NCBI GenBank assembly: GCA_031287855.1
Contig: JAITSL010000042.1
Location: 1 to 44,953, forward strand
Direction of reading: 5' to 3'
DNA from: Candidatus Endomicrobiellum roisinitermitis
GTDB taxonomy: Bacteria > Elusimicrobiota > Endomicrobiia > Endomicrobiales > Endomicrobiaceae
Length of the DNA stretch: 44,953 nt
Below are positions 1 to 44,953 of the stretch, in pieces; within the stretch, counting starts at the first letter, position 1, and every line of letters starts with the position of its first letter. Position numbers and translations under genes: made by a program. Below the pieces are notes generated by a model. The model saw only the letters and a program-made list of their open reading frames with translations. It ran no database searches and was not told the origin of the DNA.

Positions 1-1254
1 GGACCTTCTGTTCTTTTAGGGTACTTGATCTCTGGCATTATCATTTTCTTAATCATGCGACAACTTGGCGAAATGAACACTCAAGACCCTTCTGCTGGCT
101 CTTCTAGCTATTTTGCTTACAAGTATTGGGGGAAGTTCCCTGGCTTCTTAGCTGGGTGGAACTATTGGGTTTTACAAGTTCTAGTAGGCATAGCAGAACT
201 TACCGCTGTTGCTGCTTATGCTCAGTATTGGTTTCCAAATTTAGCTACGTGGAAAACGGCACTACTCTTTTTTCTTTTAGTTAACGCCATAAACCTTACA
301 ACAGTAAAAGCCTACGGCGAAGTTGAGTTTTGGTTCTCTTCTATTAAAATTGTTGCTATTTGCGCTATGATTTTAACCGGTAGCTATATATTATTCTTCA
401 ACACTTCTTTAGTGCCAAACGCTTCTTTTAAAAATTTGTGGCAACCATTTAATGTTGGCCCAAATATTTCTAACTCTTTATTTAGCGGTTTCTTCCCTCA
501 TGGGATTTTTGGGCTAATAATGGCATTACCTACAATAACTTTTTCCTTTGGCGGGTTAGAACTTATTGGGATTGCCGCTTCAGAAACAGAAGACCCAAAA
601 AGAACAATACCTAAAGCGATAAACCAAGTTGTGTTTCGTATTTTAATTTTTTATGTTGGGTCTCTAACAGTACTACTTTCTTTATACCATTGGAGCAACT
701 TAAGTGTTTCTGATAGCCCTTTTGTTATGATCTTTGACAAAATTGGGTTTAAGTACACTGCTTGGTCTTTAAATTTTATTGTTCTTACTGCTGCCCTTTC
801 TGTTTATAATAGCTGCTTGTACAGCAACAGTCGTATGCTTTACGCTCTTGCTCTACAAAAGAATGCACCTAACTTGTTTTCTAAAACTAACAAAAGCAAA
901 ATTCCAGTAACCGCTATTTTAGTTTCTGGAATGTTAACATTCTTGGTTGTACCTCTAAACTATTTTATTCCTAACTGGTTTGACGCTTTTAAAATTGTAA
1001 TGAGCTTTATAGTCGTTTATATTCTTGTTAATTGGGCAATTATTACATTGTCTCACACTAAATTTAAACAAATAAACAAACAAACTTTGTTCCCTGCTCC
1101 TTTTTATCCTTACTCAAACTATTTAACGTTAACTTTTGTTTTATTTATTTTAGGCGCTATGACTTTATCTCAAATTGGCATGTATAAACAAGTTGTAGCA
1201 ATACCATTCTGGATATTATTCGTATACATTTGCTACAAAATCACAAAAAAATAA
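1..1254 (+). CDS. PheP/AroP-type aromatic amino acid permease, 5' end outside window
   Basis: This is an inner-membrane amino acid:proton symporter of the APC superfamily. The reading frame is open from base 1, so the first visible residues (GPSVLLGY) are internal and roughly 50 N-terminal residues lie upstream. The sequence follows E. coli PheP/AroP closely: the IMRQLGEM and FAYKYWG segments near the start, FSFGGLELIG in the middle, the IPKAxNQVVxRILxFYxGS block and the SVYNSxxYSNSRML block. About ten hydrophobic helices can be seen, and the C-terminus ends in a short basic tail. The substrate is probably phenylalanine or other aromatic amino acids, but CycA/GabP-like specificity cannot be excluded. 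A TTG codon at 25 is not the real start. No terminator hairpin was seen after the stop. Confidence 0.9.
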   Translation, partial: GPSVLLGYLISGIIIFLIMRQLGEMNTQDPSAGSSSYFAYKYWGKFPGFLAGWNYWVLQVLVGIAELTAVAAYAQYWFPNLATWKTALLFFLLVNAINLTTVKAYGEVEFWFSSIKIVAICAMILTGSYILFFNTSLVPNASFKNLWQPFNVGPNISNSLFSGFFPHGIFGLIMALPTITFSFGGLELIGIAASETEDPKRTIPKAINQVVFRILIFYVGSLTVLLSLYHWSNLSVSDSPFVMIFDKIGFKYTAWSLNFIVLTAALSVYNSCLYSNSRMLYALALQKNAPNLFSKTNKSKIPVTAILVSGMLTFLVVPLNYFIPNWFDAFKIVMSFIVVYILVNWAIITLSHTKFKQINKQTLFPAPFYPYSNYLTLTFVLFILGAMTLSQIGMYKQVVAIPFWILFVYICYKITKK

Positions 1255-1324
1255 AAAAACACTATGATTAGGCCAATTGTCAAAGCGATAAAGTTTCACA
1301 TCAAAACAAATAAACTTAATTACT

Positions 1325-1397
1325 GCCATTACCTACAACGTTAAACGTGCTGCGAGTTACTAAATTAACAGCTTGATTGCTATACTTTTATACTTTT
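1325..1397. repeat. Diverged copy of a segment also at 14122-14196
   Basis: Bases 1325-1397 resemble 14122-14196: both contain an AAACG-GCTG core, then an ATTAA-AG-TTG block and a TGCTATACTT-TATACTTT end. On the minus strand the copy at 14122-14196 reads as a protein-like hydrophobic tail (LVKHSAFAAAGAVLM). The copy here is frameshifted. It is probably the remnant of a repeated coding sequence. The rest of 1255-1397 holds nothing recognised. Confidence 0.45.
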
Positions 1398-2256
1398 CAT
1401 TTTTTCAATATATCCTCAAAGCTCGCTATCATATAAAGTGGTATGGAGTAAAGTCCGTCGATAAGTCCAAGATTTTTAAGGAAAGTGCGTCTTCAAACGC
1501 ACTTGCGCGCCCACCTTTTTTAATTTCCGCATAGACGACACGTTTTCTCTCTTTGGCCAAATGCATGGGAATATAATCCCAAATAAGACGGACTTTTGGT
1601 ATATTTGCAGCGGTAATATGCTTACTAAAATCGTTTCCGTAGTCGGCCAGTATCTCATTTTGGATTTTCCGCACTTCGTAAAAATCGTGCCTCTGGGAAT
1701 ATGCTGACACTGCGCGCAGCATACCGCCCACATAGAAATAAGTCCGCAAAAGTTCGGTAAATTTGGAGGCAAGTCCTTGTATTACCCTCTTGCCAAGCGA
1801 TTTTGCCACCTCAATCATACGCCATTTGTCTATTGCATATAAAAACTCGTAAAACGATAGAGGGTATAATGTTAAGCGCTCAACTTTACCAACGGGGAAC
1901 GAGTTTCCCTCGTGCATAGTAACACCTAAAAAACTGCCTGCAGCAATAATATGGTATTGGGGAGCATTTTCTGCAAAATATTTAAGGGAATTTAAGGCGC
2001 GGGTACACTCCTGCACTTCGTCAAATACAAATAAGAGTATCTGCGGGCAATCTTTTCTCGCTTTTGTGCCGAAAGCATTGTGATAATCCGTTCTGGGTTA
2101 AGGTCGTAATCAAACTGTTTGGCTATTTCAGTCTCGTTGAAAAAGTCCACATAGACTACATTTTTATACTCGTTTTTTCCAAACTCTTTCATAAGCCAAG
2201 TTTTACCAACTTGTCGGGCGCCAAGCAAGAGGAGTGGGCGGAGGATTGTATCACAA
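1398..2256 (-). pseudogene. Broken AAA ATPase with DUF4143-type C-terminal region
   Basis: The minus strand carries a P-loop (GARQVGKTW) at the beginning, but the usual N-terminal residues before it are missing. A frameshift near 2020-2050 breaks the Walker B segment. The next frame restores FDEVQECTRALNSLKYF, the sensor-like AAGSFLGV segment and the LYPLSFYEFL block typical of DUF4143 ATPases. A second frameshift near 1475 leads to a short third frame (LKNLGLIDGLY) that stops at 1398, well short of the usual 380-430 residues. It is therefore a dead gene with a truncated 5' end, two frameshifts and a missing C-terminal nuclease-like domain. It belongs to the same broad family as the intact genes at 12694 and 18932. 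Confidence 0.85.
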
Positions 2257-2329
2257 AATTGACACTTTTACAAGGGACAAAAATGTCGAAATGGACTTTA
2301 GGGTGAAAAGGACTACTTTATTCTTTCTC

Positions 2330-2965
2330 TTACTTTGCCCTTTGTGGATCAAGGGTAACGGTAGTAGGCGTATCCGGGCCAGGTGAAGGAGGGTACAGTA
2401 TCAGGCACACCAAGGTACACGGCATACAGATTAGCATTAGGAAACTCATATCACTTATAAACCCTCCCCATCTCACACGCCGCATAAACATCAGCATCAA
2501 TGACAACACTGCTATTAAAAAATTGTCCTGACACAGATCTAGTTTGATTGGTGTAGTTTAGAACCTTAACGGAGTTACCTCAAAGAGCGTTCTATGAGCA
2601 ATAAACATTTAATATTTCAAATTAGCTCTGTCTGAAGCAAAATTCATTTATGTCTTTCTTGTCTTATCATTTTGCAAGTTTGCTAATTTGTTTAAAAGTT
2701 TACTTGCGATTGCTCTAGTAACATAGATAAGGCTCTAAACTAGACCAGCCACCGCCCCATAGTCATTAAGCAAATACACATAAAACCCCCCCTACAGCTT
2801 ACTTCAACACTACTACTACTGTTAATAGTAGAACTTAAAACATTCTCTACAGACACAACTCCCTTCCATCTAATTGCATCACTTAACACAGACCATCCGG
2901 CATAGATATTTACATCATTGACACTAGGATTAAGACCTACATTTAGTAGCGTTAATAAGTTACAG
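2330..2965 (-). pseudogene. Decayed surface-protein gene interrupted by an inverted-repeat element
   Basis: The minus strand reads as protein-like fragments in shifting frames: VNDVNIYAGWSVLSDAIRW, then SSTINSSSSVEV near 2800, then after the element at 2548-2748 SVVIDADVYAACEMG, PNANLYAVYLGVP and finally a proline-rich PSPGPDTPTTVTLDPQ before a stop at 2330. A VTLDPQ start after a proline-rich linker resembles the beginning of Listeria-Bacteroides (InlB B-type) repeats of secreted proteins. The original product was therefore perhaps a secreted or surface-anchored protein. A related remnant lies at 15810-16065. Several frameshifts and one stop are present. The family assignment is tentative; the existence of decayed coding sequence is better supported. 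Confidence 0.5.
2548..2748. repeat. Inverted-repeat (MITE-like) element, copy A
   Basis: The ends GGTGTAGTTTAGAACC (2550-2565) and GGCTCTAAACTAGACC (2731-2746) are inverted repeats of each other at 14 of 16 positions. Both ends and the internal blocks (CCTCAAAGA, ATGAGCAA, TTAATATT, CTTATCATTTTGCAAG) are shared with copy B at 18542-18868, which has about 180 extra internal bases. No transposase frame is present, so it would need to be mobilised in trans. It splits the decayed surface-protein gene at 2330-2965. No clear target-site duplication was found. Confidence 0.7.
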
Positions 2966-2975
2966 AAATACTGAA

Positions 2976-3025
2976 AAACAGCAACACCTACTTAAACAAA
3001 TTTGCTTAAGTAGGTGTTGCTGTTT
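2976..3025 (-). terminator. Rho-independent terminator of the gyrA transcript
   Basis: Arms 2976-2995 and 3006-3025 are perfect 20-base inverted repeats (AAACAGCAACACCTACTTAA on the left), and the loop itself contains the palindrome CAAATTTG. Read on the minus strand the hairpin is followed by TTTTTC. It lies 74 bases beyond the gyrA stop. Confidence 0.85.
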
Positions 3026-3098
3026 AAATGCTCCCTGTACGTTTTTCTTCAACAGTTATCAACTCTTTTTAAAACCAAAACTTCAACTTTTGCCTATC

Positions 3099-5639
3099 TT
3101 ATTTACTATCAGAAACTGACTTTGTTTCCACTGCGTTCTGCGCCTCTTGATTGTTTTCATCTTTTACTACAGAAGCAAGCGCTGCAACTTTATCGCTTTG
3201 GGCAAGCTTAACAAGTTTTACACCTTGAGTATTTCTACCTATTATAGAAATACTATTAACTCTCAGCCTAATTGTAATGCCGTCTTTTGTCATTATCATC
3301 ACTTCTTCATCAGCATTGGCCTTTTTTATGCCCACAACATCGCCATTCCTTTCTGTAGCTTGCATGTTTATTACACCATGCCCAGATCTTTTCTGTAAAC
3401 GATACTTACCGACTTCTGTTCTCTTACCATACCCATTCTCAGACACAGACAAGAAAATATCTTCCGGGGCAAGCACTTCCATACCTACAACTTCATCGTC
3501 TTTCTCTAAAGATATTCCTCTTACACCCCTACCGTTTCTCCCTATTGCGCGCACATCACTTTCTTTAAACCTTATAGCTATACCTTTTTTTGTTGCAATG
3601 ATAACCTCAGGTTTTTTTTCTATAGCTTTTACTTGCGCCAAAATATCACCATCTTCCAACTTAATTGCTATTATGCCACCTTTTCTTGGGTTTTTAAATT
3701 CTTCTAATGCAATCTTCTTAATTATACCTTTCCTCGTACACATAAGCAGATACTCATCTTTAATATCTCTTGCATTAAACGACCTTATAGGTATTGCTGC
3801 TGTTATTTTCTCTTCAGTCCCCTGCAATTGTAAAAGGTTCACTATAGCTTTACCTTTAGAAACTCTAGCACCCTCAGGGATTTCGTAAACCCTTATCCAG
3901 TAAAGCCTACCCCTAGTAGTGAAGAATAACATGTAAGAATGAGAATTTGTGATAAACAAACTTTCCACAAAGTCCTCTTCTTTAGTATTCATAGCAGTTA
4001 TTCCTCGCCCTCCTCTATGTTGAGCTTTATATGTATCTAAAGGAATGCGCTTGATATACCCAGAATGAGACATTGTCACTGCAACATCCTCTTCTTGAAT
4101 CAAATCTTCGATGTTAAAATCTGCCTCTGCAGCTTGAATTTGTGTTTTTCTTTTATCGGCATACTCTTTTTTAATTTCAAGAACTTCTTCTTTGATTATT
4201 GCTAAAACTTTTTTAGGGTCTGCTAAAATAGAACGAAGCTGCTCTATAAGTTTTATTTTTTCTAAATACTCGTCTTCTACTTCCTGTCGTTTTAGGCCAG
4301 TCAACTGACGAATCTTCATCTCCAAAATAGCTTCAGATTGCGCTTTTGTTAAATGAAATTTAGACATCAACACAGTTCTTGCCGCCTCTTCTTCACGCGA
4401 CTCTTTCATTATTTTAATAACAACGTCAATATTATCTATTGCTATTTTTAAACCTTCCAAAATATGCGCTCTAATTTCAGCTTTTTTTAAGTCAAACTGT
4501 GTTCTTCTTACTATAACAACTTTCCTATGCTCAATATGGTGCACCAAAATTTCTTTAATGTTCATAACTTTTGGCCTATTATTTACAAGAGCAAGCATTA
4601 TAACGCCAAAAGAAGTTTGCATTTGTGTATGTTTATAAAGTTGGTTTAACACAACTTGAGCATTTGCATCACGTTTAATCTCTATAACTACTCTTATACC
4701 TTCTCTGTCAGACTCATCTCGCAAGTCAGAAATACCGTCTATCTTTTTGTCTTTCACTAAATCTGCAATAGAAGTTATAAGGTTTGTTTTATTTACTTGG
4801 TATGGAATTTCTTTTACAATTATAGCTTCTCTAAAACTTTTTAATTCTTCGATTTCGGTTTTAGCTCTTATTTTTACAGAACCTCTACCTTTTTCCATAT
4901 ACTCTTTAATTCCGCCTTTCCCCAAAATAATAGCTCCTGTGGGAAAGTCAGGTCCTTTAATACACCTAGCTATTTCGCTAACTGGAAGTTCTGGATCGCC
5001 TATTAAAGCAACCAAAGCATCGCAAGTCTCTACTAAATTGTGTGTAGGTATATTAGTTGCCATACCTACAGCCATACCTGAAGACCCGTTAATTAAAAGG
5101 CTTGGTAATTTTGTTGGTAAAATTAAAGGTTCTTTTAAAGAGCCGTCATAGTTTGGTATAAAATCCACAGTGTTTTTATCTAAATCAGCAAGCATTTCGT
5201 CTGTAATTTTATCCATTCTAACTTCGGTATAACGCATAGCTGCCGCAAAGTCACCATCTATGCTACCAAAGTTACCCTGTCCATCTATCATGGGATATCT
5301 TAACGAAAAGTCTTGTGCCATCCTTACAACCGCACCATAAACTGCAGAGTCACCATGTGGATGATATTTACCTAAAACGTCACCAACAACTCTTGCAGAT
5401 TTTTTGTATGCCGTGTTATGCTTTAATCCCATTTCCTTCATCGCATAAAGTATTCTTCTATGCACAGGCTTTAGTCCATCCCTAACGTCCGGCAAAGCTC
5501 TTCCTACAATTACGCTCATAGCGTAATCTATATAAGAGGTCTTCATTTCATCTTCAATGTTTCTTGGAACAATGTTTGCTGTAACAACTCCAAGAGAATC
5601 CGAGTCTTGCAACTTTTTTGTGTCTTTATCTTTTGCCAT
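3099..5639 (-). CDS. gyrA: DNA gyrase subunit A
   Basis: This is the DNA breakage-reunion subunit of gyrase, which forms an A2B2 complex with GyrB to introduce negative supercoils. The 846-residue length is normal. The sequence shows the [20 protein letters not shown] start of the winged-helix domain, the catalytic Tyr137 in RYTEVRM, the [10 protein letters not shown] quinolone-pocket segment at about 93-102 and a GyrA box (QHRGGRGI) in the C-terminal beta-pinwheel, followed by an acidic low-complexity tail. The residue equivalent to E. coli Asp87 is Gly102. An AGAGGA ribosome-binding site precedes the ATG. It lies 73 bases downstream of gyrB and is probably cotranscribed with it. The strong hairpin at 2976-3025 ends the transcript. 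Confidence 0.98.
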
Positions 5640-5712
5640 TTCTGTCCTCTTATTTATTGTTATGTCGTATTAACTATTTTATAGGTAAAATTTCGTAAGT
5701 AGCTGTATCTGA

Positions 5713-8253
<2,541 letters not shown>

Positions 8254-8277
8254 CTAAAAATCAATCTATTTAAGAAA

Positions 8278-8319
8278 ACAACATATTACCCTGTCGCAAT
8301 ATTTGGGCGTATATGTTGT
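8278..8319. terminator. Hairpin between dciA and gyrB, probably a terminator
   Basis: ACAACATAT (8278-8286) pairs with ATATGTTGT (8311-8319). On the minus strand the stem is followed by TTTTCTT, which would end the dnaN-dciA transcript before gyrB. On the plus strand it is followed by a run of seven T after one G, so it could work in both directions. The stem is AT-rich and only moderately stable. Confidence 0.55.
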
Positions 8320-8399
8320 GTTTTTTTGGTCAAGTTAATTTAAAAATGTTAAAAGTACCGTGTTTTTAATGTTAAGACTGTGGCTGTCTCAATGAATAT

Positions 8400-8672
8400 T
8401 TACATTATCTTTACTTTAATATTTTTTACTACAACTTTGCCAACATATTCGTTTAACTTTCTAATTATTTCTTTTTTGCCTAAATTAAGTTCATAACTAG
8501 CCACAGAACTTTGTGTTTTAACAAATACTGTACCATTTCTGTAGCCTGTTATGCCTATACCATCTATACCTACTTCTTTTTCCCATACTTTAGCTATAGT
8601 AAAAAATTCGCTTTCAAGACCAAACTTTTTTTTTAGAGAATTAATAATATCACAAGCTTGTGTCCAGGCCAT
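8400..8672 (-). CDS. dciA: DUF721 protein, DciA-type helicase loader
   Basis: This 90-residue protein matches the DUF721 pattern: an N-terminal helix pair, a VWEKEVG motif near residue 29 and the following strand-rich part GTVFVKTQSSVASYELNLGKKEIIRKLNEYVG. DciA proteins load or operate the replicative helicase DnaB in bacteria that lack DnaC/DnaI. The gene begins four bases after the dnaN stop, so the two are almost certainly one operon. Its place next to dnaN, gyrase and the origin fits that role. The family assignment comes from sequence pattern and context; the specific function is inferred. Confidence 0.8.
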   Translation of the reverse strand: MAWTQACDIINSLKKKFGLESEFFTIAKVWEKEVGIDGIGITGYRNGTVFVKTQSSVASYELNLGKKEIIRKLNEYVGKVVVKNIKVKIM

Positions 8673-8676
8673 AAAA

Positions 8677-9798
8677 CTACACTCTCATTGGCATAATAAC
8701 ACAAAGATAATTCTTGTCGTTCTCAGGTGAAATTTTTGCAGGATTTAACGCGTTTTTAAACTCAAAAATAATAAACTCTTTATCTATATTTTGTAAAACT
8801 TCTTTTACAAAGCTAGGATTAAAGTTTATCTGTGCAGGTTCATTTTTATATTCAACTTCTAAATCAACCTCCCCGGACCCAAGCCCAGCTGTTGATGCTG
8901 AAATTTTTAAATTGTTTAAACTAAAATAGAATTTTATCGCAGTAGATCTATCTGAAGAAATTTTATCAGCAGTGAGCAAAGCCATTTGTTTTACTGCCGC
9001 TAATGTGTCTTTAACGTTCAGTCTAATTTTAGATTCAGTTGTTTTAGGTATCACTTGCTCATAGCTAGGAAACGCACCTTCTATTAGTGTAGACAGAAAC
9101 GTAATACCGTCCATATCTAACGCTATTTGATTATCTGTTAAACCAAGCTTTATTGTTTCTGACTGCACGTCAGATGTTAAAAGCCTTAAAATGTCTGTCA
9201 TAGCTTTAGATGGTACTATAGCTTTACCTTTTACATTAGTTTTTACGCTGTTATCTTCTATATAAGCAAGCCTTCTACCATCTGTAGATACCATCTTTAG
9301 CTTATCGTTTTCTATTATGACGTAAACGCCATTTAAAACGTACCTCTGGGCATCTTTAGACACTGCAAAAATTGTCTTTTTAACCATGGATGTAAAAATG
9401 TCTCTTTTTATAATCATATTGTTATCTTGTGGGAATTCAGGTATTACAGGATACTCTTTTTGCGAGATCCCCATAAGATTAAACTTGGATTTTCCTGACT
9501 TTATATTAATCTGATTTGCATCGTCTGCCTTTATTTCTATTTCGTGCTCAGAAGAAAGTTCTTTTATTATGTCAGCAAACCGTTTGGCTGGTATTGTTAT
9601 GCCACCTTCTTCTACGATTTCACCTTTAATATAACACTGAACTGCTATTTCTAAGTCTGTTGAAGAAAGTTTTATTTTATCTGAATCTGTTTCAAATAGG
9701 AAGTTAGATAACACCGGTAATGTACTTTTGGATGATGCTATAGGAGATACTATCTGTATTCCTTTAATTAATTCATCTTTTCCACAAATTACCTTCAT
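8677..9798 (-). CDS. dnaN: DNA polymerase III beta subunit (sliding clamp)
   Basis: This is the ring-shaped processivity clamp of DNA polymerase III. The 373-residue length is normal for three tandem clamp domains. The sequence shows STLPVLSNFLFE near residue 24, the TDGRRLA motif near 178, the FPSYEQVIP segment in the second half and the C-terminal LCVIMPMRV, matching the family ending (…VIMPMR). A strong GGAGG site precedes the ATG. It is transcribed away from the origin region at 9799-10103 and is followed after four bases by dciA. Confidence 0.98.
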   Translation of the reverse strand: MKVICGKDELIKGIQIVSPIASSKSTLPVLSNFLFETDSDKIKLSSTDLEIAVQCYIKGEIVEEGGITIPAKRFADIIKELSSEHEIEIKADDANQINIKSGKSKFNLMGISQKEYPVIPEFPQDNNMIIKRDIFTSMVKKTIFAVSKDAQRYVLNGVYVIIENDKLKMVSTDGRRLAYIEDNSVKTNVKGKAIVPSKAMTDILRLLTSDVQSETIKLGLTDNQIALDMDGITFLSTLIEGAFPSYEQVIPKTTESKIRLNVKDTLAAVKQMALLTADKISSDRSTAIKFYFSLNNLKISASTAGLGSGEVDLEVEYKNEPAQINFNPSFVKEVLQNIDKEFIIFEFKNALNPAKISPENDKNYLCVIMPMRV

Positions 9799-10103
9799 TT
9801 ATTCCTCCATCATTTCTAAGAAAAAACTAGAAATAGTAATAATAATGCTTGGTATATTGTGGATAACTTTTTAACAACTCTAAAAGAAAAATAATTATAG
9901 ACAGAAATTTAAAAAAAGTCTTTTGTTATAACTATGTTGGTAAAGTTTAAAAGTTATTCACAGTTTTATCAAGTAAATTAATTATACAATTTTTTAAAAG
10001 TTATTCACAGTTTTATAAGTTAAAAATTGGCATGCCCTAAAATGTGATTTTAGCAAAACAACACAAGCTTTAGAAAACCTTAATAATATGTAATAATATT
10101 ACA
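9799..10103. other. Probable replication origin region (oriC) with DnaA boxes
   Basis: This AT-rich gap lies between the divergent genes dnaN and rsmA. It contains three DnaA boxes: TTATCCACA on the minus strand at 9858-9866 and TTATTCACA on the plus strand at 9954-9962 and 10001-10009. The last two sit in a duplicated AAAAGTTATTCACAGTTTTA context 47 bases apart. Replication genes diverge from this point on both sides, as expected for a bidirectional origin. An unwinding element cannot be placed exactly; the AT-rich stretch around 9880-9950 is a candidate. A GC-skew sign change here would confirm it. Confidence 0.75.
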
Positions 10104-10886
10104 ATGAGACAAAAATATGGACAGAACTTTTTGGTTGATAATAATATCGCAAAAAATATTGTGAGATCTTTAAATTTAAGTACAGTTGATAATGTTTTAG
10201 AAATCGGCCCGGGAAAAGGCATCTTAACTAAACTTGTGCAACCAGGAGTTAAGTTTCTTACTTGTGTAGATATAGATTTGCAGTTAGTGGACAACTTAAA
10301 ACGTTACTTTGCGCTTAATAATGTAAAAAATGTAAAAATTGTTAATGAAGACTTTCTTAAATACGAAATGTTAGAAGAGAGTAGTTTAAAGATCATTTCA
10401 AACTTACCTTACAATGTTGGTACTGCGATAGTTCAAAAAATGTTGCCTTTAAACAACTGGTCTGAAGCAGTTTTTATGCTACAAAAAGAAGTTGTGTCCC
10501 GTTTAACAGCAAAGCCTGGCAGTAAAGATTATGGATATATTTCAATATTTACATCTTACTATACTGAAAGTGAGATATTGTTTGACGTTTCTCCAAAATG
10601 TTTTAGCCCTACACCAAAAGTAATTTCTTCAGTTATAAGGCTTAAAAACAAAATATCTAAAGAACCGAACCCTCTATTTTTTGAATTTGTAAAACATGCT
10701 TTTAGTATGCGAAGGAAAACTATTTTAAATGCGATAGCCTCATTTAAAGAGTTGGACAAATGTAAAGGTTTAGAGATTATGGATAACTTAAAAATTTCAC
10801 CTCTTTTAAGGCCTGATAACCTTAGCATTTTAGATTTTTTAAGTTTGACAATAGAAATAAAAAAATATACAATTTGTCGAGTGTAA
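10104..10886 (+). CDS. rsmA: 16S rRNA dimethyladenosine transferase
   Basis: This enzyme dimethylates two adjacent adenines near the 3' end of 16S rRNA during small-subunit assembly, using S-adenosylmethionine. The 260 residues include the GQNFLVD start (6-12), the SAM-binding VLEIGPGKGILT (31-42), the acidic loop VDID (55-58) and the catalytic NLPY (100-103), then the C-terminal LRPDNLSILDFLSL block. The ATG at 10104 lacks a clear ribosome-binding site, so translation may be weak or leaderless. It is the first gene to the right of the origin and lies 84 bases before dnaA. Confidence 0.96.
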   Translation: MRQKYGQNFLVDNNIAKNIVRSLNLSTVDNVLEIGPGKGILTKLVQPGVKFLTCVDIDLQLVDNLKRYFALNNVKNVKIVNEDFLKYEMLEESSLKIISNLPYNVGTAIVQKMLPLNNWSEAVFMLQKEVVSRLTAKPGSKDYGYISIFTSYYTESEILFDVSPKCFSPTPKVISSVIRLKNKISKEPNPLFFEFVKHAFSMRRKTILNAIASFKELDKCKGLEIMDNLKISPLLRPDNLSILDFLSLTIEIKKYTICRV

Positions 10887-10938
10887 TGTTGTGTTTTTTA
10901 ATATTTTTAAAATCAAGAAAAGGTATATTATTAATAAC

Positions 10939-10958
10939 TTATCAACACCTGTGGATAA
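10939..10958. promoter_or_regulatory. DnaA-box pair upstream of dnaA
   Basis: A TTATCAACA box (10939-10947) and an inverted TTATCCACA box (read on the minus strand, 10950-10958) lie 13-32 bases before the dnaA ATG. This is the usual place for autoregulation of dnaA. A GGGGAG ribosome-binding site follows directly. Confidence 0.7.
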
Positions 10959-10970
10959 CTTGGGGAGTAT

Positions 10971-12335
10971 ATGAACAATTCGGTTTATAGTATATGGGAA
11001 AAAGTGCTGGATAACATTAAATCGTCTGTTACTGCAGAAACATACAATTTGTGGATAGTGCCATTAAAACCTATAGCTTTAGAAAATAATATTTTTACTT
11101 TAGAGGTGCCAAACATTTATTTTTCGCAATGGATATCAAAAAATCAGCAAAAAAATATAGAGCAGATAATATCTTCAGAATGTGGCAGCGCAATAACGAT
11201 AGAATTTAAACCGCAACAAGATTTGTCACAAGCAATAAAAAAAGCAGGAGATACTCCTGAACATGTAGGCGTAGAAGTACATATTCAACAGTCAGCAGTA
11301 GTACAAAAAGATCAAATAAACCCTAAATACGTTTTTCCAGGGTTTGTTGTTGGCGCTTCAAACAGGTTTGCGCATGGTTGTTGCGAAGCTGTGGCAAAAA
11401 ATCCAGGGAAGCAGTTTAACCCTTTGTTTATGTATAGCGGTGTAGGGTTAGGTAAAACTCACTTGTTACATGCTATAGGCAATTACATAAAACAAGCAAC
11501 TCCAAACTCAAAAGTAATGTATGTGACTTGCGAAAAGTTTGTTACAGAGTTTATAGAATCTATAAGGTTTGATAAGGTTTCGTCTTTTAAAAGTAAATAT
11601 AGAGGGTTAGACTGTTTGTTAATAGATGATATACAGTTTTTGATGGGTAAGGAAAGTTCTCAAGAAGAATTTTTTCATATGTTTAACAATCTTTTTAATT
11701 CTAAAAAACAGGTTGTTGTTTCTTCAGATAGACCACCCAAAGAACTTGAAGGTGTTGAAGAAAGACTAATTTCTAGGTTTGAGTGGGGTATTATTGCTGA
11801 CATACAACCTCCAGATTTAGAAACAAGAATAGCAATATTGCGTAAAAAGGCAGAAGAAGAAAAAATATATATTCCAGACGATGTTGTTATTTATATAGCT
11901 TCACAAATTAAATCTAATATAAGGCAGCTAGAAGGGTCTTTGCTTAGAATTACTGCATTTTCTTTATTTACCGGCACACCTCTTACGGTGGATTCTGTAG
12001 AAAAAATATTGCGCGATATTATTAAAACGGACGGTTCTGCCCGAATTACAATAGAAAGCATAAAGCAAGTCGTTGCAGACGAGTTTAATCTTGACATTAA
12101 AGATATGAAATCAAAACGTAGAACAGACGCCATTGCTTTTCCAAGGCAGATAGCTATGTATTTAGTGCGCACATTAACTGACGAGTTTTCAACGAATGCT
12201 ATAGGGGACGCTTTTGGTGGTAGGGACCACTCAACAGTAATGCATGCTTGCAACAAAATAAAAGAGAAGATGGACGCAGATCCATACTTTAACGCAAAAA
12301 TTAATCAGATAATTAAAAGAATACGTAATAATTAA
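10971..12335 (+). CDS. dnaA: Chromosomal replication initiator DnaA
   Basis: DnaA binds the boxes in the origin, melts DNA and recruits helicase. The 454 residues show all four domains: the N-terminal domain I (IWEKVLDNIKSSV), a variable linker at about 85-118, the AAA+ domain with Walker A SGVGLGKTH (156-164) and Walker B LLIDDIQ (216-222), and the DNA-binding domain with the DnaA signature FGGRDHSTVMHACNKI (415-430). A GGGGAG site lies a few bases before the ATG. The gene follows rsmA rather than preceding dnaN, so the classical dnaA-dnaN order is broken by the origin. Confidence 0.99.
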   Translation: MNNSVYSIWEKVLDNIKSSVTAETYNLWIVPLKPIALENNIFTLEVPNIYFSQWISKNQQKNIEQIISSECGSAITIEFKPQQDLSQAIKKAGDTPEHVGVEVHIQQSAVVQKDQINPKYVFPGFVVGASNRFAHGCCEAVAKNPGKQFNPLFMYSGVGLGKTHLLHAIGNYIKQATPNSKVMYVTCEKFVTEFIESIRFDKVSSFKSKYRGLDCLLIDDIQFLMGKESSQEEFFHMFNNLFNSKKQVVVSSDRPPKELEGVEERLISRFEWGIIADIQPPDLETRIAILRKKAEEEKIYIPDDVVIYIASQIKSNIRQLEGSLLRITAFSLFTGTPLTVDSVEKILRDIIKTDGSARITIESIKQVVADEFNLDIKDMKSKRRTDAIAFPRQIAMYLVRTLTDEFSTNAIGDAFGGRDHSTVMHACNKIKEKMDADPYFNAKINQIIKRIRNN

Positions 12336-12342
12336 TAAGCAT

Positions 12343-12358
12343 GTACAAACTAGACCAA
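12343..12358. repeat. Solo end of the inverted-repeat element
   Basis: GTACAAACTAGACCAA just after the dnaA stop matches the right end of copy B (GTTATAAACTAGACCAA at 18852-18868) at the last 11 bases and most others. No partner end was found nearby, so it is a remnant or chance match. The rest of 12360-12620 is AT-rich and shows no gene. Confidence 0.4.
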
Positions 12359-12629
12359 TCCCTAAACATAATCTCACAATAAGTAACAGCAGTATTTGAA
12401 CTTACACTAACTTATACCTTATGACTCTTGGATTAATAAAAAAGAGAGTTTTTACTTATAAAAACCATAAAGAATAATAAAAAAACAAATCACCATTTAT
12501 AAGGCTTTAAAAGAAAGAATGTTGAAAAACGCAAGACAGTAAAAGAGTAACGATAATATGTTATTGTTCGTTTGCAGTATTTATTATATACTAGGTGTGA
12601 CAAACTGCTTTTTTGAAAAATTGTTTAAC

Positions 12630-12676
12630 AATTTGACAAAATGCATATTGTTTCGTTTGATAATTTGACAAAATGC
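12630..12676 (+). promoter_or_regulatory. Duplicated TTGACA module, promoter of the 12694 ATPase
   Basis: AATTTGACAAAATGC occurs at 12630-12644 and again at 12662-12676, 32 bases apart. The first copy supplies a TTGACA (12633-12638) spaced 18 bases from TTGATA (12657-12662), followed by AT, a plausible sigma-70-type promoter. The second TTGACA lies close to the gene start and could be part of an operator. Confidence 0.45.
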
Positions 12677-12693
12677 TATTATGGTGGCTGAAT

Positions 12694-13881
12694 ATGGAAT
12701 TTAATAAGCTTATAGAATTAAACAGGTTAGCTAAGGAAGGAGTTGTACAATATTCTAGCTATAGAAAACTTTATTTTGAATTATTACAAGATAAGGGGAA
12801 ACATTTTGTTGGTATTGTTGGCCCAAGGGGTGTAGGTAAAACCATTACATTAAGACAACTTACCATAAATATTCCTAGGTCATTTTATATATCAATGGAG
12901 TCTTTTGACGGTAGTATGTTCAATATATTAAAGGAATTAAAAGAGAAGTTTAAAATAGAAACATTCATGTTAGACGAAGTTCACAGTTACAGTGATTTTG
13001 ATAAGGAAATCCAAAGCGTTTATGAACTTTTAAACGTAAAAATTTTTTTCACAAGCTCTACAGCTCTTTCTATGGCGAAATATAGAAATGATATGTCAAG
13101 AAGAGTTTTGCTAAAACATTTGCATCCATTTTCTTTTAGGGAATATCTCACATTTAAAGGAAAAAGTGATATACCTCACTTAACATTTGACGATTTTATA
13201 AATAAAGAAATAGCTGAACCTATTTTGCCTTTAGGCGAGTATTTTTATGAGTATATTAGAGGTGGCTTAATGCCGTTTGCTTTGCATGAGCCTGATGTTC
13301 TTTTTCTTTTAGATAATGTACTAAACTCAGTAATTTATAAAGACATTCCTAGAGTAAACAAAAATATTACTATGGGAGATCTTAGTATCATCACTAAACT
13401 TGTTAAGTTTATTGGATTGTCGTCAGTTGACGGGATTAATTATTCAAGCATTGCAAGAAATTTAAGTATAACTAAGTACAAAGCAGAACAATATATCTCA
13501 CTTTTGGAGCAAGCTTTTATTACACAAATTATACTACCTGAAGGTTCAAACATTTTAAAAGAACCAAAAATATTATTAAGTTTACCGTATCGTTTACTTT
13601 ATCAAAAGTTTGATTTGGCACTGGGAGGTCTAAGAGAAGATTTTTTTGTTCAATCTTGTAAAATTCTTGGTAAAAATATTTCTTATTTGAAATCTACAGT
13701 TGGAACAAAAACACCAGACTACATGTTTTCTGATACAAATATAGTGCTAGAAATTGGAGGAAAAGGAAGAAGTCAATTTAAAGGCATAAAATTCAGTAAG
13801 AAAATTATATTATCCGATTCCTACGAGTATAATACACATGCCAAGAAACCACTTTTTACATTTTGTCTTGTTGAAAAATAA
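12694..13881 (+). CDS. AAA ATPase, DUF4143-type with nuclease-like C-terminus
   Basis: The N-terminal half is a P-loop ATPase with Walker A GPRGVGKT (43-50) and Walker B FMLDEVH (91-97), followed by the HPFSFREYL block typical of the DUF4143 ATPase family. The C-terminal third contains PDYMFSDTNIVLEIGGKG, which looks like the PD-(D/E)XK-related core of these proteins. The length (395 residues) is normal. The start at 12694 was preferred over 12673 because GGTGG lies six bases upstream. The cellular role of this family is not established; suggestions include defence, DNA processing and toxin-antitoxin-like maintenance. It stands alone, just downstream of dnaA, with its own duplicated TTGACA module. 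Confidence 0.85.
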   Translation: MEFNKLIELNRLAKEGVVQYSSYRKLYFELLQDKGKHFVGIVGPRGVGKTITLRQLTINIPRSFYISMESFDGSMFNILKELKEKFKIETFMLDEVHSYSDFDKEIQSVYELLNVKIFFTSSTALSMAKYRNDMSRRVLLKHLHPFSFREYLTFKGKSDIPHLTFDDFINKEIAEPILPLGEYFYEYIRGGLMPFALHEPDVLFLLDNVLNSVIYKDIPRVNKNITMGDLSIITKLVKFIGLSSVDGINYSSIARNLSITKYKAEQYISLLEQAFITQIILPEGSNILKEPKILLSLPYRLLYQKFDLALGGLREDFFVQSCKILGKNISYLKSTVGTKTPDYMFSDTNIVLEIGGKGRSQFKGIKFSKKIILSDSYEYNTHAKKPLFTFCLVEK

Positions 13882-13914
13882 CTTTTTTTGCACACTTTTA
13901 GTCCATCTCAACAG

Positions 13915-14196
13915 TCTTTAATATTGAAATGGAGTTTTTACGAAAAGACAAGAAAGACATAAATGAATTTTGCTTTAAACAATGAAAGGGGTCTGTCTAA
14001 AAACCTTGCTGTTGTGTTAAAAAATTTGTGTTTATAACACTATAAAACCTTGCATTGTCACAAAATTCACAGTAATTATACGCATTCATAACGCTAAGCT
14101 TGCTATAATTAACACCGACATTAGTACTGCACCTGCAGCAGCAAACGCGCTGTGCTTTACAAGATTAATAGTTTGTCCTGCTATACTTATACTTTA
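13915..14196 (-). repeat. Inverted-repeat element copy C (degenerate) plus adjoining repeat
   Basis: Read on the minus strand, 13915-14095 shares the interior of copy B at 18542-18868: an AATGC-TATAATT-CTGTGAATTTT block, CAATGCAAGG, ATAAACAC and AAGGTTTTTAG-CAG. It also shares the CAAAATTCATTTATGTCTTT stretch of copy A. The terminal inverted repeats are missing. Bases 14122-14196 match 1325-1397. The gap 13882-14261 holds no gene. Confidence 0.6.
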
Positions 14197-14261
14197 AGTA
14201 ATTTTGAGATAATCGTTTATTGTCAACACTAGCAAGTAGAGTGTAGCACAACTAAATATAT

Positions 14262-15503
14262 TTATAGTGATAATTTAAGTTTTTTGATATTTTCAAGTAC
14301 AACTTTTTTAATTTTATCAGGAACATCATGACTAATACTTTTATTTGATAAGTTTATTTCTACACCAACAGCTTTGGGCAACAGTTCACACATTTCTAAA
14401 AACTCTTTTTTGAACATTAAAAAAGAATATTCAACATTGTTACACAATGCTTGCCAGTCATGATTGCTAATATTTCCTTTTTCGTAGGAAGAGCCTATTT
14501 TCATAGCCATTTTTTTTGTTAGTATAGGATATGTTTCTGTAGATAAAATATCATAAGCTGGTGCCAATATAGGTTTTTTGTTTTTGTAAAGTAAAGAGAA
14601 ATTTTTGCCATGAGCATCATTATTGCCAATCAAATAGTTAAACATAACTGTTTTCATAAAGAGTAGTTTAGCTTTTGCAGGTAACTGTGTGATATTTAAA
14701 AGTTCAAAACATTGTTTAAAGCCAGGCCCACCGTCAGCTTGATATTTGTTGATACTTAATATTCCTAATGCTTGGCAAAAATCTTCCTGATGAATTCTCA
14801 TAACAGTGTCTTTGCTTACTTCTCTGTCGTAACGTTCAATAAGCAAATATGCAACATTTTTTGCTGATTTAATTTCAACTTTAGGAACGTTAATCCCTAG
14901 TGCACCTGCTAGACGCATACATATGTATTCGTTCAGAACAGTTTCATTAAGATTTTTTATCAATGGCTTTAAAATATGTGTTGATGGCGTACCATTTCTC
15001 GGAATACAAATTTTACCATCTATCAAACTAATAGGAGCTTTGTCTTGTGTGCCTGCAAGAGACAATCTAACATCGTTGTTCTTTTCCATAAAAAATGGAT
15101 GCTCTGGCAATGCTTTGATATGCTTGGATAAAGATTCTTCTGTTTGGGGATATCCTTCAAGTTTAACAAAATGTGCTTTTTTTATAGGTTCTTCTTGAGC
15201 ATGTAAAGACAGTGCTCCTGCACAATCATGCCCTATAGTCTTAAGAATAGCGAAATCGCTGTTAGCGTTTATCCCATATATTTTGGCTATATTGTTTCTA
15301 ACATGTTCACTTTCTGGTAGAAGTCCATTGAAATATGGTCGACACTCTTTTTCAGAAAAAGATTTTTTATCTAAAGGCAAACTCCAAGAGATAGGAATTT
15401 TGGCAGTATCAGAATATGTAAAATGTAGTTTCCCATTTTTATCTTGCTCTAATATACCAACTTCTTCTCCAAATAAACGGACTGAAAGTTGTTTGGTGTT
15501 CAT
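14262..15503 (-). CDS. hipA: HipA-family serine/threonine kinase toxin
   Basis: HipA toxins phosphorylate targets such as glutamyl-tRNA synthetase and cause growth arrest or persistence; HipB neutralises and represses them. The 413-residue protein shows the N-terminal couple-HipA domain (YFNGLLPES, 57-65), the SLAGTQDK nucleotide-binding loop (148-155), the LLIERYDR segment (220-227), the catalytic NNDAHGKN (294-301) with Asp296 and Lys300, and the metal-binding AYDILST (316-322). All key residues are present, so the kinase is probably active. The ATG follows the hipB stop after a single base, so the two are translationally coupled. Targets cannot be told from sequence. Confidence 0.93.
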   Translation of the reverse strand: MNTKQLSVRLFGEEVGILEQDKNGKLHFTYSDTAKIPISWSLPLDKKSFSEKECRPYFNGLLPESEHVRNNIAKIYGINANSDFAILKTIGHDCAGALSLHAQEEPIKKAHFVKLEGYPQTEESLSKHIKALPEHPFFMEKNNDVRLSLAGTQDKAPISLIDGKICIPRNGTPSTHILKPLIKNLNETVLNEYICMRLAGALGINVPKVEIKSAKNVAYLLIERYDREVSKDTVMRIHQEDFCQALGILSINKYQADGGPGFKQCFELLNITQLPAKAKLLFMKTVMFNYLIGNNDAHGKNFSLLYKNKKPILAPAYDILSTETYPILTKKMAMKIGSSYEKGNISNHDWQALCNNVEYSFLMFKKEFLEMCELLPKAVGVEINLSNKSISHDVPDKIKKVVLENIKKLKLSL

Positions 15504-15504
15504 G

Positions 15505-15723
15505 TTAATCTATCTCTGGAATTTTAAGGTTTATTTCAATGCCAAGCATGCTAATTACTTTTAATGTTTTCCCTAAAGAAGCAGTTTCTTTTCCTTTTTC
15601 CAAATCAACAATAAAACGTACTCCAACACCAGCCACAGCTGCTAGTTGTGATTGATTGATCTTTTGGCGTACTCTTAGCTCTTTGATTATTTTACCGATT
15701 TCGTTTGGTTTTGTTATAAGCAT
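15505..15723 (-). CDS. hipB: HipB-family helix-turn-helix antitoxin
   Basis: This 72-residue protein has an XRE-type helix-turn-helix (about 14-45: LRVRQKINQSQLAAVAGVG) and ends in a strand-forming tail (IEINLKIPEID), as HipB proteins do. It should bind the palindromes just upstream and inhibit HipA. The start at 15723 was chosen because AGAGGA lies four bases upstream. A longer open frame to 15906 reads through both operator palindromes and a decayed surface-protein remnant, so it is not credible. The stop is one base from hipA. Confidence 0.92.
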   Translation of the reverse strand: MLITKPNEIGKIIKELRVRQKINQSQLAAVAGVGVRFIVDLEKGKETASLGKTLKVISMLGIEINLKIPEID

Positions 15724-15733
15724 AACGTCCTCT

Positions 15734-15806
15734 AAATTTCCCGCTCGGGAAAAGCTAGTCATATTATATATTATTTTTTTATGAAATTTCCCGCTCGGGA
15801 AAAGCT
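15734..15806 (-). promoter_or_regulatory. hipBA promoter with two identical palindromic operators
   Basis: TTTCCCGCTCGGGAAA occurs at 15737-15752 and 15787-15802, each inside an identical 23-base unit (15734-15756 and 15784-15806) exactly 50 bases apart. Between them, on the minus strand, lies a TATAAT -10 element (15768-15763). The upstream copy would cover the -35 region and the downstream copy the leader of hipB, so a dimer or looped HipB/HipA complex could silence the operon. E. coli HipB operators also have TCC/GGA arms, but with eight central bases. Confidence 0.85.
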
Positions 15807-15809
15807 GAC

Positions 15810-16065
15810 CTTTTAATTTAAAGTTTGAATATGTTTGCGGATCTAATGTAACGTTGGCAGGGCCATATGGGCCAGGGTTAGGAGAAGGGTTAAGAGAGGT
15901 TAACATTTAATGTTGATGATGTAGTTCACCCCCTGTGATAATAGATAATAAGTTTAGTAGCATCTATTATAACATACATAGTATCATGTCATGCACATCA
16001 TACTTCCCAACAACGCCACCAGGCACATAGATGAACACGCCATTAGCATTCGCCAAACTCAAATC
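15810..16065 (-). pseudogene. Remnant of a surface-protein gene
   Basis: The minus strand carries SLANANGVFIYVPGGVVG at about 16010-16065 and, in another frame, a proline-rich NPSPNPGPYGPANVTLDPQ at about 15830-15900. Both resemble pieces of the remnant at 2330-2965 (PNANLYAVYLGVP and PSPGPDTPTTVTLDPQ). The VTLDPQ end is like the start of Listeria-Bacteroides repeats. The two sites may be relics of one repeated family of secreted proteins. Only about 250 bases are readable. Confidence 0.4.
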
Positions 16066-16167
16066 ACTTTTATTTTAGAAATCAACCTTTCCTTTCCTTT
16101 AAAACCTGTCAGGTCAAGATATAAAAAAGTGTATATATACTGTTGGCAAGCATCATTATAATATTTT

Positions 16168-16183
16168 AGTATTATGATATACT
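16168..16183 (+). promoter_or_regulatory. Possible operator before the antitoxin gene
   Basis: AGTAT and ATACT are inverted repeats separated by six bases, directly before the AGGAG site of the antitoxin. A TATAAT lies at 16157-16162. This is a usual position for autoregulation by a ribbon-helix-helix protein, but the palindrome is short. Confidence 0.35.
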
Positions 16184-16198
16184 ATCAGGAGATCCCCT

Positions 16199-16339
16199 GT
16201 GAAAAATCAAATAAGCCTTACAATTGACGAGCAAATACTTAATTGGATTGACATGGAACGCAATACAACTACACGTTCTACGTTTATTAATCAAATTTTG
16301 AAAAAGACATACAATGAATTCAAACAGTCTTTTGATTGA
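16199..16339 (+). CDS. Ribbon-helix-helix antitoxin-like protein
   Basis: A short frame starting with GTG at 16199 has AGGAG eight bases upstream and encodes 46 residues. The N-terminal strand (NQISLTIDEQILNWID) followed by two helices (RSTFINQILKKTYNEFKQ) is the MetJ/Arc/CopG-type fold found in type II antitoxins. The frame ends in TGA, and the same frame continues open into a RelE-like toxin remnant. In a normal pair the antitoxin would continue a little further and the toxin would have its own start. The gene may therefore be truncated or part of a broken pair. Confidence 0.65.
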   Translation: MKNQISLTIDEQILNWIDMERNTTTRSTFINQILKKTYNEFKQSFD

Positions 16340-16594
16340 GAATCTGAAGACAAAATCGCAGAACAAAACATTAAAGAAAATTATAAAGTGCTGCCAATTA
16401 ATTTACAAGATCTTTTTGCTAACAACCCTTTTCATCCTTCTCTTAACACTCATAAATATAAAACATCTGAGAAAAGTTTAATATATGGAGCATATATTAA
16501 CGTTTCTTATAGGTTCACTTTTGAAATGACAAAAGAAAAATATATTCCCCGAAATATTGGTCCCCATAAAATAATAGATAGAGGAACTGTTTAA
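16340..16594 (+). pseudogene. RelE/ParE-like toxin remnant
   Basis: The frame after the antitoxin TGA reads VLPINLQDLFANNPFHPSLN, then IYGAYINVSYRFTFEM and RNIGPHKIIDR. These match the RelE/ParE-like toxin layout: LPxxLQxxF, NPFHPSLxTHK, a YGAxVNxSYR strand and a final IGxHxxVYR strand. The normal N-terminal strand (KxxYSxxFxKDFK-like) and a credible start codon are missing. It is therefore a toxin whose start has been lost, lying in frame with the antitoxin gene. A GTG at 16388 could start a shortened product. Confidence 0.65.
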
Positions 16595-16756
16595 AAGTTT
16601 GTATGGACACTCTATTAGTAATTTATACTAATTTTTGTGTTTTATGGAGATATACCTACTCTTGGAATGGTTTTGTTCATTGGCATGCTTTTTACAAAAA
16701 CAGTTCCAACTTTATAAAACTTAAGCGTTTAATCATAAGATCCTCTTATTTTTTTC

Positions 16757-17005
16757 TGTAATATTTGTCTACAATAAATTCAGAACTTTTTGTCCATAGC
16801 AAATTATTTATACGTTTTAAAACTTTATAAGTATTTGAGTCCAAAGATCTTCATAAGCATAGTCAAAAGCTGCGCTTTAGTTTCTTTTTTTAGTATGTCA
16901 TCTGCATTGTCTGTTGTATGTATTTCATGTTTGCCAGAATATTCTTCAACTGCAACAACTGCTAACAAGTTTTTGTCTCTTTCTTCTTACTGAATCATTA
17001 GAGCT
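16757..17005 (-). pseudogene. Unrecognised decayed coding fragment
   Basis: The minus strand reads LLAVVAVEEYSGKHEIHTTD, continues to KAQLLTMLMKIFGL, and after a frameshift near 16840 resumes with NTYKVLKRINNLLWTKSSEF to a stop. The pieces look like real coding sequence, but the family was not recognised. The rest of 16595-17086 is AT-rich and shows no gene. Confidence 0.4.
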
Positions 17006-17086
17006 ATTCTTACTTTGTTTAAATTCAAACAAAATTATAACTCATTATCTCAAAAAAGTCATTGAAAATTAAACAAAACTTAACAA

Positions 17087-18460
17087 TTACTTTCCTATAC
17101 AAAAAGTAGAAAATATGGTATCTAAAATGTCTTCTTTAACTTCAATACCTAAAATTTCGTTTAATGCGTTTTGTGCTACTTGCGCATGGAAACAGGCAAG
17201 TTCGTCTGCATCTTTTTTAGAAAGTTCTAATTTTGTTTTTTGTAGTGCTTCTAAAGCGTTGTTTAGCAAAGTGTAATGCCTGGAATTTATCATTAAGTTA
17301 GTGCTTTCTATATCATTTACACCAACAACTTTTGTAAGTTTTTCTAAAAGTGCAAAGAGGCCTATTTCTTTTTTTGCAGAGATTTTTGTGGCAGCCAATT
17401 TAGAAAATAACGGATTGTTGTCAATGTTTAGTTTTTGTGGTAAGTCAGACTTGTTTAGTACGGCAATTATAGGAATACTTAAATTTTCTTTGTTTAATAT
17501 GTTAGCAATTTGCACGTCATTTTTGTCTATTGGTAGAGAACTATCAAAAATCCAAACTAAAACATCTGCTGAAAAAATAGTTTCTTTAGTTTTTTCTTGC
17601 CCTAAAAGTTCTATAGAGTTTTCTATATGTGTTCTAATGCCAGCTGTATCTATTACTGTAAGAGGGACGCCATAACAGTCTATAGTTTCTTCTATTGTGT
17701 CTGTTGTTGTGCCTGCAATATCTGTAACTATTGCTCTGTTTTTGCCTAAAATTGCGTTCAGTAAAGAAGATTTCCCTGCATTAGGTTTGCCAATAAATGC
17801 AACTTTTATACCGTTTTGAAAAATTTTGCTTACTTTATAAGATTTTAAAAGACTCTCTATACCTTTCATGCAAGTTTCAACACGAGAAAGTTTTTCTTCC
17901 CTAGACAAAAATATAATATCTTCTTCAGGATGGTCTAAGTTTGCTTCCATAAAAGCAATAAGGTTTGTGATAGAGTTTTTTATACTTTTTATTTTTGTAG
18001 AAAAAATGCCATTAACATTATTTAAAGCAGCTTTTACAGAAGTGAATGTCTTGCTTGTTATTAAGTTGCAAACAGCTTCTGCTTGAGTAAGATCTTTTTT
18101 CCCATTTAGAAAAGACCTGTAAGTAAATTCTCCGGGCTCAGCGGGCCGTGCACCAGCTTTGTATAAAAGGGTTAATATTTCATTTATTATTACTGGGTTG
18201 CCATGCACAGATATTTCTACTAAATTTTCGCCCGTATAAGTGTTTGGTGCATAAAAAAAAGAGCAAAGCACCTCGTCTTTTTTTTCGTTACCGTCCACAA
18301 TAAATCCGTACTTAATTTGGATATCTTTACTAGAAGACGGTTTAAATACTTTGTTTAAAATATCAAAAGAGTTGTTCCCTGACATACGTATTACTGCAAT
18401 TGCAGATTTGCCGGCTGCTGTTGACAGAGCTGCTATAGTGTCTTCCTTTAAGTAGTTCAT
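17087..18460 (-). CDS. mnmE: tRNA modification GTPase MnmE
   Basis: MnmE with MnmG installs the (carboxymethyl)aminomethyl group on wobble uridine 34 of certain tRNAs. The 457-residue protein has the N-terminal folate-binding domain (DTIAALSTAAGKSAIAVIRMSG at 7-28), a helical domain, the inserted GTPase domain with G1 GKPNAGKSS (224-232), G2 GTTTDT (250-255), G3 DTAG (271-274) and the NKSD motif near 337, and the C-terminal catalytic CIGK (454-457). The length is normal. It stands alone among decayed sequence, so it is a housekeeping gene in an accessory zone. Confidence 0.97.
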   Translation of the reverse strand: MNYLKEDTIAALSTAAGKSAIAVIRMSGNNSFDILNKVFKPSSSKDIQIKYGFIVDGNEKKDEVLCSFFYAPNTYTGENLVEISVHGNPVIINEILTLLYKAGARPAEPGEFTYRSFLNGKKDLTQAEAVCNLITSKTFTSVKAALNNVNGIFSTKIKSIKNSITNLIAFMEANLDHPEEDIIFLSREEKLSRVETCMKGIESLLKSYKVSKIFQNGIKVAFIGKPNAGKSSLLNAILGKNRAIVTDIAGTTTDTIEETIDCYGVPLTVIDTAGIRTHIENSIELLGQEKTKETIFSADVLVWIFDSSLPIDKNDVQIANILNKENLSIPIIAVLNKSDLPQKLNIDNNPLFSKLAATKISAKKEIGLFALLEKLTKVVGVNDIESTNLMINSRHYTLLNNALEALQKTKLELSKKDADELACFHAQVAQNALNEILGIEVKEDILDTIFSTFCIGK

Positions 18461-18541
18461 AAGTATTTAGTCATCAAACATCTAATAAATTACTCGTATT
18501 ATAACATAAATATAAGGAGATATTTAAAAGAAGTGCAGATA

Positions 18542-18868
18542 TTGGTCTAGTTTATAACCTTCTTGTAGTTGCCTCAAAGAACGGTTTATGAGCAACAAAG
18601 GTTTAATATTGCAGAAGGGATATGTCTAAAAACCCTAATGCTTATAATTGCTGTGAATTTTTTGGCAATGCAAGGCAAAAAATACAGGGTTTATTGTGTC
18701 ATAAACACGAGTTTTTAACGCAGCAGTGTAGAAAAAGGCATAGTAGGATATGCATTAAGGTTTTTAGGCAGCCTCAATTCATTATATGGAGTAAAATACA
18801 TATAAGTCTTTTTTGTCTTATCATTTTGCAAGTTTGCTAATTTGATTAAATGTTATAAACTAGACCAA
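18542..18868. repeat. Inverted-repeat (MITE-like) element, copy B
   Basis: TTGGTCTAGTTTATAAC (18542-18558) and its exact inverted copy (18852-18868) form perfect 17-base terminal inverted repeats of a 327-base unit. Copy A at 2548-2748 shares the ends and flanking interior, and copy C at 13915-14095 shares the middle. An open frame of 72 codons inside (18622-18840) has stops in copy C, so it is unlikely to be a gene. No target-site duplication was seen. The element lies between the mnmE start and the 18932 ATPase. Confidence 0.75.
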
Positions 18869-18931
18869 CCAGACTATTTCTATGTCAAGTGACTGTAAAA
18901 GTTCAATACGTGTTTGAACTTTTACAAAAGA

Positions 18932-20170
18932 TTAGACCCCTAGAGATGATAATGATATTACATTTACACCATCTGGACGTTTGTAACTTATCCCTGTACC
19001 TACAATTATATTTAAAGATGTTGGGCGCTTTGATATATTTCTAGTTATTGTTATTAAGTTTTTTGCAGCTATATCAACAAGCGATGGCCCTAGTTTAACT
19101 TCAAATGCTGCCCACTCCCCAGTGTCATTTTGTACTATAGCATCTATTTCTTTGTCATTGGAATCTTTGTAATGATACACTAAAGCATCATTTGCCTGTG
19201 CATAAACACGTAAATTATGAATTACTAAAGACTCAAACAAAAAACCCAAATATTCAGGATTTTTTAACAAACTTTCTTCATTTAATCCCAAAATGCTAAT
19301 AGCCAAAGACACATCTGCAAAATGTCTTTTTGGGGCTTTTCTTAACTGTGCAGATGATCTAATATGAGTATTCCATGCAAGTTGATTTTCAATTATCATT
19401 AACCGTTCTAAGGTATCTAGATAATCACTTACAGTTAGTCTTGTAATACTTTCTGAATATTGTTTTATATCTTTAGTTAAAGTTCCGATATTTGCGGCAG
19501 TAGAAATATTTCTTGCTAAAGATTTCAATAACGCTTTTATTTTGTTTGGGTCTCGAGAAATTTTTGACACTTTTGACAAATCTACTTCTGCTAATAAATC
19601 AATATAAGCTTTATTAATTCTTTTTGCAGATTCAACAGACTTGTTGATATTAGTCGGCCATCCTCCTATAAATAGTCTATTTATTATATTATTGATAGAA
19701 ATCTTTTGGATTTCAGGTTTTATTTTATCTGTCTTTAATAAAGCGCCTAGAGATATTGTTCCGGATGAAAAACCCAATTCAAACCAAGACATCGTTCTCA
19801 TAACTGAAATTGTAAAACGCCCTGCTCCAGAATGTGTTTTTGTTGTTTCAATAGGATTTGCGGAGCCTGTTAAAATAAACTGTCCTGGTTTTTGTTTTTT
19901 GTCTACATGATGGCGAATATAATTCCATAAAAGAGGTTGCTCTTGCCATTCGTCAATCAAGCGCGGAGTTTGCCCATCAAGCAAAACCTCGGGATTAAAA
20001 TCCATAAATGTTTTTACTTTTGGATCTATATCAACCTGAAGTCTACTTTTTGCAAATTGCAGTGCTGTTAAAGTTTTTCCACAAGACTTAGGACCTTTTA
20101 TCAAAAGTGCCCCGCTACTTTTTAGGTTTTTTTGTATCTCTATTTCTATGATACGTTGTTTATATATCAT
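18932..20170 (-). CDS. AAA ATPase with DUF4143 domain
   Basis: The 412-residue protein has Walker A GPKSCGKT (25-32), Walker B PRLIDEWQ (69-76) and the sensor-like FILTGSANP (about 98-106). The middle is the helical DUF4143 region with WFELGFSSG near 130, and the C-terminus has DKEIDAIVQNDTGEWAAFEV with EVK, a PD-(D/E)XK-like core. All motifs look intact. A strong GGAGG precedes the ATG. The function of this family is unknown; it is common in host-associated bacteria. It has no partner gene, so a stand-alone role is likely. Confidence 0.9.
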   Translation of the reverse strand: MIYKQRIIEIEIQKNLKSSGALLIKGPKSCGKTLTALQFAKSRLQVDIDPKVKTFMDFNPEVLLDGQTPRLIDEWQEQPLLWNYIRHHVDKKQKPGQFILTGSANPIETTKTHSGAGRFTISVMRTMSWFELGFSSGTISLGALLKTDKIKPEIQKISINNIINRLFIGGWPTNINKSVESAKRINKAYIDLLAEVDLSKVSKISRDPNKIKALLKSLARNISTAANIGTLTKDIKQYSESITRLTVSDYLDTLERLMIIENQLAWNTHIRSSAQLRKAPKRHFADVSLAISILGLNEESLLKNPEYLGFLFESLVIHNLRVYAQANDALVYHYKDSNDKEIDAIVQNDTGEWAAFEVKLGPSLVDIAAKNLITITRNISKRPTSLNIIVGTGISYKRPDGVNVISLSSLGV

Positions 20171-20243
20171 GTTACCTCCATACTATACAAAATAAGCATA
20201 TAATAATATACAAAAAAAATCAATTTCAATATACGAAATATGG

Positions 20244-20307
20244 CAATATTACTATACATAAAAATCTTACTTGGCTGATTATGTAAGTCTTAAGTATAGT
20301 AGTATTG
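20244..20307. repeat. Nested inverted repeat in an AT-rich gap
   Basis: CAATATTACTATAC (20244-20257) and GTATAGTAGTATTG (20294-20307) are inverted repeats at 13 of 14 bases. Inside them CTTAC (20266-20270) pairs with GTAAG (20283-20287). The gap 20171-20497 holds no gene; this is its only structure. It may be a small palindromic element or a hairpin between two minus-strand genes. Confidence 0.5.
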
Positions 20308-20497
20308 TTATTTGAAGTCACTTATATGATGTAAAATTAATATAAAATAGTTGTCCACATCTGACTTGATCTTGATAAAACTTAAAGATGATCCTTAGAT
20401 AAATTTATGATTTTTATAAATATCAAGAGGAAAGTGAAGACTGAAACTTAGTTATTTGTGGTGTTAATACTGGATGGTAAATTTATAATAACGTGAG

Positions 20498-20857
20498 TCA
20501 CGCTAAAATCTTTACAAACAACATAAAGACGATAATAGCATAAAAAGGTAACAATTGTTTGTTAGCTTGCTGCACAGACTTATTGGGTTTAAACAGTTCG
20601 TACCCAATAAATAAAATGATAGTTATTGCAGATATTAACGAAAGCATCAAAGATATAGCATATAATGCAAGAGAAATAAAAATAAAGTGTTTGTCTTGGT
20701 TGTGTTTTAGTCCGGTAGCGTCTTTTAAAGTGTAAATAAGTAGTGCAACTAACGAACAAAACAGGCCAACAAAAGCAAGAAAAGAAAACCTTATACAAAC
20801 GCCAAGCAATAGGCCAAAAATAAAAACTACCAAAATTTTTGCAGTTAAACTTTTCAT
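20498..20857 (-). CDS. Small membrane protein of unknown function
   Basis: This is a 119-residue hydrophobic protein with four likely membrane helices at about 7-24, 26-43, 58-83 and 103-118, joined by short charged loops (LKDATGLKHNQDKH and LFKPNKSVQQANKQ). No family motif was recognised. The codons and the charge pattern around the helices look like a real protein, and the start has a weak AAGAGA site. No partner is evident; the next sequence downstream is a gap with a nested inverted repeat. Confidence 0.55.
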   Translation of the reverse strand: MKSLTAKILVVFIFGLLLGVCIRFSFLAFVGLFCSLVALLIYTLKDATGLKHNQDKHFIFISLALYAISLMLSLISAITIILFIGYELFKPNKSVQQANKQLLPFYAIIVFMLFVKILA

Positions 20858-20874
20858 AAAGTCTCTTATTTGAT

Positions 20875-20993
20875 TACTTGGGAAAAGTCGCGTAGAGTTC
20901 TTTTTTAGTTGCAGATAAGACTTCTTGATTGTTCAAATTGTCTGTTATAGGTTTGTCTATACTCGTCTACCAATAGCACTACTCCTTTAACAT
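20875..20993 (-). pseudogene. Fragment of an AAA-ATPase_like gene
   Basis: The minus strand reads GVVLLVDEY, a Walker B segment, and after a frameshift DKPITDNLNNQEVLSATKKE up to a stop at 20875. This aligns with ILVDEYDKPMIDSLNKAKEV in the intact gene at 21023. Only about 40 codons remain, so it is a relic of a second copy of the same family. Confidence 0.6.
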
Positions 20994-21022
20994 TGGTCTT
21001 GTAAGTTCACTACTTTTTTTTC

Positions 21023-22603
21023 TCAATTAACTCTTTCAAACTTACATCTTATCTCTTTCTTCTCACTAAACACTATTGCTAATAAAGCAACTTCATTTTC
21101 CCTGTTTATGTATTTCTCATAGTATTTAGTGTCTTTTATTTGGTTTATTGCTTCTTCTATCCTGCTTTCTATCTCGTTTTCTTTTGCGTATTTGATTTCT
21201 ACTATTACTACTACACTGTCTTTGTCCTTCAACACTACATCTATCCGTCCTTTATCTGTATGCACTTCCCCTTCTACTTCATATCCTACAAACTTCATTG
21301 TCAACAAAAACAATGAATGATAGTACGATTCCCTCTTTGTATGTAAATCGTATGGGATGTTTGCATACAATTCTTTTAGACTATCTTCTAATACCTTTGC
21401 CTCTTTTGTCCTTATTCCTTCCTTTATCTTCTTATTTATCACATTTACTTCTTCTGCACTTCTTAATGTATACTCTTTAATTAAACTACTTATAAATGCT
21501 CTCTTTACTTCATTATTTGGAAAATCTATCTTGTATTCTGGCTCATCTTCTATAATCTTCTTTTCTTTTATCGTCAAATATCCTGTCTGAAATAACAATG
21601 TCTCAGTATTTATATTTGCATAACCACTGCCGTTTCCTCTTAGTGTACCTGAGCTTACTACTCTTGCTTCTGATAATAATTCCAAATCATCTTTCTTCTT
21701 TATTTGCTCTATCAGAAATGTTGGAGTTCCTGTTTCAAACCAGTATCCTTCAAATTCTTTGTTATCAAAGAATTTCAACGCTGAAAATGGGTTATACACA
21801 CATGTTCTGCCATCCCATGAGTACCCGTTATACCAGTACTTTATCTTTGTCAATAATTCTTCTTTACTTATTCCCATACTTTCTGCTGTACTTCCTATAT
21901 ATTCTTTAAAGCCATCTTCTAGCTCTTCTTGTGTGTACCCACATATACCTGCATACTTATAATCCATTGTTATATCATTCAAATTATTCAATGCTGAAAA
22001 TATCGATAATCCTGTAAATCTTGATACCCCTGTCATAAACATAAACTTTATATGCTCATCACTGCCTTTTATTACTTGATAAAAATTATGTAATGTTTCT
22101 TTTATTCCTTGATGCACTTCTTTTGCTTTATTTAAACTGTCTATCATTGGTTTATCATATTCATCTACCAATATTACTATCTGCTCCCCTATACTCTTAT
22201 GCATCTTCTCTATTAACTCTGCAAACTTTGTTTCTAGCTGACTGTTTTGGAGTTCTATATTGTTCTGTCTTGCACTTGTTTTAACAAAATCAAATAAAGA
22301 TCCTTCTAACTTCTCAGGAGTGTCATAAGCAAGCTCTGTAAAGTCTAAGTGTATTACTGGATACTTCTTTGTCCAGTCCCATTTATCACATATATACAAC
22401 CCTTCAAATATCTCCTTATTCCCTCTAAACAACTCCTTTAATGTACTTATCAGCAATGACTTTCCAAATCTCCTTGGCCTTGATAAAAAATATATCCTTC
22501 CATTACTTATTAAATTATATATATGCTCTGTCTTGTCTACATATATATTTCCACTCCTACGTAATACTTCAAATGCCTGTGTCCCTATCGGTAATCTCTT
22601 CAT
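21023..22603 (-). CDS. AAA-ATPase_like protein with PD-(D/E)XK nuclease domain
   Basis: The protein begins MKRLPIGTQAFEVLRRSGNI and carries the family Walker A SRPRRFGKS (41-49) and Walker B VILVDEYD (143-150), then MTGVSRFTGLSIFSALNNL and the YNGYSWDG block. The C-terminus has a PD-(D/E)XK nuclease core with Asp455, Glu469 and Lys471 (GRIDVVLK…VEIKYAK). This architecture (AAA-ATPase_like plus DUF1703/PDDEXK_9) is expanded in gut bacteria and symbionts, and its function is unknown. The start at 22603 fits the family and has GGGGAAAG just upstream; an alternative ATG at 22624 adds seven residues. A relic copy lies downstream at 20875. Confidence 0.9.
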   Translation of the reverse strand: MKRLPIGTQAFEVLRRSGNIYVDKTEHIYNLISNGRIYFLSRPRRFGKSLLISTLKELFRGNKEIFEGLYICDKWDWTKKYPVIHLDFTELAYDTPEKLEGSLFDFVKTSARQNNIELQNSQLETKFAELIEKMHKSIGEQIVILVDEYDKPMIDSLNKAKEVHQGIKETLHNFYQVIKGSDEHIKFMFMTGVSRFTGLSIFSALNNLNDITMDYKYAGICGYTQEELEDGFKEYIGSTAESMGISKEELLTKIKYWYNGYSWDGRTCVYNPFSALKFFDNKEFEGYWFETGTPTFLIEQIKKKDDLELLSEARVVSSGTLRGNGSGYANINTETLLFQTGYLTIKEKKIIEDEPEYKIDFPNNEVKRAFISSLIKEYTLRSAEEVNVINKKIKEGIRTKEAKVLEDSLKELYANIPYDLHTKRESYYHSLFLLTMKFVGYEVEGEVHTDKGRIDVVLKDKDSVVVIVEIKYAKENEIESRIEEAINQIKDTKYYEKYINRENEVALLAIVFSEKKEIRCKFERVN

Positions 22604-22760
22604 CTTTCCCCATTTCCTATTCATTTCTTACTATCTTTACATATTCTACATATTTTTGTCTGTTTTCGAAAATTTGATTACATTTACTTCCCTTTAAATA
22701 TTCTTACTCTTTTTTATTATATTACTTATACACAATTATTCTCTTATCTAAAGACTGGTA

Positions 22761-23063
22761 TTAAACAAATGGATAGATTTTATCTTCAACCCCTTTACTC
22801 ATTCCATTCCCATTATCCTTTACTAAAATCTCTACTTTCCCCCCTTTTACTTCATATGACTCTTCTACTGCTTCTACCCCATTATTTATCAAATTACTCA
22901 TCATCCTCATGAAATTTGTATAAGTTCTTTTAATAAACACAAATTTGTTAGCATTATCTGGATAATAATTAATCCTTATCGCCTTATTAAGACTCTGATA
23001 TCTCTTAGTCTCTACTATATACTTTATACTATATGGTCCAATATATTGCCCTTCTATACTAAA
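22761..23063 (-). pseudogene. Truncated histidine kinase, ATP-binding domain fragment
   Basis: The minus strand is open for about 100 codons without a plausible start: it reads SIKYIVETKRYQSLNKAIRI, then the N-box-like FMRMMSNLINNGVEAVEE and the G1-box-like VEILVKDNGNGMSKGVEDKI, then stops. This is the first half of a HATPase_c domain. The dimerisation and phosphoacceptor part upstream and the G2 box downstream are absent. It is a fragment of a former two-component sensor kinase. No response regulator was seen. The remaining gap 22625-22760 shows nothing. Confidence 0.7.
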
Positions 23064-23097
23064 AGTTGTGATTTGTTAGATATAATTTCCAATTCTA

Positions 23098-23815
23098 CAT
23101 TCCCAGAAATTATGATTCACCATAAAATTGATCGCATTAAATGGTTTGATGATTATCTGACAACCATTTTACAGCGTGACATTTTAATTCTAGAAGACAT
23201 AAAAATCCAGAAAGTATAATACAATTATTGGTATCCTTAACACAACGAGTTGGTAGTTCATTAAACAATGCAAATGTTATGAAAGAAGTTGGTCTTGACG
23301 CTAAAACTTATAATAAATATAAGACACTGACAAAAAATACATTCATAATAACAGAAATTGAGCCGTGGTCAAAACCAAATAATTTGAACAAGCGTTTTGT
23401 AAAATCTAGCAAAATATATTTTAATGATACCAACCTACTTTGTTATCTTATGAGAAAAGATTTGTCAGAAATCTATAAAGATGATTTAACGGTTTTTGTG
23501 CATATATTTGAAAACTTTATTGCAACAGAAATTCTAAAAAATGTAAAGTGTTTAACAGACATAAATGTTTCGCACTTTAACTTGTCTAAGGGCAAAGAAG
23601 TTGATTTTGTCCTAGAAAATGCTAAAGGGGAAACAATCGGTATAGAAGTAAAACTTTATAAAACATTGACAAGCAAAGACTTTACAAACATGAAGTTATT
23701 ATATCAAGTTAGTGGGGAAAAGTTTAAAAAAGGAATTGTAATTTATACTGGAAACGAACTCGTACCGTTTGGGGGAAATATGTGGGTAGTGCCAGTAAAT
23801 TATTTGTGGGAGTAA
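23098..23815 (+). pseudogene. C-terminal part of a DUF4143-type ATPase, 5' truncated and frameshifted
   Basis: The plus strand reads FPEIMIHHKIDRIKWFDDYL then TTILQRDI, matching the middle of DUF4143 proteins. It shifts frame near 23205 (one base lost in an A run) and continues from IIQLLVSLTQRVGSSLNNAN to the C-terminal core KEVDFVLENAKGETIGIEVK and a stop at 23815. The ATPase half with both Walker motifs is gone. The intact frame from 23228 looks like a 195-residue gene but is a remnant. Confidence 0.8.
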
Positions 23816-23824
23816 AACCAAAAC

Positions 23825-24301
23825 TTAACAACCTAAATTAAGCGCTCTTTCTACTTGTTTTAAGTCAGTGTCAGTAGCAGAACATCCGTCTTTTATAAGT
23901 GGAACAAACTGTACAGCTAAATTTTTTTCTTTTAGCATTTTAAATGCTAGGTCTCCTTCAAAAAAGCAAGCAATGCCAACAACAGCTTGCGGTTTTTGTT
24001 CTTGTATAATTTTAGTTATTGTTCTTCCACCTTTTACAACGTATAGTGCCATATAGCTTAACTTTTTTGCAAGTTTGCTAATTTGAGCTATTTTGCAACC
24101 ACCACACTCTGCGCATATATAATAACTATCTTTTTCAATAGCAGTGCACACAGCAGTGTTTCTCATGCAGTGGGGAGCAAAAACAATACGTGCGTTAAGA
24201 GTTACAGAAGCAAATTTTTTCTCTTGTAGTTTGTTTTGCTTAGCTGTAAAAGCTATATAGGACTGTTCTTTACTTTTTTTGACTAACTTACACAATTGCA
24301 T
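23825..24301 (-). CDS. DUF116 family protein
   Basis: This 158-residue protein shows the DUF116 pattern: a PHCMRN segment with a nearby second cysteine, a cysteine cluster (CAECGGCK) followed by helix ISKLAKKL, a VVKGGRTITKII block, a PQAVVGIACFFE strand and a C-terminal DGCSATDTDL. The cysteines suggest metal or iron-sulfur binding. The biochemical role of the family is not established. An in-frame stop lies just upstream of the ATG, so the start is well bounded, although no ribosome-binding site is clear. It is divergent from the polysaccharide locus that begins at 24410. Confidence 0.75.
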   Translation of the reverse strand: MQLCKLVKKSKEQSYIAFTAKQNKLQEKKFASVTLNARIVFAPHCMRNTAVCTAIEKDSYYICAECGGCKIAQISKLAKKLSYMALYVVKGGRTITKIIQEQKPQAVVGIACFFEGDLAFKMLKEKNLAVQFVPLIKDGCSATDTDLKQVERALNLGC

Positions 24302-24409
24302 AAAAGAATTCTAACAAAAAGTTGATTATAAGATCAAAAAAAGATAAAATTATCTTTATAAATAACACTTGAAATTGCTAAAATAATATAAATTTAATAT
24401 GGGAAGAAA

Positions 24410-25507
24410 ATGTCAAAGGTAAAAAATCTTATTGTTGGGTGTGGCTTTTCAGGGGTGGCACTAGCTCGGAAAATAGCGCAAGAGCGTAAAGAAAAAGTAG
24501 TTATCATAGATATTAAAGACCATATAGCAGGTAACTGTTATGATTATAGGGACAGCAACGGCATTTGTGTTCACAAATACGGTACGCATATATTCCATAC
24601 AAACTTAAAGCCAGTTTGGGATTTTGTTAGCAGATTTACTAAGGGGTATCCTTATCAACACAAAGTAAAGGGACTAGTAGACGGACAACTTGTCCCAATT
24701 TCATTTAACTTAAATTCTTTACATCAAGTTTTTCCTAAATCGTTAGCAAACAAAATAGAGTTGTGTCTTCTGGAAAAGTTTGGATTTAATAAAAAAGTCC
24801 CTATTTTTAGAATTGCGTAAAGCAAACGATAAAGATTTAACTTTTTTAGCAGAATATATTTATCAAAAAATTTTCTTAGAATACACTTTAAAGCAATGAG
24901 GAATGAAGCCAGAAGATATGGATCTTGCAGTTTCTGGGGAGAAGGCCTATTTATATTAGTCGTGATGACAGATACTTTCAAGACAAATATCAAGGTATCC
25001 CTATAGAAGGGTATACAGGGCTTGTGTTAAAAATGTTAGATCATCCAAACATAGAAATTAAATTTTCTACAGTATTTTCAAAAGAAATGGAATATGAAAG
25101 GTTGTTTTATAGTGGACCAATTGATGAGTTTTTTGAGTACAGAGTTGCCATATCGCAGAATAAAGCTAGATTTTTTGGAATTTCCATATTCTAAATTTCA
25201 AGAAGCTGCAGTTATAAATTATCCATGCAATTATGATTTTACGTGTATAGGTGAGTACAAATGGTTTTTAAATAATAAGTCAGACAAAACGGTTGTATCA
25301 TATGAATATCCAGAAGAATTTAAGCTAGGCAAAAGTGAAAGATATTATCCAATAGTAAAAGAAGAAAGCCAAACACTTTACAACAAATATCTTGAGTTAG
25401 CTAAAGGAACACCAAATATATATTTTTTGGGAAGGCTTGGCGACTATAAATATTATGATATGGATAAAGCTGTGGAGCGGGCATTTAATTTGTTTGAAGA
25501 AATTTGA
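24410..25507 (+). pseudogene. glf: UDP-galactopyranose mutase, inactivated
   Basis: Glf converts UDP-galactopyranose to UDP-galactofuranose. The N-terminus is intact with the FAD-binding LIVGCGFSGVALARKIA and KYGTHIFHT. The frame then shifts near 24800 in a T run, restoring LRKANDKDLTFLAEYIYQ. An in-frame TGA at the expected Trp of LKQWG stops it near 24900. A third break in a GGGG run near 24940 leads to YISRDDRYFQDKYQGIP, and a fourth near 25145 leads to ELPYRRIKLDFLEF and the C-terminal FLGRLGDYKYYDMD. At least three frameshifts and one nonsense codon make it non-functional. It is the first gene of the plus-strand polysaccharide locus. Loss of galactofuranose from the glycan is inferred. 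Confidence 0.93.
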
Positions 25508-25649
25508 ATAAAATGGCGTTACAACTTTATTTAATCAGGGTTAGGATAAGAGCAAAGTTTTTCTTCAATTGTTTGTTGATTTAAAAGAGTTAAAATGACT
25601 CAGACAAATAATTATAAACAGTATAAAAACAATATTGGTAATAAAAAAG

Positions 25650-26693
25650 ATGAAGCAAAATCCTAAAGTATCAATTATAATCCCGATTTATAATACAGAA
25701 AAATATTTACGAAAATGTTTAAACAGTGTTATAAACCAAACATTAAAAGATATAGAAATTATATGTATTAATGATTGTTCGTTAGACAAATCTGCTGACG
25801 TGTTAAGCGAATATGCACAAAAAGATCAAAGAATTAAAGTTATCAACAATGTAAAAAACGAAGGGTTATCTTTTACGCGGAATGTTGGCCTGGACATTGC
25901 AAAAGGCGAATATATAGCATTTGTTGATAGTGATGATTATATAAAACTTAAAGCGTACGAGTTAATGTATGATAAGGCAAAGGCTGCAAATGCAGATGTA
26001 GTTTGTGGAAAAGTCCAATGTGTACTGGAAACTCAAGATATAGCAAATCAAGAGCTGACTTCAATATTAAAGTCAAAGCAATCTTATTTTGACAAGAGTA
26101 ATTTAAGGGAAGGACTTTATAAAATTCCAAATGATATTAACACCATGATAGCAGTTGTATGGAATAAATTGTATAAAAAGACTATAGTTGACAAATATCA
26201 TCTGCGTTTTCCTGAAGGACTAATAAGAGAAGATGAAGCTTGGCTTTGGTATTACATGTCAAAAATTAAAAGTGTTTACTATATAGAAGATGTAGTATAC
26301 AGCTATCTTATAAGACAAGATAGTATTATAAATAATATAAGTAAAGACAATAGCAAGATTGTTGATTTGATATATATACAAGATTGCATAATAGAACATT
26401 TAAAAGAGTATAAACTTTTTAAAAAGTATAAAAAATATATTGTTGGTATGTTTAGGAGAAATGTTGAAACCTTATATAACGAAGCAAAAAATAAGAATCT
26501 TATTTACAAAGAATCTAATAAAGTTATAAAGAAGTATGGGTTAAGTATGGACGTAAACTATGGCAATGTAGAGAAGATATATGTAAAATTTTTAGGCATT
26601 AGGGTGTTAAAGATTGTAAAAAGTGATTATAAAATAAAAGTATATTTTTTAAGTTTTATTCCTTTTGGTACAATAGTGTACAATAATAAGTAA
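25650..26693 (+). CDS. Family 2 glycosyltransferase
   Basis: This is a cytoplasmic GT-A fold glycosyltransferase of the CAZy GT2 type. The sequence shows VSIIIPIYNTEKYLRKCLNS at the start, ICINDCSLDKS (the first nucleotide-binding Asp), NEGLSFTRNVGL and the metal-binding VDSDDY at about 92-97, then a catalytic IREDEAW near 193-199. The C-terminus carries the short FIPFG tail seen in many lipopolysaccharide-type transferases. The ATG at 25650 was preferred to the TTG at 25635. The donor and acceptor sugars cannot be told. It lies between broken glf and the GT-HAD fusion. Confidence 0.9.
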   Translation: MKQNPKVSIIIPIYNTEKYLRKCLNSVINQTLKDIEIICINDCSLDKSADVLSEYAQKDQRIKVINNVKNEGLSFTRNVGLDIAKGEYIAFVDSDDYIKLKAYELMYDKAKAANADVVCGKVQCVLETQDIANQELTSILKSKQSYFDKSNLREGLYKIPNDINTMIAVVWNKLYKKTIVDKYHLRFPEGLIREDEAWLWYYMSKIKSVYYIEDVVYSYLIRQDSIINNISKDNSKIVDLIYIQDCIIEHLKEYKLFKKYKKYIVGMFRRNVETLYNEAKNKNLIYKESNKVIKKYGLSMDVNYGNVEKIYVKFLGIRVLKIVKSDYKIKVYFLSFIPFGTIVYNNK

Positions 26694-26710
26694 TATTCAA
26701 CTATTAAATG

Positions 26711-26760
26711 GCCTACTCCCTCACTCTAGGAAGTAGAGTGTTGTATAAAAAAGAGTAGGC
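26711..26760 (+). other. Nested stem-loop between two glycosyltransferase genes
   Basis: GCCTACTC (26711-26718) pairs with GAGTAGGC (26753-26760), and inside it CACTCT (26722-26727) pairs with AGAGTG (26735-26740). A second weaker hairpin follows near 26790-26815. No T run follows, so it is not a standard terminator; an RNA element or an attenuator is possible. The rest of 26694-26890 holds no gene. Confidence 0.5.
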
Positions 26761-26890
26761 TTAACAACCATTCATTATATGAAGTTCCTTTTATTATAGG
26801 GACTTTCAGGCATTGTTAATGGCTATATACATACTATTGATACTAAAAATATAATTCTAGAAGATGGCAATTTAAGATGAAGGACGTTAA

Positions 26891-29800
26891 ATGTATATGA
26901 AAACTTATGAAACTCCCATAATTTCGGTGATAGTTCCCTTTTACAATACTTCAGATAAATTTTTGAAAAGATGTTTGGATAGTTTGTTAAATCAAACATT
27001 AAAAGAAATAGAAATTATTTGTGTAAATGATGGTTCTACTAACAACAGTGTGAGAGTTGTTAAACAATATTCAAAAGAAAAGACCAATATTGTTTTTGTA
27101 GACCATAAAACTAATATTGGTCTTTTCCATGCAAGGCTAAGCGGAATAAAACATGCAAAGGGTAAGTATATTGCTTTTTTAGATAGCGATGACTATGTTT
27201 GTGTAGATTATTACCGTTTGTCAGTTGCTGCTATAGTCAAGCATAATGCTGATGTTGCCGTTAATAGTATTGTTGAAGATTATGGTAAAGAAAAAATAAT
27301 ACACAATTTTGCGGTAAATGATATGGAATTTAACACTTTAGAAGGTAGCCAAATTCTAAATAGCTTCTTTAAGCAAGAAGGGTTAAATTATCATTGGAGT
27401 GTGTTATGTAATAAAGTTTTTAAAAAAGATTTATGGAACAAGGCTCTCCCTTATTTGTTGTTACAAGACAAACACCTTACAATGTGTGAAGATATTGTTT
27501 TTTCGTCAATTTTGTTATCATTTGCTGATAGAATGTTGTACGTAAAAAACAATGTTTATTTTTATACTAAACATGGAACTAATAGTGTACGTGATAACAA
27601 AACTTATAAACAGCAGATAAAAAATATTGATGATATAACTACAACTTTTGGTTTTGTAGAAGACTTTATTAATAAACAAAAGCTACATAAGAAGTATCAG
27701 CATAATTTTCAAAATTGGAAACTACTATATCGTCAAATTTATATGTATAAAGTCAAAGTTGCAAGATATAGCAAGAGAGAGGAAAACAAGTTATATGAAA
27801 AGATAGATTTGTTTTGTTCTCTAGATAAAGAAATTGCAAATAACGGTTACTTTTATAGTGTTTCTACTCCTTGGAATGATAATTATGAAAAAATAAAATG
27901 TACTATTTGTGATCCTAAAATTAAGGTTATTAGTTTTGATGTTTTTGATACTCTTGTAGTACGCCCCTTTTTAGAACCAATGGATTTATTTAGGATGTTG
28001 GATGATGATTTTCGTTCTTTGTATGACAAGAGCACTTTTATTGATTTTTCTGCTTTGCGTATTGAAAGTGAGAAGAAAACACGAGAAAAGGTTTGTAAAA
28101 GTCCTAAAGTAGAAGATATAACTTTAGATGAGATTTATAATACATTACAAGAAGAGTATCGTGTTTCTAAAAACATTGTAGATAGGATGAAGCAGTTAGA
28201 GATTGATGCAGAGTTCCGTTTTTGTAGTGCGCGCAAAGCAGCTTTTGAGCTATATGAAATGGCTGTATATCTTGGTAAAGAAATAATATGTATTTCTGAT
28301 ATGTATCTTCCAGAAGTTGTGATTAGTAAAATTTTAGAGGGTAATGGATACACGCAAATTAAAAAAATTTATGTTTCTTCTCAAGTGCGTCTTAACAAAA
28401 TGAATAGTTTATTTCATTTTGTTGTAAATGACCTAGGTTTAAGACCAACAGAAATCTTACATATCGGAGATAATGAAGAGGCAGACTACCTTAGAGCAAA
28501 GAAGGAAGGATTAAAATCTGTTTATTTCCCTAAAACAAAAGATGTCTTTTTTAATTCAAAAACAAGTGGTTCTTTAGGGGAAATTTTTTCTAATCAGTTA
28601 CCATTTTGGCAAATGAATAAATGTGCTCTTAATTTTATTGGTATGCGAATTTTTGTTGCTTTAATTGCAAATAATTACTTTGACAACCCTTTTCGTACGT
28701 TTAACAAGAATACAGACTTTAATCATGATCCAAGTTTTGTTGGTTACAGTGCTTTGGGTATGTATTTATTTGGAATTGTTATGTGGCTCATTGATAATTT
28801 TATGGAGAAAAAATACGATAAAATATTATTTGTTGCGCGTGATGGTTATATGCCTATGGAAGTTTATAAGATTTTAAAATGTTTTTATTCAGGCCTTCCA
28901 GATGAAGAATATTTTTACATTTCAAGGCAGTCTTCAATTCCTATGTCTGTGCACACTAAATTGGACTTTTATAAATTACATGAATTAATGATATTTTACA
29001 ATAAAACTCCAGTACAGTTAGTGCCTTATCTGAAAAAAGTTTTTAACGTTGATGAGCAAAAATTATATGATGTGTGTAAAACATCTGGTTTTGATGCAAA
29101 TACTATCATAACTAACATATCTCAATGGCACACATTTATCAATATTTGTATTGATAACTTTTATAATGAGCATGAACATAAAGAAAAGCTAGACAAATTA
29201 AAGGAGTATTTCATACAAATTTTTTCAGGTGATATATGCATGTTTGATGTTGGATATTCTGCAAAACCTGAAATGTATTTAGGGAAGCTTTGTAATAAGT
29301 CCATTGATACCTATTTTGTCAATGCAGATATTGCTGGTGGCGCACAAAAACATCTAAACATAAGTAACTCTAAGCTATGTACTTTTTATGATTATATTCC
29401 TAGTATATATGGTTATATAGAAGAAATATTTTTTTCGAAAATGGAAGGGTCTTGTGCAGCCTATAATGTATCTCATGAAGTAGTTACAACAATGTTTGAA
29501 AAATATATGATTTCTTATCCAGAATTTTTTGTTATTAATAAAGGACAGCAATCCGCATTGTCCTTTATAAAAGATTTAACAAGTGTTTTTGGAGATAAAA
29601 TTCACAAATCGAGTCTCCCAAAATATTATTCCTCTCTATTTTTTAACATTTTGTTTTTTGCAGCAAAAAAAGAAGATAAGAAGATGTTTAATTGTTTCGA
29701 TTTTGAGGATGGTATTGCAAGTGGAGGTTTTAATTTATTATACAAATGGAATAGTAATTTAAAAGCTTCTCATCAAAAATCTATGCAAGAGTTATATTCT

Positions 29801-29932
29801 TTTGCTGAAAAAAAACCTTTAGATTACAAAGTTAAGAAATTTTTTATCCATTTATTATGTAGTACAATTCTCTTGAAGAAATTAAGGAAGACTTTAAGAC
29901 GAAGACTAATAAATTTTATTGATAGGATTTAA
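26891..29932 (+). CDS. Glycosyltransferase fused to HAD-like hydrolase (COG5610-like)
   Basis: This is a 1013-residue, apparently two-enzyme protein. Residues 1-300 are a GT2 glycosyltransferase (VIVPFYNTSDKFLKRCLDSL, VNDGSTNNS, the metal-binding DSDD at 98-101, and an acidic MCEDIVFS near 196-203). Residues 340-560 form a HAD-like fold: DVFDT (350-354), a CISDMYLP segment near 458-465 and GDNEEAD (526-532). Residues 580-1000 are an extra domain with the VARDGY motif (648-653), as in COG5610-type proteins. In the first HAD motif the residue two after the nucleophile Asp350 is Phe, where classical phosphatases have Asp, so phosphatase activity is uncertain. An AAGGA site precedes the ATG. It is probably a cytoplasmic glycan enzyme; its reaction is unknown. 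Confidence 0.88.
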   Translation: MYMKTYETPIISVIVPFYNTSDKFLKRCLDSLLNQTLKEIEIICVNDGSTNNSVRVVKQYSKEKTNIVFVDHKTNIGLFHARLSGIKHAKGKYIAFLDSDDYVCVDYYRLSVAAIVKHNADVAVNSIVEDYGKEKIIHNFAVNDMEFNTLEGSQILNSFFKQEGLNYHWSVLCNKVFKKDLWNKALPYLLLQDKHLTMCEDIVFSSILLSFADRMLYVKNNVYFYTKHGTNSVRDNKTYKQQIKNIDDITTTFGFVEDFINKQKLHKKYQHNFQNWKLLYRQIYMYKVKVARYSKREENKLYEKIDLFCSLDKEIANNGYFYSVSTPWNDNYEKIKCTICDPKIKVISFDVFDTLVVRPFLEPMDLFRMLDDDFRSLYDKSTFIDFSALRIESEKKTREKVCKSPKVEDITLDEIYNTLQEEYRVSKNIVDRMKQLEIDAEFRFCSARKAAFELYEMAVYLGKEIICISDMYLPEVVISKILEGNGYTQIKKIYVSSQVRLNKMNSLFHFVVNDLGLRPTEILHIGDNEEADYLRAKKEGLKSVYFPKTKDVFFNSKTSGSLGEIFSNQLPFWQMNKCALNFIGMRIFVALIANNYFDNPFRTFNKNTDFNHDPSFVGYSALGMYLFGIVMWLIDNFMEKKYDKILFVARDGYMPMEVYKILKCFYSGLPDEEYFYISRQSSIPMSVHTKLDFYKLHELMIFYNKTPVQLVPYLKKVFNVDEQKLYDVCKTSGFDANTIITNISQWHTFINICIDNFYNEHEHKEKLDKLKEYFIQIFSGDICMFDVGYSAKPEMYLGKLCNKSIDTYFVNADIAGGAQKHLNISNSKLCTFYDYIPSIYGYIEEIFFSKMEGSCAAYNVSHEVVTTMFEKYMISYPEFFVINKGQQSALSFIKDLTSVFGDKIHKSSLPKYYSSLFFNILFFAAKKEDKKMFNCFDFEDGIASGGFNLLYKWNSNLKASHQKSMQELYSFAEKKPLDYKVKKFFIHLLCSTILLKKLRKTLRRRLINFIDRI

Positions 29933-29933
29933 A

Positions 29934-31028
29934 ATGATAGTTCCAAAAATTTCTTGTATAGCTCCAAGTTTTAATCATGGAAAATTTGTAAAATTTTTTA
30001 TAGAAAGTATATTAAATCAAACTGAACAAAATTTCGAATTAATTATAGTTGATGATTGTTCACAAGATAATAATGTTGCTGAGATATTAAAGTTTAAAGA
30101 TAAAAGATTAAAGTTTATTAAGCATGAATATAATAGAGGCATAGGACAGTCTCTAAACACAGCATTTAACCTTGCAAAAGGCGAATATGTTGTTTTGACT
30201 GGAACTGATGATATTTTCGAGCTAGAGCATTTTTCGACAGTATCAAAGTATCTTGACAAACATCCAAATATAGGGGCATATTATTGTAGTTTAAGTTTAA
30301 TTGATGAAAATAATAATGAAATAAAAGATATTAGCAATGAATATATCAGGAAGGATATAGACAGATTTAGTATACTTCGTACAATTTTTTTTCTTGGCAA
30401 CAATTTATTAGATCCAGGCAAAACTATTAGACGAGAAATTGTAAAGAAACAAATTCCTTTTAGTAATAGTATGTTATCTACAATTGATGTTAAAAGTCAC
30501 ATAGATACTGCTTTAATGGCAGACGTATATGTGAGTGATCAAAGACTGGTAAAGTATAGGTTATCAGGAATTAGCAATACTAATACATATTTTTTTAAAA
30601 GAGAGCAATTGGAAATAGATTTGTTAATGAATAGTTTTTTGCAAATAAAAAACGTTCAATTGCTAGAAAAGATATTTGAACCAGAGATTAAACAAAGTGG
30701 CTTAATTCCATTTAAAGATACTATTCCATACTTTTTGGGCAGGATGGCCTTGTTGTCAGTCAATAATACAAGAAAAGAATGGGGATATAGAACAATTTTA
30801 AATTTTTTAAACAATGAAAAAAATTCTTTGATTGTTTATAAAAAGTATAATCAAAGTTATAAAGAGATACATAAATTAATTGAATTATTAGATTATATTA
30901 AAAATGAAATATTGCCGTGGTATTCATTAAAACGTATGCTAAATTTTGTTTTTGTTAAAGAAAAAACAGGAAAGCTTAGAAAAATAAAAGTTTTTGGGCA
31001 TGCTATGTTTACTTACAGAAAAAAATAA
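29934..31028 (+). CDS. Family 2 glycosyltransferase
   Basis: This 364-residue protein begins MIVPKISCIAPSFNHGKFVK, continues with the nucleotide-binding IIVDDCSQDN, the NRGIGQSLNTAFNLAKGEYV helix-strand unit and a TGTDD variant of the metal-binding motif (about 96-100). The ending (KIKVFGHAMFTYRKK) is basic. The start lies two bases after the stop of the GT-HAD gene, with AGGA shortly upstream inside that gene, so the two are translationally coupled. An upstream TTG at 29919 is in frame but lacks a good site. A Gly at the first position of the usual DxD motif suggests an altered donor site. Specificity is unknown. Confidence 0.88.
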   Translation: MIVPKISCIAPSFNHGKFVKFFIESILNQTEQNFELIIVDDCSQDNNVAEILKFKDKRLKFIKHEYNRGIGQSLNTAFNLAKGEYVVLTGTDDIFELEHFSTVSKYLDKHPNIGAYYCSLSLIDENNNEIKDISNEYIRKDIDRFSILRTIFFLGNNLLDPGKTIRREIVKKQIPFSNSMLSTIDVKSHIDTALMADVYVSDQRLVKYRLSGISNTNTYFFKREQLEIDLLMNSFLQIKNVQLLEKIFEPEIKQSGLIPFKDTIPYFLGRMALLSVNNTRKEWGYRTILNFLNNEKNSLIVYKKYNQSYKEIHKLIELLDYIKNEILPWYSLKRMLNFVFVKEKTGKLRKIKVFGHAMFTYRKK

Positions 31029-31059
31029 TTATTTAAAAATGTATTAACAAGGATAAACT

Positions 31060-31596
31060 ATGCCCTTTGAGTTCCAAAAACTAGAAATAGAAGATGTAAT
31101 TTTAGTTAAACCAAAAATTTTTGGCGATGATCGTGGATTTTTTATGGAAACTTATGAAAAGTCGGAGTTTGTAAAACATGGGATAGATGCTGAGTTCGAT
31201 CAAGATAATCATTCAAAGTCTAGAGTTCATGTACTTCGAGGCCTTCATTATCAAAAAAAACCTTATGAGCAAGCAAAACTTGTGCGTTGTTTACAAGGGC
31301 AAATTTATGATGTTGCTGTTGATATAAGAAAAGAGTCAAAAACTTTTGGAAGATGGGTAATTATTGATCTGTCAGAAGAAAATAAAAATGTGCTTTACAT
31401 TCCAAAAGGGTTTGCACATGGTTTTGTAGTAATGTCAAATGAAGCACAGGTAGTGTATAAAGTTAGTGGAAAATATTCTCCAGAGCATGAAAGCGGTATT
31501 ATTTGGAATGATAAAACATTAAATATTGATTGGGAAATTAATTTTGAACCAATTTTAAGTGACAGAGATAAAAATTTGAAAGGGTTATGTATATGA
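31060..31596 (+). CDS. rmlC: dTDP-4-dehydrorhamnose 3,5-epimerase
   Basis: RmlC epimerises dTDP-4-keto-6-deoxy-D-glucose at C3 and C5, the third step of dTDP-L-rhamnose synthesis. The 178-residue cupin shows KPKIFGDDRGFFMETY (25-40), the catalytic-His RGLHYQ segment near 60-66, KLVRCLQGQIYDVAVDIR and YIPKGFAHGFVV, all typical of the family. The length is normal. Its TGA overlaps the rmlB start (ATGA), so the two are coupled. The broad similarity of epimerases could also allow a related sugar, but rmlD in the same locus supports rhamnose. Confidence 0.95.
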   Translation: MPFEFQKLEIEDVILVKPKIFGDDRGFFMETYEKSEFVKHGIDAEFDQDNHSKSRVHVLRGLHYQKKPYEQAKLVRCLQGQIYDVAVDIRKESKTFGRWVIIDLSEENKNVLYIPKGFAHGFVVMSNEAQVVYKVSGKYSPEHESGIIWNDKTLNIDWEINFEPILSDRDKNLKGLCI

Positions 31597-32573
31597 AAGT
31601 ACTTGTAACAGGTGGAGCAGGTTTTATTGGTAGCTGTTTTATAAGATATATATTAAGTAAATATTCTGAGTATAAAATTTTAAACTTAGATGCACTTACC
31701 TATGCCGGAAATCTTTCAAATCTTAATGATATAAAAGATAATCCTAACTATAAATTTGTTAGAGGGAATGTTTGTGATAAAGAATTAGTACAAGAGTTAG
31801 TCAAAGGTGTTAATGTGATAGTAAATTTTGCTGCAGAAAGCCATGTAGATCGCTCAATTACAGGCCCAGAAATTTTCATTAACACAAACATTAAAGGAAC
31901 ATTAAATCTTTTACAAGCAGCAAAAGATGTTGGGATTGACCGCTATCTGCAGGTTTCTACAGATGAAGTTTATGGTAGCCTTGGTCTGCAAGGTTATTTT
32001 TACGAAACAACTCCACTTGCTCCTAATTCCCCATATTCTGCGTCAAAAGCAAGCGCAGATATGCTTGTTCATGCATATTTTGAAACGTATAAACTTCCTA
32101 CGCTAATTACTAGATGTTCAAATAATTATGGACCTTACCAATATCCTGAAAAACTAATACCATTTTTTGTGTTACAGTTGTTAAAAGGAAAAAAAGTGCC
32201 AGTTTATGGTGATGGTTTAAATATTCGCGACTGGCTTTATGTTTACGATCACTGTGCAGCAATAGATGCTGTTTTGCATAGAGGTAAAATTGGCGAAGTT
32301 TATAATATTGGTGGCCATAATGAAAAAAGTAATTTAGAGATTACTCATATTATTCTAAAAACAATGGGTAAAGATGAAAGCTCAATTGAATATGTCAAAG
32401 ACAGGCTTGGCCATGATCGCAGATATGCAATTTGTAATGATAAAATTCAATCAGAGCTTGGCTGGAAGCCGTCAATCACTTTTGAAGAAGGCATTAAGTT
32501 AACTATAGATTGGTATTTAAATAATAAAAATTGGATTGAAGGGATAGAAGCACGAAAATTTCCCCTAAAATGA
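31593..32573 (+). CDS. rmlB: dTDP-glucose 4,6-dehydratase
   Basis: RmlB converts dTDP-glucose to dTDP-4-keto-6-deoxyglucose, the common precursor of all three sugar branches of this locus. The 326-residue short-chain dehydrogenase has the NAD-binding GGAGFIGS (7-14), the catalytic STDEVYG (about 121-127), the YSASKASAD catalytic Tyr-x3-Lys motif and NNYGPYQYPEKLIP. The ATG at 31593 was chosen over 31587 because AGGG lies eight bases upstream of it and only two bases from the other. It overlaps rmlC by four bases. The stop is TGA. Confidence 0.97.
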   Translation: MKVLVTGGAGFIGSCFIRYILSKYSEYKILNLDALTYAGNLSNLNDIKDNPNYKFVRGNVCDKELVQELVKGVNVIVNFAAESHVDRSITGPEIFINTNIKGTLNLLQAAKDVGIDRYLQVSTDEVYGSLGLQGYFYETTPLAPNSPYSASKASADMLVHAYFETYKLPTLITRCSNNYGPYQYPEKLIPFFVLQLLKGKKVPVYGDGLNIRDWLYVYDHCAAIDAVLHRGKIGEVYNIGGHNEKSNLEITHIILKTMGKDESSIEYVKDRLGHDRRYAICNDKIQSELGWKPSITFEEGIKLTIDWYLNNKNWIEGIEARKFPLK

Positions 32574-32581
32574 CTCCACAG

Positions 32582-32800
32582 ATGGTTTTTAATTCTGTAG
32601 GTATAGAAACGATACATATTGCGGATAATGAATGTGTTTCTGATAGGGGCTATACAGGCAGCAGACAGGTTGTTAGAATCTTGTGGTTTTTCAAAAAAAG
32701 ACGTAGATTTTATTATAGTTAATCCAAGGTCCGGACTATCTTTTTCCTTCTACAGCTTGTCTAGTACAAGATAAGGGAGGATTTTCTAGAAGTACAGGAT
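32582..32800 (+). pseudogene. Fragment of a FabH-like 3-oxoacyl-ACP synthase
   Basis: The plus strand reads VFNSVGIETIHIADNECVSD, then in another frame IQAADRLLESCGFSKKDVDF, and after a further shift LFPSTACLVQDKGGFSR. These align in order with the N-terminal third of FabH-like thiolase-fold enzymes, including the cysteine of the STACLVQ segment. Such enzymes in sugar loci often make acyl groups for amino sugars. Only the first third remains, with at least two frameshifts. The gap 32574-32892 holds nothing else. Confidence 0.65.
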
Positions 32801-32892
32801 CTATTGGCGAGAGGAAAATATTTTTGATATGATAGTTAGAGAGTCAGTAAAGATGATAGTTTGTTTTAATAAAATTTAGGAGCGGATTATAA

Positions 32893-33339
32893 ATGATACA
32901 TAAACTTGCTGACGTTTTTTCAAGCAATATAGGTAATGGAACAAGAATTTGGCAATTTTGTGTTGTTTTAGCAGAAGCAAAAATCGGCGCAAATTGTAAC
33001 ATATGTGCAAATGTTTTTATAGAAAATGAAGTTGTAATAGGCAATAATGTTACTGTTAAGTGTGGAGTACAATTATGGGATGGAACAATTATAGAAGACG
33101 GTGTTTTTATTGGACCTAACGTTACTTTTTGTAATGATAAATATCCGAAATCTGGAAACAAAAATTTCAAGAAGGAAGGCGTTGTAGTAAAAGAGGGAGC
33201 ATCTATAGGTGCTAATGCTACTATTTTACCGGGAGTTACAATAGGGAAAAATGCTGTTATAGGTGCTGGTGCAGTAGTGGTAAAAGACGTCAAAGATAAT
33301 GCTATTGTTGTTGGAAATCCTGCAAAAAGTAAAATGTAA
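32893..33339 (+). CDS. fdtC: Hexapeptide-repeat N-acetyltransferase, FdtC-like
   Basis: This 148-residue left-handed beta-helix acetyltransferase starts [20 protein letters not shown] and has [38 protein letters not shown] and a C-terminal VVVGNPAK-type segment. The pattern matches FdtC/QdtC enzymes that acetylate the 3-amino group of dTDP-3-amino-3,6-dideoxyhexoses using acetyl-CoA. The next gene is the matching aminotransferase, and an FdtA-like isomerase is present at 43187. Whether the product is Fuc3NAc or Qui3NAc cannot be read here. Other hexapeptide acetyltransferases remain possible. Confidence 0.8.
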
Positions 33340-33478
33340 AATTAAGAAGGAGTTCTTAGCTTTAAAGAAAATATAAGTGTATAGTTTCAGTATTTTTCTT
33401 TTGATAGAAAAAAACAGAATAGAGACAAAATTTATAGAATGTTTAGATTGTTAATTATACTATGAGAGGTCAGTGATC

Positions 33479-34624
33479 GTGTTTAATAAAAGAATAAAAA
33501 ATGATAATAAAGTTATAGTTCCATTTCTATCACTTAAAGATGTTACTAAACAACATAAAAAAGAACTTTATAGTGCGGTTTGCCAAGTGATTGATTCTGG
33601 TATGTATTTACAAAGTAAAGAAAATCTTGATTTTGAAATGCTTTATGCGAAATATATTGGGTCACAATACGCAATTGGATGCGCAAATGGTCTAGATGCT
33701 TTAAGCTTAATTATTTGTGCATATATGGAACTAGGCATTTTAAAAAAAGGAGATGAAGTTATTGTCCCTGCAAATACATATATTGCAAGTATGCTTGCAG
33801 TCACCAAGAATGGTCTTAAAGCTGTACTTGTAGAACCTAATTATGACACATGCCAAATAGATGATTCAAGAATAGAAAATGCTATTACGTCTAAAACGAA
33901 AGCTATAATGATAGTGCATTTATATGGCAGGTGTGCTTACACAGAAAAAATAAGAAAAATTTGTAAAAAACATAATTTGCATTTGATTGAAGATAATGCC
34001 CAAGCATGTGGCTGTATGTATGTTAATGAAAGTGTTAGTAAACGTACAGGTAGTTTAGGAGATGCAGCAGGACATAGTTTCTATCCAGGAAAGAATTTGG
34101 GCGCTTTTGGCGATGGGGGAATGGTTACAACTTCTGACTCTACCTTGGCAGAAACTGTCCGCGTTTTGGCAAACTACGGTTCATCAAAAAAATATATATT
34201 TAAATATCAAGGTATAAACAGTAGATTAGATGAAATACAAGCTGCAATTCTTGCGGTAAAACTGAAATATCTTGATTCCGAAAACGATTTACGTCGAAAG
34301 TGGGCAAAAAAATACCTTGAAAATATTAAAAATCCAAAAATTATTTTTCCTAAAATATCAGATTCTGTTAGTAACGTATATCATATTTTTCCAATCTTTA
34401 CTGAAAATAGAGACACATTACAAGAATATCTTTTTAATAAAGGTATTCAAACAATTATTCATTATCCTATTGCGCCTTACAAGCAAAAGTGTTATACTGA
34501 TTGGAACAGGTTGTCTTTTCCAATAACTGAAAAATTATGTAAAGAAGAACTAAGCCTCCCAATGTGGCCGACTATTAGTGAAGAGTCAATTGATTATGTA
34601 ATAAAGGCGCTAAATTTATGGTAA
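33479..34624 (+). CDS. fdtB: DegT-type sugar 3-aminotransferase, FdtB-like
   Basis: This PLP-dependent enzyme of the DegT/DnrJ/EryC1 family would transfer an amino group to C3 of dTDP-3-keto-6-deoxyhexose. It shows VPFLSLKDVTKQHKKEL at the start, GCANGLDAL, the EVIVPANTYIAS segment, EDNAQACG and the cofactor-lysine motif FYPGKNLGAFGDGG near 205. The C-terminus has LSLPMWPTI. The GTG at 33479 was chosen because GAGAGG lies nine bases upstream; a GTG at 33473 is nearly as good and adds two residues. Together with fdtA and fdtC it completes a dTDP-3-acetamido sugar branch. Confidence 0.88.
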   Translation: MFNKRIKNDNKVIVPFLSLKDVTKQHKKELYSAVCQVIDSGMYLQSKENLDFEMLYAKYIGSQYAIGCANGLDALSLIICAYMELGILKKGDEVIVPANTYIASMLAVTKNGLKAVLVEPNYDTCQIDDSRIENAITSKTKAIMIVHLYGRCAYTEKIRKICKKHNLHLIEDNAQACGCMYVNESVSKRTGSLGDAAGHSFYPGKNLGAFGDGGMVTTSDSTLAETVRVLANYGSSKKYIFKYQGINSRLDEIQAAILAVKLKYLDSENDLRRKWAKKYLENIKNPKIIFPKISDSVSNVYHIFPIFTENRDTLQEYLFNKGIQTIIHYPIAPYKQKCYTDWNRLSFPITEKLCKEELSLPMWPTISEESIDYVIKALNLW

Positions 34625-34816
34625 AAGCAGATATGAATAAAATTTCTATTATAATTCCTGTATATTATAATGAAAACATAACGTGCCACTTCTTTGTAAA
34701 GATTTAAATGAGAATTTTATACAAAAGATTACAAACAATATTGAGATTGGTTTTATAATGAAATTTAACAATTTAAAGTTACCATGGACATTGAGCACGA
34801 AAGGAGAAGCTAGTGA
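34621..34816 (+). pseudogene. GtrB-like glycosyltransferase remnant
   Basis: The start reads MVKADMNKISIIIPVYYNEN in one frame and then LLCKDLNENFIQ in another, as in the first strand and helix of polyprenyl-phosphate glycosyltransferases such as the one at 41357. It ends within about 200 bases. It sits directly before a GtrII-like gene, which is the normal neighbour of GtrB. The remaining bases to 34861 show only a possible 24-codon frame from 34813 with a good ribosome-binding site. Confidence 0.5.
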
Positions 34817-34861
34817 CTAAAGTATTAAAGTTGACTCTAAATAACAATCAAACATTGGAAT

Positions 34862-36553
34862 ATGTTAAGGAAATTAGTAACTCCTAATATGACTACTCAA
34901 AAAGATTATTTGGGACCATATAATTTTTTTAATTTTTGTAGAGAAAACAAACTGTTGTTAATCTCAACATTAGTAGCAATGGGTTTTACTTATGGAATTC
35001 TATTATTTCATACTCCTATAGGAATTGATACAGAATATGCAATGAGTCTTTATAACAATAGGATAGCTAGATGGTATTCACAAGGGGGGCGGTTTGGTAT
35101 TGACCTTCTTAACTTGTTATTTTTTATAAAAGAGTTTAATCCCTATACATGTGCTTTTTTTGCATTGAATTTCATTTACTTGGGTACAATAGCATGGTGT
35201 TATTTAATTTCTATATTTTCTAAAGAAAAATTGAACGCATATTTAATTCCGTTTGCACTACTTTTTATAACATCACCCGTATGGACAGAACAATTTTACT
35301 TTTTAATGATGGCAGCAGAAACATCTCTTGTTGTTTTATTATGTCCTATAACAATTTTATTTTTATATAGAGGATGCTTAGAAAATAAAACTTACTTGAT
35401 AATTTTAAGTGTAATTTTAACAGTATTGATTATTTCTATATATCAAACAAGTATTGCTATGTTGTTAAGTGGGTTTGGTATCTGTTTTATTTTATTTGAA
35501 GACAGTTCAAATTACGATGCCAGATATTATTACATTTTAGCTGTAAAAATATTTTTTGCAATAATTTTTTCTGGAGTTGTTTATTGTTTAATAGTTAAAA
35601 TACTCACAGGTCAAATTATATCTTCTTACCACAAGAGTGACTATATTTTATGGACGAAGCAAAATTTTATTGATAGTATGTATAATATAGTGCTAATTGC
35701 GAAAAGTATATTTATTGACACATTTATACAATTTGTAAAGGAAAAACAGTTTAAACATACATACGGGAGTGCGTTATTGATGCCGATGACGCTATTATAT
35801 ATAATTCAAATATGCAGAAATACTTTTTTCTTTTCTACACAAAAAAGAGCTATGTATATTTTTGCTGGATTTAGTATCCCATTTTGTATTATATTAATTC
35901 CTGTACTTGGAGCGACTGTACCGCCTATAAGAGCGATGTATGTACTTCCACTGGTTATTTCATTTTTGCCGTTATATTTGATAAATAAAAGGGATAAAAA
36001 AATTCTTAAACAGTTTTTAGCAGGTATTATGTTGATATTTGCATTGTATCAGTCACAGATATCGACTCAATTGCAATATTCTGATTGGCAGCGATACAAT
36101 AGGGATGTAAAGATTGCATACGATATAGATAGAATGATTCAAGATAAGATAAATAATAAAAAGAATGTGCGTATTGCATTAGTTGGAGGATATACTATAG
36201 ACAACCAATTTAACGATAATTTTTTACAAGGAGCAGTTATTGGAAGCTCTTTATTTGAATTTGCTGATAGATGGGTAGATAGCTGGAACGAGTCTACACG
36301 GAGAGTAGCATGTTTTATGAGGACTTTAGGTATAAAATATGATATTGTTAATGATAAAAAGAAAATGGATGAGGCGATTATAATGGCCCAAGATATGCCT
36401 TGTTATCCTGCTAATGGGTGTGTTAGAGAATATAACGGAATAGTTATTATAAATTTATCTGTAAAACAATCACTTTATTGTAATAAAGTGATAGAAGAAC
36501 ATAAAAAAAATACTATCTCTCACGCACTTAAAACTGGGGAAATTAATAGATAG
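34862..36553 (+). CDS. GtrII-like membrane glycosyltransferase
   Basis: GtrII-type enzymes sit in the inner membrane and transfer a sugar from undecaprenyl phosphate to a growing glycan outside the cell. The 563-residue protein has about ten membrane helices, an early loop (GIDTEYAMSLYNNRIARWYSQ) with the acidic and arginine residues expected near the active site, and a soluble C-terminal tail. The family match is by pattern (Glucos_trans_II). The start is uncertain: ATG at 34862 and 34889 both lack a clear ribosome-binding site. It follows a decayed GtrB-like gene, so its lipid-linked donor may now come from the GtrB-like protein at 41357. Confidence 0.75.
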   Translation: MLRKLVTPNMTTQKDYLGPYNFFNFCRENKLLLISTLVAMGFTYGILLFHTPIGIDTEYAMSLYNNRIARWYSQGGRFGIDLLNLLFFIKEFNPYTCAFFALNFIYLGTIAWCYLISIFSKEKLNAYLIPFALLFITSPVWTEQFYFLMMAAETSLVVLLCPITILFLYRGCLENKTYLIILSVILTVLIISIYQTSIAMLLSGFGICFILFEDSSNYDARYYYILAVKIFFAIIFSGVVYCLIVKILTGQIISSYHKSDYILWTKQNFIDSMYNIVLIAKSIFIDTFIQFVKEKQFKHTYGSALLMPMTLLYIIQICRNTFFFSTQKRAMYIFAGFSIPFCIILIPVLGATVPPIRAMYVLPLVISFLPLYLINKRDKKILKQFLAGIMLIFALYQSQISTQLQYSDWQRYNRDVKIAYDIDRMIQDKINNKKNVRIALVGGYTIDNQFNDNFLQGAVIGSSLFEFADRWVDSWNESTRRVACFMRTLGIKYDIVNDKKKMDEAIIMAQDMPCYPANGCVREYNGIVIINLSVKQSLYCNKVIEEHKKNTISHALKTGEINR

Positions 36554-36574
36554 TGCGTTTTTTCACACGATATT

Positions 36575-37350
36575 TTTAGATGGACCGTAAGTGGTGCAAA
36601 TGTTTCCAATCATGATAATAATGGTATAAAACTAAAATCTTTAAACGATGACCCTATGAATGCATAACGTTATTACTTTTATTGGTAAAGATTGTAGGGA
36701 TATATTTATAAAGTTTAAGGTATTAAATAAAAAAAGTTCAAAGAAAAAAGATACAATGCAAATATTTTATACAATCCAAAGTCATGGATATTATGAAAAT
36801 TATTATATAAAGAAAACTTATGATGTTGTGAATGAAGAGCAAATATTACTGTTTGATATGTCAAATCTTTCTGCAGGTGGCGATGACTGAATGGAAAGTG
36901 TTATTAAAGGTATCCGTTTAGATATAGGTGCAACTTCAGGTCTAGAATATGTTATTGATTATGTGTGGATAGGTAATGAAAATTTTACTTTCCCAGACTT
37001 TGTTAAATTTTCTCATGTTACTAAAAATTTACTACCGTCAAATGTGAATTTACTCGGTAAGAATGATCTAGGCTCCATTAACTTTAAGAGTGAAATTTTT
37101 GAAATTACATGCGGGTATAAGAACCCTTTGTAATTGTATTGAAGGTAGTTTGCATGTTTATTACGATTTCGGTTCTGGTTTTAGTTAAGAAATGAGTTCG
37201 AATTGTATAATGATTCCTACTAAAGATAATGTTACGATTCAATTATCTCTAAAAAATCGCTTTGAGAAGCATATGCTTGGAAAATTAAGACAAGTAATGA
37301 TTGCTATGCCGAAAAAACAAATTTTAAAATAAATAAGATTGTTATTGAAA
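36575..37350 (+). pseudogene. Decayed carbohydrate-related protein
   Basis: The plus strand carries a sequence in pieces: FRWTVSGANVSNHDNNGIKL and DDPMNA in one frame, then NVITFIGKDCRDIFIKFKVL to SAGGDD followed by TGA at 36888, then in the same frame ESVIKGIRLDIGATSGLEYV and IDYVWIGN, and further broken pieces to about 37350. The WTVSG start and the IKGIRLDIG-plus-IDYVWIG pair resemble a jelly-roll carbohydrate-binding module found in glycan enzymes. The TGA lies where that module normally has a Trp. The exact family is uncertain. 36554-37444 contains no intact gene. Confidence 0.5.
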
Positions 37351-37444
37351 AAATGGAAAGAGTCCCTAGGGAAAAATAATATTGTGGCCAATTTGTTATA
37401 ATTAATTGACTAATTTAGAGTGTCTCAATTTATTTTAGAAACAT

Positions 37445-38287
37445 ATGTATACTCAAAAATCTCAAAGAAAAGTTTTAGTGACAGGTGCGCAAGGCATGCT
37501 TGGGCAAGACTTGTGCACTATTTTAGAAAAAGAGGGATTTTTTGTTATAAAAACAAATCGAAACAATTTGGATATTACTGATTTAAAAGTTGTTGAAAAG
37601 TTTTTAAGCGATAAAAAACCTGATTTATTAGTACATTGTGCAGCTTATACTAACGTTGATGGAGCAGAAACCAACTTAGAATTAACTCATACAATTAATA
37701 CTATTGGGACAGAAAATGTTGCTAAAGTTTGCTCTAATCTTGATGTTCCAGTGGTTTATATTTCAACAGACTATGTTTTTGATGGTACTAAAGTCAGTCC
37801 TTATACACCAAAAGATAAAACAAATCCATTAAATAATTATGGTTTAACTAAATTGCAAGGTGAAGAAGCTGTCAAACAATATTGTAAAAGATACTATATT
37901 GTGCGCGCAAGTTGGCTTTATGGATGTTATGGCAAGAATTTTGTAGAAACAATGCTAGGACTTGCTAAAAATCCTGAAATAAAAGTTGTGGATGATCAAA
38001 TTGGTTGTCCTACTTGGACTGTGGATCTTGCAAACGGTATTTTGGATATTTTTAATAAGCCTTATGATGTTTATCATATTTGTGGAAGTGGGCATGCAAG
38101 TTGGTATGAGTTTGCTTGTGAAATTTTTATACAAGCGGGGTTAAAAGTTAATGTTAAACCATGCTCGTCTTATGAATTTCAGCGTCCAGCTAAACGTCCA
38201 AAATATTCTGTTATGGATAATGGTGGATCTTGTAGAAATTGGAAAGAAGCATTAAAAGAGTATTTAATATTAACTGGGAGACTTTAA
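37445..38287 (+). CDS. rmlD: dTDP-4-dehydrorhamnose reductase
   Basis: RmlD performs the last step of dTDP-L-rhamnose synthesis, reducing the 4-keto sugar made by RmlC. The 280-residue short-chain dehydrogenase shows the NAD(P)-binding [12 protein letters not shown] (11-22), the [11 protein letters not shown] segment, the STDYVFDG catalytic region, YGLTKLQGE (Tyr-x3-Lys) and RASWLYG. The length is normal. It is followed one base later by rmlA, so the two form one transcription unit. A clear ribosome-binding site was not seen. Confidence 0.96.
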
Positions 38288-38288
38288 C

Positions 38289-39173
38289 ATGAAAGGAATT
38301 ATTTTAGCAGGTGGATCAGGCACCAGGTTATATCCAATTACAATGTCAACTTCAAAACAATTGCTGCCTATTTATGACAAGCCCATGATATATTATCCTC
38401 TTTCTGTTTTGATGTTAGCTGGTATTAGAGAAATTCTTATCATTTCTACTCCACAAGACTTGCCAAACTTTAAGCATTTATTAGGAAATGGGCAACAGTT
38501 TGGGTTAAACTTATCTTATAAAGAACAACCGTCTCCAGACGGTCTTGCTCAAGCATTTATTTTGGGAGAGGAATTTACTGGCAAAGACAATGTTGCGCTT
38601 ATTTTGGGAGATAATATTTTTTATGGGGCGGGTCTTTTAGGGATTTTAAAACGAGCCACAGAGAACACACAAAAAGGTAATGCAACAGTTTTTGCTTATA
38701 ATGTAAAAGATCCTAAAAGATTTGGCATAGTAGAATTTGATAAAAATGGTAAAGTAAAATCGCTTGAAGAAAAACCTGAAAACCCAAAATCACATTATGC
38801 TGTAACAGGATTATATTTTTATGATCCTAAAGTTGTTGAATATGCTAAAAGTTTAAAGCTTTCAAAACGTGGAGAACTAGAGATTACAGACTTAAATAAT
38901 ATTTATTTACGAAATAATGCTCTAAGTGTAGAATATTTAGGCCGTGGTTTTGCGTGGCTTGATACTGGAACGCCAAACTCTCTTTTACAAGCAGCTTCAT
39001 ACGTGCAAACAATAGAGATAAATCAAGGTACTAAAATAGCATGTCTTGAAGAAATTGCTTATAAAATGAAGTTTATGACAAGAGATGAGATATTGAATAA
39101 TGTTGTAAAATACAAAAATAATGATTATTATAATTACGTCGAAAGTGTTTTAGAGGAGATATTAGTAATATGA
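38289..39173 (+). CDS. rmlA: Glucose-1-phosphate thymidylyltransferase
   Basis: RmlA makes dTDP-glucose from dTTP and glucose 1-phosphate and feeds every dTDP-sugar branch in this locus. The 294-residue protein has the nucleotide-binding [13 protein letters not shown] (6-18), the [17 protein letters not shown] segment, [36 protein letters not shown] and WLDTGTP. All active-site blocks are present. The length is normal. It starts one base after the rmlD stop. Confidence 0.98.
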
Positions 39174-39309
39174 TAAAAAAGATTATGAAATCAAAGACAT
39201 ACTGTTTTTTGTGTTGGACTATTGCTTTTTGTTAGTTTATGGGTTTTGGCGAAGTACTCTGTATGGAAGGTGGATATCGGACAAAGTATTGTATCGTAGA
39301 ATAATTACT

Positions 39310-39784
39310 CTTATGTTTCTGGTTTTATTACAATTACATACTCATGTCACCCATATTTATATTTTTTTGTAACAGCAGGATTTATTTGCGGTGGCAATAT
39401 ATATGCACAAAATTGTTGGCAAAAAAGAACTGTACTTTTTATATGTTCAATCGTTTTGTTTTTGTTTCCCATTGGGACTTATGCGGTTAATATGAGCGCA
39501 ATGGCAATTGTTTTACTTGGGAGAGTATTTATTGATTTTATATTTTCTGATAAGATTAAAGTTAATATTAAAGATATTTTATAGTCTCACATCTGGACAA
39601 TACTTGGTGCTGTGGTTAAATACTTAAAAAATATTGGCATCATTTTTTTTAAATGTTGCTATTATTATTTGTATTCTGCCATCTCATCTGGATCCATAGC
39701 AATTAAAGATGCTATAATGCTTGTTGTTCTTAATAAGCAAGTGTTATTACAAACTCAAAAACTGTTGGAAGATGAGGTATAGTA
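39310..39784 (+). pseudogene. Remnant of a GtrII-like membrane protein
   Basis: In one frame the plus strand reads SGFITITYSCHPYLYFFVTA, a helix SIVLFLFPIGTYAVNMSAMA, then IVLLGRVFIDFIFSDKIKVN up to TAG, with the frame continuing SHIWTILGAVVKYLKN. This aligns with the middle of the GtrII-like gene at 43634 (FGTYPVLINTLVVIFIGRIL). The start is missing, and a stop and frameshifts are present, so it is dead. Bases 39174-39310 hold only short unaligned pieces. Confidence 0.65.
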
Positions 39785-40939
39785 ATGAAAGATAATTTCG
39801 AAGATGTTTGTATTCCCTTTAATCGTTCTCCTTATTTGGATATAGAAGAGGAATATTTGATGAAGGTTGTAAAAAGTGGAAAAATTAGTGGTGATGGTGA
39901 ATTTACAGAATTGTGTAGTTCAATTTTACAGAAAAAAACTTCTTCTGCAAAAGTTCTTTTAACAACATCTTGTACTCATGCTTTAGAAATGTCGGCCATT
40001 TTATGTAATATAAAAGAGGACGATGAGGTTATAATGCCTTCATATACATTTGCTTCTACTGCAGATGCTTTTGTAGGGAGAGGAGCAAAAATTGTTTTTG
40101 TTGATATTCGTTGTGATACAATGAATATTGATGAAAAAAAGATAGAAGAAGCAATAACAAACAAAACAAAAGCAATAGCTGTAGTTCATTATGCTGGTGT
40201 TGCTTGTGAAATGGATACAATTATAAATATTGCGAAGAAACACAACTTGTTTGTTGTTGAAGATGCTGCGCATTGTATTGGTTCGACTTATAAAGATAAA
40301 GTTTTGGGTAGTATAGGAGACTTTGGGTGTTACAGTTTCCATGAAACAAAAAATTATTCTATGGGAGAAGGGGGTGCTATCTTATTAAACTCTAAAAATT
40401 TTGTAGAACGAGCTGAAATCATTCGTGAAAAAGGGACTAATAGGAAAAAATTTTTCCGTGGCCAAGTCGATAAATATACTTGGGTTGATTTTGGATCATC
40501 TTACCTTCCAAGTGAGTTAAATGCTGCATATTTGTACGAGCAATTGTTAAATTTTGATAAGATAAAAGAAGATAGGATTTCTTCCTGGAATTATTATTAC
40601 AAAGCCCTTAAAGAGCTTGCTGATAGAAGCTTGATTTCCCTTCCTTTTATTCCATTTGGTTGTACACATGACGCTCATATGTTTTATATTAAAACTAAGG
40701 ATTTAACAGAAAGAACTAAATTGATTGAAGAATTTAAATTTAGAAATATATTAGCGGTTTTTCATTATGTTCCTTTGCATAGTTCTCCTGCGGGTAAAAG
40801 GTTTGGGCGATTCCATGGTAAAGATATCCATACTACAAAAGAAAGTGAGAGATTATTAAGGTTACCAATGTATTATGGCTTGTCTCAAAAAAATGTAACT
40901 AAAATTGTTGATACTCTTTATAATTTTTATAAAAAATAA
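39785..40939 (+). CDS. wecE: dTDP-4-amino-4,6-dideoxygalactose transaminase, WecE-like
   Basis: WecE transfers an amino group to C4 of dTDP-4-keto-6-deoxyglucose to give dTDP-Fuc4N. The 384-residue PLP enzyme shows IPFNRSPYLDIEEEYLMKVV, SGKISGDG, LLTTSCTHALEMSA, VIMPSYTFASTADAFVGRGA, the VHYAGVACEMD block and the cofactor-lysine motif SFHETKN near 183-189. These are diagnostic of WecE rather than 3-aminotransferases, in which this region reads YPGKNLGA. A GAGG site precedes the ATG. It works with the acetyltransferase at 42305. Confidence 0.93.
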   Translation: MKDNFEDVCIPFNRSPYLDIEEEYLMKVVKSGKISGDGEFTELCSSILQKKTSSAKVLLTTSCTHALEMSAILCNIKEDDEVIMPSYTFASTADAFVGRGAKIVFVDIRCDTMNIDEKKIEEAITNKTKAIAVVHYAGVACEMDTIINIAKKHNLFVVEDAAHCIGSTYKDKVLGSIGDFGCYSFHETKNYSMGEGGAILLNSKNFVERAEIIREKGTNRKKFFRGQVDKYTWVDFGSSYLPSELNAAYLYEQLLNFDKIKEDRISSWNYYYKALKELADRSLISLPFIPFGCTHDAHMFYIKTKDLTERTKLIEEFKFRNILAVFHYVPLHSSPAGKRFGRFHGKDIHTTKESERLLRLPMYYGLSQKNVTKIVDTLYNFYKK

Positions 40940-41356
40940 AGCCTATGTCTCTTGAGTTAAAGTGTGACTTTATTTAATATTTTCTATGAATTTTTAATAT
41001 TGCTTGGTAAATTAATAGGTTTAATGTAATATTTTATCATAATATTTGTTTTTGAATTGCGCATAAAAGATTTTTACAGAAAATTTGTTGTCATACATTT
41101 AGATTCTTAGATAAAGTCAGGAGGTCAAAGGATTTTTAAGAGAACTTTGAAAGTTGTATAGACAATGATACTGGTGTAAAACGTAAATATGCAGGGGAAA
41201 TGCTTTTTGGACAGACTGTATTGATTGTAGTTATTTAAAGATGATTTTAAGTATTTGTAATTAATAATACTTTTATAAAGTTGTAAGGTAGAATGATATT
41301 TGTATATTACGTTTTTTTAGTAAATATTAATTTGATAATGGTGGAGTAAAGCAAAA
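40940..41356. other. Intergenic gap without a recognised gene
   Basis: The gap is AT-rich. One short stretch near 41160-41235 reads NDTGVKRKYAGEMLFGQTVL and may be a coding relic, but no family was recognised. A GGTGGAG site at its end belongs to the next gene. No terminator hairpin was seen. Confidence 0.5.
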
Positions 41357-42301
41357 ATGAAAAAAATGTTGTCATTTGTAATACCATGCTATGGCTCGGA
41401 ATTGACGATAGACAGTGTGATTTCCGAGATTAACTCGATTGTTTCTGAAAGGCCAGAATATTCCTACGAGATAATATGTGTTAATGATTGCTCTCCTGAC
41501 AATGTCATTGAACGACTTAAAGGTCTGGTATCGCGACAAAGTAATGTTATAGTGGTTGATTTAGCGAAAAATAGCGGGAAACATGCTGCTGTTATGGCAG
41601 GATACTCTCAAGTTTCAGGTGATTACATAATTAATCTTGACGATGATGGTCAGTGTCCTATGGACAGGCTGTGGAGTTTAATAGCGGAACTTGAAAATGG
41701 CAGAGATGTGATTTTTGCACAATATTATATAAAGAAACAGTCAGCATTTAAAAATTTTGGAAGCAACATAAACAATTATATGTCTAGAATATTTTTTAAC
41801 AAGCCAAAAAATTTAAGATTTGAGAACTTTTCTGCGGCAAAACGATTTATAATAAATGAAATATTAAAGTACAAAAACCCATTTCCATACTTGGAGGGAC
41901 TGTATCTTCGCACAACAAGGAATATTTCTGCTATAAAAATGGAACAACGAGAGAGAAGTTCCGGTGCTGGTATGTTTTCTTTCAGAAAATCGATTTCGCT
42001 TTGGTTAAATGGTTTTACAGCATTTTCTGTAAAACCATTAGAAATAGCTATCATTATTGGGTTCTTTGTTTCGTTTAGCGGATTCTTTTTTGCGTTATTT
42101 CTTATAATAAGAAGATTTTTTATGTCATATTTAATACCAGGGTACTCTTCCTTGATGGCAGCTTTTTTATTTTTAAGCGGTGTTATTATGATAATGCTGG
42201 GTTTAATTGGTGAGTATATTGGGAGAATGTATATTAGTATAAATAGTAGTCCTCAATATGTTATACGGAATGTGTATAGATCGGAAGAAGTCAGGAGATA
42301 A
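41357..42301 (+). CDS. GtrB-like polyprenyl-phosphate glycosyltransferase
   Basis: This 314-residue protein has a cytoplasmic GT2 domain (SFVIPCYGSE, NDCSPDN, NLDDDGQCP as the metal-binding loop) followed by two C-terminal membrane helices at about 229-251 and 263-287. That layout is typical of GtrB, ArnC and CsbB enzymes, which put a sugar on undecaprenyl phosphate for use outside the membrane. Its stop overlaps the ATG at 42301, and the acetyltransferase start at 42305 follows. The neighbours WecE, WecD and FdtA suggest the loaded sugar is an acetamido-dideoxyhexose. A GtrII-like gene is at 43634. No GtrA flippase was seen. Confidence 0.88.
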   Translation: MKKMLSFVIPCYGSELTIDSVISEINSIVSERPEYSYEIICVNDCSPDNVIERLKGLVSRQSNVIVVDLAKNSGKHAAVMAGYSQVSGDYIINLDDDGQCPMDRLWSLIAELENGRDVIFAQYYIKKQSAFKNFGSNINNYMSRIFFNKPKNLRFENFSAAKRFIINEILKYKNPFPYLEGLYLRTTRNISAIKMEQRERSSGAGMFSFRKSISLWLNGFTAFSVKPLEIAIIIGFFVSFSGFFFALFLIIRRFFMSYLIPGYSSLMAAFLFLSGVIMIMLGLIGEYIGRMYISINSSPQYVIRNVYRSEEVRR

Positions 42302-42304
42302 TGG

Positions 42305-43027
42305 ATGAAACTAATTGACGCGTTTTGGGAAAAGAGGAATTTGGGGGTAAAAAGTTGCCATGAATTGATAATTGAAAAATCTGACTCGTTGAATTCTGTA
42401 AAATCACAGCTACTGCTATTAAATTCTGAATATGTGGTTGTAAAAGTTCCTGATGGAAGAATAGAATTGTCTTTTCTTTTAACTGAGTTAGGTTACAGTT
42501 TTATAGAAAATTTGATACATTTCACATACAATCCGAAAATTCATAAATCCATAATACAACGAATATTGGAAGATATTAATTATGTGAAGATGGATGAAGC
42601 AGATATTGATTATTTATTTTGTGAAATAAGAAAAAATATTTTTAGTACAGATCGAGTTTTTTTAGATCCTTATTTTTCTAGCGAACAAGCATCTAATCGT
42701 TATATAGGGTGGATCAAAGATGAGTTAACAAAGAGCTGTGATATTTACAAACTCGTATTACAAAATAAAGATGTTGGCTTTTTTACATTTAAAGATTTAG
42801 GAGAGGGTAGGTATTTTCCATTCCTTATAGGAATTTATAGCAATTTTTTAAATAGAGCTTTAGGGAGATGCTTAATATACTCTATAATTCAAGAAACGAT
42901 AAAGAGAAATGGTAAAATTATCTCTACTTATTCTTCATCAAATAATATTAGAGCTGTTCGATGTTATAGCTCATTAAAATTTAATATTTCTGGTATGCAA
43001 TATGTTTATGTAAAGCATAATAAATAA
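42305..43027 (+). CDS. wecD: dTDP-Fuc4N acetyltransferase, WecD-like
   Basis: This 240-residue protein resembles WecD/RffC, a GNAT-fold enzyme that acetylates dTDP-Fuc4N with acetyl-CoA. The N-terminal region (FWEKRNLGVKSCHELII) and the linker leading to the GNAT domain fit that layout. The GNAT part shows VGFFTFKDLG, the acetyl-CoA loop region NRALGRCLIYSIIQ near 182-195 and SSNNIRAVRCYSSLKF near the end. AGGAG lies seven bases upstream of the ATG. It directly follows the GtrB-like gene, and its likely partner is WecE at 39785. Similarity is moderate, so another amino sugar is possible. Confidence 0.75.
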   Translation: MKLIDAFWEKRNLGVKSCHELIIEKSDSLNSVKSQLLLLNSEYVVVKVPDGRIELSFLLTELGYSFIENLIHFTYNPKIHKSIIQRILEDINYVKMDEADIDYLFCEIRKNIFSTDRVFLDPYFSSEQASNRYIGWIKDELTKSCDIYKLVLQNKDVGFFTFKDLGEGRYFPFLIGIYSNFLNRALGRCLIYSIIQETIKRNGKIISTYSSSNNIRAVRCYSSLKFNISGMQYVYVKHNK

Positions 43028-43186
43028 ACCTAAAAGGTAAAATAGCTGTTGATAAAGAGTGAGATGTTTACCCCTTGACCGGTTTTAAAGAAAAATGAAG
43101 AATTTACACATAAAAATATTAGTTTGGTGGGAACAAAATTGCTTAAGTCAGGAAAAGCGGTAAACAAAATATAGAATGAGGCTAAG

Positions 43187-43603
43187 GTGAGCAAAATAGT
43201 AGAAGTTAAATTAATTAAATTAAAAGTTTTTGGTGATGCAAGAGGCTCTTTAGTTTCTTTAGAGCAATATAAAAATATTCCTTTTAGTATTAAAAGAGTC
43301 TATTATATTTTTGATACAAAAAAGGATGTGGCAAGAGGATTTCATGCACATAAAAATTTAGAACAAGTACTTATATGTGTAAATGGGTCTTGCAAAATAA
43401 AAGTTGATGATGGTAAAAATGTTGATATTTTTGACCTTCTTAGTCCTAATGCAGGATTATATATAGGCACAATGGTATGGCGAGAAATGTTTGATTTTTC
43501 ACAAGGATGTGTTTTGCTTGTTTTGGCTAGCCAATATTATGATCCTAAAGAATATATAAAAGATTATGATCGCTTTAAAGTTGTTACAAGTAATGAAAAA
43601 TGA
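43187..43603 (+). CDS. fdtA: dTDP-4-keto-6-deoxyglucose 3,4-ketoisomerase, FdtA-like
   Basis: This is a 138-residue cupin of the WxcM/FdtA family. It starts with a typical KLKVFGDARGSLVSLEQ, then FSIKRVYYIFDT, the ligand-binding RGFHAHKNLEQVLICVNGSC and the YIGTMVWREM block near 93-102. FdtA and QdtA isomerise dTDP-4-keto-6-deoxyglucose to its 3-keto form, the step before FdtB. It lies 10 kb from fdtB and fdtC, so the branch genes have been separated. The GTG start has a GAGG site upstream. Which epimer it makes cannot be told. The stop is TGA. Confidence 0.9.
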   Translation: MSKIVEVKLIKLKVFGDARGSLVSLEQYKNIPFSIKRVYYIFDTKKDVARGFHAHKNLEQVLICVNGSCKIKVDDGKNVDIFDLLSPNAGLYIGTMVWREMFDFSQGCVLLVLASQYYDPKEYIKDYDRFKVVTSNEK

Positions 43604-43633
43604 AAATTAATTAGGGGGGGGGATAACTTGGTT

Positions 43634-44953
43634 ATGATAGATTTAGTTGATTATTGTAGAAGCACTTATGAAAAAATTCCAAAATATATAAAAAGATCTT
43701 TTTTAATAATTTTTTTTAGTTCATTAGTTGTTTTTTCATTTAGTATTATTCATTATTTTTTAGGCAGAGAAGATTGGCTGCCCCTAGTCGATCAAACAGA
43801 CTTATTTAATTGGTGGGATATGACCCTGGGGAGGTATTTTACTAGATTTTTGCATTTTTTTATTTTTGATGGTTATGCTTGCTTGCCTATAATAGGGAAA
43901 CTTTTTGTGCTGTTTATGTTGTCCATTGCATCAATAATGCTTGGTGTATATTGGAGATTGCCGAAAAATACTTTATATTATTCACTGCTTGGCATTGTGA
44001 TTATTTTGCAGCCATATATTCTGGGAGTGTTCTATTTTGCTGTTGGAACAGAGATGTTTCTTGTACTACCATTTTTTCTTATGTTGGGTTTATTATTATG
44101 TGAAAAGGCAAAAGATTTTCGACTATGGTATAAAATTTTGTTGTTAGTTTGTTCTGCGTTGTGCTTTTGGTTTATTTTTGGTACTTATCCAGTTTTAATA
44201 AATACATTAGTTGTTATTTTTATTGGCCGAATATTAATAGATTTTATTATAGAGAAAGATAAAAAGTTGTTGCATCTAATTTCCTCTCACATGTATGCTA
44301 TAGTAGCTATAGCAGTTGGACTACTTTTGCATTTTGCTGTTATAAGCTGGTTGCGACAAAAGGGTATTCTGCGTAATGAATACAATAGTTCTCTTATAGG
44401 CATGTCTGAGTGGCCTGTAAGAATGTGGGTCGTTATTAAAGCTGCGTTCAGGTATCTTTCTTGCTATAGAATTTCGTTTTTCCCAGACTTCTTCACTTGG
44501 ACATGGACCTTTTTATTATGTTTTGCAGGTGGTTCATCTGTACTTGATTTCATACGAGAAAAATGTAAATACAATAAACGTGTTATCAATATTATTATTT
44601 TTGTATTACTTTTTTCCTGTGCACTATTTGGGACATTGTGTACCAATGTGATTAGTAAAGGAACAACATTTTTTAGAATAAGTACTGATTTTTTTGGTAT
44701 TGCTTTTTTTCACGCACTTATTTTAGCAGTTTTATTTAATATAAATAGAGTGATCATAAAAAACGTAACTTTTCTTTGCTGTATTGTGCTTTTGTGGATT
44801 TGTACAGTACAAGATTTTAATATTCAAAAAGTATGGTATTTTGGTTTCGAAGCTGAAAAAGCACAATGGTTTCGTATTATAGACCGTATAGAAACTAACC
44901 CTGAATTTAATGCAGATAAATCTTATAGGCTCTTAATTTTAGGAGCTACAGAG
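43634..44953 (+). CDS. GtrII-like membrane glycosyltransferase, 3' end outside window
   Basis: The frame is open from 43634 to the last base, at least 440 residues. The first loop (GREDWLPLVDQTDLFNWWDM) carries acidic residues and tryptophans, followed by RYFTRFLHFF, as in GtrII-type enzymes that attach a lipid-linked sugar outside the membrane. About ten membrane helices are visible, including FGTYPVLINTLVVIFIGRIL. The ATG has a run of nine G upstream (43614-43622), serving as an unusual ribosome-binding site. It follows fdtA and the GtrB-like gene region, which would provide its donor. It is related to the relic at 39310 and more distantly to 34862. Confidence 0.8.
   Translation, partial: MIDLVDYCRSTYEKIPKYIKRSFLIIFFSSLVVFSFSIIHYFLGREDWLPLVDQTDLFNWWDMTLGRYFTRFLHFFIFDGYACLPIIGKLFVLFMLSIASIMLGVYWRLPKNTLYYSLLGIVIILQPYILGVFYFAVGTEMFLVLPFFLMLGLLLCEKAKDFRLWYKILLLVCSALCFWFIFGTYPVLINTLVVIFIGRILIDFIIEKDKKLLHLISSHMYAIVAIAVGLLLHFAVISWLRQKGILRNEYNSSLIGMSEWPVRMWVVIKAAFRYLSCYRISFFPDFFTWTWTFLLCFAGGSSVLDFIREKCKYNKRVINIIIFVLLFSCALFGTLCTNVISKGTTFFRISTDFFGIAFFHALILAVLFNINRVIIKNVTFLCCIVLLWICTVQDFNIQKVWYFGFEAEKAQWFRIIDRIETNPEFNADKSYRLLILGATE

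Follow-up and report, generated by a model that had tools for sequence, protein, structure and literature searches.

A GT2, HAD phosphatase and PRPP-dependent ribosyltransferase fusion as a candidate three-step enzyme of surface-polysaccharide synthesis in a gut Elusimicrobiota bacterium

Based on sequence searches, an alignment of homologs and a predicted structure, we propose that a 1013-residue protein of Candidatus Endomicrobiellum roisinitermitis (Elusimicrobiota) is very probably a three-part enzyme of a surface-polysaccharide locus, which would add a ribose, remove its phosphate and then add the next sugar. The gene occupies positions 26891..29932 on the forward strand of contig JAITSL010000042.1 (assembly GCA_031287855.1), whose 44,953 analyzed nucleotides we refer to as the window. 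It forms a single intact open reading frame with an ATG start, and AAGGA at 26880..26884 on the same strand, 6 nt 5' of the ATG, reads as a probable ribosome-binding site. In the proposed sequence of events a glycan phosphoribosyltransferase (gPRT) in the C-terminal half would transfer Ribf-5-P from PRPP onto the glycan. The central HAD-fold phosphoribosyl phosphatase (PRP) would then strip the 5-phosphate via an aspartyl-phosphate on D350, freeing the ribose for extension, and the N-terminal GT2 module would draw on a nucleotide donor to attach the next sugar, with the new ribose as the most likely acceptor. The first two of these steps are predicted with the greatest confidence, given both homology and residue agreement with characterized enzymes. 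An earlier note on this DNA had suggested coupled transfer and processing of a phosphate-containing sugar, and such a coupling would match what has been described for characterized relatives (PMC10299916, PMC12096443, PMC12887879).

The GT2 module, of the GT-A type, spans residues about 9-310 (26915..27820, +) and carries the motifs NDGS at 46-49, DSDD at 98-101 and ED at 200-201, at positions that are conserved among the homologs. Its assignment draws on both a DXD-type motif, with D98 of DSDD present in 38 of 39 ungapped rows of the homolog alignment, and a match to the Pfam model PF00535 over residues 12-138 (E-value 4.1e-32; 111.9 bits against a cut-off of 23.3). The PRP module follows at residues about 340-550 (27908..28540, +), with D350 as the predicted nucleophile, F352 and D353 beside it, and S469, K503, D527 and D532 further along, while the gPRT module covers residues about 575-960 (28613..29770, +) and contains R650-D651 (within ARDGY), S678-R679, D786 and E845. 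The motif positions given in the earlier note (DSDD 98-101, DVFDT 350-354, GDNEEAD 526-532 and VARDGY 648-653) all hold in the 1013-residue protein, as does its view of a genuine three-part fusion, the modules lying in one intact frame and recurring in the same order in other genomes. The chain ends in a basic helix at residues 984-1012 (29840..29926, +), a low-confidence part of the model with a net charge of +7 across 18 residues and a possible membrane or partner contact; it may anchor the enzyme at the membrane, as has been proposed for Bcs3 and KrkA.

Neither of the two ribofuranosyl domains reaches the cut-off of any Pfam or NCBIfam model. The HAD match lies below threshold in Pfam, the NCBIfam model TIGR02253 (HAD) aligns with residues 343-551 at 3e-9, under its own cut-off, and the C-terminal stretch of about 450 residues matches no model in either collection. 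We therefore identified this last part from sequence and fold matches in the PDB. When the whole protein was compared with PDB entries by sequence alone, its residues 341-692 matched Bcs3, the Haemophilus influenzae type b capsule polymerase (1.9e-18), and residues 338-1013 alone as the query gave a similar value (1.3e-18). With a profile built from eight homologs the match to Bcs3 reached 1.6e-63 and that to 7SHG, a Thermobacillus composti entry named "Ribofuranosyl transferase", 2.2e-36, both covering the HAD and C-terminal parts almost completely. An AlphaFold2 model computed from 44 sequences, one plasmid-collection row having been left out, attained a mean pLDDT of 89.6 and a pTM of 0.89. 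When it was used as a Foldseek query, Bcs3 (8.9e-23) and 7SHG (9.1e-19) filled ranks 1-8 among PDB entries, followed by GT2 enzymes matching the N-terminal module, namely 5hea, Listeria monocytogenes RmlT and Staphylococcus aureus TarP and TarS. Over the whole chain the TM-scores stay modest (0.40), owing to a different first module and a different arrangement of the domains.

Taken from these sequence and fold matches, the HAD and ARDGY domains together are the known PRPP-dependent ribofuranosyltransferase pair, PRP plus gPRT, the latter resembling 7SHG and the CriT ribosyltransferase domain of Bcs3 in profile and Foldseek comparisons alike. What had been read as an extra ARDGY domain is accordingly no add-on: it corresponds to the PRPP-using transferase, which would act before the HAD domain in the order of reactions. 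The statement that the role of COG5610-like domains in glycan synthesis is not settled is likewise outdated. A literature search for COG5610 itself found no paper.

The PRPP-using domain also bears on a different scheme, in which the C-terminal domain would charge polyprenyl phosphate with PRPP, in the manner of the three-component Citrobacter ORF15 pathway. In that protein, too, a PRP domain is linked to a transferase that uses PRPP (PMC11127046), and the window encodes both a GtrII-like membrane protein (34862-36553) and a GT2 resembling polyprenyl-phosphate sugar transferases (41357-42301). However, the transferase of ORF15 is an integral membrane protein of the UbiA type and does not resemble gPRT (PMC11127046), whereas the domain at hand matches the soluble gPRT in both sequence and fold; we rejected this route on the fold and regard it as extremely improbable.

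The central domain requires closer consideration, since F352 stands in place of the second Asp of the DXD motif I and the canonical signature of HAD phosphohydrolases is thus absent. For this reason the earlier note had supposed that the domain might bind a phosphorylated sugar rather than cleave it, in which case the HAD would be a non-catalytic binding domain and the added sugar would stay phosphorylated. Yet the alignment shows FDIFDT at the nucleophile loop of both the CrpP phosphatase domain of Bcs3 and 7SHG, and CrpP, which keeps only the first Asp of DXD, nevertheless displays phosphatase activity (PMC10299916), a role also documented for the PRP family elsewhere (PMC12096443, PMC11127046). 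The families that share this Phe dephosphorylate ribose (PMC10299916, PMC12096443, PMC11127046), and the window protein retains D350 together with S469 of motif II, K503 of motif III and D527 and D532 of motif IV. We consequently rejected the binding-domain reading on the comparison with Bcs3 and 7SHG and hold it to be very unlikely; by sequence, the Phe is a trait of the PRP family and not a loss in this protein. FDxFDT is present at all 80 of the homologous genome loci, a count that is partly circular in that one of the two search patterns contained the motif, so that the independent evidence comes from Bcs3, 7SHG and the eight homologs found by whole-protein searches. The structure prediction, in which a collapsed HAD pocket would have counted against the earlier note's assignment, gave no refutation, the HAD region being modeled at a pLDDT of about 88-98, although this figure conveys confidence in the model and not the geometry of the pocket.

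Agreement with Bcs3 extends to individual residues of both active sites. The residues named for that enzyme are D386 and K548 in the phosphatase and R679, D680, S707, R708, R712, E818 and E874 in the ribosyltransferase (PMC10299916), and the offset in its chain numbering was verified before mapping. In the PRP module, D386, S513, K548, D573 and D578 of CrpP align with D350, S469, K503, D527 and D532; D350, opposite the Bcs3 nucleophile, is invariant in 44 sequences. In the gPRT module, R679/D680, S707/R708, E818 and E874 align with R650/D651, S678/R679, D786 and E845. The mapped columns are invariant or nearly so among the 44 sequences, with S678 kept in 40 and E845 in 43, D651 in every one, and Asp in all 44 rows at the position of D786. 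The counterpart of Bcs3 E818 is Asp both here and in 7SHG and is still acidic; the acidic pair that holds the ribose of PRPP is accordingly present (D651 and D786, for D680 and E818 of Bcs3), as are the phosphate contacts and proposed base (R650, S678, R679 and E845). Only R712 of Bcs3, a contact of the 5-phosphate, has no conserved equivalent, its place being taken by Ile in a plain alignment of residues 338-1013. In light of this correspondence we posit that R650 and D651 of the RDG loop, S678-R679 and D786 would hold PRPP, with E845 as the likely base.

A single chain of the order transferase, PRP, gPRT and C-terminal helices is already known from the ribosyltransferases Bcs3 (PMC10299916), Cj1432 (PMC12096443) and KrkA (PMC12887879). 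Bcs3 (PDB 8a0c, 8a0m, 9h50; PMC10299916) shares with the window protein the succession of CrpP, a HAD phosphatase, and CriT, a PRPP ribosyltransferase, as well as the DxFDT loop, the RDG and SR motifs, equivalents of the catalytic Glu and an N-terminal transferase for the other residue on the same chain. It differs in having a TagF-like GT-B N-terminal module for ribitol phosphate, an SH3b domain and a C-terminal helical bundle, whereas the window protein begins with a GT2 (GT-A) module and no SH3b domain was found in it. Cj1432 of Campylobacter jejuni (1031 aa; PMC12096443, PMC11800397), which we liken on its published description, has a similar length and the same order of modules, a glycosyltransferase, a HAD phosphatase, a PRPP ribosyltransferase and C-terminal helices, for which three consecutive reactions have been demonstrated (PMC12096443); it begins, however, with a GT4 GlcA transferase. 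KrkA of Escherichia coli K13 (1113 aa; PMC12887879) shares the N-terminal transferase, the PRP/gPRT pair and a C-terminal region that is likely membrane-associated, but the enzyme at its N-terminus is a Kdo transferase of family GT140. The PRP plus gPRT core is also shared by 7SHG and the Klebsiella pneumoniae O4 and O7 ribofuranosyltransferases (Kelly et al. 2022, as described in papers that cite it), which lack a fused N-terminal nucleotide-sugar transferase. The ribose-adding machinery is already known from other bacteria (2022-2026), and it is the GT2 module and the Elusimicrobiota host that set this protein apart; a literature search, which reached the founding paper of Kelly et al. 2022 through citing papers, found no description of the GT2 version of the fusion.

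The N-terminal enzyme extends the newly added ribose in Bcs3, Cj1432 and KrkA (PMC10299916, PMC12096443, PMC12887879), and by analogy with these three we consider that the acceptor of the GT2 module is probably the ribose just added. Alternatively, with the ribofuranosyl part acting as described, the GT2 might work earlier and make the acceptor of the ribose, or might add a side branch. We think this less likely, albeit a serious possibility: the ribofuranosyltransferase of K. pneumoniae O4 and O7 works alongside separate hexosyltransferases, so that the glycan and not the fusion sets the order (PMC11231755), and the window holds two other GT2 genes; against this, the N-terminal transferase acts on the new ribose in all three characterized single-chain fusions. 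Moreover, both orders alternate in any repeating polymer, and the difference matters for the acceptor only.

As to the donor, dTDP-L-rhamnose is a guess that we regard as rather doubtful, made because rmlA, rmlB, rmlC and rmlD all occur in the same locus. The other genes of the locus encode a WecE-like transaminase, a WecD-like acyltransferase, the GtrII-like membrane protein and the two further GT2 enzymes, and a PRPP synthase is found elsewhere in the genome (a frame of 314 aa, 3.8e-120). Comparison lends the rhamnose guess no support, there being no rml genes near most of the homologous fusions. Among the neighbors of the 80 homologous loci we found no consistent partner corresponding to the rml and glf genes of the window: glf adjoins four fusions, and rml genes lie near few loci, with no close relative among these. 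In the window itself glf, coding for UDP-galactopyranose mutase (24400-25510, +), is broken, with its pieces in different frames and stops between them, and lies directly upstream of the GT2 genes. Separately, three stretches of about 100-300 bp (window 2541-2747, 13945-14084 and 18542-18854) all match positions 6539-6902 of locus L012, from the sibling genome discussed below, and look like an interspersed repeat of the genus.

A search for the same fusion elsewhere, as the earlier note had advised, showed it to be widespread, with a GT2 match in the same frame at 43 of the 80 homologous loci of other genomes, from Bacillota, Spirochaetota, Kiritimatiellota, Thermodesulfobacteriota and Pseudomonadota. 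Given this recurrence, the fusion is neither a chance event nor the assembly artefact that the note had named as a reason for doubt. Other loci carry different N-terminal modules, such as an RgpF-type or FrhB-like domain; in one of them (L050, 4729-7881) a ferredoxin/FrhB-like domain replaces the classical transferase at the N-terminus of a PRP-gPRT protein. In one close relative (L018) the gene adjoins an ABC-2 transporter, an O-antigen ligase-like protein and several glycosyltransferases. Beside another GT2-PRP-gPRT fusion, L041 encodes at 2917-4956 a methyltransferase with a long coiled coil behind it, an arrangement that recalls the "ruler" proteins by which chains are terminated in ABC-transporter O-antigen systems. 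Identical PRP-gPRT proteins occur in a Clostridia MAG, Phocaeicola vulgatus and P. sartorii (L088, L089 and L090), reflecting either gene exchange among gut bacteria in the recent past or contamination of the MAG by a foreign contig. The viral contigs searched held no relatives of the protein.

Within Elusimicrobiota, only 10 of 320 genomes gave any match, mostly over the HAD part and the beginning of the domain after it. A tree of 83 sequences places the window gene in a starred cluster that otherwise consists entirely of sequences from gut Bacillota, which suggests that it was probably acquired horizontally by its Elusimicrobiota host. In the sibling genome G030 the flanking blocks are 89-94% identical, window 24351-29714 is absent and only the last ~220 bases of the three-module gene remain. 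Set against window 24351-29932, the corresponding segment (L012, G030:C47, 2388-2973) lacks about 5.4 kb, comprising the broken glf, the first GT2 gene and most of the three-module gene, and has about 400 bp of other sequence plus the 3' remnant. Its absence there marks the gene as accessory, lost or replaced in that genome, as is expected of a surface-glycan determinant.

Tentatively, GT2-PRP-gPRT fusions could represent a common class of single-chain polymerases making [hexose-Ribf]n polymers in gut bacteria of many phyla, and such a class would, with the same reserve, couple the chemistry of PRPP to that of an inverting GT-A enzyme, a pairing absent from the literature consulted. More generally, the Phe that follows the HAD nucleophile identifies a family of working rather than dead phosphatases, a distinction missed by readers of sequence and by annotation pipelines. 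For the uncultured gut Elusimicrobiota host we predict that it should make a surface glycan containing beta-ribofuranose, and the same prediction would apply to the numerous GT2-containing relatives in gut Bacillota.
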